Positions 1 through 50,491 of a stretch of DNA of 50,491 nucleotides are shown here, piece after piece. The DNA is from Aureispira sp. (lineage in GTDB: Bacteria > Bacteroidota > Bacteroidia > Chitinophagales > Saprospiraceae). The translations under genes and the position numbers were made by a program. How positions within the stretch are numbered: position 1 is the first letter of the stretch; the number at the start of each line of letters is the position of its first letter. The DNA is taken from contig JAAEPD010000577.1 in NCBI GenBank assembly GCA_024222455.1, positions 1 through 50,491 of the forward strand, written 5' to 3'. The notes beneath the pieces were generated by a model. The model did no database searches. It saw nothing but the letters and a program-made list of their open reading frames with translations, and was not told the origin of the DNA.

Positions 1-1
1 A

Positions 2-58
2 GAGAATCACAACGATTCTAAGCAAAGTGATAACTCGAATAATATTTCTTTAGAATAG
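2..58 (+). CDS. C-terminal tail of an upstream gene (partial)
   Basis: An open frame enters from the left edge and stops at TAG 56-58. The 18 visible codons encode a polar Asn/Ser/Asp-rich tail, as at a disordered C-terminus. A small hairpin with a T-rich tail follows immediately, which fits the end of a plus-strand gene. Nothing can be said about function, and the frame could be open by chance. Confidence 0.35.
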   Translation, partial: ENHNDSKQSDNSNNISLE

Positions 59-63
59 TCAGG

Positions 64-108
64 GGACTTATAGTCCTAATTTTTAACCTACCAGACTTCA
101 GCTGGTAG
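64..108 (+). terminator. Two small hairpins before the CHAT operon, possible terminator
   Basis: GGACT (64-68) pairs with AGTCC (72-76) and is followed by TAATTTTT. A second stem, CTACCAG (88-94) with CTGGTAG (102-108), lies just after it. The first is short but has the T tract of an intrinsic terminator for the upstream gene. The second sits in the leader of the CHAT gene that starts at 128. Confidence 0.3.
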
Positions 109-127
109 TATTTCAGTTCCCAATCTA

Positions 128-3100
128 ATGCGACTGAAATCACTCTTTTTTTTACTAGTTTCTTTTTCCAGCCAGGCCCAAGATAGCCTAAAATACTACA
201 GTATAGCTCAACTCGATAGTATTTTTCATATACAGAAAAAACAACAAAGGTATGAGGAGATGTATCCCTATGCACAAGCTGCAGAGCAAAGAGCTCTAGA
301 AGAATATGGTATACTAGATACATTGTATACTCGACTCTTATTTCAATTAGGATATGCTTATGACTATGGAATAGAGGATGCAAAAAAGGCAATGGAATGC
401 TATGAGAATGCAAGGATAATACAAGCAAAACTAAATCCTATATCTATAGATTATGCAAGGACTTTGGAAACTATGGGCGGACTTTATGATTATGCTTTTA
501 ATGATCTAGATAAAGCTGAACCATTTTATTTAAAAGCCTTAGTTATTATAGAGCAGGTAAAGGGACGAAAAGATAAATATTATGCAGAGGTTTTATCCGA
601 ATTAGGAGCTACATATAGAAGTTATGAATATTATGATAAAGCCGAAGTCACTTTGAAAGAGGTGTTAGGAATAGAAGAACAGATACTTGGAACAGATGCT
701 TATCAGTACACGGTCTCTTTATCTAGGTTGGGGCTGTTGTATAGGCTTATGGGGCGTTATGAAGAAGCAGAGGCTTTGTACCTAAAAGCTTTGAAAGTTA
801 GAGCAAGAAATAAGGCAAAAGATATTGGAGCGTATTCAAGAACTTTGGATGCCTTAGCTGGAATATATGTATTAATGGGGCGTTATGAAGAAGCAGAGCC
901 TTTGTTTTTAGAATGTTTGGATATAGATCGAAATCGTAAGAGTAGAGCAGCTTTGGTCAGTTATGCGATTAGCTTAAACAATTTGGCAGGATTGTATGAG
1001 AAACAAGACGAATATGTTAAATCCAAAAAGTGTTATTTGGAATCTAAGGCTATTATGGCAAAGCAGTATGGAAAAGAAAACTACAGGTATGGAACAGTTA
1101 TAAATAACTTGGCAGACATATATTCTAAAATGAAAGATTATGAAGCAGCAGAGTCATTGCTTTTAGAAGCCATCTCAATATTAAAAAAGAGCTATGGAGA
1201 AGGGCATGCACGACATATTGCTGGATTGATGATTCTAGCTAAAATATATAGAGATCAAGATAAATTTTCGGTAGCAGAAGATTTATGTATAAAAGCCCTA
1301 GAAATTTGTGAACAAAAAATAGATGTACATCATCATAGACAATTAATATTGTTGAATACATTGGGACTAATCTATATAAAGAAAAATCGATTTTCGGAAG
1401 CTTGGGAGACTATTGATAAAGCCACAATATCCAACTGTAAATTATCTATAAAAAGACCCTTTACTATAGAATCTATAAAGCCATTTAAAAATGCAGAATA
1501 TGAATCTGTGAATACAATGACTTACACTCTTAAAAACGTTAGGGATCTACTAATAAAGGAGGATAGTATAGCTAATGCCAACGAGATTATTCAAGTAGGA
1601 GAGTTAGCGAAAGAGTTGCTTAAAAAGGAACAAGATGAACTTTTGGGAGGTGACGATAAACTCAGAATGCTTGCATCTAGTACTGATTGGATGCTGAAGA
1701 GTCTACCTTATTTGGAAAAGGAAAAAAAAATAGAGGAGGCCTTTGAATTTGCAGAGTGGAACAAGTCTGTATTACTCATGGAGTCGATCAAAACAGAGCG
1801 AGCTTATGATTTTGGCTATTTACCAGATTCTTTGGTGAAAAAGGAGAAAGACTTAAAAGATAAGCAAACGGAACTTAAAGCACTACTATTAGAAGTGGAG
1901 TCCATAACTGAAGAAGACCAGATTCGAACTAAGTTGAATGAGACAAATCTGGAAATGATAGCTTTTAAGGAACATATAGAAAAAGTTTATCCTAAATATG
2001 CTAGCCTAAAATATGATAGAACTCAAGTTTCTCTTCCCGAAATTCAGGGCTTACTGAATGAACAGGCAGCTTTTTTAGAGTATGTATTAGGAGATTCAAC
2101 CATTTACATTTTTTATGTAGACAAAAAAGAAACGAAACTGTTTAAACAAGATATAGCTCCCAAGGCTTTGCAAAAGGAATTAGGAAAACTACAAAGTTCT
2201 TTGAGTAATTACAGCTTATTATCTACAAAACCAGATGAGTCCTATCAGAAATATACTAGCTCAGCTTATTGGTGTTATCAGCAACTATTAGAACCTGTTT
2301 TGAAGGAGCTCAAAGATATAGAACATTTAATTATCGTTCCTGATGGAAAATTGGGCTATTTCCCTTTTGAGGTGTTTTTAGTAGAACCTGCTCCTCAAGA
2401 TGCTAAGGGATATAAAAATTTGCATTACTTGATTAATGATTATCAAGTTAGTTATAATTATTCAGCAACTCTGTGGAAAGAAAATAAGGAAGGGCAAACT
2501 ACCCAAATTAATGATCAAATTTTAGCGATGTCAGGTAGTTATAATAATCAGATTGATTCGGTTACAAAAAGTCTTCGATTGCCTGTGTACAATAGACTTA
2601 GAGAATTATTGAAACCATTACCTGCAGCTCGCCAAGAGGTGGAGCGGTTGGAGAAGCATTTTCAAGGTCATTTTGCTTTTGACAGCTTAGCTTCAGAGTC
2701 CAGTTTTAAACAAAAGGCAAGTGAATATGGTATTATCCATTTAGCAATGCATGGCGTGTTAGATAATAACAATCCAATTTTGTCTAGCTTGGCTTTTACT
2801 GAAGATGGAGGTAATATAGAGAATAACTTTTTGCAAGCTTATGAAATCTCTAAAATGGAGTTGAATGCAGCTTTAATTGTACTGTCCGCCTGCGAAACAG
2901 GTTATGGGAAGTTTGAAACTGGCAATGGTGTAGCCTCGCTAGCACGAGCATTTATGTATGTAGGTGTGCCTAGTTTAGTGGTCAGTTTATGGTCTGTTAA
3001 TGATCAATCTACTGCCAATATTATGCAGAGTTTTTATCAGTACCTATCAGAAGGGAAAAATAAAGCAGTAGCCTTGCGTCAAGCCAAACTAGATTACCTA

Positions 3101-3286
3101 AAAAGAGCAAAAGGAGTATCTGCACATCCTGCATTTTGGTCACCATTTGTACAGTTGGGAGATAGCAAGCCGATAGAATTAGCTACAAAGGGGGAATATA
3201 ATTGGCTTTGGTGGGTGTTGGGAGCTGGAATACTCTTTCTACTGTCTATCTTGCAGCAAAAAGTTAGCAATAACAATAAGGAATAA
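128..3286 (+). CDS. Secreted TPR-CHAT domain protein (caspase-like), copy 1
   Basis: A 1052-residue protein. Residues 1-18 form a signal peptide ending SSQAQ. A long array of tetratricopeptide repeats follows (about 30-440, with recurring AE-x-LYLKAL and Y-A-LG-LY signatures), then a charged helical linker (about 490-630). The CHAT domain (about 720-1010) has the caspase/separase-type dyad: His875 in HLAMHG and Cys922 in SACETG. A hydrophobic segment (about 1021-1043) with a short polar tail ends the protein. Signal peptide plus C-terminal anchor implies that TPR and CHAT face the periplasm; this topology is inferred. CHAT proteins are known or predicted cysteine peptidases. The next gene starts 10 bp downstream and encodes the same architecture, so the pair is an operon made by tandem duplication. 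The substrate is unknown. Confidence 0.9.
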   Translation: MRLKSLFFLLVSFSSQAQDSLKYYSIAQLDSIFHIQKKQQRYEEMYPYAQAAEQRALEEYGILDTLYTRLLFQLGYAYDYGIEDAKKAMECYENARIIQAKLNPISIDYARTLETMGGLYDYAFNDLDKAEPFYLKALVIIEQVKGRKDKYYAEVLSELGATYRSYEYYDKAEVTLKEVLGIEEQILGTDAYQYTVSLSRLGLLYRLMGRYEEAEALYLKALKVRARNKAKDIGAYSRTLDALAGIYVLMGRYEEAEPLFLECLDIDRNRKSRAALVSYAISLNNLAGLYEKQDEYVKSKKCYLESKAIMAKQYGKENYRYGTVINNLADIYSKMKDYEAAESLLLEAISILKKSYGEGHARHIAGLMILAKIYRDQDKFSVAEDLCIKALEICEQKIDVHHHRQLILLNTLGLIYIKKNRFSEAWETIDKATISNCKLSIKRPFTIESIKPFKNAEYESVNTMTYTLKNVRDLLIKEDSIANANEIIQVGELAKELLKKEQDELLGGDDKLRMLASSTDWMLKSLPYLEKEKKIEEAFEFAEWNKSVLLMESIKTERAYDFGYLPDSLVKKEKDLKDKQTELKALLLEVESITEEDQIRTKLNETNLEMIAFKEHIEKVYPKYASLKYDRTQVSLPEIQGLLNEQAAFLEYVLGDSTIYIFYVDKKETKLFKQDIAPKALQKELGKLQSSLSNYSLLSTKPDESYQKYTSSAYWCYQQLLEPVLKELKDIEHLIIVPDGKLGYFPFEVFLVEPAPQDAKGYKNLHYLINDYQVSYNYSATLWKENKEGQTTQINDQILAMSGSYNNQIDSVTKSLRLPVYNRLRELLKPLPAARQEVERLEKHFQGHFAFDSLASESSFKQKASEYGIIHLAMHGVLDNNNPILSSLAFTEDGGNIENNFLQAYEISKMELNAALIVLSACETGYGKFETGNGVASLARAFMYVGVPSLVVSLWSVNDQSTANIMQSFYQYLSEGKNKAVALRQAKLDYLKRAKGVSAHPAFWSPFVQLGDSKPIELATKGEYNWLWWVLGAGILFLLSILQQKVSNNNKE

Positions 3287-3296
3287 AATTTAATGT

Positions 3297-6200
3297 ATGA
3301 GAATAGGGTGGAGACTTTACTTTTTGATTCAAATTGGAGTGTTTTTAGTTTCGATAACGATATTATCAGCACAGCAAAAAAATGGACAAAGAAGAACAAT
3401 TGAAGAGTTAGATAGTCTGATTGATATTGAGGCAGAGCAGGGCAATTATGAGCAAGCTGTAATTTATTATCAATCAGCAATAGAGCAAGTACGTCAGGAA
3501 TACGGTAAAGAGGAGACTTATGTAAACTGGTTGTCTAGTTTTGCCCTTTTTTGTGAGGAGATTGGTGAATATGATGGGGCAGAAAGTTTATATCAACAAA
3601 TATTAAAAATAGATAGTAGTTTAGCTGGAACAAATAGTCTAGAATATTCAACAGATTTGGCTAATCTAGCCATGTTTTACACCTTGAATGAAAACTACCT
3701 AGAAGCTGAGAAGTTATTCAAGAAAGCTTTATTGATTAATCAAGAAAAGTTAGAACAATCTGATTCAAAATTTTTGACAGATAAATTTTCTTTAGCAGAA
3801 TTATATATACGCCTAAAGAGATATGAAGATGCTGAGGTTATTTTGGAAGATGTTTTAGCAATTGAAGAACAGAATCCCAGTAAAGATCTGGAGAGTTATT
3901 CCTTAACACTCCATGCACTAGCTCTAGTGTATGGCAATTTAGGAAAGTATATAAAAGCAGAAGAATACTATCTGAAATCCTTAAATTTAAGGAGATCATT
4001 GGCTATTCCTGACGATGCTTATTTGATTGATATGAAAATCAATTTAGCTCTGATGTACTTTGAATTAGGACACTATGAAGAGGCCAAAGCTTTGCACCTA
4101 GAAAATTTAGAGGAGACAGAAGATAAACAACATCGGGCTTACTCACTAAATAATCTTGGCTTACTCCATGCAGAACTTGAAAACTATAAGGCCGCAGAAT
4201 ATAGTTTTCAAGAGGCATTAGCACTAGAGGTGGAAATGTGGGGTAAAGACAGGGGAAGTTATGCATTTGTACTATCTAATCTAGTAGAGCTCTATATTAA
4301 TATGCAACGGTATAAAGAAGCTGAGGCACTGTACAAAGAAATATTAGCCACAGAAAAGTTTTTGAAGAAAGAGTATAATCCAAGTTATATAAATACCATA
4401 TTTAGTTTAGCTTATTTATATGAGGAAATGGAAGATTTTCCCAATGCAGAAAAGCTGTATAAAGAAGCATTAACATTAAGTCAAAAAAAATTTGGGGTTC
4501 ACAGTCATAAAAATATTAGAATACTTGTTGCATTAGCAGGTGTCTATGATAAAATGGGAAATGCCCTAAAAACAGAGCAGTTATACTTAGGTCTATTGAA
4601 TAATTTAGATAGCTCTTTGTTAGGGGAAAATGTAGACTTGATAGGGAATTTAGCTTACTATTATGCAAAGAATGGAAACTCTAAGGCTTGGGATTATTCA
4701 ATAAAGGGACTAAATATTATATCTGGTTTAAAGCTAAGTACTAATGTTAATGAGGAATGGAGAAAACTAAAAACAGCTATATTACCTATTGCTTCAGGTG
4801 ATGCATTGCATCTTTTGAAAGTTGTTCATATGTTGCTCGATAAGGAGAAAAAGGAAAATAAAGAACAGCAGATTATAGTTGTTGATTTAGCAATTGACTT
4901 AGCTAAGAAAAGGAAAAAGATATGTATTAACGATAAGGACAAACTCCATGTATTAAGTACTCAAATAGACTGGATATTGAGAGGTATAAAAGCGCTAAAT
5001 TTATCAGAACCTAATGATATTGATAAGGCTTTTGAGTTGGCCGAATACAGTAAGTCAGTATTGGTAATTGATGAAATGAATACTAGGAAAGCTTATAATG
5101 TAGGAGCTTTGCCCGATTCCTTGATTGATAGAGAACAAATGCTGCAAAAGAAGTACACGACTCTTGCTGCAATGTTATTGCAGGAATACGAAAGAAATGA
5201 AGCGGATAGTTTAAGACAAGCATTGAATGATGTAAGTGTACAATTCGAAAAGTTTAAAGATGAAATAAGTGCCCAATATCCCAACTATGCAAAATTAAAA
5301 TACGAACAAAAAAATAGTACTATTACTGACATCCAAGAACAACTAAATGTACAAACTGGATTGATCGAGTATGTTGTTAGTGATTCTAGTGTATACATTT
5401 TTTATATAGATAAAAAGGAGGTGAAGTCTATATATTGTTCGATTGGGAAGGAGACTCTAATCAATAAGGTGGATAAAATGCATTGGGCTTTGAGTAATTA
5501 TCAAGAGTTGACCAATGATCCAGAAAAGGCTTATTTGAAATATACAGAGGTTGCTCATTGGTTTTATAAGGAGCTGCTACAGCCTATTTTGCCTAAAAAC
5601 AAGGATATTAAACAACTGATTATAGTAACCGATCAAGAATTAGGCTACTTACCATTTGAAACTTTTTTGGTAGAACCAGCTCCCAAAGAAGCAGTAAGTT
5701 ATGTTAACTTACATTATTTGATGCAAGATTATAAAATAAGCTATAGCTATTCTGCAACATTATGGCGAGAAAATAAAATCAGCAATTCTAAAAAAGGGAA
5801 TGGCCTTTTTTATGGAGCAGCTGCTAGTTATGACCCTTCTGAATGGATTAATAAAGGCTTTAAGAGTACTTTATTAGATAAGTATAAAAATATTCGAGAA
5901 GTATTGAGACCCCTTCCTATGGCTAAGCAAGAGGTAGAGATATTATCCAAAAAGTTTAAAGGTTATTATGTTTTTGATGACTTAGCTACAGAGCAAAATT
6001 TTAAAGAAAAAGGAGCAGATTATAGCATTATACACTTAGCAATGCATGGAATGGTTGACCGCAAAAATCCAATTTTGTCCAGCTTAGCTTTTTCTGAAAA
6101 TGGACTTGGTACAGAGAATAATTTCTTGGAGGCTTACGAAATTTCCAAAATGGATTTAAGTGCAGAACTAGTTGTGCTTTCTGCATGCGAAACAGGTTAT

Positions 6201-6578
6201 GGAGAATTTCAAAAAGGAAATGGAATCGCTTCTCTAGCACGAGCTTTTATGTATGCAGGGGTGCCTAGTTTAGTGGTTAGTCTATGGTCAGTCAATGATA
6301 AATCTACCTCTATCATTATGGAGAGTTTTTATCAGTATTTGTCTGAAGGAAGGAACAAAGCAGATGCTTTGCAACAAGCCAAATTAGATTATTTGCAAAA
6401 TGCAAGAGGAGTTGCTGCACATCCTGCTTTTTGGTCACCATTTGTGCAATTGGGAGATAGTGAACCAATAGAATTAGCGACTAAAACTAGTTGGAAAATG
6501 ATTTTGGGAATCTTGGGAGGCTTAGTTTTATTAATTATCGTAGGAGCTTTCTTTCTTAGAAAGAGGAAGGCTTATTGA
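3297..6578 (+). CDS. Secreted TPR-CHAT domain protein (caspase-like), copy 2
   Basis: A 1093-residue paralogue of the preceding gene, collinear over its whole length. It has an N-terminal signal peptide (about 1-25, ending LSAQQ), TPRs (about 35-470), a helical linker, and a CHAT domain with His917 (HLAMHG) and Cys964 (SACETG). A C-terminal membrane segment (about 1066-1086) ends in RKRKAY. Long stretches are nearly identical to copy 1, notably around the catalytic Cys (ACETGYG; ASLARAFMY; PSLVVSLWSVND), while the TPR arrays have diverged. That pattern suggests a conserved enzyme core with different binding partners. The start was chosen at ATG 3297 because it gives the signal peptide; an out-of-frame ATG lies 4 bp upstream. 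Its 3' end overlaps the convergent minus-strand gene by 7 bp. Confidence 0.9.
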   Translation: MRIGWRLYFLIQIGVFLVSITILSAQQKNGQRRTIEELDSLIDIEAEQGNYEQAVIYYQSAIEQVRQEYGKEETYVNWLSSFALFCEEIGEYDGAESLYQQILKIDSSLAGTNSLEYSTDLANLAMFYTLNENYLEAEKLFKKALLINQEKLEQSDSKFLTDKFSLAELYIRLKRYEDAEVILEDVLAIEEQNPSKDLESYSLTLHALALVYGNLGKYIKAEEYYLKSLNLRRSLAIPDDAYLIDMKINLALMYFELGHYEEAKALHLENLEETEDKQHRAYSLNNLGLLHAELENYKAAEYSFQEALALEVEMWGKDRGSYAFVLSNLVELYINMQRYKEAEALYKEILATEKFLKKEYNPSYINTIFSLAYLYEEMEDFPNAEKLYKEALTLSQKKFGVHSHKNIRILVALAGVYDKMGNALKTEQLYLGLLNNLDSSLLGENVDLIGNLAYYYAKNGNSKAWDYSIKGLNIISGLKLSTNVNEEWRKLKTAILPIASGDALHLLKVVHMLLDKEKKENKEQQIIVVDLAIDLAKKRKKICINDKDKLHVLSTQIDWILRGIKALNLSEPNDIDKAFELAEYSKSVLVIDEMNTRKAYNVGALPDSLIDREQMLQKKYTTLAAMLLQEYERNEADSLRQALNDVSVQFEKFKDEISAQYPNYAKLKYEQKNSTITDIQEQLNVQTGLIEYVVSDSSVYIFYIDKKEVKSIYCSIGKETLINKVDKMHWALSNYQELTNDPEKAYLKYTEVAHWFYKELLQPILPKNKDIKQLIIVTDQELGYLPFETFLVEPAPKEAVSYVNLHYLMQDYKISYSYSATLWRENKISNSKKGNGLFYGAAASYDPSEWINKGFKSTLLDKYKNIREVLRPLPMAKQEVEILSKKFKGYYVFDDLATEQNFKEKGADYSIIHLAMHGMVDRKNPILSSLAFSENGLGTENNFLEAYEISKMDLSAELVVLSACETGYGEFQKGNGIASLARAFMYAGVPSLVVSLWSVNDKSTSIIMESFYQYLSEGRNKADALQQAKLDYLQNARGVAAHPAFWSPFVQLGDSEPIELATKTSWKMILGILGGLVLLIIVGAFFLRKRKAY

Positions 6579-7972
6579 TTGTGTTGAGTTAGCAATTCTT
6601 GATAAGGACAATTCTCCAATTTTGCGCTTGCCCAAATCCAATAATAGAAATAGGAAGAAACTTCGAATTGTTGTGCAGATATTTGAGTCTTATAATCCAA
6701 AATCATATCCTCTATTTGTTCAAAAATAAGCATCTTATTAGATCTATCAACAGCATTGCATAAACGTTGAATTAAGCGAAGCAGTTTATAGTCAGCCTCA
6801 AATTCTAGATGTTGTTCATTTTTGGTGCCTAAATAGTGTTGTACTGAACGTATATAATTGTGCAATAACAGGAGCTCATTCAGCTCATAGTAGGTTAAGG
6901 CTTTGAGCAACACAATCATGTGATAACGGCGTTTATTAGTTTTTTGTTGACTATACAATTCTTCAGCTACATTCAGTTCGTCAAGAGCATTGTTGTATTG
7001 ATTGTCAAAGAAATAGGTGTTGGCTGCTTGGTAATATGCAATGATGATGTTAGGATGGTTTTTGAGGTTGGGATGTTCCTCTAAAAAAGTGTGGAAGCGA
7101 TTAATTGTACTAATGGCACTAGGGAGTTGCCCTTTTTTTAAGAAAACGGCTATTTCTACTGTGAGAACATCTAAAATCCTATAGGGAGAAATATTTTTTA
7201 AAGGTTGTTTCCATAGTTTTTCTCGAAACTGTTCAAATAGGCTCAACTCTAATTTAGGATTAGAAAGAAAAGGGATCATTGCTATTCTGAGTGCATTGAA
7301 ATATTTGGCCTGTATTTGTTGATCTTTCAGAATATTAGGTTCATTTTCCATTAAGGTTATTTGTTTTAGAGATATCTCTAAAACTTTATCCCATTGGCTG
7401 TTTATTCCCACAATAAAAGCTAAAGCCTCCAAAGCCACCAACTGAGACGAAAAACCTTTGGTAGATTGGAGTGCATGATCTAATTGTTGTTTAAGTTCAC
7501 CTAATTTATCTGTAGCTTGATATTTTCGGATATTAAAATAGATCTGATGTACAATTGATTTAAACTGAGAATAGTTGTCTAAGTTTTGAATTGCTAAATG
7601 ATAGGCTTTTAATAATTCTTCTAGGCTTTCGGTATTATGATTGACATATACAAAAGCATCTTTTTCTAGTGTTAATTCCCATTCCAATAGATAGGGGAGG
7701 AAATGAACTTTATCAAAAGTTTTGACAAGCTCTTTGAGTTTGGTTAGCTCTTGTTTTGCAAGCCCAAAAAGTTGTTTTTTATACAATATTTGAAGGTTGT
7801 GCAATCGGCCTAAAATTTCTTCTTCTACAGATTTTTGAGCATGGTAATTTCTTAGGCATTTTAGGATAAGATTGTACAAGTAATTTTTGGTAACCCCAAG
7901 TTGAACGATAAAAGACTCGCCTTTAAATTTTTTCTTAATTTTTCGCTCATCATATTTAGACTGTTTAGCCAT
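6572..7972 (-). CDS. All-helical repeat protein, family A (5' end probably longer)
   Basis: 466 residues from the first ATG, predicted all-helical with TPR-like pairs, without signal peptide or membrane segment, so probably cytoplasmic. It is homologous to the 509-residue protein at 23163-24692: the block TKNYLYNLILKCLRNY (about residues 28-43) matches SKNQLFDTILRSLRMY there. The paralogue has about 35 more conserved residues in front. Here the frame stays open upstream to 8083 and encodes the matching segment (KLINSLSTNEKKYFKNYIKG), but contains no ATG, GTG or TTG. Either initiation uses a rare codon (for example ATA at 8066-8068) or the 5' end has decayed. It converges on the CHAT operon with a 7-bp overlap. 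The function is unknown. Confidence 0.75.
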   Translation of the reverse strand: MAKQSKYDERKIKKKFKGESFIVQLGVTKNYLYNLILKCLRNYHAQKSVEEEILGRLHNLQILYKKQLFGLAKQELTKLKELVKTFDKVHFLPYLLEWELTLEKDAFVYVNHNTESLEELLKAYHLAIQNLDNYSQFKSIVHQIYFNIRKYQATDKLGELKQQLDHALQSTKGFSSQLVALEALAFIVGINSQWDKVLEISLKQITLMENEPNILKDQQIQAKYFNALRIAMIPFLSNPKLELSLFEQFREKLWKQPLKNISPYRILDVLTVEIAVFLKKGQLPSAISTINRFHTFLEEHPNLKNHPNIIIAYYQAANTYFFDNQYNNALDELNVAEELYSQQKTNKRRYHMIVLLKALTYYELNELLLLHNYIRSVQHYLGTKNEQHLEFEADYKLLRLIQRLCNAVDRSNKMLIFEQIEDMILDYKTQISAQQFEVSSYFYYWIWASAKLENCPYQELLTQHNQ

Positions 7973-8248
7973 GGCATCAAACAGTTTTATATAATTACTA
8001 GGTTTACCTCCTAATCCTTTTATATAGTTCTTAAAGTACTTTTTTTCGTTGGTACTTAATGAATTTATGAGTTTAAATAGGTCTTATTTTGGTGGTTTCA
8101 AGTTGTGTTTTATTTTTGATTATTAGAGCTTTATAGAGTTTTTTATCTTTTATGATCTTAAGATACTAATCTTTTTTTGTTTTTACAAAAGAGGTAGATC
8201 ATCTAATTTTGAGGCTATAATTAACACACATACAAAACGAATTGACTT

Positions 8249-8836
8249 ATGGCTACGATCAACGAAAAACTAAAAGAAAAACTATCTACCTTAACTAAAT
8301 TGAATACGAAAGAATGGGAGTTAGTAGAAAACTATTTTGAGGAAGTAGACTATAAGAAAAAAGCAACTGTTTTGGACGCAGATAGAACAGCGAAATACAT
8401 CTATTTTATAGCGGAGGGTTCTCTTCGTGTATTTTTTGAGGAAGATGAGCATGATTATTCTATAGATTTTGGATTTGAGGGCGATTTTATTTGTGCTTTT
8501 ACTTCTTTCTTGACACAACAACCTTCCAAAGTGTCTATACAAGCCATAGAGAAAACTAAAGTTTTGCGTATTGCTAGACAAGATTTGTATAAGTTATATG
8601 ATTTGTCTCCTAGTTTTGAGCGTTTGGGGCGTGTACTGATAGAGCAGCATTTTGTACAAAAAATGTCTGATTATGTATCTATGATGAGTCAACCAGCTAC
8701 TACTCGATACAAAAATTTGATTAAAAAAACACCTCAAGTAGTTACTATGTTGCCAGTCAAATACGTGGCTTCTTATTTGGGAATTCACTCAGAGAGTTTG
8801 AGTCGTATTCGTAGAAATGTAGCTATGTGTGGCTAG
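8249..8836 (+). CDS. Crp/Fnr-family transcriptional regulator
   Basis: 195 residues. The N-terminal cyclic-nucleotide-binding-like beta-roll spans about 20-115 (YIFIAEGSLRVFF; DYSIDFGFEGDF). A connecting helix and a short winged-helix region follow, with the recognition motif YVASYLGIHSESLSRIRR near the C-terminus (about 170-189). This is the compact form common in Bacteroidota, where the ligand is usually unknown and the canonical cAMP contacts are missing. A -7-like element TAATTTTG lies at 8204-8211, but I find no well-spaced -33 box. A strong terminator follows, so the gene is probably monocistronic. Its targets cannot be deduced; the sulfatase starts about 140 bp downstream from its own promoter. 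Confidence 0.88.
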   Translation: MATINEKLKEKLSTLTKLNTKEWELVENYFEEVDYKKKATVLDADRTAKYIYFIAEGSLRVFFEEDEHDYSIDFGFEGDFICAFTSFLTQQPSKVSIQAIEKTKVLRIARQDLYKLYDLSPSFERLGRVLIEQHFVQKMSDYVSMMSQPATTRYKNLIKKTPQVVTMLPVKYVASYLGIHSESLSRIRRNVAMCG

Positions 8837-8885
8837 TTATTATGAATGATATAGAGTTTTTTAATATAGAGTGAGTTGAATATAG

Positions 8886-8915
8886 GCGATCTACTGGAGA
8901 GTAGGTCGCTTTTTT
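8886..8915 (+). terminator. Intrinsic terminator of the Crp/Fnr gene
   Basis: A 10-bp stem, GCGATCTACT (8886-8895) with AGTAGGTCGC (8900-8909), contains one wobble pair and a GGAG loop. A run of six T follows. It lies about 50 bp after the Crp/Fnr stop. Confidence 0.85.
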
Positions 8916-8916
8916 A

Positions 8917-8948
8917 TTGTGAAAATCAGCTTGAAATGTTTAGTTTTG
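8917..8948 (+). promoter_or_regulatory. Bacteroidota-type promoter of the sulfatase gene
   Basis: TTG at 8917-8919 and TAGTTTTG at 8941-8948 are 21 bp apart and match the TTTG/TAnnTTTG consensus used by the Bacteroidota primary sigma factor. The ATG of the sulfatase is 31 bp after the -7 box. Confidence 0.55.
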
Positions 8949-8979
8949 GTGACCTATTTATAAAAGATAATAAAACCAA

Positions 8980-10602
8980 ATGAAGTTCGGAAAAAAAGCA
9001 AAACGGAGGTTACTCATTACATTAGTAATATTAGTGCCATTAACTACATTTTTACTATGGCCATTGGGTGACCCTAAATATGATATTGTATATGACGAAG
9101 ACAAGGTTAAGTATCGTCAAGATTATTTAGCAGAAAAAGTATCAATTCCTGATTCTGTAGAACGCCCCAATATCATTGTAATTTTAGCAGATGATTTGAG
9201 CAAAATGGATGTTTCGCTCTATGGGGGCAAGCATGTGAAAACTAAACACATGGATGCCATAGGGCAGAATGGAGTAACTTTTCAGGAGGCTTATATTACA
9301 TCACCAGTTTGTGCCCCCTCTAGAGCTGGAATGCTGACAGGACGTTATCAGCAGCGTTTTGGATTTGAGATCAACACACACGAACGTTATCCTAAAAACA
9401 GACTAGAATACTATGTTTATAAATGGTTTATAGCCAAAGGAGATTGGAAGGTGGCCGAAATAGCAGTACCTACTTTTGATGCTATGCACAAACAAGGTTT
9501 GCCTCCTACAGAGATATTGCTCCCAGAAGTACTTAGAAAACATGGTTATGCCACAGCTATGATTGGCAAGTGGCATTTGGGGTATAGCGATATGGCTTTG
9601 CCTTTGAGTAGGGGCTTTGATTTTCATTATGGCTTCTATCAAGCCTTTAGTTTGTATGGTTTGGAGGATGATCCTAATATTGTTAATCAAAAGTTGACCG
9701 ATTTTTCAGATTCTTATATCTGGGGAAAGGCACGTACAGGTAATTGTGCTATTCGTAGAAATACAGATGTAATAGAAGAAAAGGGCTACTTAACTACCCG
9801 TATAGCTGAAGAGTCTATGCAATGGATGGAAGAGCATAAGGATGAGCCTTTCTTTATGTATGTTCCATTTTCTGCTCCACATACCCCTTTTCAGGCAACT
9901 AAGGAGTATTATGATATGTATAAGGATGTAAAAGACCCTAAAAAGCGGATTTATTATGCTATGATTCATGCGCTAGATGATGCTGTGGGAATGATAATGA
10001 ACAAGCTCAAGGAGTTAGAACTAGAGGAGAATACTATTGTCTTCTTTTTGAGTGATAATGGTGGTGCTACTTATACCTTAGCGGCAGATAACTCACCACT
10101 AAAAGGTGGTAAAATGAGCAACTTTGAAGGTGGTATTAATGTACCTTTTATGATACAATGGAAGGGCAAAATTCCAGCAGGTATGCAATACCAAGCACCT
10201 GTAAGTTCTCTCGATATTTTTGCAACTTCTGTGGCTTTAGGGCAGTGCAATAATTCAGATCATAAGTTAGATGGTGTAAATATTCTACCTTATTTATTAG
10301 ACTCTACCTACCAAAATAAACAGCCTCATGAGATGCTTTATTGGCGTGCAGCCAACCACAAAGCTATCCGAAAGGGGAGTTGGAAAATGATTAAGGACAC
10401 TAAGTCCAATCAAACCGTATTATACAATGTTCAGAAAGACAAATACGAAAAAAATGATGTCTTGGCAGAAGAACCTGAGGTGCTCAAAGCTTTAGAAACA
10501 AATTTAGAGCAATGGGAGTCTCAAATGATAGATTCTAAGTGGCCTAAAGTAATGGATATGGAGATTAGAGATGGTGAAATGGTTTATTACTTCCCTTTGT
10601 AG
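8980..10602 (+). CDS. Sulfatase, cysteine type, membrane-anchored or secreted
   Basis: 540 residues of the alkaline-phosphatase/arylsulfatase superfamily, which hydrolyses sulfate esters. Residues 1-30 are a basic stretch plus hydrophobic segment (KKAKRRLLITLVILVPLTTF) that acts as signal anchor or signal peptide. The fold begins at NIIVILADDLS, whose Asp pair binds calcium. The signature CAPSR has Cys111, the residue converted to formylglycine. GKWHLG (about 197) and SDNGG (about 359) supply further active-site residues. There is no T9SS tail, unlike the second sulfatase at 26705. Maturation needs an FGE; the only one seen is at 28490, 18 kb away. Sulfated marine polysaccharides are plausible substrates, but this cannot be read from the sequence. 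Confidence 0.9.
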   Translation: MKFGKKAKRRLLITLVILVPLTTFLLWPLGDPKYDIVYDEDKVKYRQDYLAEKVSIPDSVERPNIIVILADDLSKMDVSLYGGKHVKTKHMDAIGQNGVTFQEAYITSPVCAPSRAGMLTGRYQQRFGFEINTHERYPKNRLEYYVYKWFIAKGDWKVAEIAVPTFDAMHKQGLPPTEILLPEVLRKHGYATAMIGKWHLGYSDMALPLSRGFDFHYGFYQAFSLYGLEDDPNIVNQKLTDFSDSYIWGKARTGNCAIRRNTDVIEEKGYLTTRIAEESMQWMEEHKDEPFFMYVPFSAPHTPFQATKEYYDMYKDVKDPKKRIYYAMIHALDDAVGMIMNKLKELELEENTIVFFLSDNGGATYTLAADNSPLKGGKMSNFEGGINVPFMIQWKGKIPAGMQYQAPVSSLDIFATSVALGQCNNSDHKLDGVNILPYLLDSTYQNKQPHEMLYWRAANHKAIRKGSWKMIKDTKSNQTVLYNVQKDKYEKNDVLAEEPEVLKALETNLEQWESQMIDSKWPKVMDMEIRDGEMVYYFPL

Positions 10603-10647
10603 GAATGGTTATTCATTGTCATTAAATAGACTACTAAAGAATAAAAT

Positions 10648-11139
10648 ATGGATTTGAATATTTTGAAGTTAACTAGATTCAATGGTGAAGAAATATTTGA
10701 AATAACGGAAGCTAGCATTTATTATTCATATGAAGATGCCCTTTTATCCCTTGATTTTAGAACGGGCAAATGTATAAGCCCTTTATTGGAAGATACTAAT
10801 GAAAGAGGAGGGGTAAGTGGTGAATTTTGGATTTATGATCTAGAAATTTCAAATCTAAAAGAACTGGAAGGATCATCATTTTATATAAAAGATGGTTATA
10901 AAAATGATAATCCAAAGCATGATACTTGCTCTAGTTTCTATTATTGGGAGCATCAACCTATTTCAGAAAATACTATTGAATTTATTAAATTTACAGAAGA
11001 TTTTATACAGGTAAAAACATCGGCTAATACTTGTGATGTAAACTGGTGTGATGGCAGTAAACCTGAAACTAAAATTGAAATATTTGCTGAGTTTAAATAT
11101 GAAAAAAATCATACAAATGATTCAACAGCAATCTTCTAA
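10648..11139 (+). CDS. Unknown 163-residue protein
   Basis: I do not recognise a family. The protein is acidic, rich in Tyr, Phe and Glu, has no signal peptide or membrane segment, and looks like a mixed or beta-rich cytoplasmic domain. Short aromatic motifs (SGEFWIYDLEI, SSFYYWEH) and two nearby cysteines (CDVNWCDG) stand out. It starts 45 bp after the sulfatase stop with no terminator between, so it may be co-transcribed. It ends at a bidirectional terminator shared with the AAA+ gene. The size and composition resemble small immunity-type proteins, but no toxin gene is next to it, so I assign no function. Confidence 0.65.
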   Translation: MDLNILKLTRFNGEEIFEITEASIYYSYEDALLSLDFRTGKCISPLLEDTNERGGVSGEFWIYDLEISNLKELEGSSFYIKDGYKNDNPKHDTCSSFYYWEHQPISENTIEFIKFTEDFIQVKTSANTCDVNWCDGSKPETKIEIFAEFKYEKNHTNDSTAIF

Positions 11140-11164
11140 TTCATTTTATTTTTTTTGAATAAAA

Positions 11165-11199
11165 AAGCGGTCAATGTTCCAAATGAACATTGACCGCTT
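11165..11199. terminator. Bidirectional terminator between convergent genes
   Basis: A perfect stem of about 15 bp: 11165-11179 pairs with 11185-11199 around GCGGTCAATGTTC, with loop CAAAT. It is preceded by an A run and followed by ATATTTTT, so it can stop both the 163-residue gene (+) and the AAA+ gene (-), whose stop codons lie 25 bp and 23 bp away on either side. Confidence 0.9.
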
Positions 11200-11222
11200 C
11201 ATATTTTTAGCCTATTGGATTA

Positions 11223-13877
11223 CTAGCTTCTAGCGCTTGAAGATTTATTCTTCTGAAAACCAATAGTTTTCTTGTTGAATAGATCATCATCGTTGCTTAA
11301 TTTAAGTGTAGCTACATCTTCATAAGTAATCGTGTTGAGCATAGCCTCATCTCTATCTTCTGGAGCCATAGATGCCAAACGAAGACTTTGATTTTTAGAA
11401 ATCTCATTCACTACATTACGTACTGTACGAGCATTACCAAAATATTTATCTCTATAAGTGTACAAGAAGTTTAAATAGTTTTGTAGGTGAGTACTAGCCT
11501 CATCATTCATTTCTAGATTTTCTTCTTGAAGCATCAATAATGCTATTTCAAATAATTCTTCTGACTCATAATCCTCAAACTTCAAGACCTTGTCAAAACG
11601 AGAACGCAAGCCAGGATTTGCTTTAAGGAAAGCTTCCATATTATCAGGATAACCAGCCGCAAACAAGAAGAATTGACCTCTGCTGTCTTCCATACGTTTT
11701 AGCAGTGTTTGAATCGCTTCGTTACCAAAGTCGCTACCACCAGCCAAGCTACCATTAGAACCACTAGTTAGAGCATATGCTTCATCTACAAACAAGACTC
11801 CACCCATAGATTCATCAATACGTTCAGCTGTTTTTATTGCAGTTTGACCTACATAACCAGCTACCAAACCTTGACGATCAGTTTCTACCATATGGCCACG
11901 CTCCAAAATACCTAAAGCCTTATAGATTTTAGTTAAAATGCGAGCCACAGTAGTTTTACCTGTACCTGGATTCCCTACAAACACAGTATGCAAGTAGAAC
12001 TTATTGAGTACATCACGACTACTTTCTCTATAGAATCGAACTAAGCGAACCATTTCACTGATCTCTTCCTTGATGTTAGACATTCCGATCATATCATTAA
12101 GATCTTTCATGGCCAATTCTAATAGTTTTTCATCAACAGGTAGATTTGGAAGGCGTTTAGGACGTTCTACTTCTATTTTTTCAACATCTTCTGGAAGAAC
12201 TAACTCTAAAGTGTTTTTATCAAAACGCTGAGGGTTTTCATCATCCATGATGCGTAGACCTAAATGTAGTTTAGCTTCTTCAACCAAGTCATAAACAAAA
12301 CGAGCATTACCAAAGCTTCTATCTCTATTTCTATAAGCTTCTGTAATAATATCTTCAATCATTTTTTTAGAAACCTCTGACAAGACCACAGCCTTTTTCT
12401 CACAAGCAAATATTGCAATAGCAGAAAGTTCTTCAGGCATATAATCTGTAAACTCAAAGAAGAGTTTGAAACGTGATTTAAGACCAGGGTTAGATTTTAA
12501 GAAATGCTCCATTTCCTTAGGATAGCCTGCTACAATTACAGCCATATCTCCAGGGCCATTAGACATTTCTTTTACCAAAATTTCGATAACCTCACGACCA
12601 AAATCCTTGCTATCATCATTAGAACGAGCCAATGCATAAGCCTCATCAATAAACAAGACTCCTCCTCGAGCTTTTTCTATAGCTTCTTTTACTTTAGGTG
12701 CAGTTTGACCTATATATTCACCCACTAAATCAACTCGATCTACTTCATGTACATGGCCTTTAGTCAAAAGCCCCATACTTTTGTAGAGTTTACCCATTTG
12801 TTGAGCAACTGTTGTTTTACCTGTACCTGGATTCCCTATAAATACAGAGTGGATATTAATTTCTTCTTCTTCTGCAAAACCTTTTTCTCTACGCAGCTGT
12901 AAGAATTTAAGGTAACTTGCATGATCTCGAACTTGGCGTTTGATGTCTTGCAACCCAATCAATTCATTGAGTTTAGACATTACTTCTTCAAAGTTCTCAT
13001 TCCCAACCTCTTCATCCCCTAATACTATCGGTTTGTATTGGTTAGGCAGTACAGTACCTGCAATACCTTCTTCAAAATCTTCTCTCACTTGGAAAGGGAT
13101 GATCGCCAACAAACGATCTAAGAATACAATTTCGGCAGTATAGTCATCCTCACTCCAAGAGCCCTTTATGTTAGAACCCCAGTTGACCGAAATATCTATA
13201 GTCTCATCTTCTTTGTCTACATGATGCAACTTGACCGTTTGACCTTTGAGCTGTCTAGCACCATTATAAAATTTGACCATTAACTCACAGTACCAGCTTT
13301 TTTCTTTTAGCAAATTGTCTAATACAATTTCAGTGTAGATATAGCGAGTTTCTTCTTTTGAGAAGGTTTTATAGTATTTACGCTCTTCTTTAGCTAGGTC
13401 ATCATAAGGACCTTCATAGAGTTTCAATGATTTAATACCAACATAGGCCTGTGGATCATGAGCCTTCTCAGCACTTTCTTCTATATAGAAATATTTAGTA
13501 GCAACTTTTTGCCCATCTATATAAGCTTCCCAATAATAGGTGCCTTTTTTCCAAAAAGCGCCCATTTTTTTGTTGCCCCAACCTTCACGGATGTAGACAA
13601 TATTGTCATACTTACTAACTTTTCTATCAAAATTTAGATCACAAAGCTCTTTTCTTCCTTTTTTTAATGAGTAGCATTTGATATTGATATGAACATTCCA
13701 ATCCTCTTTATCAAAAAGCTTGTTATAAAAGGAGAGTTCGCCATAAACATAAGAAGCTTCATAACGATCAAAAACTTGACGGTATTTTTTCTTATTATCG
13801 GCCAACCATTCTGTAGATGAATAAACCTTTAAGTCTCTAAACTTAAAATTTATATTGTTTGGGTCTAGTTTAGACAT
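11223..13877 (-). CDS. Double CbbX/SpoVK-type AAA+ ATPase with duplicated N-terminal beta domains
   Basis: 884 residues, no signal peptide, cytoplasmic. Residues about 8-130 and 145-270 are two related beta-rich domains (each with a Tyr-rich centre and a GxWxxxxY hairpin such as GAFWKKGTYYWEAY and GSWSEDDYTAEI). Two AAA+ modules of the CbbX/SpoVK (EccA-like) class follow. Module 1 has Walker A GNPGTGKTT (Lys354), Walker B GGVLFIDEAYAL and arginine-finger NPGLKSRF. Module 2 has Walker A GNPGTGKTT (Lys641), Walker B GGVLFVDEAYAL and NPGLRSRF. Both modules look catalytically intact. Relatives remodel protein complexes (CbbX releases inhibited Rubisco; EccA serves type VII secretion), but neither partner is present here. 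The N-terminal domains probably choose the substrate, which is unknown. Confidence 0.88.
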   Translation of the reverse strand: MSKLDPNNINFKFRDLKVYSSTEWLADNKKKYRQVFDRYEASYVYGELSFYNKLFDKEDWNVHINIKCYSLKKGRKELCDLNFDRKVSKYDNIVYIREGWGNKKMGAFWKKGTYYWEAYIDGQKVATKYFYIEESAEKAHDPQAYVGIKSLKLYEGPYDDLAKEERKYYKTFSKEETRYIYTEIVLDNLLKEKSWYCELMVKFYNGARQLKGQTVKLHHVDKEDETIDISVNWGSNIKGSWSEDDYTAEIVFLDRLLAIIPFQVREDFEEGIAGTVLPNQYKPIVLGDEEVGNENFEEVMSKLNELIGLQDIKRQVRDHASYLKFLQLRREKGFAEEEEINIHSVFIGNPGTGKTTVAQQMGKLYKSMGLLTKGHVHEVDRVDLVGEYIGQTAPKVKEAIEKARGGVLFIDEAYALARSNDDSKDFGREVIEILVKEMSNGPGDMAVIVAGYPKEMEHFLKSNPGLKSRFKLFFEFTDYMPEELSAIAIFACEKKAVVLSEVSKKMIEDIITEAYRNRDRSFGNARFVYDLVEEAKLHLGLRIMDDENPQRFDKNTLELVLPEDVEKIEVERPKRLPNLPVDEKLLELAMKDLNDMIGMSNIKEEISEMVRLVRFYRESSRDVLNKFYLHTVFVGNPGTGKTTVARILTKIYKALGILERGHMVETDRQGLVAGYVGQTAIKTAERIDESMGGVLFVDEAYALTSGSNGSLAGGSDFGNEAIQTLLKRMEDSRGQFFLFAAGYPDNMEAFLKANPGLRSRFDKVLKFEDYESEELFEIALLMLQEENLEMNDEASTHLQNYLNFLYTYRDKYFGNARTVRNVVNEISKNQSLRLASMAPEDRDEAMLNTITYEDVATLKLSNDDDLFNKKTIGFQKNKSSSARS

Positions 13878-14177
13878 AAATATCTATTGTGATTTGAAGA
13901 TGCAATTCTAGTAAAAGATGCACACCTTAGTTATTGTCAACTTGAATATAATAAATTTATAACAAAATCTTAGGATAAGAGTTGACGGATTACTTAAATA
14001 CTATAGTGAAAATGCATAGACAAGTATACGATTTATTTTAATAATTTGCGTACACTCACACTAAAAAAGTTATATTTCTTGTGGAAAATCTCTACCAAAG
14101 ATAGAAACCTCAAGAACAATAAACATGCCTTTAAAGTTCCAAATTTAACTGTTACAACATTAGTACCATCTAGTATT
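13878..14177. other. 300-bp intergenic region
   Basis: AT-rich, lying between the end of rfbD and the start of the AAA+ gene, both on the minus strand. It must hold the AAA+ promoter, but I find no good TTTG/TAnnTTTG pair, no clear terminator for the rfb operon and no small ORF worth reporting. Confidence 0.5.
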
Positions 14178-15053
14178 TTAATGCAATTTTGTCAGGCAGT
14201 CTTTTAGACTAGTTCGCCAATGCGGAATATTTAGATTAAAGGCAGTTTTAATTTTGTTTTTGTTGAGCAAACTAAAGTGAGGACGTTTAGCTGGAGTTGG
14301 ATAGTCTTTAGTCTCTATAGGAGCTACGTGACAAGATATGTCTTCCAATTCGAAAATTGCTAAGGCAAAATCATACCAACTGCACACACCCTCATTGCTG
14401 TAATGATAAACACCTTTTAACTCTGTTTGATCTATTGTTTTAGCAAAATTTTGCTTTATACATTGGAGTATAGCATCTGCCAAATCTGCAGCATAAGTAG
14501 GAGAGCCAATCTGATCAAAAATAACAGTTAGTTTATCTCTATCCTTACCTAAACGGAGCATTGTTTTTACAAAATTGTGTCCAAATGAAGAATAGACCCA
14601 AGAGGTTCTAATAATCATAGTTTGAGGACAATTTTGGGCAGCTAAAACCTCCCCATCTAGCTTTGTTTGAGCATAGACACCCTTAGGACTTGTTGTGTCT
14701 GTTTCTTGGAAAGGATGGTTTTGGCTATTATGATACACATAATCAGTAGAAATATGGATAAGTTGTGTGTCATAACTCTGGCAAGCAGACGCTAAATAAC
14801 CTACTGCTGTTGTATTAATAGCTGTAGCTAATTCTAGATCACTTTCGGCCTTGTCTACAGCAGTATAGGCTGCACAATTGATGCAATAATCGAATTGATA
14901 TTGCTCAAAAATAGCATCAATAGCACTATGGTTGGTAATGTCTAAGTCTTGTCTATTGCAAAACACAAATTTCCAATCTGTATATTGAGTAGCCAATACT
15001 TGAAGCTCCTGCCCTAATTGGCCTGAAGCTCCTGTTACAAGGATCGTAGTCAT
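14178..15053 (-). CDS. rfbD: dTDP-4-dehydrorhamnose reductase
   Basis: 291 residues, a short-chain dehydrogenase (RmlD type) that reduces dTDP-4-dehydro-L-rhamnose to dTDP-L-rhamnose, the last step of rhamnose precursor synthesis. The NAD(P)-binding TGASGQLGQEL is at 7-17. The catalytic triad region is STDYVY (102-107) and Tyr127-x3-Lys131 (YAQTK). RSWVYS is the usual substrate-binding segment. The ATG overlaps the stop of rfbC by one base (TAATG), so translation is coupled. rfbA and rfbB are not in the window. The length is normal. Confidence 0.93.
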   Translation of the reverse strand: MTTILVTGASGQLGQELQVLATQYTDWKFVFCNRQDLDITNHSAIDAIFEQYQFDYCINCAAYTAVDKAESDLELATAINTTAVGYLASACQSYDTQLIHISTDYVYHNSQNHPFQETDTTSPKGVYAQTKLDGEVLAAQNCPQTMIIRTSWVYSSFGHNFVKTMLRLGKDRDKLTVIFDQIGSPTYAADLADAILQCIKQNFAKTIDQTELKGVYHYSNEGVCSWYDFALAIFELEDISCHVAPIETKDYPTPAKRPHFSLLNKNKIKTAFNLNIPHWRTSLKDCLTKLH

Positions 15054-15613
15054 TAGAGTTCAAATTTAAAACCTTTCTTATGCTCACCCAAAATAGGGAG
15101 TATTTTATCTTTATCAGATAAGACAGCATCGTTCAAGTCTATCTTCCAATCAATTTTAATATTAGGGTCATTGTAAATAATGCCACCTTCATGTTCTTTA
15201 GAGTAGAAATTATCACATTTGTAGAAAAAAACAGCTGTTTCGCTCAAAACTACATAACCATGCGCAAAACCTTTGGGGATAAAGAGTTGGCGATGATTTT
15301 CTGCACTTAACTCTATTGTATAAGATTTGCCATAAGTAGGAGAGCCTTCTCGCACATCAACCACTACATCCAAAACAGTACCCTCTATCACTCTAACTAA
15401 TTTAGCTTGTGCGGCTAAAGGCAATTGATAGTGTAAGCCACGTAAGACTCCATAAGTAGAACGAGCTTGGTTATCCTGTACAAATCGATTGTGAATACCT
15501 GCTGCTTCAAAAGCTTTTTGATTAAAACTCTCATAAAAGTAGCCACGAGCATCTTCAAAAATACGAGGTTCAAAAATTTGAAGTCCTGGAAATTCCGTTT
15601 TTATAAAAGGCAT
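15053..15613 (-). CDS. rfbC: dTDP-4-dehydrorhamnose 3,5-epimerase
   Basis: 186 residues, RmlC cupin. It epimerises C3 and C5 of dTDP-4-dehydro-6-deoxyglucose before the RfbD reduction. RGYFYESF (23-30) is the substrate-binding start, LRGLHYQ contains the catalytic His61, and DVVVDVREGSPTYGK and FFYKCDNFYS carry the other conserved residues. It lies 30 bp after the penicillin-acylase-family gene and is translationally coupled to rfbD. The length is standard and there is no signal peptide. Confidence 0.94.
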   Translation of the reverse strand: MPFIKTEFPGLQIFEPRIFEDARGYFYESFNQKAFEAAGIHNRFVQDNQARSTYGVLRGLHYQLPLAAQAKLVRVIEGTVLDVVVDVREGSPTYGKSYTIELSAENHRQLFIPKGFAHGYVVLSETAVFFYKCDNFYSKEHEGGIIYNDPNIKIDWKIDLNDAVLSDKDKILPILGEHKKGFKFEL

Positions 15614-15643
15614 AGGTATTGGAATGTGCTGATCTAATTAATG

Positions 15644-18100
15644 TTATTTGTTAAAGCTTTGAGAGTGTATAATTTTTTCTTTTGAGTCTTCTGCTGATTG
15701 CATAAACACTAATGTATTATACTTACCAGAAGCCCATTTGTCCATCATACTTGTATAGTAAGGACTGCCAGGGTTGCCAGACTGACCACCAGGATAAATA
15801 CCATAGGCATTTATCGTATCTCCAAGTTCTACTACCATTCTCCAAGATGGTCCAGTGCGATGTCTAACTGCATTAAGGGCAGAACCATCTCCACCAATAT
15901 CTACATTGTCTACACTAAAAGGAGCAATACGTCCAAGATGTTGGATAAATGTATTTTTTTGGTCTCTCCAGTTGCGAGGTTCATTGCTTACAGTATCGCG
16001 ATTGATATCTATGCATGCTTTTTGAAAAGCCATAGTTACAATATCCTCTACACTTTCTTTTTTATTAGAAGTATGTTCATTATCAACTATGAAATGTGCG
16101 GTATCTCTTTTTAATACATTCAACAATTGCCATTCATAAGGATATATCAAAGCCTGTTGTCCAGATAATGCATTTTGCTCATTAAGGATATCTATTTCAT
16201 CATACATAGTAGGAAATATAGCATTCATCCATGCATCAAAAACAGATGGCGCTTTAGAAGTTTTATCGTATTGATAATCCCATTTATCTACCAAAGCTAA
16301 TATTTCTAATTCTTCTTTAGAGAGGCTACCTCTTTGGAGGTACTTCAAAAATAGAGGCATGAAATCTTCAGCTCTAACACTGTAGTTGTCATTTTGCAAG
16401 TCCTTCATATCTTGGACCTTAATCTCAGACATTTCTGCCAATTTGCGATTGAGATAGCGACCTCTATATTCCTCAAAATAGCCATAATAATAATAAGGAT
16501 AGAGTGCAGGATCTATGGAATGTTGATTAGCAGAAGCGACAAATCCTTTTTCAGGGTTGTGCTCATGTGGAATATGTTCTTGTGGGATGTAAGCTTGCCA
16601 CATGTTTTGAGAGCTAGTGCCAGCTGCAACAAATTTACCTTGATTTTTGCGGCGAACAGGTAGCTTTCCTTGTGTCCAAAGTGCAATGTCACCATCCTTA
16701 CAAGCAAATACTAGGTTTTGAGCAGGGCAAGAAAAGTGTTGTATTGCATCTTGATAATCGTTATAATTTTTACCTTTTAGTAGTTTTATAAAGGTAAGGG
16801 GTTCCATAGATGGCTCATGTAGCATCCAACGCAAGGCATAATCTGTACCACCCTCCGAATAAGCGATAGGTCCCATTTTAGTATAGATAATAGTATCTAT
16901 AACAGGTTGACCACCTCTAACATAAATAGTGTCCAAAACATGCTCTGCTTTGACATAGGTACTGTCAAAGAAATATTCTTGTCGACTTGCATCTTTCCAT
17001 TGAATAGCATACCAGTCACGCACATCATGAGATACATTGGTTACTCCCCAAGCAATATTTTCATTAAAACCAGATATAATACCTGGTGCACCAGGAAGAG
17101 AAGCTCCATAGGCATTGAAATCAGGAGTTTTAACTTGAATCTCAAACCAAATAGAAGGTAGGTTTAATTCTAAATGTGGATCATTACAAAGGATAGGATT
17201 ACCAGAGGCCGTTTTTCTTCCTGAGACAGCCCAGTTGTTACTTCCTATACCTTTAGGAGGTTTAGGCCCTTGTGGTGCATGAAAGGCATCGCTCAAGAAT
17301 GGAGGCATAGCACTATCTTTCAATACTTTTGCTTGCAAAACAGTGACAGTATCTTGAATAATAGGAGATTGCTCTAAGAAATATTCTGGATACAATTGAT
17401 TAAACTTAGTCTCACCCAAAAGTTTATAAGCATTAGTCAACTCAAAATCCTCATCACGTTTGACCAATGTTTCTGCCATGCTTTTTAGCAATAGAGCACA
17501 TTTTAAGGTCGTCCACTTTTCTGGAGCATAATTGAGCAACTTATATTCAATAGGATAGTCTGCATAAGATAAACTACTGATATAAGCATTAATACCAGCA
17601 GAGTAGTTATCTATAATATTTTTTACATCAGGGTTAGATTGCCAATACTCTAAGGTTTTTTTAGCTCCCCAAGGCATTCCTTCTCTACGTTTCTTCTTGT
17701 CAAAAAGTATAGCTCTAGGATTGATATGGCCTATAAGCTCCGAAACACGTCCAGCAGCAGCATGTGTCTGAAACTCCATCTGCCACAAGCGTAAGGAAGC
17801 TGTTACATAACCTTGTACAAAGGCTGCATCTTTTAAGTTCTCTGCAAAGATATGAGGAACCATTCTATCATCGTACTGTACAGATACTGGTGCTGTAAGA
17901 TAATCAGCATAAACAGAACTGCTAAAGTCAGGAATTTTGCTCTCTGCATTTTGCCAAAAACCATCAGAAGGGCTAAGTAGCTTTCCTAATGGCGGAATTT
18001 CACTTGGTTTATCATTTTTGACAATAGTCCAAGGGCGATTAAGTGCCCAAATAAAAAGAATAGAAAGTGTAAGGGAGATGATGAATTTTAAAATATGCAT
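15644..18100 (-). CDS. Penicillin acylase family protein (Ntn hydrolase)
   Basis: 818 residues. Residues 5-22 are a hydrophobic signal or anchor, so the enzyme is exported or periplasmic. The family is made as a precursor that cuts itself before a serine, which becomes the N-terminal nucleophile. The matching motif is GIGSNNWAVSG with Ser287. Alpha-chain motifs (VPHIFAENLKDAAFVQGYV, about 80-98; AAAGRVSEL) and the beta-chain substrate pocket (CNDPHLELNLPSIWFEI; AYGASLPGAPGIISGFNENIAWGVTN, quoted in part) are intact. Family members cleave amide-linked side chains such as penicillins, acyl-homoserine lactones or peptides; the substrate here is open. It is the first gene of an operon with rfbC and rfbD. 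Confidence 0.88.
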   Translation of the reverse strand: MHILKFIISLTLSILFIWALNRPWTIVKNDKPSEIPPLGKLLSPSDGFWQNAESKIPDFSSSVYADYLTAPVSVQYDDRMVPHIFAENLKDAAFVQGYVTASLRLWQMEFQTHAAAGRVSELIGHINPRAILFDKKKRREGMPWGAKKTLEYWQSNPDVKNIIDNYSAGINAYISSLSYADYPIEYKLLNYAPEKWTTLKCALLLKSMAETLVKRDEDFELTNAYKLLGETKFNQLYPEYFLEQSPIIQDTVTVLQAKVLKDSAMPPFLSDAFHAPQGPKPPKGIGSNNWAVSGRKTASGNPILCNDPHLELNLPSIWFEIQVKTPDFNAYGASLPGAPGIISGFNENIAWGVTNVSHDVRDWYAIQWKDASRQEYFFDSTYVKAEHVLDTIYVRGGQPVIDTIIYTKMGPIAYSEGGTDYALRWMLHEPSMEPLTFIKLLKGKNYNDYQDAIQHFSCPAQNLVFACKDGDIALWTQGKLPVRRKNQGKFVAAGTSSQNMWQAYIPQEHIPHEHNPEKGFVASANQHSIDPALYPYYYYGYFEEYRGRYLNRKLAEMSEIKVQDMKDLQNDNYSVRAEDFMPLFLKYLQRGSLSKEELEILALVDKWDYQYDKTSKAPSVFDAWMNAIFPTMYDEIDILNEQNALSGQQALIYPYEWQLLNVLKRDTAHFIVDNEHTSNKKESVEDIVTMAFQKACIDINRDTVSNEPRNWRDQKNTFIQHLGRIAPFSVDNVDIGGDGSALNAVRHRTGPSWRMVVELGDTINAYGIYPGGQSGNPGSPYYTSMMDKWASGKYNTLVFMQSAEDSKEKIIHSQSFNK

Positions 18101-18214
18101 GGATGTCTATTGATGTATTTGCTGATTCGTTCGAAAACGCTCGCAAGATAGCAAAAAAAAGGAGCTTGAAAAAGCTTTCAGTAGGCATTCTGTTATGTAA
18201 ATGTTTAAAGAATT

Positions 18215-18250
18215 AGGTAGAATTATTTTAGAGTTTAAATAATTCTACCT
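18215..18250 (-). terminator. Hairpin after the T9SS protein gene
   Basis: A perfect 13-bp stem, AGGTAGAATTATT (18215-18227) with AATAATTCTACCT (18238-18250), and a 10-nt loop. It lies 30 bp past the stop of the minus-strand gene at 18281. The downstream side is AT-rich but lacks a long T run, so it may act as a terminator or as a transcript-stabilising stem. Confidence 0.55.
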
Positions 18251-18280
18251 GTGAGTTGATTTTAGACTGAATAACTGCCC

Positions 18281-19402
18281 CTAGTTCTTAATTATTTTTT
18301 TGAGGAATCGTTGGGTGGCTGTTTCTATTTCTAATAAAAATACACCTTTTGGTAGTGTACTTATGTCTATTTGAGTTTGGTTCATAAAAGATTGCTTAAC
18401 TATCTCTTGTCCCAACACAGAGAATAGCCTCAGTTGTATAGGTTCATTATGCTCTAGTTCTATGGTCAAATGAGCTCTTGTAGGATTAGGATAAATTTTC
18501 AGTTGGTCATTGTCTAGGATATTAGTTGTACTACTTTGGCTAGAACATGTACCTACTGCAATTGTAAAATCTTTAAATACCTTACTGAGTAAGGTGCCTG
18601 TAGAGTCATATTCTGATATAGAAAGCCCAAAAACATAAGCACCTGTATTTAATGGCTTGCCCGAAAACATACCTGTAATAGAATCAAACAAAACAGTAGG
18701 ATTGCTTTGCATTGCTGATTGAGCATTAAAACCTTGTAAGTAGCTTATTGAGCTAAAAGGAGGCGCTGATGTTGTGTCAGGACGAGGGGATGCAATACTG
18801 CCCCCATTGTAAGGTGCATAAAAAGAGTAAGCCAAGGAATCTCCGTCTATATCTATTGCTGAGAGGTCAACAGAAAAGGTATCTGATAGTGTTAATCCTG
18901 AGGGAACTTCATTAATAAATGTAGGGGAATTGTTGCATTTAGACAAGGCTGTAGAAGTTATCTCTAAAGATATAGTCATACCAGCAGTGCTTGGGTCTGA
19001 TAAATTACTAATAGTATTGTTTCGACAACATCTTTGATAGGCTATAATATACCCCTCATTATTTTGAGGTAAGTGCAGGGTGTCTTTGTATGTAGTATAA
19101 TGGACACATAAAGACGCAAAGCATCCTTGATTCAAGGTGTCATTACTAGCAGTGTTGATCTGTATTGAGGAGTTGGAATACAAACTGTTATTTTGTGCAT
19201 TAAAAGCACTAACTGAAGCAACGTTGTCAAACCAAGGAACCCCATTGTCACAGTCTCTATAGACTTTTAAGGATATTTCATATTGGTCATTTCCCAAACA
19301 TCTGTAGGTCATTTCACCACCCACAATATGGGTTGCTAAAGTTGAAGGGATAAAATAGAATAAAAAGATAATACTGATTACAAAACATTTAATAAAATTC
19401 AT
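18281..19402 (-). CDS. T9SS type A sorting domain protein
   Basis: 373 residues. The signal peptide (1-23) is followed by ATHIVGGEMTYRCLG and VYRDC, the hallmark start of a Bacteroidota extracellular domain often found in gliding and adhesion-related surface proteins. A cadherin/HYR-like beta region with paired cysteines follows (about 120-285). The last ~75 residues are a T9SS sorting domain (IYPNPTRAHLTIELEH to FLKKIIKN) that directs passage across the outer membrane and attachment or release at the surface. It starts 51 bp downstream of the barrel protein gene on the same strand and is probably co-transcribed with it. No enzymatic motif is visible. Confidence 0.85.
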   Translation of the reverse strand: MNFIKCFVISIIFLFYFIPSTLATHIVGGEMTYRCLGNDQYEISLKVYRDCDNGVPWFDNVASVSAFNAQNNSLYSNSSIQINTASNDTLNQGCFASLCVHYTTYKDTLHLPQNNEGYIIAYQRCCRNNTISNLSDPSTAGMTISLEITSTALSKCNNSPTFINEVPSGLTLSDTFSVDLSAIDIDGDSLAYSFYAPYNGGSIASPRPDTTSAPPFSSISYLQGFNAQSAMQSNPTVLFDSITGMFSGKPLNTGAYVFGLSISEYDSTGTLLSKVFKDFTIAVGTCSSQSSTTNILDNDQLKIYPNPTRAHLTIELEHNEPIQLRLFSVLGQEIVKQSFMNQTQIDISTLPKGVFLLEIETATQRFLKKIIKN

Positions 19403-19453
19403 AGGTATAGGTTTAGAATGGTTAAAAAAAATATCATGGGGTTATCTTTTTTC

Positions 19454-22400
19454 TTAAAAATTAGCACGCACTTGAGCTCTACCGACATGGACCATTTTAG
19501 AATCGCCAGTTTTGCGTCCTTCATAACTTAGCATCATCTGAATATTTCTAGAGATAGAATAGTTGAAAGAGATGTTCCAAAGGAAGTTTTGGCCATCCTG
19601 AAGGCCCTCTGTGAGTACATAGCCTACCGCAGAGTTGGCCTGCCCATCAAATTGTAGGTTGACAAAAGAAAAACTGCTACGGATATTGAACTTGCTGAGT
19701 TGATTGTAGGTGATTTCAACAGTTGCATCATGGCTTTTTGCAAATTCTTTAGCACCAATCAAATTTTGTTTATTGTGGTATTTGTATTTAGCGATAACTC
19801 GCAAAAACTTTTTATACAATAAGGTAAGTTGGGGTTGTATATAATAGACTTGTAATGTGTAGTCTCGGTCTGGAAAAAACTCAGAAGTATTGGTTTGTTT
19901 ACCTAAACTTGCATTCAGTTGCAATTGGAACTTAAAATTGCTCTTTTTCTTAGTTTTATTGAAGTTAACACGTTGTCGGAGGGTGTATTCCTCTCGTTGA
20001 CGAGCATCAAAACCAGTGCTTAGTAGTGTTTTGCTACGACTGTCCAATTGGCTGAATTCAAAGCTATAAAGCCCAGACCGGTTAAAATTTAGGCTATTAT
20101 TAATATTAGAACTAATAGAAATAAGAGAAGAATCTGCCACATTTAACTGAAAAGGGTTAAAGGCCAAAACATTAGAACCTGCTAGTGTCTTTCGCTCTAT
20201 TTTGAATATACTTCGAGTCGATAATTTTCCTAAAAAAGTTAAGAATTTAGGTGTTGCTTTTTTTGGATGCTTTCGTTTATATTCACTCACCAATGTACGA
20301 GGGTAGAGACTCAAGCTCTGACTAAAGGAGACATTGTTGGAGCGAATAAACTCTCCAGTGAGCACTGTAACCCGAATAAAATCTGCTTGATCTTGAAATT
20401 GAGCTTGTTCAAACTCATTTTGTTGTTGTACCGCATCCTCATTGCGGTCAAACCATTGGTGTGTACCTTGCCCAGCATCTACTTTTACATAATTGTACTC
20501 TATTTTTTGTTGTTGTCCAGCCCCTAATTCATAGACAGTATTGGAACGTATAAAACCTTTGGCTAAATTAAGGACATATTCCAAACGGCCTAAATAAGTC
20601 TCTTTAGGATCTTGAGTGCTCAATAAGGTGTCTTGTATGCGTAGATTTCGATAGTTGAAATTCCAAGTCAAATGAGAGTGCTTGGCAGCCTTCCATTCTC
20701 CTCCAAAATTAGCTTGATCTGCAATAGTATTGTTGCTGAATTTCTGGAGCTGAGGAGCATAATCATAACGCCTAAACCAAGAAGCCTTGAGCCTTAAGGC
20801 ATCACTAAAAGGCAACTCTGAGTAAACTTTGATTAGGTTATAATAAAAGCTGTTGGCATTGAGAGTGTCTGTTTCACTATTTAGTCTGCGGTTGTTTTCT
20901 AATTCGCCATAAGCTCCAATTTTCCAGTTTTTGAGTTGTTTGAATGTATAAGATATATCTGCTTTTGGTCTTATGAAAATCGTTTTTTCAGAACTTGTTT
21001 TGGTGTTTAAATAGCTTGCAATACTCTTTATTTCTAAGCCCTTATATTTTATATTGCTACTCAAGCTGTGTTTGAGCCCATTATAAATAGTGTCTTTGTA
21101 CAAGCCACTAACTTCATAACCTATATGCCCCCAATGGTTAGCCTTGAGCGAAAGATTTGCCTTAAAAAGATGTTCATCAGTACTGGCCAAATTATTTACA
21201 TTCCAGTCTCTCTGAAATTCTCTAGGACGGTAAGGTTCTATGTATTCAAATGTTTGTTGGAGATATTCATAATGCCCACCCAAAAGAAGTTGAGTGTGTC
21301 GAGTTTTAGTTGGTGCCGAATCTTGCTCAATTTCTTTATGTTTTAGAGTGATCGAATGATCATAAGTCAAACGACCAGCTATTCCCAAATTATCATCATT
21401 ACTAACCTTCGAAAAAGTATTTCGATCATAATTGCTCAAGGCTAAATCAGCACTAATAATACCTGTTTTGCCTATTTTATAATCAGCACCAAGTGTATAG
21501 AGCTGTTTGCTTTGGGGCGTAATTAGGAGTACAACAGGTTCATGGGTTCCTTGAGGTTTGCCTGTACTGGGATCTGGTGCTACCCAAGCGTAGCTAGTTC
21601 CATTAGTACCATTATTCAGCTTGATATAATTTCCTCCATTAGTGATTGCAGAAAACTTGACTCTATAAATAGCAGAATCTGCTACATTAGAAAAAACAAA
21701 AACACTATCATAAATCAACCCATTCACTAAAGTGTCTACCATTTTATACATAATCAAATCAGTGTTTTCTCCTTCTTCTGAAGGAATAGAAACCCCCGAA
21801 ACAATTGCTTGATCTACATCATCTCCCACACGTAGCAATACAGCCTTGGCCGAATCAGTCAAATTACCTTGCAAATATTCTTTTTTGCCATCCTGTTCTG
21901 TATACATGTTGAATCGGATGCGTGTTCGTTTGTGCTCATACTGGGTATTAAAAGTAAAAGAGGTTCGCAAGTAGTTAAGGTCTGTATAGGAAAATTCGAG
22001 TTGGATTCGAGTATCTTTCGTGATTAGTTGTTTGTTGGTAAAAGTGAGTTCTCCCTGATTATAATCAATAATATAGTCATTGTCAGCTCCACGTACCAAA
22101 AGTTTACCATCTATAAAAACACGTTCTGTGCCTGCGATTATTATTATAAAAGTTTCTCCATTATTACCTTTGAGACGGTAGGGACCTTGATTCCCTTCTT
22201 GACCTATAATAATGTTTCTCGCAAATTTGCCTTTAGACACTGCACCACTAAAATCTGCTTTGATTTTTCCTGCTTTTTTTAGCGCAATCTCTTGACTAAC
22301 TTGCCCTCCCTGTAGCCTCCTAAAATAGTTAAGAAAATAGCTGCCTTCTGGTCGCTTGAGATCATAATCTCCACCTATTATTTTGAATTTGCCTAAGCTC

Positions 22401-23050
22401 AATTGTACAAATATCCGATCAAAATCTTGAAGCTGTTGAGTATTACCTTCAGGTTGAAGAGGTATATTATTATCAGTTATTGCTCCCAATATTTCAAAAT
22501 CGCCCAGCTTACCAGCCACTTGTAGGTTAAAACTCGAGTTTAGAATCAAATCTTGGTTATTGCCAACCGAAATACCTCTTGCAAAGCTTCCTGAGTAATC
22601 TAAATTTCCAAAATTGAAGGACTCTGCACCCTTTGTATAAGGATTGTAAGTATATCCACTACCAACCCCTCCTATAATATTATCATACTCTTTAGCATGA
22701 CCAATCATATTCCGATTTTTGTATTGTAAAGGTTTATTGATGGTATAAGGGAATACTCGATAACGTATATTAAATGAATCTTTTAGAGGTGTTTTGAACA
22801 CCAATCGATTGCTCAAAACTTGGTATAGACTATCAGCTAAATAGCTACCATCTTTTTTTTGTAGCATGATCGAACTTGGAAAGACTGGTAAACTATCTAG
22901 TTCTACAGTATCCGTTTTGCTTATAAGTTGTTTGCTTCTCCAATTGGATATGGGTTTGGTAGAGCTTGGTTTGCTAGATGGAGTAGGAGGGAGACTATCT
23001 CTAGTATTGGATAAACTATCAGTTTGTCCCACTGATACAAAGGGGATCAA
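19454..23050 (-). CDS. Large outer-membrane beta-barrel-like protein (SprA-like N-terminal motif)
   Basis: 1198 residues if started at TTG 23048-23050. The region around residue 190 (GAITDNNIPLQPEGNTQQL) closely resembles the conserved N-terminal part of the T9SS translocon barrel SprA. The rest is dominated by alternating amphipathic strands with aromatic ends, as in an outer-membrane barrel, and ends in QVRANF with a terminal Phe. It is about half the length of SprA, so it is a relative or a shared-domain protein. The frame stays open upstream of the TTG and encodes a convincing signal sequence (YSIILYLFLILLIPFVSVGQ) that this TTG would cut in half. No ATG, GTG or TTG exists upstream before the stop, so a rare start (ATT 23090-23092 or ATA 23096-23098) is likely. 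Confidence 0.75.
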   Translation of the reverse strand: MIPFVSVGQTDSLSNTRDSLPPTPSSKPSSTKPISNWRSKQLISKTDTVELDSLPVFPSSIMLQKKDGSYLADSLYQVLSNRLVFKTPLKDSFNIRYRVFPYTINKPLQYKNRNMIGHAKEYDNIIGGVGSGYTYNPYTKGAESFNFGNLDYSGSFARGISVGNNQDLILNSSFNLQVAGKLGDFEILGAITDNNIPLQPEGNTQQLQDFDRIFVQLSLGKFKIIGGDYDLKRPEGSYFLNYFRRLQGGQVSQEIALKKAGKIKADFSGAVSKGKFARNIIIGQEGNQGPYRLKGNNGETFIIIIAGTERVFIDGKLLVRGADNDYIIDYNQGELTFTNKQLITKDTRIQLEFSYTDLNYLRTSFTFNTQYEHKRTRIRFNMYTEQDGKKEYLQGNLTDSAKAVLLRVGDDVDQAIVSGVSIPSEEGENTDLIMYKMVDTLVNGLIYDSVFVFSNVADSAIYRVKFSAITNGGNYIKLNNGTNGTSYAWVAPDPSTGKPQGTHEPVVLLITPQSKQLYTLGADYKIGKTGIISADLALSNYDRNTFSKVSNDDNLGIAGRLTYDHSITLKHKEIEQDSAPTKTRHTQLLLGGHYEYLQQTFEYIEPYRPREFQRDWNVNNLASTDEHLFKANLSLKANHWGHIGYEVSGLYKDTIYNGLKHSLSSNIKYKGLEIKSIASYLNTKTSSEKTIFIRPKADISYTFKQLKNWKIGAYGELENNRRLNSETDTLNANSFYYNLIKVYSELPFSDALRLKASWFRRYDYAPQLQKFSNNTIADQANFGGEWKAAKHSHLTWNFNYRNLRIQDTLLSTQDPKETYLGRLEYVLNLAKGFIRSNTVYELGAGQQQKIEYNYVKVDAGQGTHQWFDRNEDAVQQQNEFEQAQFQDQADFIRVTVLTGEFIRSNNVSFSQSLSLYPRTLVSEYKRKHPKKATPKFLTFLGKLSTRSIFKIERKTLAGSNVLAFNPFQLNVADSSLISISSNINNSLNFNRSGLYSFEFSQLDSRSKTLLSTGFDARQREEYTLRQRVNFNKTKKKSNFKFQLQLNASLGKQTNTSEFFPDRDYTLQVYYIQPQLTLLYKKFLRVIAKYKYHNKQNLIGAKEFAKSHDATVEITYNQLSKFNIRSSFSFVNLQFDGQANSAVGYVLTEGLQDGQNFLWNISFNYSISRNIQMMLSYEGRKTGDSKMVHVGRAQVRANF

Positions 23051-23162
23051 TAAGATTAAGAAAAGGTATAGTATGATAGAATAGTTACGAATAGATATAT
23101 AGTTTTGAATATACTTAGTGAAAACGTAAAAATAGCTCTTAACGTTGGTTAGGGTTTTGTTC

Positions 23163-24692
23163 TTATAATAAATTATCTTCTAAAGATAAGGCTTCTAATA
23201 GTGGAATGTTTTTAATTTTTGCTTTAATCCAAATAGGGAGATTAAAGTTTTGAAAAATTGACATTGTTTTGAATTTATCTTCCTGAGCATAGGCTTCGAG
23301 AGCTGTTAAAAAATCAGAGAATCCTTGTTGGGTTGCTTTTCCTTTAGGCAAATCAATAATATTCTTGACGTGTTTGAATATAATGGATTCTAGTACTGTA
23401 TATCTACTTTTGTTTTTGAGATAACGAACATGAGAGCGAATAACACCTTCCAACAAAACAATATTGCCAATTTCATAATGAATAATAAGGTGAAAAATTC
23501 GTGCTATAGCTTGAAGATCTGCTCTCAAAGCTACATGCTTGAACGCTAATACTTTATTGATAAAATCTAGAGACTTTTCGTATTCTACATTCAGGAAATA
23601 AAGGCTTGAAATGTTAAACAAGAGTATAAGCTCTCTAACTGGGTTCATTAGTCCTGTGTAGGACTGTAAACCAACAAGATATTCTTGTAGAAGTAATTCA
23701 ATTTGATCAAAGTTTTTATTGATATAAAACGTAATTCCTTTCCACATAAAAACGGTCTCAAAAACTGTAGCATTAAAACGAGGATTGGAGGTAGGAAGTT
23801 TTTTTAGTTTGTCCAGAAAATTACCTAAGTCTAAAGAATTGTCAACATAGATAGATGAATTGTAGTAGTTGTTGAGTGCTGCAAGATATTTTTCGGGTTC
23901 GGTCAATAGTATCTTTTCATTGTTTTCCCAGAGTTCAATTATTTCTTGCATATAGTGCAAGGCTTTTGGGTATTCTTTCTTTAGGAAATAGTAAGAATTG
24001 TAAATATATAGATAATACAAGTTAGCATAAAAACTATCGGGTTGCCCTTTTTTAAGAATAGGGTGAGTTATTAATTGTTCAATTTGTTGGGCTTGTTCTT
24101 CTGTTTGTATTGTTCTATGTTGTCGAATGAAAAATAAAATTTGATAGTATAATTGACAATATTCTGAATAATCTAGTTCTTGCTGCAAAAGAGAGTTTCT
24201 ATCTTTTAGATAAACAGTAACATCTTCCATCCAATTATGGGCATTAAGCTGAGTGCTATAGCTTCTTTTTAGATCTGAAATTTCGATCAACTTTTTATGA
24301 TTACCTAGTTCTTGAGCAAGTTGAGTAGCTTTTTGGAGTAAGTCTTGAGCAAGATCATATAACCCTTTTTCGAAAAGGATATTAGCTCCTTCTATTAGAC
24401 CCTTCAATTGAGCTATATAGCTATTTTTTTCCCTATACATTCTCAAGGAGCGTAGTATGGTATCAAACAATTGGTTTTTGCTTACAGCTAAATTACCTTT
24501 TATGCCTAATCGCTTTAAGCGTTGGAGCAAAAGATCTTCATCGTAATCTTCCATTTTATCAATTTGCTCAAAAAGAATAAGTGCAGTTGTTTTTTTTGAG
24601 TTAGAAAAGGAACGTAACTGTTTTTTGATGTAGGCTTTTTCTACAGGTATTAGACTTTTTACTAAAGAATGTAAGCTGGTGTTTTTTTTCAT
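23163..24692 (-). CDS. All-helical repeat protein, family A
   Basis: 509 residues, predicted almost wholly helical (TPR-like pairs such as LFEKGLYDLAQDLLQKATQL), cytoplasmic, with no signal peptide. The N-terminal SLVKSLIPVEKAYIKKQL and the SKNQLFDTILRSLRMY block identify it as a paralogue of the protein at 6572-7972, with a more distant third member at 44564-46018. I know of no assigned function. The gene is divergent from the serine-hydrolase lipoprotein and lies 112 bp upstream of the barrel gene on the same strand; the barrel frame opens within its last bases. Co-transcription with the barrel and T9SS genes is likely. Confidence 0.75.
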   Translation of the reverse strand: MKKNTSLHSLVKSLIPVEKAYIKKQLRSFSNSKKTTALILFEQIDKMEDYDEDLLLQRLKRLGIKGNLAVSKNQLFDTILRSLRMYREKNSYIAQLKGLIEGANILFEKGLYDLAQDLLQKATQLAQELGNHKKLIEISDLKRSYSTQLNAHNWMEDVTVYLKDRNSLLQQELDYSEYCQLYYQILFFIRQHRTIQTEEQAQQIEQLITHPILKKGQPDSFYANLYYLYIYNSYYFLKKEYPKALHYMQEIIELWENNEKILLTEPEKYLAALNNYYNSSIYVDNSLDLGNFLDKLKKLPTSNPRFNATVFETVFMWKGITFYINKNFDQIELLLQEYLVGLQSYTGLMNPVRELILLFNISSLYFLNVEYEKSLDFINKVLAFKHVALRADLQAIARIFHLIIHYEIGNIVLLEGVIRSHVRYLKNKSRYTVLESIIFKHVKNIIDLPKGKATQQGFSDFLTALEAYAQEDKFKTMSIFQNFNLPIWIKAKIKNIPLLEALSLEDNLL

Positions 24693-24762
24693 AGATGCTT
24701 GGTAGTTAGGTTTTTGGGGGTTGTTTGTTCTGAGTGAAATTAAATGTAACCTGTTTTTTTTG

Positions 24763-24818
24763 TTTGATAAGACCCTTGTCTATCGCTTAAATTTGTATTC
24801 ATACAAACACAAATTTAA
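24763..24818 (+). promoter_or_regulatory. Promoter with overlapping inverted repeat, serine-hydrolase gene
   Basis: TTTG (24763-24766) and TAAATTTG (24788-24795) are separated by 21 bp. The -7 box lies inside a perfect 9-bp inverted repeat, TTAAATTTG (24787-24795) and CAAATTTAA (24810-24818). An inner repeat, TTTGTA/TACAAA, is nested within it. The layout suits a repressor operator. It also supports the start at 24859 over the upstream in-frame ATG. Confidence 0.5.
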
Positions 24819-24858
24819 CTACAAGCTGTATATCCTACAGTATTTAAAAGACTTTATC

Positions 24859-26007
24859 ATGAAAAAAATAACATTTCAGTTACTTGCAGTTCTTATCTTT
24901 TTAAGCTTTGAATCTTGCAAAAAGGATGATTTACCTATAAAAACCAATTCCAAATCTTTTGATATAGAGTTGTTTGAGGCTAATATTGTTAGTGCCATGA
25001 AAGATAATGTAGTGGGGTATCAATATGCAATTAACCTTAATGGACAGTTACATGCAGAAGGTGCTGATGGCTGGGCACTAAAAGCTGAGGATGCCAATCC
25101 AACTACTGGCGGAGGAACAGGAGTGGAGCAAGATTCTAGAAAAAAAATGCATATAGCTAGTGTTAGTAAGATGATCACAGCAATAGCTGCAATACGATGT
25201 TTGAGTGAAAATAATTTAACTTTAGATGACTTTGTCTATCAATCTTTGCCAAGCAGTTGGTCTCAAGGAGATTGTGTCGGGAATATAACTTTTCGTGATC
25301 TTTTAGATCATAAAAGTGGAATCAAAGATGATGCTTCTTCAAATTATTCAGAATTAAAGAAACTTTTTGCTTCTGGCGTAGAATGTAGTGATATTGGAGT
25401 GAAAAATGACTATGAAAATGCCAATTTTGGATTGTTTAGAGTGCTTATTCCTTGGATAACAAAAGGTGCAGACTTGGAAGCTATCAAGACGGATGATGCA
25501 GAGATGGAAAAACAAACTCGCCAAATTTTTGCAGATTATATTAAGGACAAAATTTTTGTACCAGCAGGTATTACTACAGGTGGTCATGATAAACCAGAAG
25601 CGGATAAGGCAACCTTATACTATGATTTTGATAACGCAGCAGCAGGTGCTTGGAGCTTGAGTGAATATGAGGGGATTGGAGGATATGGATTTTTTATATC
25701 TACCTATGAAGTGAATGCAGTACTCGCTTACCTAATGCATTCTGAAACATACTTTAGTAAAGAACTTAGAACAACAATGCTTGAAGAAACACTAGGGTTT
25801 GAAAATGTCAAGAATGGAGAAAATGGAGTCTACTATAACAAAGGAGGAGATTGGTATACAGGAGGTAGTGAGGGAAGAGGTTCAAGAACAGGTATAGTTA
25901 TATTTCCTAATGGGGTAGAAGCCTCTTTATTCATAAACTGTAGAAGTGGAGATCATAGTTACCAAACAGATGTTTTAGTAGAAGCCTTTGATGCTGCTTG
26001 GAAATAA
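24859..26007 (+). CDS. Serine hydrolase lipoprotein (beta-lactamase/PBP fold)
   Basis: 382 residues from ATG 24859. The longer frame from 24721 would begin before the promoter, and its first 46 residues are not signal-like. The signal peptide runs to Cys20 (FLSFESC), followed by KKDD, as in an exported lipoprotein. The fold is the class C beta-lactamase/DD-peptidase/esterase type: SVSK (Ser101, Lys104) is the SxxK nucleophile motif and YEN (Tyr185, Asn187) the YxN motif. The third motif is probably in the Gly-rich GGSEGRGSRTG near the C-terminus. Relatives include DD-peptidases, esterases and D-aminopeptidases; a true beta-lactamase role is unsupported. A terminator follows the gene. Confidence 0.85.
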   Translation: MKKITFQLLAVLIFLSFESCKKDDLPIKTNSKSFDIELFEANIVSAMKDNVVGYQYAINLNGQLHAEGADGWALKAEDANPTTGGGTGVEQDSRKKMHIASVSKMITAIAAIRCLSENNLTLDDFVYQSLPSSWSQGDCVGNITFRDLLDHKSGIKDDASSNYSELKKLFASGVECSDIGVKNDYENANFGLFRVLIPWITKGADLEAIKTDDAEMEKQTRQIFADYIKDKIFVPAGITTGGHDKPEADKATLYYDFDNAAAGAWSLSEYEGIGGYGFFISTYEVNAVLAYLMHSETYFSKELRTTMLEETLGFENVKNGENGVYYNKGGDWYTGGSEGRGSRTGIVIFPNGVEASLFINCRSGDHSYQTDVLVEAFDAAWK

Positions 26008-26041
26008 TATATACAGCCTAACATTACCCTAATCATTTTTG

Positions 26042-26074
26042 ACCTTCCAGCTTTAGTTAGTTGGAAGGTTTTTT
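26042..26074 (+). terminator. Intrinsic terminator of the serine-hydrolase gene
   Basis: Stem ACCTTCCA (26042-26049) with TGGAAGGT (26062-26069), a 12-nt loop, then six T in a row and an AT-rich stretch. It lies 35 bp past the stop codon. Confidence 0.8.
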
Positions 26075-26098
26075 ATATATCTTTTGTTAGATACCTTA

Positions 26099-26259
26099 GT
26101 ACAGTGTAAAATAAATAGGTGATTTTTTTTACAGAAGATTTTTGATAAGATTTGCCGACTCCCGCAGCCTGATAGCCTAGCTATCAAAGTGAGGACAGGA
26201 GAAAAAAGCTTACAAAAAGATTCGATTAAAAATTATTAGGCATTTATTTTACACTGTAC
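26099..26259. mobile_element. MITE-like element, 161 bp, with TTA target duplications
   Basis: Perfect 18-bp terminal inverted repeats: GTACAGTGTAAAATAAAT at 26099-26116 and its complement at 26242-26259. TTA flanks the element on both sides (26096-26098 and 26260-26262), as expected for a 3-bp target-site duplication. The interior has no ORF. It holds a hairpin, GATAG (26171-26175) with CTATC (26181-26185), inside weaker outer complementarity (CTCC/GGAG). This is the structure of a non-autonomous transposon mobilised in trans. The transposase family cannot be named from this sequence, and no second copy was seen in the window. Confidence 0.7.
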
Positions 26260-26307
26260 TTAGTCTAATGTACCTTACAACTACATCTTAAAAGTATAAA
26301 TAGCAAT

Positions 26308-26598
26308 ATGTTAATATTTATAATCGTGGGAGTATTTATAGTGCTCAATTTAGGGTCTTTTTTCTTAGTGGGGTGGGATAAACGCAAAGCCACTAAAGAG
26401 CATTGGAGAATCCCCGAAAAGCGTTTTTATTGGTTAGCCCTACTAGGAGGAGGCAGTGGTTTATTAATGGGAATGTCAACTTTTAGACATAAAACACAAA
26501 AATGGGCATTTAAGTGGAGGTTGTATCTAGCTATTGCCCTAAATTTAGCTTTAATTAGTGTTGTTATTTGGGCTATGCTTAATTACAATAGTCCGTGA
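26308..26598 (+). CDS. DUF1294 family small membrane protein
   Basis: 96 residues. It has an N-terminal membrane segment (2-22), the family hallmark DKRKA (25-29) with RIPEKRFYWLALLGGGSGLL (about 36-55), FRHKTQK, and a second membrane segment near the C-terminus (about 73-91). DUF1294 proteins are small inner-membrane proteins of unknown function. The gene starts 48 bp after the MITE-like element, so insertion of that element placed new DNA in its upstream region. A weak stem, TTTTCTAA (26602-26609) with TTAGAAAA (26618-26625), follows the gene. Confidence 0.85.
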   Translation: MLIFIIVGVFIVLNLGSFFLVGWDKRKATKEHWRIPEKRFYWLALLGGGSGLLMGMSTFRHKTQKWAFKWRLYLAIALNLALISVVIWAMLNYNSP

Positions 26599-26704
26599 AG
26601 TTTTTCTAAGCAATTGATTAGAAAAGGTTACTGCTATTTTTAGCTTGATAAAGTTAAAAATACATGGATTATTACAATAATAAACTGCTAAAACCTTAAT
26701 CTGA

Positions 26705-28486
26705 ATGAAACTAATATCTCGACTTAGTTTAACCCTAGTGTTATTTTTAATTTTGAACGACTTAGTTTATGGGCAATCTCCAAATGTAGTATTTATTCTA
26801 ATTGATGATCAAGGTTGGAATGGCACTTCTGCCCAAATGGATAGTGCTCGAACAGACTCTAAAAGTGATTATTATCAAACACCACGTTTAGCTCAGCTTG
26901 CCCAAACAGGAATGACTTTTTCCCAAGCTTATGCACCTGGCCCTAAATGTTCTCCATCTAGGAATAGTATTCAAACAGGTCTGACAACAGCCAATAGTAA
27001 GTTTACGAGTACCTCAAGTATTGTAGATTCTACCAAGATATTATTAGAACCTTCTTCTAATATTCATATTGATAATAATAATCTGACTTTTCCAGAACTA
27101 GTTAAACAATCTAATCCTAACTATTATACAGCACATTATGGCAAGTGGCATTTAGGTAGCCAAGGGCCTGCTGCACATGGTTTTGATCGTGGAGATGGAA
27201 ATACTAGCAATAATACTGGTACGCAAGGAGAAGGAGTGCAAGTTGATCCTAAATTGATGTATGCAATTACAGATTCAGCCTTAGCTTTTATCCAAGATGC
27301 TAAAACAGCTAATCGACCATTTTTTGTACAATTATCGCATTATGCCGTGCACAGTCCTAGCGAATTGCAACAAGCTACTTACAATACTATAGCAACTCGC
27401 CCTATTGGAGCTGTTCATAATGACACCTTGTTTGGTGGAATGACAGAGGATGTTGATCATGTGGTAGGCAATTTTTTGGATAGCTTGACTGCTTGGGGCT
27501 TAGATACCAATACTTATGTGGTGTATATGTCTGATAATGGTGCTAGTGCTGGAATTAGTAAAAACACACCATTAAGTAGAGGTAAACTCTTTTTAGATGA
27601 GGGAGGAATACGAGTTCCTTTAATATTTAGAGGGCCAAATATCCCTGTCAATAGTTATAGTGATGTGCCTGTAGTGGGTTATGATTTGTATCCAACTTTT
27701 GTAGAGTTGATGTTAGGAAATACCAGTGCTGTGCCTAGTACAGTGGAAGGTGTGAGTTTGAAAAATGTAGCTCTAGGCACTTCTACTGCTGTAAGTAGAA
27801 ATACTTCTTTAATTTTCCATTCGCCACATTATGACCTTAATTCGAACAAACGACCAGAATCTGCTATACGAAAAGGAGATTACAAATTTATGGTAGACTA
27901 TGAATTGGGAGAGTTTTATTTGTTTAATTTAAAAACAGATTTGGAAGAAAGTAATGATCTAAAGGGCAGTTTGCCACAACTGACAGACTCACTTTGCCTA
28001 GAATTGCGAGATTATTTAAAAATCAGTTCTGCTCAGATGCCTACGCTTAATCCTGCTCATCTCAATAACCCTGGAACTGCTCCAGATGCAGATAATGATG
28101 GCTTGAATGATGAATGGGAGTTTAGAGAATTATTGACGGCTAAGTATAATGGCACAGATGATCCTGATGGGGATGGTTTGGATAATGAGAATGAAGAAAC
28201 CAATGGTACCGATCCTTATGTATTCAATACAAATACCAATCTTAACAAGATAGAGAAAGAAGCTCAGTTTAAGGTTTATCCTAATCCTAGTTCATCTATA
28301 TTGAATATAGAAGGGGAGACTGACTTTGATAAGGTTTTGTTGTATGATTATACTGGACAGGTTTTGATAAAGAAGACTAGAAAATCTAGTTTGAATGTGA
28401 GTCGATTGCCATCAGGTTTATACTTCTTAGTGTTGACTAAAAATGGGCAAGCTATATTTTCAGAAGAGGTTCGTATAAATCCTTAA
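26705..28486 (+). CDS. T9SS-exported sulfatase, cysteine type
   Basis: 593 residues. The signal peptide (1-23) ends VYGQ. The catalytic domain has NVVFILIDDQGW (metal-binding Asp pair), CSPSR with Cys82 as the formylglycine precursor, GKWHLG (about 146) and SDNGA (about 276). A short acidic Asp-rich calcium-binding segment with thrombospondin-3-like repeats (DADNDGLNDEW, DPDGDGLDNE; about 460-505) leads to the T9SS sorting domain (VYPNPSSSILNIEGE to the end). The enzyme therefore passes the inner membrane by Sec and the outer membrane by T9SS. The next gene, 3 bp away, is its likely activating enzyme. Substrate specificity cannot be read from the sequence. Confidence 0.9.
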   Translation: MKLISRLSLTLVLFLILNDLVYGQSPNVVFILIDDQGWNGTSAQMDSARTDSKSDYYQTPRLAQLAQTGMTFSQAYAPGPKCSPSRNSIQTGLTTANSKFTSTSSIVDSTKILLEPSSNIHIDNNNLTFPELVKQSNPNYYTAHYGKWHLGSQGPAAHGFDRGDGNTSNNTGTQGEGVQVDPKLMYAITDSALAFIQDAKTANRPFFVQLSHYAVHSPSELQQATYNTIATRPIGAVHNDTLFGGMTEDVDHVVGNFLDSLTAWGLDTNTYVVYMSDNGASAGISKNTPLSRGKLFLDEGGIRVPLIFRGPNIPVNSYSDVPVVGYDLYPTFVELMLGNTSAVPSTVEGVSLKNVALGTSTAVSRNTSLIFHSPHYDLNSNKRPESAIRKGDYKFMVDYELGEFYLFNLKTDLEESNDLKGSLPQLTDSLCLELRDYLKISSAQMPTLNPAHLNNPGTAPDADNDGLNDEWEFRELLTAKYNGTDDPDGDGLDNENEETNGTDPYVFNTNTNLNKIEKEAQFKVYPNPSSSILNIEGETDFDKVLLYDYTGQVLIKKTRKSSLNVSRLPSGLYFLVLTKNGQAIFSEEVRINP

Positions 28487-28489
28487 TAA

Positions 28490-29263
28490 TTGGAGTTTAG
28501 AGTATATATTATAATAATCATTTGGAGTTTTAGCCTTACTAATCTGGTTGCTCAAAAAGTGCCTAAAGGAATGGTTTTAGTGCCCAAGGGAGCTATACCT
28601 GCTTTCTATATGGATGAGACACCTGTTACGGTCAAGCAGTTTAGGGAATTTGTAAAAGCAACAGCTTACCAAACAGAAGCAGAGCAGTTGGGAGATGGCT
28701 CTGTTTATAATTTTAGACAAAAGGAGTGGGAGCTTAAAAAAGGTGCTTATTGGGAATATCCCTTTGGGACTGACCAAGCAAAAGCTAATGCCAAACATCC
28801 TGTCACACAAATATCTTGGAATGATGCTCAAGCTTACTGCAAATGGGCTAAAAAACGCTTGCCTTCTGCCAAAGAATGGGAATATGCTGCTCGAAATGCT
28901 CAAAATAACCAGTTTTTGTACCCTTGGGGGAATGAGTTGATAGTGGAGGGTAAATATAAGGCTAACTGTTGGCAAGGGAGTTTTCCTGATATGAACTTAA
29001 TGAAGGATGGTTTCCGGTTTACCTCGCCAGTGGGCCACTATGGAAAATCTTCATTGGGTTTAGCTGACTTGTCTGGCAATGTTTGGGAGTGGCTTAATGA
29101 TGAAGTTATGAAAGATGGGCAAATAGAAAAAGTACAAAAGGGTGGTTCTTTTATGTGCGAAAAAACAGTTTGTCATGGTTACCAAATTTCTGCACAAACA
29201 AGTGCTTCTGCAAATTCCGCTTTATTTCATGTAGGGTTTAGATGTGTGAAGGATCTAGAATAG
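28490..29263 (+). CDS. Formylglycine-generating enzyme (SUMF1 family) with signal peptide
   Basis: 257 residues. The family oxidises the Cys of CxPxR in sulfatases to formylglycine. The fold is visible from MVLVPKGAIPAFYMDETPVT through WNDAQAYCKWAKKRLPSAKEWEYAARN and LGLADLSGNVWEW to GFRC. The copper-binding, redox-active Cys pair is present: GGSFMCEKTVC has Cys223 and Cys228, matching Cys336 and Cys341 of human FGE. Many SUMF1-domain proteins (such as GldJ and GldK) lack this pair, so this looks like a true FGE. The start is TTG at 28490: two in-frame stops lie just upstream, and the next start would lose the signal sequence (VYIIIIIWSFSLTNLVAQ). It lies 3 bp after the sulfatase, so the two form an operon. 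Confidence 0.88.
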   Translation: MEFRVYIIIIIWSFSLTNLVAQKVPKGMVLVPKGAIPAFYMDETPVTVKQFREFVKATAYQTEAEQLGDGSVYNFRQKEWELKKGAYWEYPFGTDQAKANAKHPVTQISWNDAQAYCKWAKKRLPSAKEWEYAARNAQNNQFLYPWGNELIVEGKYKANCWQGSFPDMNLMKDGFRFTSPVGHYGKSSLGLADLSGNVWEWLNDEVMKDGQIEKVQKGGSFMCEKTVCHGYQISAQTSASANSALFHVGFRCVKDLE

Positions 29264-29264
29264 T

Positions 29265-29981
29265 TTATTTAAACAGCTTATCAACTACCTCCTTTTTGTA
29301 AGTTTTGCCCACAGGTAACTCTAAAGGTTCTTGCAAGACTAATTTACCACTTTGATAACCCTTTACTTGGTTAAGCGCAACAATATAAGAGCGATGAATA
29401 CGCATAAAATGTTCTTTAGGAAGTTGGTCGGCTACTTTTTTTAGGGCATTAAGTTCCATTATTTTTCCTTGAGTGGTATGGTAGCGGACATATTCCTTTA
29501 GAGATTCTATATAGATAATATCCTTTAGTAGGATTTTAATGTGTTTATGCTCTGAATGGATCATCAAAAAATCTTCTTCAAAATGATCTTGTTGGTCAAA
29601 TGCATTAGCCTTGCTTTGGATAGCTAGTTGTCCTATGGCTTTACTTACAGCTTTTTCAAAACGTTCAAAGCTTATTGGTTTTAGCAAGTAATCAATTACA
29701 TCTAACTCATAACTTTCTAGAGCATAATTAGCATAAGCTGTAGTGAAAATAACAGTAGGTGGATTTTCCAATTGCTTCAAAAAATCGATTCCTGACAATC
29801 TAGGCATTTGAATATCTAAGAAGATAAGATGAATGTCTGTTTTGTTTAGCCATTCTTGAGCTTCCTTTGCCGATTTGCACTTATGCACCAATTCTAATGC
29901 TTCTATGCGCTTAGTATAGCTTTCTAGCATATCTCGACCCAATTGCTCATCATCTACTATTAAACACTTTATTTTAGGCAT
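29265..29981 (-). CDS. LytTR-type response regulator
   Basis: 238 residues. The receiver domain (1-120) has the acidic pocket Asp10-Asp11, the phospho-acceptor Asp56 in LIFLDIQMP, and Lys in LLKPIS (about 101). The C-terminal LytTR DNA-binding domain (about 140-236) contains IIYIESLKEYVRYHT and MRIHRSYIVALNQV. It overlaps the kinase gene by 8 bp, which means translational coupling and a cognate pair. LytTR regulators bind paired direct repeats upstream of their targets; I could not identify such sites here. The stop lies one base from the convergent FGE gene, so transcripts from the two operons must meet. Confidence 0.93.
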   Translation of the reverse strand: MPKIKCLIVDDEQLGRDMLESYTKRIEALELVHKCKSAKEAQEWLNKTDIHLIFLDIQMPRLSGIDFLKQLENPPTVIFTTAYANYALESYELDVIDYLLKPISFERFEKAVSKAIGQLAIQSKANAFDQQDHFEEDFLMIHSEHKHIKILLKDIIYIESLKEYVRYHTTQGKIMELNALKKVADQLPKEHFMRIHRSYIVALNQVKGYQSGKLVLQEPLELPVGKTYKKEVVDKLFK

Positions 29982-31074
29982 AGTGGAAGTTGATTTGGAG
30001 TTCTACAGAATAAGTATTGTTGTTGGTTTGTATATTTAGGTGGTATTGATCTGGGTAGAGGAGTTCTAAGCGCCTTTGTATGTTGGCCGCACCAATCCCC
30101 ATATATTGATCTTGTGCATCTACGGTATCACCTCCTTCTGGAGGGATGTTATTTTGGGTTTGGAATAAGAGTTTTTCAGCTGTAGCTTCTAATTTAATGT
30201 TAATCCATCTGTTTTCTACATCTTCTGTATAACTGTGCTTAAAACAGTTTTCTATAAAAGGGATTAAGAGCATTGGGCCTATTTCTAAATTTCTAGCATT
30301 ATCTACATCTATTTCAAGTGTTATATTCTTAAAATCCAAGTCTCGTTGTTGTTGAAAGAATACATAGTTTTGGAGATATTCTATTTCTTTCGATAAAGAG
30401 ACCTTTTCTTCCTTACACTCATAAGTAACGTAGCGCAACATATCAGATAACTTTAGTACAAAATCACCAGCTTCTTGTGGGCGAAGTTGCACAATAGCGT
30501 ATAGATTATTCATGGCATTAAAAAGGAAATGAGGGTTGATTTGAGCTCTTAGGAACTTGAGCTCATTTTGGAGGCTTTCCTTCTGTAAGGCAGCTTCTTT
30601 TCGTTCTCTATACAAAAACTCGAAAGCTAAAGCATATAAAGAGCTTGCAAATAGCATCAAAGTGACTACTGAGGCTGTAAAGAGAATAGGTAAGTGTTTA
30701 AAATTAGTACTTTCTGCTAGTACTGTCCCATCTGTTTTATAAAAACCAAAATTTAAAATAATTTGTGTTTCAGACCAATGATTTATGTAGAATAAAAAGC
30801 CATATACAATAGTTCCTGCCAATACAATGATAGGAAAATAGATTAATAAAGGGGAAAGGGATAGTTTTTTAGCTCTATTGAATCGAAAAAGCTTAGGAAC
30901 AATTACGAATATATTTAAATAAGCGAGTCCCATGACAAACAAAAAAGGAGGTAATGTGCGTATGAGCCCCATAGCCCATCCAAATACACTGGCATTGGCA
31001 TAAAACGGGATGCTAGCAAATACTAGCCAAAAAATAAGGTGACCTAAAATAGAGTATTTAGCCTTTGATTTCAC
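29974..31074 (-). CDS. LytS-type sensor histidine kinase
   Basis: 366 residues. Four N-terminal membrane segments (about 10-30, 38-60, 76-98 and 128-152) are followed by a short coiled coil and the His_kinase family domain (pfam06580 type): LRAQINPHFLFNAMNN with His182 as the phospho-acceptor. An HATPase_c domain has IPFIENCFKH as N-box and GIGAANIQRRLELLYP as G-box region. No separate periplasmic sensor domain is seen, so sensing is probably within the membrane. The start is GTG (31072-31074). It is coupled to the LytTR regulator. Confidence 0.92.
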   Translation of the reverse strand: MKSKAKYSILGHLIFWLVFASIPFYANASVFGWAMGLIRTLPPFLFVMGLAYLNIFVIVPKLFRFNRAKKLSLSPLLIYFPIIVLAGTIVYGFLFYINHWSETQIILNFGFYKTDGTVLAESTNFKHLPILFTASVVTLMLFASSLYALAFEFLYRERKEAALQKESLQNELKFLRAQINPHFLFNAMNNLYAIVQLRPQEAGDFVLKLSDMLRYVTYECKEEKVSLSKEIEYLQNYVFFQQQRDLDFKNITLEIDVDNARNLEIGPMLLIPFIENCFKHSYTEDVENRWINIKLEATAEKLLFQTQNNIPPEGGDTVDAQDQYMGIGAANIQRRLELLYPDQYHLNIQTNNNTYSVELQINFHYA

Positions 31075-31181
31075 TATAGTTCGTTAAATTTTCGAAAGCG
31101 ATTGATAATTAACTCTGATCTTTAATCTTTAAAATTGAGAGCGTTAATATTTTTTGATTATCAGTAGCTAAGAAGTAATGC

Positions 31182-31211
31182 TTTTTAAAATTTTAGCTAA
31201 AATTTTAAAAA
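31182..31211. repeat. Perfect 30-bp AT-rich palindrome
   Basis: TTTTTAAAATTTTAG is followed immediately by its own complement, centred on AGCT. It lies between the tRNA terminator and the LytS-type kinase gene, about 110 bp upstream of that gene. It could be a protein-binding site or a fold-back structure. It has no GC-rich stem and so is not a standard terminator. Confidence 0.6.
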
Positions 31212-31254
31212 TAGCGGACTATTAATTTCATAGAGAGTAAATTAATCAAACTTA

Positions 31255-31297
31255 TATAAAAAACAAAAAGGCTAGATCATTATATGATCTAGCCTTT
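31255..31297 (-). terminator. Intrinsic terminator of the tRNA-Glu operon
   Basis: A perfect 14-bp stem, AAAGGCTAGATCAT (31267-31280) with ATGATCTAGCCTTT (31284-31297), and a 3-nt loop TAT. Read on the minus strand it is followed by a T-rich tract (TTGTTTTTTTATATAAG). It lies 9 bp beyond the last tRNA. Confidence 0.9.
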
Positions 31298-31305
31298 GAT
31301 ACTAG

Positions 31306-31377
31306 TAGCCCGTAGGGGAATCGAACCCCTCTTACCAGGATGAAAACCTGGCGTCCTAGCCGATAGACGAACGGGCC
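31306..31377 (-). tRNA. tRNA-Glu (anticodon TTC), copy 3 of the transcript
   Basis: A 72-nt cloverleaf on the minus strand. The 5' acceptor strand GGCCCGT pairs with ACGGGCT (G-U at the first pair) and the discriminator base is A. The anticodon arm is CCAGG-TTTTCAT-CCTGG with anticodon TTC. The T arm is AGGGG-TTCGATT-CCCCT. No CCA is encoded. It is identical to the other two copies and is the last one before the terminator. Confidence 0.96.
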
Positions 31378-31418
31378 ATAACAGTTATTGAAAAAGAGCA
31401 TGTCAAATCTTTTTTTGG

Positions 31419-31490
31419 TAGCCCGTAGGGGAATCGAACCCCTCTTACCAGGATGAAAACCTGGCGTCCTAGCCGATAGACGAACGGGCC
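31419..31490 (-). tRNA. tRNA-Glu (anticodon TTC), copy 2 of the transcript
   Basis: Identical over all 72 nt to the copies at 31306 and 31560. It is separated from the distal copy by 41 bp and from the proximal one by 69 bp. The bases just past its 3' end (on the plus strand ATGTCAAATC plus a T run and GG) are repeated at the same place beside the proximal copy, which points to tandem duplication. Confidence 0.96.
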
Positions 31491-31512
31491 TCAATAACTA
31501 TTACTGTAATTC

Positions 31513-31532
31513 ATGCGTTTCGCTCAACGCAT
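31513..31532. repeat. Small hairpin in the tRNA spacer
   Basis: ATGCGTT (31513-31519) pairs with AACGCAT (31526-31532) around loop TCGCTC, between the first and second transcribed tRNA-Glu. It may be a processing signal for the polycistronic tRNA precursor. There is no T tract, so it is not an obvious terminator. Confidence 0.45.
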
Positions 31533-31559
31533 AAGAGTAAGTATGTCAAATCTTTTTGG

Positions 31560-31631
31560 TAGCCCGTAGGGGAATCGAACCCCTCTTACCAGGATGAAAA
31601 CCTGGCGTCCTAGCCGATAGACGAACGGGCC
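31560..31631 (-). tRNA. tRNA-Glu (anticodon TTC), copy 1 of the transcript
   Basis: The promoter-proximal copy, same 72-nt sequence and structure as the other two. The predicted transcription start is about 25 nt upstream, giving a short 5' leader for RNase P to remove. Confidence 0.96.
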
Positions 31632-31662
31632 AAAGTGCATTACCTTTTGTAATGAAGCGGTG

Positions 31663-31693
31663 CAAATATAGAACACTTTTTATTTTTTTCCAA
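31663..31693 (-). promoter_or_regulatory. Bacteroidota-type promoter of the tRNA-Glu operon
   Basis: On the minus strand TTGG (31690-31693) and TATATTTG (31663-31670) are spaced by 19 bp and match the TTTG/TAnnTTTG consensus exactly in the -7 box. The first tRNA begins 32 nt after the -7 box. The spacer is A-rich. Confidence 0.8.
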
Positions 31694-31947
31694 GCCTCTC
31701 GAAAAAAAAATGCGTTTTTATTTGAAAGGAACAATTGCCAAACACAATCGTACAGAGCTAAGTTCCTTAAAAAGGAATCTTTTGAATTTTATGAAAGATT
31801 ATTTTTGATAGACTATACTACTATGATAGTCTTAGTTTTAACTAATTATTCTATGGTTGAAAAGGAGCTTTACTTGCATTAGGATAAAAAATATACTACT
31901 AAAAAGAGGCTATAAAGTTTTTAGAAAAAAAAGTAATAATTTTTTTT
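31694..31947. other. Intergenic region between tRNA promoter and orphan kinase
   Basis: About 250 bp of AT-rich DNA downstream of the orphan histidine kinase. I see no convincing gene, repeat or strong terminator. The short frames here have no coding signature. Confidence 0.5.
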
Positions 31948-32982
31948 CTAAAGCTCTATTGATAAAGAAACCTCAAAGGACTCTGGAAGGTTTTTGGTAT
32001 TTAACTCATATTTTTTGGGGCTACGGAGTTCTAAACGTTGCTTTATATTTTCAAGGCCAACACCCCCCATTTTATCTTTTTGTTGGTGTAGATCATTTTT
32101 AGAATTTAGTGTTTTGAACACCAATTTTTGATCTTTTACATGGATTGATATATGAGCAAAAGCCTTTTCGTTTAAATCAAAATCGCAATGTTTGAAGCAG
32201 TTTTCTACAATTGGGATCAGAATCATAGGCTCTATATAGCTGTTGGATATATCACCCGTGCTCTCCAATATTATGTTTAAAGGTGTTTCGCTACGCATTT
32301 GAAATAACTCTATGAACTTCTGAATATGTAGAATTTCTTGTTCTAAAATAACTTGTTTGGCTTGCCCTTCATAGATGACATAACGAAGTAATTCGGAGAG
32401 CTTCAATATCATTTCTGGTGCTACATCTGACTTCATTACAGCCAATGAGTAGATATTGTTGAGGGTGTTGAATAAGAAATGAGGGTTTATTTGTGCTTTC
32501 AGGAATTGTACTTGAGCCTCTTGGTAGCGATTTTGCAAAGCCATCTGATTTTGCATTTCTACAGCCCTGTTCTGCAATATTTGGTACAAGGTGCTAACTA
32601 CAATAACCCCAAAGGAAGAGGTATATGCAAAAATACGCAATCGAGTATTTTCGGGGAGTTTTAAATTATAAAAATCTCCAGGTACAATTAGATTAAAGGC
32701 AACTCTAAGTTCTGTTAGTGTGAGTATAGACAGGATAACAACTATAAAATAGAGTAGATAGTGTTGCTTGTTAAAAAGAAGTTTGACCAATAAAATATTA
32801 AGATAGAATAATGCGGAAAGTACAGCAACATTTACAGCACTTCTATACATAGCCCATTGCAAGCTGAGTATATTGTTGATGATAATAACAAAAATAAGCC
32901 AGGCTACCACCCAAAAAGATAGATGGAGACCTATAATCAACCATTTGTTTTCATCTAACTTGTTTTTAGTCATTAGATTCAT
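31948..32982 (-). CDS. LytS-type sensor histidine kinase, orphan
   Basis: 344 residues from the ATG at 32982; an in-frame ATG at 33039 would add 19 residues not typical of the family. Four membrane segments (about 15-38, 48-70, 76-97 and 116-136) are followed by a coiled coil and the kinase core: LKAQINPHFLFNTLNN with His168. The HATPase_c domain has IPIVENCFKH and GVGLENIKQRLELRSP. It is a paralogue of the kinase at 29974-31074, in the same orientation, but has no response regulator beside it. It may signal through the LytTR protein 2 kb away or through a partner elsewhere. Confidence 0.88.
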   Translation of the reverse strand: MNLMTKNKLDENKWLIIGLHLSFWVVAWLIFVIIINNILSLQWAMYRSAVNVAVLSALFYLNILLVKLLFNKQHYLLYFIVVILSILTLTELRVAFNLIVPGDFYNLKLPENTRLRIFAYTSSFGVIVVSTLYQILQNRAVEMQNQMALQNRYQEAQVQFLKAQINPHFLFNTLNNIYSLAVMKSDVAPEMILKLSELLRYVIYEGQAKQVILEQEILHIQKFIELFQMRSETPLNIILESTGDISNSYIEPMILIPIVENCFKHCDFDLNEKAFAHISIHVKDQKLVFKTLNSKNDLHQQKDKMGGVGLENIKQRLELRSPKKYELNTKNLPESFEVSLSIEL

Positions 32983-33092
32983 ACTACTTTGTTTTGAACT
33001 ATAATAGTAGGATTTTAGCGAAAAAACAAAAGAAATCAATCAATGGTCATCGTTATTCTATCAAAGGTAATTTGTGCTAAACAAAGTAGAGC

Positions 33093-34193
33093 TTAATTGC
33101 CAACTTGGCGCCAAAGTTCTAGCTGGAAATCATCAATGTATAGGTCTTTTCCATTAGATTTGGCTGGTCTCCACAAGTAGGCAGACAAATTTTGAGAAGG
33201 TTTTGCTGTGCTTGGTATTTGAACCCAATGAGTGATTTCTGTCCATGTCCTATTGTTTTGGAGTTGAGGCTCTACAGGAATCGAATGCCATACCTTATCT
33301 TCTTCTGTGGCTCCATCAATACTAAGTGTCAAGTAGGTATTGCTGTTGGTGCCAAAATAATCTGAAGACATATAGGATTTTACTATGAGTTTTAGGTAGT
33401 CACCAGCTTGCACATTTAAGTCTCCTAAGGTGCTTTTTAGGGCAGGACTGTATTGTTGATCTATAGATACTTGGTAGATATGATTTTTCTCATTTGTAGG
33501 GTCTACTATGGTATAGGGGACATTAGTGTCTTCAAAGGTGTTTTTGTGTATGTCTGCTACTTTTTGGTAGCTATCAGGAGCATGGACTTTAGGCGTTGCC
33601 GAATCAGCTTTTTGCCAAAGCTCTACCTTAAAATCATCAAGATAGAAAGGTTCTCCTTTATTGTTCCAAGCATAGATGTTTATAAGATCATTAGGTTGTA
33701 AATCTTCAATAACTCTATAGTAATTAAACTCTTGCCATTCACCTAATATGTTAATATCTTTATCATTTACCTCTTTAGTAATGTCTAGACTTTCCCAAAT
33801 GATGTTTTGTCCTCCTCGTTCTTGACTGAGGACTATCAAACCAACTTCATCTAAATTATTGAACATAGCTTCCTTAAACATCCAAATAGATATTCTAAGT
33901 TCATCATTGGGCTTCATTCCTGCTTCTTTAGCAGTTACTTTGCATCCAGGACTATATTTTACAGCAGTAGTTAATTTCAGGGATTTTTTGCCAGAATGAG
34001 AAATTCCTTGAATGTGGTTAGGAGCGTTGCTCTCACAGCTGTTATGATATAACAATTGTTTGAAAGTATATCCCTCTGCAGCTGTTATATTAGGTGTAAC
34101 CGCTTCTTCAGTTGTACCTCCTTGATGACACCCTACAAATAATAAACTTAGGCTAACAAAGATAACAACTTGAAAATATTGCAAATTGGTCAT
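33093..34193 (-). CDS. Lipoprotein with two carbohydrate-binding-like beta-sandwich domains
   Basis: 366 residues. Lipoprotein signal peptide with the modified Cys at about 22 (LLFVGCHQGG), so it is attached to the outer or inner membrane. Two domains follow (about 43-195 and 205-364). Each ends in the same signature, FYLDDFKVELWQK and LYIDDFQLELWRQ, as in galactose-binding-like jelly-roll domains. Each shows an early Ser/Glu-rich strand and a central EW-x-FNYY or TWTEITHW strand. The preceding membrane-protein gene carries a related domain at its C-terminus (IKIDDLLIKH). The two genes are 9 bp apart and so form an operon. No catalytic residues are seen; a role in binding glycans or assembling surface sugars is an inference. 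Confidence 0.78.
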   Translation of the reverse strand: MTNLQYFQVVIFVSLSLLFVGCHQGGTTEEAVTPNITAAEGYTFKQLLYHNSCESNAPNHIQGISHSGKKSLKLTTAVKYSPGCKVTAKEAGMKPNDELRISIWMFKEAMFNNLDEVGLIVLSQERGGQNIIWESLDITKEVNDKDINILGEWQEFNYYRVIEDLQPNDLINIYAWNNKGEPFYLDDFKVELWQKADSATPKVHAPDSYQKVADIHKNTFEDTNVPYTIVDPTNEKNHIYQVSIDQQYSPALKSTLGDLNVQAGDYLKLIVKSYMSSDYFGTNSNTYLTLSIDGATEEDKVWHSIPVEPQLQNNRTWTEITHWVQIPSTAKPSQNLSAYLWRPAKSNGKDLYIDDFQLELWRQVGN

Positions 34194-34202
34194 TGTTTTA
34201 GG

Positions 34203-36560
34203 TTAATTAGGAATAATGAAATTATTGTAAATAAATGCAGCCTCATCTTGACCTACACCCCAATACACATCCTCATTTTGATGCTTAATTAAGAGGTCGT
34301 CAATTTTAATATTTTCTGCTCTAGGAATATGTCTAACTCGTAAGGTAATACTATTGGCAGGATCTTTTAAGACAAAATTGATCTTAGGACAGACCCAATC
34401 TTTATAAACATAAGCACCAAATTTAGGATAACACTCTACACGATCAACTAAGCTACCATTAGGGGCATACTGCTCTACAAATAGAGCATTCAGACCAGCA
34501 TGGCTATCATCACTTTGCATCCAGAAAGAAAGCTCTAAGGGCTGATCTTTAGGTTGATTAGGAAATTTTTGTCCCTCAAATAACACAAATTCAGCTATTG
34601 TATTTGGTTTATGACTGTATTCAAAACAACCAGTCCCTCTCAATGCTCCATCATTAGGAATATCTTCAAAACGGTTTAAAAGAAGAGGACTATTGGGTGT
34701 TGGTTTGTATATACCATCTGTTTGAATAAAAGACTGTTTTTGTTGCTGGAATTTAGCTTTTAGTTCTGGGAATTTAGTCCCAAAAGCGCTTAATGGCAAT
34801 GCTGTTAAAATGACTTCAGCATCTTGAGCAATCATCTGACTTTGCTCAAAAATCCGAAGTTCCTCTGCACTAAACTTACTCACCGCATTAGGAGTAGTAA
34901 TAATCAAAAGAGGCTTGTCATTTTTGAAGTCCTTCAAAATTGTCTTCTCAGTATATGGCCCACTAAATAACTGTACATGTTTATAAGATACAGATAAGGA
35001 TGTTCTTGCAGATTTAGCTGCTGCTATAGGAATACCTGTTTGGTAGGCACAAGCATAACTTTGTCTGATAGTTTGGTCATCGCCATGCAAATAAAATTTT
35101 TCAGAGCCAATGTGCAAATACGGAAGAGGAAGTATAGCTTGAAAATCGCTAGACTGATAACCTTCTTGTTCTAGTATAGTTGCTAAACGGTTGCTTGTGC
35201 TATGAAATAAGTTATTTTTGACAGCTTGTTTTTCAAGGTTACCAGAGATTTCTCTAACCTTTATGTTCATATCCACACCCCAAACTAAAAAGACAACTAC
35301 CAACATATTTATTCCTAAAGCTTTAGCTTTATGTTGAGCCAATGCTTTGTAGTTAGTATATAAGAAGTAGGCTGCAAAAATAGTAGCGGCATAATAAAAC
35401 ACCCATGCAAAACGTCCTAAGGATCTAAACTGTTTGAGTTTAGGAACCAAATCTAATAGAAATTCCATGTATATAAATGGTAGTGCAAAGGATAGAATCA
35501 ATAACAATATCCCTACACCCATTATTATATTAATAGAACCATGACTACTAAATCGTAGTGGTTTTTGGAATCGTCTAGTCCATAATTTCTTTAGGAATCG
35601 GGCAAATGCAAAAAACAAAATAAATAAGGTGACAATACCAATATAGGCATATCCTTCACCCGAATACTTATATTTATATTTAACATAAGTCTCCATTAAA
35701 GACCTAAATGGACCGGTGCTTGGCAAAAATACAGCCTCAATATTACTGGTATAAACAAACATTCCATAAGGTGTAGTATGTCTATCTCCATCAAAAGGAT
35801 CAGCCATTGCCAAAAAGAAGGAAATGACTACGATAGGAACTAAAGATGCTGCTAATAAAGATATAATTTTAGCACGTTCTTGTTTAAAGTTTTTGAGGTT
35901 GCTAAGCGTATAAAGTCCTGCAAAACCCAGTACAAAAAATCCTCCTAAGACTAAGTAATAAGGATGCATCAAACTCATGAGAGAGATGCTTACTATAGTG
36001 CCTAATGCCCATTTCCAAGGTTTGGGAGAACGCATAAGTCGCAGTATAAAATACCACAGCATAGGAATATAGAAGGTGTAACTCAACGAAAAATGTGCAA
36101 AAATACGCAATACCTGAGGAGCTAAAAAACTAATAAAAATAGAAGCAATAACTCCAAATAACTTTCCTACACGATACTCTCTCAATACTGCATACACAAA
36201 TATAGGGCAAGCAATAAAAGCATGGATTAATATAGTATGATATATACCAACAATATTAGGCTCTATTGTCATAATATTATTGTCGACCCAATTGAAAAGG
36301 TAGATGAGTAGGGCAGAGTCGGTATATAAAATATTCTCTTGATAAGGGTATAACAGCCCATCAAACATCCATCCTGAACCATGTTTTAGATGGTAGGTCA
36401 GATAAAAATAATTAGATAGGCCATCTCCTGCACCACCTAACAAAAAATTATTGGGAACATCCATGAACTCAAAAAGAGAGTTTAGGATCAGAATAGTTAT
36501 AAAAACAATAAGAGCTATTGGCCATAAGTCTAACCAATATGTTTTTTTACTTTGGATCAT
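34203..36560 (-). CDS. Polytopic membrane protein (GT-C/YfhO-like) with C-terminal beta-sandwich
   Basis: 785 residues. The first ~430 residues hold roughly a dozen membrane segments. The first extracytoplasmic loop contains an acidic residue (GGAGDGLSNYF, about 41), as in GT-C glycosyltransferases that use lipid-linked sugars. Residues about 440-620 form a soluble alpha/beta domain. The last ~145 residues are a beta-sandwich (LELSFWMQSDDSH to IKIDDLLIKHQNED) related to the two domains of the downstream lipoprotein. Membrane glycosyltransfer or polysaccharide modification is the best guess, based on architecture alone. A -7-like element TATCTTTG (minus strand, 36641-36648) lies upstream without a good -33 box. 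Confidence 0.7.
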   Translation of the reverse strand: MIQSKKTYWLDLWPIALIVFITILILNSLFEFMDVPNNFLLGGAGDGLSNYFYLTYHLKHGSGWMFDGLLYPYQENILYTDSALLIYLFNWVDNNIMTIEPNIVGIYHTILIHAFIACPIFVYAVLREYRVGKLFGVIASIFISFLAPQVLRIFAHFSLSYTFYIPMLWYFILRLMRSPKPWKWALGTIVSISLMSLMHPYYLVLGGFFVLGFAGLYTLSNLKNFKQERAKIISLLAASLVPIVVISFFLAMADPFDGDRHTTPYGMFVYTSNIEAVFLPSTGPFRSLMETYVKYKYKYSGEGYAYIGIVTLFILFFAFARFLKKLWTRRFQKPLRFSSHGSINIIMGVGILLLILSFALPFIYMEFLLDLVPKLKQFRSLGRFAWVFYYAATIFAAYFLYTNYKALAQHKAKALGINMLVVVFLVWGVDMNIKVREISGNLEKQAVKNNLFHSTSNRLATILEQEGYQSSDFQAILPLPYLHIGSEKFYLHGDDQTIRQSYACAYQTGIPIAAAKSARTSLSVSYKHVQLFSGPYTEKTILKDFKNDKPLLIITTPNAVSKFSAEELRIFEQSQMIAQDAEVILTALPLSAFGTKFPELKAKFQQQKQSFIQTDGIYKPTPNSPLLLNRFEDIPNDGALRGTGCFEYSHKPNTIAEFVLFEGQKFPNQPKDQPLELSFWMQSDDSHAGLNALFVEQYAPNGSLVDRVECYPKFGAYVYKDWVCPKINFVLKDPANSITLRVRHIPRAENIKIDDLLIKHQNEDVYWGVGQDEAAFIYNNFIIPN

Positions 36561-36681
36561 AGTCTGTTGTATATCCTCTTAGAAATATAAGGAAGGATTA
36601 AATTTTAGAAGACAAATTATATTATATGCTCACAAGGGTTCAAAGATATAAAATAACTTTAGTAGAGACTATTCAAAAGCT

Positions 36682-36719
36682 AAAAAAAAGCCCAAAGTCT
36701 AGTTAGGAAGACTTTGGGC
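36682..36719 (-). terminator. Intrinsic terminator of the giant T9SS protein gene
   Basis: A perfect 11-bp stem, GCCCAAAGTCT (36690-36700) with AGACTTTGGGC (36709-36719), and an 8-nt loop. Read on the minus strand it is followed by eight T. It lies 38 bp after the stop codon. Confidence 0.93.
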
Positions 36720-36757
36720 AAGCTCATAAGCAGGTAATGATTATGAATTAATACGAT

Positions 36758-39700
36758 TTAATGTCTGATAATAATCTGCTCATTAAGTACATCTTGGTCT
36801 GTAGTGATAGACAAAATATAACTGCCATTAGGCAAATCATTTAATTGTATTTGTTGGCTAGATTGTCCATTTAGAGGACGCTCAAATATCGTTTGACCTG
36901 TAATACTAAGTACTTTTAAGTGTTCTAGTTGTACATTCTCTCCTTTGATAGTAATATTTCCATCACTCGGATTTGGATAAATCGCTACACTGTTTTTAGT
37001 GTCTTTAACTTCAGTTGTAGAAGTCAAGATTTCTAAGACAGTTAATATACCAGTTGGAGTACTAGTTCCTATGATGTTGTTATCCTTATCTATTAAACGC
37101 ACATTAGTAATGTTGATCGGCATATCATGCGCAATAGGTGCTCTTAAAACATCATCTCTGATGGTGATATAGAATGTTCCAACTTGTCCAAATCCAGAAG
37201 TGTTGATATGGTTGATACGAGCAACTGCTGTTTCTATTTTACCTTGACTATGGAAATCTTTTTGTACTGAGATCAAGTTAGCACCCAACCAAGAATTGGT
37301 GTAGTCCATACTAGCTGAACCAAATTCTACTACCATTGGATCATAATTGATAGTGAAGGCAACTCCATATACATCTGTAGCTAAATTGCTAGTCTCTCCA
37401 AGGAAAACACTCAAACCTACACGATCATTTTCGTAAGCTGTATCAGATTCTACATAAAAAGGAATATTACCAGATTTAGAAGAATTAGAACGAACGTAGC
37501 TAAGTCCATAGTTTTGTGTAATAGCATTAACATCAGTTAGATCAATAAGAGCACTACCATCACAATCTATATGCTTGTAGTCTGGTAAGTTTGGAACAGG
37601 ATTCGCAATATTCCAATCAGGAGCAGATTGTCCTTTCCATACCAAACTAGCATTAGGACGAGTGAAACCAGGAGCACCATAAGCTAAAGCGATAGGCAAT
37701 AAATCCATATTGTTTACTTGAGCATCATCATCAGCATCTCCAGGCCATACACAACCTTGAGCATAACCCACCGTCACTGATAAGGTGTCTTTGTCACTGT
37801 TGACATCAGTTACAATAACTGTGTAAGTAGTTGGGCAAAGTCCTGTACGATTAGCATCTGTATTTCCGTCATTCCAAAGGAATGTATATGGATTTTGTCC
37901 CCCAGCAGCAGTTACTGTAACTGCACCAGTACATAGACTAGTATCACAATCACTAGGTGTTGTAGAAACCAAAGAGGCCTGTACACCACAACTTCCACCC
38001 ATAATATAAACTAGAGTTTGGCAAGAGCTAGTATTGCCCGCAGCATCTTCTACTGTCAATACTACCCACTGAGCAGTTCCTACATCATTACAATCAAAGT
38101 TTAAGGAAGCTTGACCATTTACATACATATTGGTAATTGCACAGTTGTCCATGCTACCTGCATTCAAATCAGCAGGAGATAAGGTTGCAGAAGTTCCTAT
38201 CAGTGGTAATGTGAATACTGTTTGACAGTTGGCTACAGGTGCAATGGTATCTACTACATTCAGAATAAATGAACAAGTATCTTGTTGGCTAGTACCATCT
38301 ATAACTATGAAATCATAGTTATAACTTCCTGCATTATTGCAATTTACAGTCATGAAAGAAGTACTAAAGCCTAACGGACCAGATAGTACTGGAATTATAT
38401 TATTACCTAAACTACCATTATCAATATCATTGTTATCTATAATAGCATATCCAGAGTTATTGAGGTAAGCTGTATAGCTTCCTACACAGTTGGCTACAGG
38501 TGCTAGAGAAGTATCAATTACATTTACCCAAGTGTTACAAGTGCTACTATTTCCACTTGCATCAAGAACAGTTAATGTCACAGGATTATAGCCTAAATTA
38601 CTAGTTGTATAAGTTGCTACAGAAGAACCATTAATAAGCATAGTGCCTAAAGCACAGTTATCTGTACTTCCATTATTAATATCAGAAGGGTTAACTACAG
38701 CTGTATTTGCACCACTAACATAAGCAGTATATATTTGACAATTAGCAACAGGTGCTATGGTGTCTAGAATGGTAAGATTGAAGCTACAACTGTCTGCATT
38801 GTTGGCAGCATCATAAACCACAATTGTTTCAGTCATTGTGCCCAATTGGGTACAGTTGTACACTGCAGTAGGTCCATTCATACTAGAAAACATGCTCCAA
38901 GTAATACCACAGTTGTCAGAGCCATATTGTTGAGCCCAGTCAAAACTAATCATATAAGCAGAGCCATTAGCATCTAAATATAACGTAGTATCCGAACAAC
39001 TAATAGTAGGAGGTGTTGTGTCAAAAGAAGGAACAGAGCCATAGGTATAACTTGTACAGTTATTAACATCTGTAACCAAAACGCTATACCAATTATTGGC
39101 TGCCAAACCTGTTACAGTTGCTGTAGTTTGGTTGTTGCTCCACTGATAAATATATGGAGGAGTACCTCCTGTAGTAGTAGCAGTTAGTGTACCATTATTG
39201 ACACCACAACTAGTACCCGTAGATGTTATTATGGTTGTTATAGGAGCAGGTTCTGTTATTATAATAGTATATTGATCTGTGCATCCAAGCACATCTATCA
39301 TTGTTACTGTATGTGTCCCTGCAGCTAAGTTATTCACTGTTTGACCTGTTTGTCCTGAGGACCATTGGTATGTAATAGGGAATGATCCATTTCCTGAAGC
39401 AACAGCAGCACCATCAGCCACTCCATAGCAACTTGCATTGTTGATTGTTGTGGCTACAACTTGACAATTATTCTGACCTGTAGTATCTACAACCGTAATG
39501 TTTGAATGGCAACTATCTATATTACCACTGATATCAATTACTGAAAGTATGACGTTATGTACACCAACATCATTGGTACTGTAGGATAAAGAATCTATTC
39601 CATTGATAGACATAGACAGAATCCCACAGTTATCAGTACTACCACCATCTATATCGCTAGGGTAAATAGTAGCAGAGTTGTTGCTTCCTACATAAACAGT

Positions 39701-42700
39701 ATGATTTTGACAAATAACAGTTGGCATAACTGTATCTGCAATTGTTAGGTTGAAACTGCAACTATCTGAATTGTTGGCAGCATCATAGACTATAATTGTT
39801 TCTGTCATAGTACCCAAGCTGCTACAATCGTAAAATGCTGTTGGTCCACCCATACTTGCAAACATACTCCATGAGATACCACAATCATCAGAACCATATT
39901 GCTGAGCCCAGTCATAACTTAGCATATAAGCATATCCACTTTGATCTAAATATAAAGTAGTATCGTAGCAACTAATAGTAGGTGCTGTAGTGTCTAGAGT
40001 AGCTACTGAAGCATAATCTGTAGCTGAACATCCATACCAATCGGTTACAGTCACACGATTCCAATAGTTGGCACTTAGACCTGTTAGTGTTTGATCTGTT
40101 TGGCCATTTTGCCATTGATAGAAATAGCCACCAAAGTTGCCACCAGTAGCATTGGCTACCATTGTTCCATCATTGCTAGAACAATGAGAAGGTGTTGTGG
40201 TTACTGTTACTTGTAAAGGAGCAGGCTCTGTGACTACAACAGTAGCTTGATCTGTACAGCCATTAGCATCCGTCATACTTACAGTGTATGAACCAGCAAT
40301 AAGGTTTTGTGCCATTGCATGTGTTTCGCCATGACTCCAAAGGTAAGTAGTTGGCCATGTAGCTCCAGTTACAGTAGCTACTGCATCTCCATCTGAGCCA
40401 CCAAAACAACTTACATTATTAATAACTGTTGCTGCGATTTGGCAATTGTTTTGACCCGTAGTGTCTACAACGGTAAGAGTTGCAAGACAATTAGACATAT
40501 TTCCATTTAGATCTATAGCCACTAATGTTACTGTTTGTGTTCCAGCATCGCTAGTGTCATAAACTATTGCAGATAAGCCATTCAAGGATAAACTTGCAAT
40601 CCCACAATTGTCAGAGCTGCCATTGTCGATGTCTCCAGGTGTTATGGAATCAACTGCATTACCTCCAATATAAACAGTGAGGTTTTGACATATAATGTTA
40701 GGAGGGGTTATGTCTATAACCTCTATAGTTGCTTGACAGGTATCTGTATTTCCAGAACCATCCATCACTATATAATTAGCAATGTTTGTCCCTACATGAT
40801 TGCAATAATAAAATTCATAAGCAGAAGTGTTGTTATTAATCATAGTATTAACTATACCACAATTATCAAAGCTATTACTATCAATCATAGTTCCTGAAAG
40901 ATATCCATAACCATTAGGGTCAAGTTGTACCATAACTGGAGTTTTTCGACAACCTGTTGTAGGAGCAACAGTATCTAATACATTAACAACAGCAGGACAC
41001 ATAGAAGAATTTCCGGCTTGATCAAATACCGTAAATTGTACTGTATTTACTCCAATATTAGAGCAATTGACTGCCCAGATAGTTTGGTTATTGATTTGCA
41101 TAAATGAAATACCACAATTGTCTGTACTTCCATTGTCTATTTGGTTAGGCATTATGATTGCTACCCCTGAAGCATTGAGGTAAATATCTACTGAGCTTTG
41201 ACAGTTGGCTGTAGGAGGAGTAACATCACCAACACATAGACTAGTAGTTGTATCTACAACAGTTACTGTAGCGCTGCAAGAGTCAATATTTCCAAATATA
41301 TCCGTAACAACTAAAGTTAAGGGATTGGTGCCACTATCACTAGTGTCATAAACAATGGAAGTAGATCCATCTCCAAATGTATAATTGATAGGGCCACACA
41401 TATCAAAACTGCCTCCATCGATATCATTAGGCAGAACCGTAACAGTATTATTGTGACCTACTTGGACTGTAATATTTTGACACAAGACTTGGTCAATCAT
41501 CATATCTATTACTTCTACAGGCAACTTACAACTGCTATCTACATTTCCGCTATTATCAACCACAACTAGAACTAGTGTATCTAATGGTGTAAGGAAAACA
41601 TCATTGCAAGAATAAGCGGGATCATTAAAGTTGACGATACCTGTAGCCTTAGTTATGACCCAACTCGTATCAACCATACAATTGTCAGTACCTGTTCCAA
41701 ATTGAGGCAATGGCGCAAATGGCATGATAGGATAAGAACCTGTTGTACTCCAACAGTTGTTGACTGTAGGTGCAATCGTGTCTAAATAGCTAATTACTGT
41801 TGTACAGGTACTTGTGTTTCCAGAGGCATCTGTTACTTGATATTCTAAAGGTACATTCCCTAAATTAGAACAATCTAGTGTTACTGAACTTAGAAAAGAA
41901 GCTCCTCCTAATATTCTAACGCCATAACTGCTTATGAAACAATTGTCCGTAGCTACTATTGAGTCAGTAGCTAGAAAAGTGAAATGCCCAGTGTTATCTG
42001 CATAAAGAGTACGAGATATAGGCCCAGGGAAACTAGTCCCACAATCTATTACAGGTGTAATAGTGTCTAAGACATTAACAACAGTAGGACAAGATGTTGA
42101 ATTACCAGCAGTATCAATCACGGTAAGTTGTACTGTGTTGACTCCAATATTAGAGCAATCAACTGTCCATATAGTTTGATTGTTAATTTGCATCATGGCA
42201 ATCCCACAGTTGTCGGTACTTCCATTGTCTAGCTCATTGGGTAGTATTGTTGCAATTCCCGAAGCATCAAGATAAACATCTATTGAGCTTTGGCAGTTTG
42301 CAGTGGGGAGGGTTACATCACCAACACTACAACTGGTAGTAGCTTTGAGTGTAATAGTATAACTATGTATACATAATTGAGGCCCTGCACCTGGAAAGTC
42401 ATCAATAGCGAGTATGCGCCAATCTCCTGCGGCTTGGCTGCCTAGAAAATCAGTACCTTTTAGAGCTGTTAAAGATTGAGGATTAGGTGAAAATGTATTG
42501 TTCATATTACCAGCATGAGGAAATACAGATATGTTCCCACCCTCTTTAAATGTAGAGGTGTCCATGAGTACAGGATTAGCACCAAAAAAGGTAGCTCCAC
42601 CTGAGGGAGCTAGAAAAGGACCTATACCTACAGAAGATGCAAATGTACGGCTTAGTCCTGTTGTCATGTGTTCTATAGTAAATCCTGCTTCTGTTAAGTC

Positions 42701-42973
42701 AACAGTTTGGCCTGTTACTGTACCACAAGCAGTACCATCTGATTTTGACCAAACTATAGTTACTTCCATTTCTTCTATAACTGCACCTGTTGGTACATCT
42801 ACTCCATCTACAAAAGTAATATGAGGAAGGGGTGTCCCTGTCGTATTCGTAAATGGACCGGCAGGAGAGCTTGGTGCATAAGTTTTAGAAACAGTAACTG
42901 TTTGCCCAAAAGCATTACTAGAAAAAGCAATGGCCAATAGTATTAAAATATAGGTATGTTTCAAGGTGTTCAT
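36758..42973 (-). CDS. Giant T9SS surface protein with HYR/SprB-like repeats, dockerin-like and cohesin-like domains
   Basis: 2071 residues. The signal peptide (1-23, ending NAFGQ) is followed by a proprotein-convertase P-like/jelly-roll domain (about 25-210). A long array of HYR-type beta repeats comes next (pattern TANCQ..VYL...G.A...P..ID.GS.DNCGI) with interspersed SprB-like repeats (Y.W..GQT...V..L..G...V.VTD..GC). Two ~328-residue blocks are near-duplicates. Near the end lie a dockerin-like calcium segment (GDADDDAQVNNMDLLPIA, about 1743; DCDGSALIDLTDVNAI) and a cohesin-like domain (about 1840-1950). The C-terminus is a T9SS sorting domain (IYPNPSDGNITIKGE to IIIRH). Adhesion or gliding surface protein is the likely role. 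Many cysteines suggest disulfide-stapled repeats. Confidence 0.88.
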   Translation of the reverse strand: MNTLKHTYILILLAIAFSSNAFGQTVTVSKTYAPSSPAGPFTNTTGTPLPHITFVDGVDVPTGAVIEEMEVTIVWSKSDGTACGTVTGQTVDLTEAGFTIEHMTTGLSRTFASSVGIGPFLAPSGGATFFGANPVLMDTSTFKEGGNISVFPHAGNMNNTFSPNPQSLTALKGTDFLGSQAAGDWRILAIDDFPGAGPQLCIHSYTITLKATTSCSVGDVTLPTANCQSSIDVYLDASGIATILPNELDNGSTDNCGIAMMQINNQTIWTVDCSNIGVNTVQLTVIDTAGNSTSCPTVVNVLDTITPVIDCGTSFPGPISRTLYADNTGHFTFLATDSIVATDNCFISSYGVRILGGASFLSSVTLDCSNLGNVPLEYQVTDASGNTSTCTTVISYLDTIAPTVNNCWSTTGSYPIMPFAPLPQFGTGTDNCMVDTSWVITKATGIVNFNDPAYSCNDVFLTPLDTLVLVVVDNSGNVDSSCKLPVEVIDMMIDQVLCQNITVQVGHNNTVTVLPNDIDGGSFDMCGPINYTFGDGSTSIVYDTSDSGTNPLTLVVTDIFGNIDSCSATVTVVDTTTSLCVGDVTPPTANCQSSVDIYLNASGVAIIMPNQIDNGSTDNCGISFMQINNQTIWAVNCSNIGVNTVQFTVFDQAGNSSMCPAVVNVLDTVAPTTGCRKTPVMVQLDPNGYGYLSGTMIDSNSFDNCGIVNTMINNNTSAYEFYYCNHVGTNIANYIVMDGSGNTDTCQATIEVIDITPPNIICQNLTVYIGGNAVDSITPGDIDNGSSDNCGIASLSLNGLSAIVYDTSDAGTQTVTLVAIDLNGNMSNCLATLTVVDTTGQNNCQIAATVINNVSCFGGSDGDAVATVTGATWPTTYLWSHGETHAMAQNLIAGSYTVSMTDANGCTDQATVVVTEPAPLQVTVTTTPSHCSSNDGTMVANATGGNFGGYFYQWQNGQTDQTLTGLSANYWNRVTVTDWYGCSATDYASVATLDTTAPTISCYDTTLYLDQSGYAYMLSYDWAQQYGSDDCGISWSMFASMGGPTAFYDCSSLGTMTETIIVYDAANNSDSCSFNLTIADTVMPTVICQNHTVYVGSNNSATIYPSDIDGGSTDNCGILSMSINGIDSLSYSTNDVGVHNVILSVIDISGNIDSCHSNITVVDTTGQNNCQVVATTINNASCYGVADGAAVASGNGSFPITYQWSSGQTGQTVNNLAAGTHTVTMIDVLGCTDQYTIIITEPAPITTIITSTGTSCGVNNGTLTATTTGGTPPYIYQWSNNQTTATVTGLAANNWYSVLVTDVNNCTSYTYGSVPSFDTTPPTISCSDTTLYLDANGSAYMISFDWAQQYGSDNCGITWSMFSSMNGPTAVYNCTQLGTMTETIVVYDAANNADSCSFNLTILDTIAPVANCQIYTAYVSGANTAVVNPSDINNGSTDNCALGTMLINGSSVATYTTSNLGYNPVTLTVLDASGNSSTCNTWVNVIDTSLAPVANCVGSYTAYLNNSGYAIIDNNDIDNGSLGNNIIPVLSGPLGFSTSFMTVNCNNAGSYNYDFIVIDGTSQQDTCSFILNVVDTIAPVANCQTVFTLPLIGTSATLSPADLNAGSMDNCAITNMYVNGQASLNFDCNDVGTAQWVVLTVEDAAGNTSSCQTLVYIMGGSCGVQASLVSTTPSDCDTSLCTGAVTVTAAGGQNPYTFLWNDGNTDANRTGLCPTTYTVIVTDVNSDKDTLSVTVGYAQGCVWPGDADDDAQVNNMDLLPIALAYGAPGFTRPNASLVWKGQSAPDWNIANPVPNLPDYKHIDCDGSALIDLTDVNAITQNYGLSYVRSNSSKSGNIPFYVESDTAYENDRVGLSVFLGETSNLATDVYGVAFTINYDPMVVEFGSASMDYTNSWLGANLISVQKDFHSQGKIETAVARINHINTSGFGQVGTFYITIRDDVLRAPIAHDMPINITNVRLIDKDNNIIGTSTPTGILTVLEILTSTTEVKDTKNSVAIYPNPSDGNITIKGENVQLEHLKVLSITGQTIFERPLNGQSSQQIQLNDLPNGSYILSITTDQDVLNEQIIIRH
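38512..40480 (-). repeat. Two ~984-bp tandem units inside the giant T9SS gene
   Basis: The segments about 39496-40480 and 38512-39496 encode collinear blocks. Each starts with VDTTGQNNCQ..AT.INN, runs through two SprB-like repeats (EPAP; TEPAPI) and the shared DTT.PTISC.DTTLYLD and WAQQYGSD.CGI segments, and ends in a HYR repeat. The protein copies are very similar, the DNA less so. A smaller duplication (residues about 217-310 and 583-675, GDVT.PTANCQSS start) lies upstream in the gene. Confidence 0.75.
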
Positions 42974-43198
42974 AGATGATATTGTTTTATATCTTTAAAG
43001 TTAATCACTTTCTGTTCTATTGTAGAATAATCCCTCTATGTATTTTTCATATTACAAAGATGAACTAACTAATGCAGAGAAAAAAAGATTCTTATCATGT
43101 AGAATCAGATAGTTTAAAATAAAATAAATATGTTTTGTGCGGTTTTTAAAGTGTTTTAGGTGTTTCAGGTGTAGTGTTCTATCGGATTTTAAAGAAAT

Positions 43199-43247
43199 AA
43201 CTATTTAAAAAAAATAGTTGAATTTGCCTATAAAAGTGTTAGTTTTG
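43199..43247 (+). promoter_or_regulatory. Promoter of the PLP decarboxylase gene with overlapping inverted repeat
   Basis: TTG (43218-43220) and TAGTTTTG (43240-43247) are spaced by 19 bp, matching the Bacteroidota consensus. The ATG is 24 nt after the -7 box, giving a leader of about 17 nt. An 8-bp inverted repeat, AACTATTT (43199-43206) and AAATAGTT (43212-43219), overlaps the -33 element and could be an operator. Confidence 0.65.
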
Positions 43248-43270
43248 CAGGGTATACATCTTTTTTTTGA

Positions 43271-44533
43271 ATGAAACCAGAAATAATGAAATACTGGAAG
43301 AAACTGAGTCAAGAAGAGATCAAGGATCGAGTATTTGGAGCGTTATCCGAAAACATCAACTTTAATGAATCTAATATACTAGGAATTCCTGGTTCTAATT
43401 TAGATGAAAAGGTGTTTTATCAGGATGCACCTTTCCTAAAAGATGCTCCCTTTTTATCTACACTAGTGTACAACCCTAACCATATTGGTTGCCACACTTT
43501 AGGGACCTCAGAACATTTTTTTAAAGGAACACAGCAGATAGAGCAAGAATTGATTAAAATCTGTGCAGAAGAAATTCTGAAAGGTAAACCAAATGGGCAA
43601 GATGGCTATGTTGCTTCAGGAGGCACGGAGGCTAATATGCAAGCTATCTGGATTTACAGAAATTATTTTAGAGCAGAGTACAAGGCTACTAATGATCAGA
43701 TTTGTATTCTTTGTTCGGAAGACAGCCATTATTCTATGGCTAAGGCTGCTAATGTATTTAATGTGGATATTGCATTTGCCAAAACAGATGAAAATACTCG
43801 ACAGTTAGATGTTCAACAGATTTCGGAGCTTATTGATGAACAAAAATCTAAGGGTAAAAAGTATTTTATAGTAGTGGCGAATATGATGACTACTATGTTT
43901 GGCTCTGTTGACAATGTAGATATTTATGTAGAAGCCTTGCAGGCAGCAGATTGTCCATTTAAGTTGCATGTAGATGGAGCTTATGGTGGATTCTTTTATC
44001 CTTTTTCTAACAGTGGTTGTAAGTTAGATTTTTCTAACCCTCATGTAACCTCTGTGACCTTAGATGCCCATAAAATGGTGCAAGCACCTTATGGTACAGG
44101 TCTTTTTCTTATTCGAAAAGATTATATTCATTATGCCAATACTAAGGAGGCTTCTTATGTAGAGGGCGAAGATTTTACGCTGATAGGAAGCCGTTCAGGA
44201 GCTAATGCAGTAGCTGTTTGGATGATTTTGATGAAGTATGGCCCTTATGGTTGGAAAGAAAAAATCTTAATCTTGCTAAATAGAGCGAATTGGGTCATTA
44301 AGCAATTAGAAGAGGCAAATATTGAATATTATCGGAATGCTGACTCTAATATTATTACTATAAAAAGCAAATATCTAACTGCTGAGATTGCCGATAGATA
44401 TGGTTTAGTTCCTGATAATCATCATAAACCTAGATGGTATAAGATTGTGATAATGGAACATGTGATTATAGAAAAATTATTACCACTGATTAATGAATTG
44501 AAAGCTTTGTCTGAAGATTCACTAGCAGTATAA
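43271..44533 (+). CDS. PLP-dependent group II amino-acid decarboxylase family protein
   Basis: 420 residues. Group II decarboxylase/aspartate-aminotransferase fold. GYVASGGTEANMQAIW (about 112-127) binds the PLP phosphate, HVDGAYGGFF contains the Asp that contacts the pyridine nitrogen, and DAHKMVQAPYGTG carries the Schiff-base Lys268. LIGSRSGANAVAVW is the usual C-terminal substrate segment. At 420 residues it is shorter than animal or plant glutamate and aromatic decarboxylases and closer in size to archaeal MfnA-type enzymes. The substrate (Glu, Asp, Tyr or His) cannot be fixed. There is no signal peptide. The helical protein gene follows after 30 bp and may be co-transcribed. Confidence 0.85.
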   Translation: MKPEIMKYWKKLSQEEIKDRVFGALSENINFNESNILGIPGSNLDEKVFYQDAPFLKDAPFLSTLVYNPNHIGCHTLGTSEHFFKGTQQIEQELIKICAEEILKGKPNGQDGYVASGGTEANMQAIWIYRNYFRAEYKATNDQICILCSEDSHYSMAKAANVFNVDIAFAKTDENTRQLDVQQISELIDEQKSKGKKYFIVVANMMTTMFGSVDNVDIYVEALQAADCPFKLHVDGAYGGFFYPFSNSGCKLDFSNPHVTSVTLDAHKMVQAPYGTGLFLIRKDYIHYANTKEASYVEGEDFTLIGSRSGANAVAVWMILMKYGPYGWKEKILILLNRANWVIKQLEEANIEYYRNADSNIITIKSKYLTAEIADRYGLVPDNHHKPRWYKIVIMEHVIIEKLLPLINELKALSEDSLAV

Positions 44534-44563
44534 TGTGTAATAGATACTGAATATTTAAGGAGA

Positions 44564-46018
44564 ATGCAAAATTCAAAACTAATAGATCTTTTATCTAAAT
44601 TGTCGAGCAAGGACTTGACAAAGTTTTCGGATTATGTGCATTCTCCTTATTTTAATAAACATAAGGAGGTAACTCAGCTCTGTGAAGAGTTGGTGTATAC
44701 TGCTCCAAAATTTGACCATCCTCGTCGCCTAAACTCAGCATATCTCTATGCTAAAATCTACCCTCAGCAAACTTACAATAATAGAAAATTTAATCATCTA
44801 AGTTCTCAGCTACTCCAGTTGCTGTATGATTTTTTGGCAGTACAACGTTGCCAGCAAGAGTCTGCACAAAAACAGCTTTGGTTGCTTGAAGAACTTCGAA
44901 AATATCGTGCAGAAAAGCATTATCCTTATGCAAGTAAGCGCCATTATAAGATATTGGAACAATCGGAAGATCAAAAAGCTCAACAGTATTTTTATCAATA
45001 CCATTTCCATAAAGAGCAAAATGCAAAATTTATAGATGAGGGAGGACGGCAATACAATGCTCATTTGCAAGAGGGTAATAATGCCTTAGATTTGTTTTTT
45101 GTGCTCGAAAAGCTCCAAGTAGCTTGTGATATGGCGAGCCGAAATATTGTAATTCAGTCCAATTATGAATGGACGATGTTGGATACGGTCTTGGATTATG
45201 TAGAGCAGTCGGAGTATGCTAAATACCCTATATTGCAGGCTTATAAGGCTATTTTTAAGTTGTTAACTTCAAAACCCGCCGAAAATGAACGGTATTATCA
45301 ACAACTCAAGCAACTGTTGGAGGCGCATCGAACAGAGTTTAGCCGAAAGGATTTGATGGGTTTGTATGATCATGCACTCAACTATGCCATCAAGCAGATT
45401 AATCAAGGAGCTATAGAGTATTATGCGGAAGCTCTAGACCACTATATATTTTTGGTGGAGAGCCAATTAATTTTTATGGATGGGTATCTGCTAGGGTGGG
45501 ATTATAAAAATATAGTAACCATTGCCTTACGCCAAAAAAAATACGATTGGACTGCTCAATTTATAGAAGAGTACCAGCATTATTTGCCACCAGATATTAA
45601 GGAAACAGGATATTATTATAACTTAGCATCCTTGTACTATGCAAAGGCAGATTATGGTGCTGCATTGGAGTGTTTGCACAATGTAGAGTTTAAGGATGCA
45701 TCTTATTATATAGGTGCTAAAATCATTCAACTCAAAAGCTATTATGAGTTGGATGCAGGGGAGGCCTTGTATTCGCTTCTAGAAGCTTTTAATAGTTATT
45801 TGAGGCGACATCAAAATGTATCTACTTATCGGATGCAAGCTAATGCTAATTTGATAAAGTTGACTAAAAAACTGTATCGTCTGAAGAGTGATAAAGGAAT
45901 ATTAAGCAAAAAGAAATATAAAGTTGCTTATGATAAGTTTCAACAACGATTGGCTACGCTTTCACCCATTGCCAATAAAGATTGGTTGGAAGGAGAGATA
46001 TTTAAATTAAAAATTTAG
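44564..46018 (+). CDS. All-helical repeat protein, family B
   Basis: 484 residues, predicted all-helical and cytoplasmic. It starts MQNSKLIDLLSKLSSKDLTKF and continues SDYVHSPYFNKHKEVTQL. This N-terminal layout parallels the two family A proteins (about 6572-8068 and 23163-24692), with the same overall length and TPR-like C-terminal half (YYNLASLYYAKADYGAALECL). Overall similarity is weak, so it is either a distant paralogue or the same fold. No function is known. It lies 30 bp after the PLP decarboxylase and 85 bp before kdsB. That gap holds AT-rich sequence with an imperfect inverted repeat (around 46018-46033 and 46070-46085). Confidence 0.75.
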   Translation: MQNSKLIDLLSKLSSKDLTKFSDYVHSPYFNKHKEVTQLCEELVYTAPKFDHPRRLNSAYLYAKIYPQQTYNNRKFNHLSSQLLQLLYDFLAVQRCQQESAQKQLWLLEELRKYRAEKHYPYASKRHYKILEQSEDQKAQQYFYQYHFHKEQNAKFIDEGGRQYNAHLQEGNNALDLFFVLEKLQVACDMASRNIVIQSNYEWTMLDTVLDYVEQSEYAKYPILQAYKAIFKLLTSKPAENERYYQQLKQLLEAHRTEFSRKDLMGLYDHALNYAIKQINQGAIEYYAEALDHYIFLVESQLIFMDGYLLGWDYKNIVTIALRQKKYDWTAQFIEEYQHYLPPDIKETGYYYNLASLYYAKADYGAALECLHNVEFKDASYYIGAKIIQLKSYYELDAGEALYSLLEAFNSYLRRHQNVSTYRMQANANLIKLTKKLYRLKSDKGILSKKKYKVAYDKFQQRLATLSPIANKDWLEGEIFKLKI

Positions 46019-46103
46019 AATTAAGAATGAAAATTGCTTGAATAAGGGGGATAGATAATCGGTGAAAGATTCATAATTCGTAATTAAATAAGTAATTGGA
46101 TAG

Positions 46104-46889
46104 ATGAGAAGTTTAGGTATAATTCCAGCAAGGTATGAATCTACTCGCTTTAGAGGCAAGGCTTTGGTCGATATTATGGGGAAACCTATGATACAACGAG
46201 TTTATGAGCAAGCTGTAGCTTCTGATTTGGATGAAGTAATCATAGCTACAGATGATGATTTGATTTATGATGTTGCCAAACAGTTTGGAGGAGAGGTGAT
46301 GATGACTAGTGCTGAGCATAGAAATGGGACGGAACGTTGTATAGAAGTAGTTGAGTTGCTTAGAAGTGAGGGGCATAATTTTGATGTGGTGGTCAATGTG
46401 CAAGGGGATGAGCCTTTTGTGCAACCAAGTCAAATAAATTTGCTGCTGACCGCTTTTCAGGATGAGGTTTTGAAACCTAATGTGGCTACCTTAATCAAAA
46501 AAATAACAACAGAAGAGGAATTGTTTAATCCTAATGTGGTCAAAGTAGTGGCTGTGCAGCAATTTTATACCGAAATATGGGATGTATTATATTTTAGTCG
46601 CCAAGCTATCCCTTATCTGAGAGGGGTAGAACGCTCCAAATGGGTAGAAGAAGGAACTTATTATAAGCATATAGGAATGTATGCTTTTGATGCAGAATGT
46701 TTGGAAGAGGAGATAAAAGAACTGGAGCCTTCTCCTTTGGAGGAAATGGAATCTTTGGAGCAATTGCGTTGGTTGGAAGATCATATGGTTATCAGTGCTT
46801 TGGTTACAGAAGAGGAAACTATAGGTATAGATACTCCTGAGGATTTAGAACGAGCCTTAGCTTGGTTCAAAGCTAATCAGAATAGATAG
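46104..46889 (+). CDS. kdsB: 3-deoxy-manno-octulosonate cytidylyltransferase
   Basis: 261 residues. It activates Kdo with CTP to CMP-Kdo for lipopolysaccharide inner-core synthesis, in the cytoplasm. The nucleotidyltransferase signature IPARYESTRFRGKAL opens the protein. EVIIATDD, MTSAEHRNGTERC (about 70-82) and VVNVQGDEPFVQ (about 97-108) are the CTP- and Mg-binding motifs. IGIDTPEDLERA is the usual C-terminal element. The length is normal. It is the first gene of a tight operon: its TAG is followed directly by the ATG of the next gene. Confidence 0.95.
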   Translation: MRSLGIIPARYESTRFRGKALVDIMGKPMIQRVYEQAVASDLDEVIIATDDDLIYDVAKQFGGEVMMTSAEHRNGTERCIEVVELLRSEGHNFDVVVNVQGDEPFVQPSQINLLLTAFQDEVLKPNVATLIKKITTEEELFNPNVVKVVAVQQFYTEIWDVLYFSRQAIPYLRGVERSKWVEEGTYYKHIGMYAFDAECLEEEIKELEPSPLEEMESLEQLRWLEDHMVISALVTEEETIGIDTPEDLERALAWFKANQNR

Positions 46890-47726
46890 ATGTCTATAGC
46901 AGCCATAGATCAGGAGCGCAAAACGCTGACACAATGGGTGTATTTAGGCATTTGGTTGGCTATATTGGCTAGAGGCTATCAGTCTTTGCTACTGTCTCAG
47001 TTGTTAGAACCTGTGTTTGTGACACCTAGAGCTGATAATGTTTTTTGGGGTTTACATATCTTAGGACTTCCAGATGTATTAATACACAATTCTTGGGCTG
47101 CAATAGCTATTGATGGGAGTTTGTTGTTATTGCCCTTGTTAGCAATGCTCTTACCAAATTGGCGGATATTCTCCATTTTATTAGCTATAAGTTGTTCTTT
47201 ATATTTTGTAACGTTTAATTCTGTATCTACTCACCATGAACATACTTTTTTGGGAGTTGTTTTTTGGTCTTTGGTCTTATGTTTTAAACAAAATAAAAGC
47301 TTTGTTTTAGGCTTATGGGCATTGCGATATTATGTTTGTTTTGCCCTATTTTCGGCTGCTATTTGGAAGGTTTATAGAGGAAGTGCTTTTGACTCTACCC
47401 AAATGGAGCATATATTAAAAGCACAGCATCTTGACTTTATGGTGCAAAATCCTACACATTGGTATAGCGATTTTATTAATTATCTGCTCAGTTCTCCAAC
47501 TATTTGTGCTGCATTGTGGTATGGTATGCTTGTTTTGGAGTTGTTTTTTGTAGTAGGTTTCTTTACTCGACGATTGGATAAGTTTTTGTTGTACTTTGTG
47601 CTACTCTTTTTCTTTGCAGATTATTGGGTTATGAACCTAGCTTTTTTTGAATTTTGTATCTTTGCATTTGTTTTTGTCAAATGGGAAGCATTGGAGGAAT
47701 ATTATCAGGAACTAAAAGTAGTATGA
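46890..47726 (+). CDS. Polytopic membrane protein (HTTM-like)
   Basis: 278 residues with about seven membrane segments spread over the length (about 16-38, 70-90, 92-112, 116-134, 140-157, 205-226 and 228-258). The order of helices and the aromatic, His-containing loops (VSTHHEHTF; WYSDFINYLL) resemble the HTTM domain of vitamin-K-carboxylase-like proteins, but the family match is tentative. It is packed between kdsB (no gap) and the OmpA-family gene (4-bp ATGA overlap), which shows tight co-expression with envelope genes. The function is unknown. Confidence 0.75.
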   Translation: MSIAAIDQERKTLTQWVYLGIWLAILARGYQSLLLSQLLEPVFVTPRADNVFWGLHILGLPDVLIHNSWAAIAIDGSLLLLPLLAMLLPNWRIFSILLAISCSLYFVTFNSVSTHHEHTFLGVVFWSLVLCFKQNKSFVLGLWALRYYVCFALFSAAIWKVYRGSAFDSTQMEHILKAQHLDFMVQNPTHWYSDFINYLLSSPTICAALWYGMLVLELFFVVGFFTRRLDKFLLYFVLLFFFADYWVMNLAFFEFCIFAFVFVKWEALEEYYQELKVV

Positions 47727-49921
47727 AATTAATATTTATAGTCAGTATAACTATGTTGTTGGGGCGTTCTAGTTACGCACAATCACTCAAACAACTCAAA
47801 AATAAAGCAGCCGCAGCATATAGAATAGGGGATTATGTTAGTGCATTAAAGCTGTATAAGGCTGTTCAAGTAAAGCGCCCTAAGGATGCTAGTGTGAAGT
47901 ATAAAACAGCTTTGTGCTATTTTTATAAAAACGATCTAACTAGTGCAATTCCATATTTTGAATTTTATGTAAAGAGTGATAACCCTGACCCTGAAGCTTA
48001 TTATTATGCTGCTAGGAGTTTTCATTTAGTCAACAAGTTTGAGAAAGCAGCTTATTATTATAAGCGGTATCTAAAAACACTTCCTAGCAATGATACTAGA
48101 AGAAAGGAGTTTAAACGTTTGATTCTTCAGTGTATTAATGGGATTCAGTTGGTTGTTTTGGATAAAAAAGCAATTGTATCTACGCTTGGAGACCAAATCA
48201 ATACTTCTGCAGATGAATTTGGAATTACATTTAACCTAAGAACACCCAATGTATTGTATTTTTCTTCTAATCAGAAAGGAACAGAGGGGGGGCGAACAGA
48301 TGCTAATGGTAAGGAAGATCTTGTAGATGGGACTTTTAAGTCTGATGTATTTAAAGCAACCTTAGATCAAGGCCGTTGGACAAAGGGGCAAGCACTCTCC
48401 AAACGCTATAACACAGCTATGGATGAAGCTGTTATTGCTTTTCCTGATGGAGGATATCAAATGTTATTTTCGAGAGGCACAAGTTTAGAGCAAGCTCAAG
48501 TCTTAATTGACAATTTTGACGAAGATACTGTCAGTGTAGCCATCCCATTTGCTAGCAAGACTTTTAAACAAAAGGATTATTGGGAAGGTGACCACTTTTT
48601 TTTTACGGATAGCATTTTATTGTTTTCGAATAGCAAGCCTAGTGGATATGGAGGGAAGGATCTTTATTATTCCTTACAAATGAGCAATGGAAAGTGGACT
48701 CCTGCTAGAAATTTAGGGCCTAATATCAATACACCTCATGATGAGGTTTCTCCATTTTTATCAAAGGATGGACGCACACTTTATTTTAGTTCTAATAAAC
48801 CTGAAGGAATGGGTGGCTTGGATATTTATAAAGCAGTGTTTGATGATGAAACTCGTTTATGGAGTACTAGTGAAAATATGTTGCCTCCAATCAATTCATC
48901 AGGAGACGATTTTGATTTCCATTTGGCTAAGGATGGGTTGAGTGCTTATTTTTCGTCGGAACGAGCAGAATGTATAGGTGGTACTGATTTGTTTTCTGCT
49001 TATTTTCGATCTTATCTTCCAGAGCAAATGATGTGGTCGCAACCTCGTTCTTTTACAGATATACTTTTGGTAGTGACAGAGAGTATAGTGGATAATCGTC
49101 CTGATGAAAATATTAATAAAGTAACTACCAATAAGGATACAACTAACAAGGAACCTAAAGAAATTAGGGAAACTTTTATGCTAGCACCTATCTATTATGA
49201 AAATACTACGGGAGATATAGTAGGAGGTCAGAATATTATAAAATCGTTGACTAAGTTGCTCACTAAATATCCAAATGTTAGGGTTTTGTTGACTGCTCAT
49301 GCTGACAATACAGGCCAAGCAAGCAATGATCTATTTTTGACGGTGAAACAGGCGGAAGATTTAGCCAAAGATTTAGTGAAAAGTGGGGCTAAAAATGAAA
49401 GTATATGGATTCAGGGCTGTGGGCAGAATTATCCAATTGCTACCAATCAAAATTTTGACGGTTCGCCCAATGCTTTGGGGCACAAAATGAATCGTAGAAT
49501 TAATATAAAAGTCTTTAATATTCAGAATGAGCCTATCGCTGTTAATATAATAGAACCTACTGTTAGCACAGTAATGAGCAGACCTGAGTATGCCCAATAT
49601 TCTAAACGAATAGAAGGGTTAATATATAGAGTAGAAGTAACAGAAACGGCAACAATGTACTCTAATTCAGTCTTGCAAGATTTTGCACACACACTTACCG
49701 AAAAACGGCCTAATGATATCAATGTTAGGTATCTAGTTGGGATAGAAAAGAAATTTGTAGATGCTAAAAACTTGCATCAAAGTATGTTAAATAAAGGCTT
49801 TTCGGGGGCTAAGGTTATTCCTTATATCAACGGGACACGTGTAGATCCTACCGAAGCACAGACATTGTTCAAGGTTTACCCAGATCTAGGAAGTTATCTT
49901 GATTTTATTGCAGATAAATAA
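47723..49921 (+). CDS. OmpA-family outer-membrane protein with TPR and WD40-like propeller (PorE-like)
   Basis: 732 residues from ATG 47723. The longer frame from 47654 would run deep into the preceding gene and would bury the signal peptide (MKLIFIVSITMLLGRSSYAQ). TPRs (about 22-130) are followed by a PD40/WD40-like beta-propeller (about 150-430; YFSSNQKGTEGG, FSNSKPSGYGGKDLYY, YFSSNKPEGMGGLDIY, YFSSERAECIGGTDLF). The OmpA C-terminal peptidoglycan-binding domain covers about 475-600 (VRVLLTAHADNTG; LGHKMNRRINIKV). The order TPR, propeller, OmpA matches the T9SS component PorE. An extra ~125 residues (IEGLIYRVEVTE to the end) look like a SPOR-type domain. Last gene of the kdsB operon. Confidence 0.85.
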   Translation: MKLIFIVSITMLLGRSSYAQSLKQLKNKAAAAYRIGDYVSALKLYKAVQVKRPKDASVKYKTALCYFYKNDLTSAIPYFEFYVKSDNPDPEAYYYAARSFHLVNKFEKAAYYYKRYLKTLPSNDTRRKEFKRLILQCINGIQLVVLDKKAIVSTLGDQINTSADEFGITFNLRTPNVLYFSSNQKGTEGGRTDANGKEDLVDGTFKSDVFKATLDQGRWTKGQALSKRYNTAMDEAVIAFPDGGYQMLFSRGTSLEQAQVLIDNFDEDTVSVAIPFASKTFKQKDYWEGDHFFFTDSILLFSNSKPSGYGGKDLYYSLQMSNGKWTPARNLGPNINTPHDEVSPFLSKDGRTLYFSSNKPEGMGGLDIYKAVFDDETRLWSTSENMLPPINSSGDDFDFHLAKDGLSAYFSSERAECIGGTDLFSAYFRSYLPEQMMWSQPRSFTDILLVVTESIVDNRPDENINKVTTNKDTTNKEPKEIRETFMLAPIYYENTTGDIVGGQNIIKSLTKLLTKYPNVRVLLTAHADNTGQASNDLFLTVKQAEDLAKDLVKSGAKNESIWIQGCGQNYPIATNQNFDGSPNALGHKMNRRINIKVFNIQNEPIAVNIIEPTVSTVMSRPEYAQYSKRIEGLIYRVEVTETATMYSNSVLQDFAHTLTEKRPNDINVRYLVGIEKKFVDAKNLHQSMLNKGFSGAKVIPYINGTRVDPTEAQTLFKVYPDLGSYLDFIADK

Positions 49922-49945
49922 AATCAACCTGATTTTATTTATCTG
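49911..49945 (+). repeat. 16-bp perfect stem overlapping the stop codon
   Basis: CAGATAAATAAAATCA (49911-49926) pairs with TGATTTTATTTATCTG (49930-49945) over a 3-nt loop ACC. The TAA stop of the OmpA-family gene is inside the left arm. It is AT-rich and not followed by a T run, so it is an atypical terminator or an mRNA 3'-end stabiliser. Confidence 0.65.
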
Positions 49946-50034
49946 AGTATCAGTAGGCTGGAATGGACTTTAATTTGGATAAGTTTTTGTGAGCTTTTCT
50001 AGATTATATTGTATACCCATTCAATCCTAAAGCC

Positions 50035-50424
50035 ATGAAACAACTTCATTTATTGTATATATGCATCTTTTTCGGCTTAGCTTCTTTAAGCTGGAAAGCT
50101 GTACCAAACTGTTCTACCTCTCAACATACAGAACAAGTTAGCTCTGTAGAATTGTCTTCTTTCAAAAAGAGTGTAACAAAAAAAAGAATTAAAAAGAAAG
50201 GGGAACGATTTCGAAAGAATAAAAAAACAACTAATCCGATTTATGAAAATCGAGAGGTGTTTTTAATGACGATGGGAATCGCTTTTGGAATTGCTTTTAT
50301 TGCTGTTTTATTTCTTTCAGAATTAGCATTGATACTCATATTTGGATTTTTTATGGCTGTTTGTATAGGTGGAGGAGCTTTATGGATTATTAGAAAGAAA
50401 AAGGCTAAAGAACTTGAGCAATAA
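50035..50424 (+). CDS. Small membrane protein with signal peptide and basic linker
   Basis: 129 residues. It has an N-terminal signal peptide (about 1-22), a polar stretch, a strongly basic segment (KKRIKKKGERFRKNKK, about 49-64) and two hydrophobic segments (about 77-97 and 99-119), ending in a Lys-rich tail. The arrangement (signal, basic linker, two membrane helices) is common among small Bacteroidota envelope proteins of unknown function. I recognise no family. It lies 113 bp after the OmpA-family gene. Confidence 0.7.
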   Translation: MKQLHLLYICIFFGLASLSWKAVPNCSTSQHTEQVSSVELSSFKKSVTKKRIKKKGERFRKNKKTTNPIYENREVFLMTMGIAFGIAFIAVLFLSELALILIFGFFMAVCIGGGALWIIRKKKAKELEQ

Positions 50425-50467
50425 GTGAGGTGAAATTAATTTTTTATGGAAAAAAAGATAAAAAAAC

Positions 50468-50491
50468 ATGAGTCATCCCTTAAGTAAGAGA
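50468..50491 (+). CDS. Possible start of the next gene (truncated)
   Basis: ATG at 50468 opens a frame of eight codons that runs off the window. A different ATG 22 bp earlier closes after 13 codons. Too little is visible to support it further. Confidence 0.2.

Follow-up and report, generated by a model that had tools for sequence, protein, structure and literature searches.

Probable periplasmic formylglycine formation by an exported FGE on an adjacent T9SS-type sulfatase of Aureispira sp.

Main finding

The analysed stretch of Aureispira sp. DNA (50,491 nucleotides, hereafter the window) contains a Cys-type sulfatase gene directly followed by an FGE gene (Table 1). The reading that we favor, with a probability of roughly 0.6, is that a TTG-started, Sec-exported FGE makes formylglycine in the periplasm on the adjacent sulfatase before the latter reaches the T9SS. 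Specifically, translation from the TTG at 28490 would provide the FGE with an export leader, and the protein would cross the inner membrane by Sec and act in the periplasm. The sulfatase, probably encoded on the same transcript, would be delivered unfolded by Sec, and the FGE would oxidize its Cys82 to formylglycine before folding and passage outward through the T9SS. A second, membrane-anchored sulfatase encoded elsewhere on the contig would probably be served by the same enzyme. We infer co-transcription, the localization of the FGE, its copper loading, its activity, and the order of events; comparison with related proteins makes periplasmic formylglycine formation a well-supported prediction.

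Table 1. Features of the window related to sulfatase maturation
Feature	Position	Strand	Basis
Cys-type (formylglycine) sulfatase, 593 aa, ATG start	26705..28486	+	ORF; PF00884; catalytic motifs
Predicted Sec/SPI signal peptide of the sulfatase, MKLISRLSLTLVLFLILNDLVYG	26705..26773	+	read from translation
CSPSR formylglycine motif, Cys82 to Arg86 of the sulfatase	26948..26962	+	
Por_Secre_tail (T9SS sorting domain), sulfatase residues 524-584	28274..28456	+	
FGE/SUMF1-domain protein, 257 aa, TTG start	28490..29263	+	PF03781, PDB match, structure model, Foldseek
N-terminal export leader of the FGE, probably SPI-type, MEFRVYIIIIIWSFSLTNLVA	28490..28552	+	alignment with the G022 FGE leader
Cx4C copper-type cysteine pair, Cys223 and Cys228	29156..29173	+	aligned with human C336/C341
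Second, only other CxPxR sulfatase found in the genome (CAPSR), N-terminal hydrophobic anchor	8980..10602	+	

The sulfatase-FGE gene pair

An earlier note, made from the DNA letters alone, had described a sulfatase with a signal peptide, a CSPSR motif, and a T9SS tail, and this description was borne out. The protein matched PF00884 with 138 bits and contained all of the DD, CxPxR, GKWHLG, AVHSP, SDNG, and RGK motifs, so that domain, CxPxR sequence, and metal and catalytic motifs together identify it as a type I (Cys) sulfatase. Its N-terminus is hydrophobic and signal-like, and its tail scored 44.8 bits against PF18962 (cut-off 27) and 39.8 bits against TIGR04183, as expected of a type A substrate of the T9SS. 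The same genome encodes a GldK protein (558 bits versus a cut-off of 350), and a T9SS is therefore likely present, as judged from GldK alone.

The sulfatase gene is closed by a tandem TAA TAA, and the FGE gene begins 3 bp past the first of these stops in the same reading frame, in agreement with the spacing claimed before. A promoter scan of the region was uninformative. The FGE matched PF03781 with 187 bits, and human FGE was its best solved relative in a sequence match against the PDB (about 170 bits). The two redox cysteines that had been reported were confirmed: C223 and C228 fall on the cysteines C336 and C341 of human FGE, and their columns are invariant in both of our alignments (A1 and A2). 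The GGSF, WQG-FP, and NVWEW motifs are retained. The structure model of the FGE reached a pLDDT of 84.9 and a pTM of 0.83, its top PDB matches by Foldseek were FGEs (human FGE, E 2.7e-23), and superposition on known FGEs gave VIA Z scores of 25-26 with an rmsd of 2.5-3.0 over 217-223 residues. Identity with GldK/PorK was rejected (TIGR03525, 86.5 bits versus a cut-off of 350), as was identity with GldJ or PvdO, for which the scores lay below the cut-offs. The protein thus has the domain, fold, and Cx4C pair of an FGE, while the conserved pocket residues equivalent to human Y340, R345, and R349 are absent. The gene pair, its motifs, and the cysteine pair are not due to chance.

Maturases and clients in the same genome

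The genome to which the window belongs (7.76 Mb, 97.6% complete, 4.2% contaminated, 683 contigs) yielded 13 PF03781 matches in 12 proteins, and only one of the 12, the window FGE, carries the Cx4C pair. PF00884 was matched five times (four over the cut-off). Two of these five proteins contain CxPxR; both are encoded on this contig, and each has an N-terminal hydrophobic segment. Besides the adjacent sulfatase, the anchored one is a likely second client of the FGE. The alternative formylglycine-forming enzyme, anSME, was rejected as the maturase, with no match over the cut-off in this genome (best score 30.5 bits versus 349 for TIGR03942) and none at E 1e-60 in 150 genomes of the family. The window FGE is the sole cysteine-pair FGE found in a genome devoid of a detectable anSME; no other maturase is thus evident for either sulfatase, and maturation in the periplasm is the simplest reading.

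Divergence of the FGE pocket

The window FGE departs from its relatives at 16 columns that are conserved in 31-36 of 36 sequences. Among these, human Y340, R345, and R349 (numbers counted from C336 and C341) are replaced by V227, Q232, and Q236, respectively; Y, R, and R at these sites are kept in 31, 33, and 35 of the 36 relatives. Variants at R349 of human FGE lead to multiple sulfatase deficiency. Two loops of 19 and 10 residues present in the FGE of the closest relative (genome G022) are missing, and the pLDDT of the model drops below 50 solely at residues 224-230, between and just after the cysteines. A Gln at the R349-equivalent site also occurs in one other FGE (L023), in whose genome (G003) one of three PF00884 loci read shows CxPxR. 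These features, together with the lack of a cysteine pair in 11 of the 12 FGE-fold proteins of the same genome, could be explained by drift of an exported FGE-fold protein in which the cysteines stayed while the peptide pocket decayed, leaving a weak enzyme, an enzyme with another substrate, or a binding protein of the PorK/GldK kind. We consider this the strongest competing explanation, although an unlikely one: the cysteine pair, WQG-FP, and NVWEW are kept, Foldseek ranks true FGEs first, the gene adjoins that of a sulfatase, and the only FGE with a cysteine pair was found where two CxPxR sulfatases retain their catalytic motifs. The pocket substitutions alone do not show a loss of activity, and the intact clients in a genome with no other evident maturase argue that the window FGE may still work.

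Start codon and export leader of the FGE

The signal sequence that the earlier note had ascribed to the FGE depends on the TTG start, because its reading frame contains no ATG ahead of the FGE core: the stop is directly followed by the TTG at 28490, near which no evident ribosome site was detected, and the first ATG is Met28, already inside the core. Leaders were predicted by a rule that looks for a hydrophobic run plus either a lipobox or small residues. In controls for the window FGE leader, the rule was passed by 685 of 5,000 composition shuffles, by 160 of 1,513 open starts in the window, and by 11 of 46 such starts in gaps between listed ORFs. Since 11-24% of comparable stretches thus pass, the leader taken alone is weak evidence and could be due to chance, and it was therefore compared with those of relatives. 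The FGE of the closest relative, 47% identical by BLAST over the whole length, aligns from residue 1, pairing MEFRVYIIIIIWSFSLTN of the window protein with MKYYIVVAMIICLFSCTT. This relative has an ATG start and a lipoprotein leader with a lipobox Cys, at which position the window FGE has Leu16. The alignment from the start codon with an ATG-started leader makes the window leader convincing, so that the earlier claim holds by comparison. Relative to the exported FGE group, the window FGE thus has the Sec leader, by rule and alignment, and lacks the lipobox Cys; its leader is taken to be a lipoprotein leader that probably turned into an SPI-type leader or anchor. Among 140 exported Bacteroidota FGEs listed, the rule, which favors ATG, picked ATG 131 times, TTG 8 times, and GTG once as the start codon.

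Alternatively, translation might begin at Met28 (or GTG24), yielding a cytoplasmic FGE that oxidizes Cys82 before or during Sec export. Besides the missing upstream ATG and the chance rate of the leader rule, an AAGGA directly ahead of Met28 speaks for such a start; however, this element touches Met28 and is closer to it than the usual spacing of a ribosome site. Moreover, the residue-1 alignment described above speaks against such a start, and leaders were found in 144 other listed Bacteroidota FGEs, with only two leaderless ones, both of another motif class. Although a cytosolic location would agree with a report that places prokaryotic FGE in the cytosol (PMC4505483), we regard the internal start as improbable.

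Survey of FGE leaders across phyla

A profile (A1) was built from 17 FGEs, i.e., the window FGE and 16 of its family; of 65 family matches, the best 30 were read. It was searched in 395 Bacteroidota, 249 Pseudomonadota, 198 Actinomycetota, and 99 Planctomycetota genomes, the phylum names being inferred from the named loci used as centers. Only five candidates per genome were scored in the phylum scan, and genomes of named species were covered by a degenerate-pattern scan (best 80 of 554). After removal of copies, 259 FGEs above 200 bits were listed, three of them (L125, L130, and L301) without a detected Cx4C; matches scoring below 200 bits against A1 were dropped, many of them from one family and L229, L232, L260, and L261 among them. 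Because five candidates per genome were scored with a profile from one family, leaderless FGEs in genomes with several FGEs may be under-counted. On reading of the N-termini, five FGEs were reassigned to exported (L052, L138, L142, L179, and L212), two to cut (L131 and L185), and four to leaderless (L223, L249, L256, and L285); of the neighboring sulfatases, that of L116 was reassigned to Sec and that of L175, which contains runs of N, to cut.

Among the distinct listed FGEs of Bacteroidota, 145 of 151, the window FGE included, carried an export leader (two leaderless, four cut). The corresponding numbers were 27 of 28 for Planctomycetota, 6 of 9 for Verrucomicrobiota (one cut), 11 of 40 for Pseudomonadota (one cut), and 0 of 26 for Actinomycetota; smaller groups were Acidobacteriota (1/2), Cyanobacteriota (1/1), Chloroflexota (0/1), and one unplaced FGE (1/1). 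Before correction the rule flagged only 2 of the 26 Actinomycetota FGEs, so false calls cannot explain the phylum pattern. In Bacteroidota, lipoprotein-like (SPII) leaders prevailed (95 of 151 by rule). Exported FGEs mostly had the motif GGSFLC, leaderless ones mostly GGSHLCAPNYC or GGSYLCHxSYC. For FGEs above 200 bits, an exported enzyme, as predicted from its leader, is thus the rule in Bacteroidota and in the sampled Planctomycetota. The earlier suggestion that formylglycine may be made in the periplasm is consistent with this survey, with the predicted export of both partners, and with the lack of another cysteine-pair FGE or an anSME in the genome; the pair is not a special case, given the leader counts in Bacteroidota and Planctomycetota.

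FGE location and export route of the client

For 80 of the 259 listed FGEs, the DNA fetched around the gene (flanks varying from 1.5 kb to about 8 kb per side) contained a CxPxR sulfatase, and both N-termini were readable in 78 cases, from which the window pair was left out. The neighbors of 50 exported FGEs comprised 46 Sec, 4 Tat-like, and no leaderless sulfatases, whereas those of 28 leaderless FGEs comprised 3 Sec, 9 Tat, and 16 leaderless ones (Fisher p 3.6e-13). Other sulfatase-FGE pairs in which both proteins carry leaders, for which the earlier note had proposed a search, therefore do exist. Within Pseudomonadota alone, exported FGEs had 5 Sec and 1 Tat neighbors, and leaderless FGEs had 3 Sec, 7 Tat, and 9 leaderless neighbors. 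Both arrangements occur in a single Bacteroidota genome (G269), where a Sec sulfatase has an SPII FGE as its neighbor (L058/L392) and leaderless sulfatases adjoin a leaderless FGE (L133). On visual inspection, L102, L110, and L183, which make up three of the four exported/Tat pairs, seem to have normal Sec leaders containing two Arg, and L322, which had been classed as leaderless, looks like Sec; these entries were kept in the counts as classed by the rule. In a tree of 79 FGEs (the 78 and the window FGE), location changes only twice. The two independent contrasts gave on average 1.6 in the expected direction and 0 in the opposite one, a number with which a sign test cannot reach 0.05. The count is strong, yet close to two evolutionary events, and its phylogenetic independence is weak.

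Because the Tat pathway carries folded proteins, Tat clients are compatible with an FGE in the cytoplasm, and Sec clients with one in the periplasm. From the leaders of the paired proteins we infer that the exported FGE lineages of Bacteroidota and Planctomycetota would serve Sec-exported sulfatases, and leaderless FGEs would serve leaderless or Tat ones.

Co-occurrence and gene neighborhood

When the 150 family genomes were scored for the FGE (E 1e-25) and for the window sulfatase (E 1e-20), 46 had matches to both, 15 to the FGE only, 26 to the sulfatase only, and 63 to neither (Fisher p 2.6e-8, kinship ignored). Twelve FGE-positive genomes, namely G022, G024, and 10 of the 15 with an FGE match only, were checked for PF00884; a match at 1e-15 was obtained in 10 of the 12 and was absent from G135 and G027. 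Thirty PF00884 loci were read from FGE-positive genomes; 25 showed CxPxR, all of them with Cys, and 20 of these 25 had a leader by rule. That a distant radical SAM or copper enzyme in the cytoplasm has escaped recognition and modifies the sulfatases, with the FGE as an accessory, is very improbable: 26 of the 72 family genomes with a sulfatase match lack an FGE match at the threshold used and the Aureispira genome is a draft, but FGE and sulfatase matches co-occur above expectation and no anSME match passed the thresholds in the genomes searched.

Adjacency of sulfatase and FGE as an orthologous operon was rejected, since the stretches fetched around the FGE genes of G022, G003, and G024 showed no neighboring sulfatase; in G022 the FGE is encoded on one contig (C128) and the protein that best matches the window sulfatase on another (C368). 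Synteny with the PF00144 gene upstream was also set aside: the G022 FGE gene follows a PF00144-like gene as well, with only 23% identity over 235 columns.

Comparison with known systems

With the aerobic FGE (SUMF1) of human, S. coelicolor, and T. curvata, the window FGE shares the fold, Cx4C, WQG-FP, NVWEW, and an adjoining CxPxR client. It differs in its bacterial export leader, in the residues at the R349, R345, and Y340 sites, and, relative to its closest relative, in the two missing loops. When 124 FGEs were placed in a tree, human SUMF1 grouped with 14 leaderless ones (SH-aLRT 99) and outside the exported groups, among which the window FGE belongs to that of Bacteroidota. The resemblance to activation in the eukaryotic ER that had been proposed earlier stands as a likeness, namely, an unfolded, translocated client that would be modified in an extracytoplasmic compartment. 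Given the grouping of human FGE with leaderless bacterial FGEs, this likeness is convergent; the window FGE is not the closest kin of the ER enzyme, and periplasm and T9SS would take the place of the ER.

The enzyme anSME (TIGR03942) also makes formylglycine in sulfatases, but it is a cytoplasmic iron-sulfur enzyme. PvdO is an exported FGE-fold protein, and with it, PorK/GldK/GldJ, and OCTIN, the window FGE would have in common an FGE fold located outside the cytoplasm. According to the respective reports, PorK is an exported FGE fold (PMC12421860) and OCTIN an FGE fold outside the cytoplasm (PMC5915273), both without the cysteine pair; as models for the window FGE, which has the pair and adjoins a sulfatase, they were set aside.

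Implications

As stated in a review, Cys-type sulfatases are typically cytosolic and Ser-type sulfatases periplasmic (PMC3920027). A sulfatase from Pedobacter, for which a Sec leader is predicted, carried formylglycine when it was produced in E. coli without this leader and together with an FGE of mycobacterial origin (PMC8746622). Exported bacterial sulfatases are remarked to be often poorly modified on production in E. coli (PMC8484680). Two Pedobacter FGEs in our listed set carry leaders (L160 and L207). Our literature search, which covered mostly sources other than subscription journals and partly accessible texts, returned no report of an exported catalytic bacterial FGE.

The survey suggests, as its notable result beyond the window pair, that the location of the FGE goes with the export route of its client. 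On balance, we lean slightly toward a general compartment rule, by which an aerobic maturase would be placed where its client is unfolded: the FGEs of Bacteroidota, Planctomycetota, and Verrucomicrobiota would be periplasmic, those of Bacteroidota mostly as lipoproteins, whereas those of Actinomycetota and most Pseudomonadota would be leaderless and act on cytoplasmic or Tat clients, the extracytoplasmic bacterial FGE having arisen independently of the ER enzyme. For Bacteroidota and Planctomycetota, the survey points away from the view of FGE as a cytosolic enzyme and of Cys-type sulfatases as typically cytosolic. If true, periplasmic maturation would change the presumed maturation site of many exported bacterial sulfatases, may help to explain, by a link that we draw ourselves, their poor modification in E. 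coli, and would offer a clean test of maturase placement by client export route.

Neighbors of the window FGE

Genes adjoining the FGE region
Feature	Location	Strand	Remark
Serine beta-lactamase-like lipoprotein gene, PF00144	window 24721-26007		upstream of the FGE region
PF00144-like gene, weak relative of the preceding	L081 2248-3435		precedes the FGE region in G022
Genes for a response regulator and for a pair of membrane proteins resembling histidine kinases	window 29265-33039	-	assigned by eye

The PF00144 gene of the window and its counterpart in G022, the genome with the closest relative of the window FGE, share 23% identity. The regulator and kinase-like genes are convergent to the FGE, and a distance of 1 bp separates the end of the regulator gene from the stop codon of the FGE; as judged by eye, both histidine-kinase-like proteins contain a PHFLFN motif.

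Divergent and leaderless FGEs

In the window's own genome, a single 894-aa protein (L009/L010, G000:C111) accounts for two FGE-fold matches, and the Cx4C pair is absent from it. Two exported Bacteroidota FGEs, L125 and L130, carry Cx2C in place of Cx4C (GGSFQCEEC and GGSFICNEC), and thus the copper loop is shortened.

A substrate-like motif, CC[TAG]PxR, is frequent N-terminal to the FGE domain in the GGSYLCHxSYC class, with which human FGE groups in the tree (leaderless examples are L176, L267, L268, L274, L249, and L186). It precedes the domain in 12 of the 28 FGEs of this motif bin, which also includes exported outsiders, and occurs in none of the 41 other leaderless or 190 remaining FGEs of the survey. 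It is of the CxPxR sulfatase type, and these FGEs carry a substrate motif of their own.

The leaderless L133 of the Bacteroidota genome G269 is placed with proteobacterial and actinobacterial FGEs and is flanked by two leaderless CTAGR sulfatases; the three genes look like an acquired cytoplasmic cassette alongside the exported system of G269.

Finally, L033/L091 (genome G135), L035, L036, and L038 are exported Cys-pair FGEs that are divergent and short (222 to 264 aa). Despite one such FGE, G135 yielded no PF00884 match at 1e-15; this branch may therefore have a different client.
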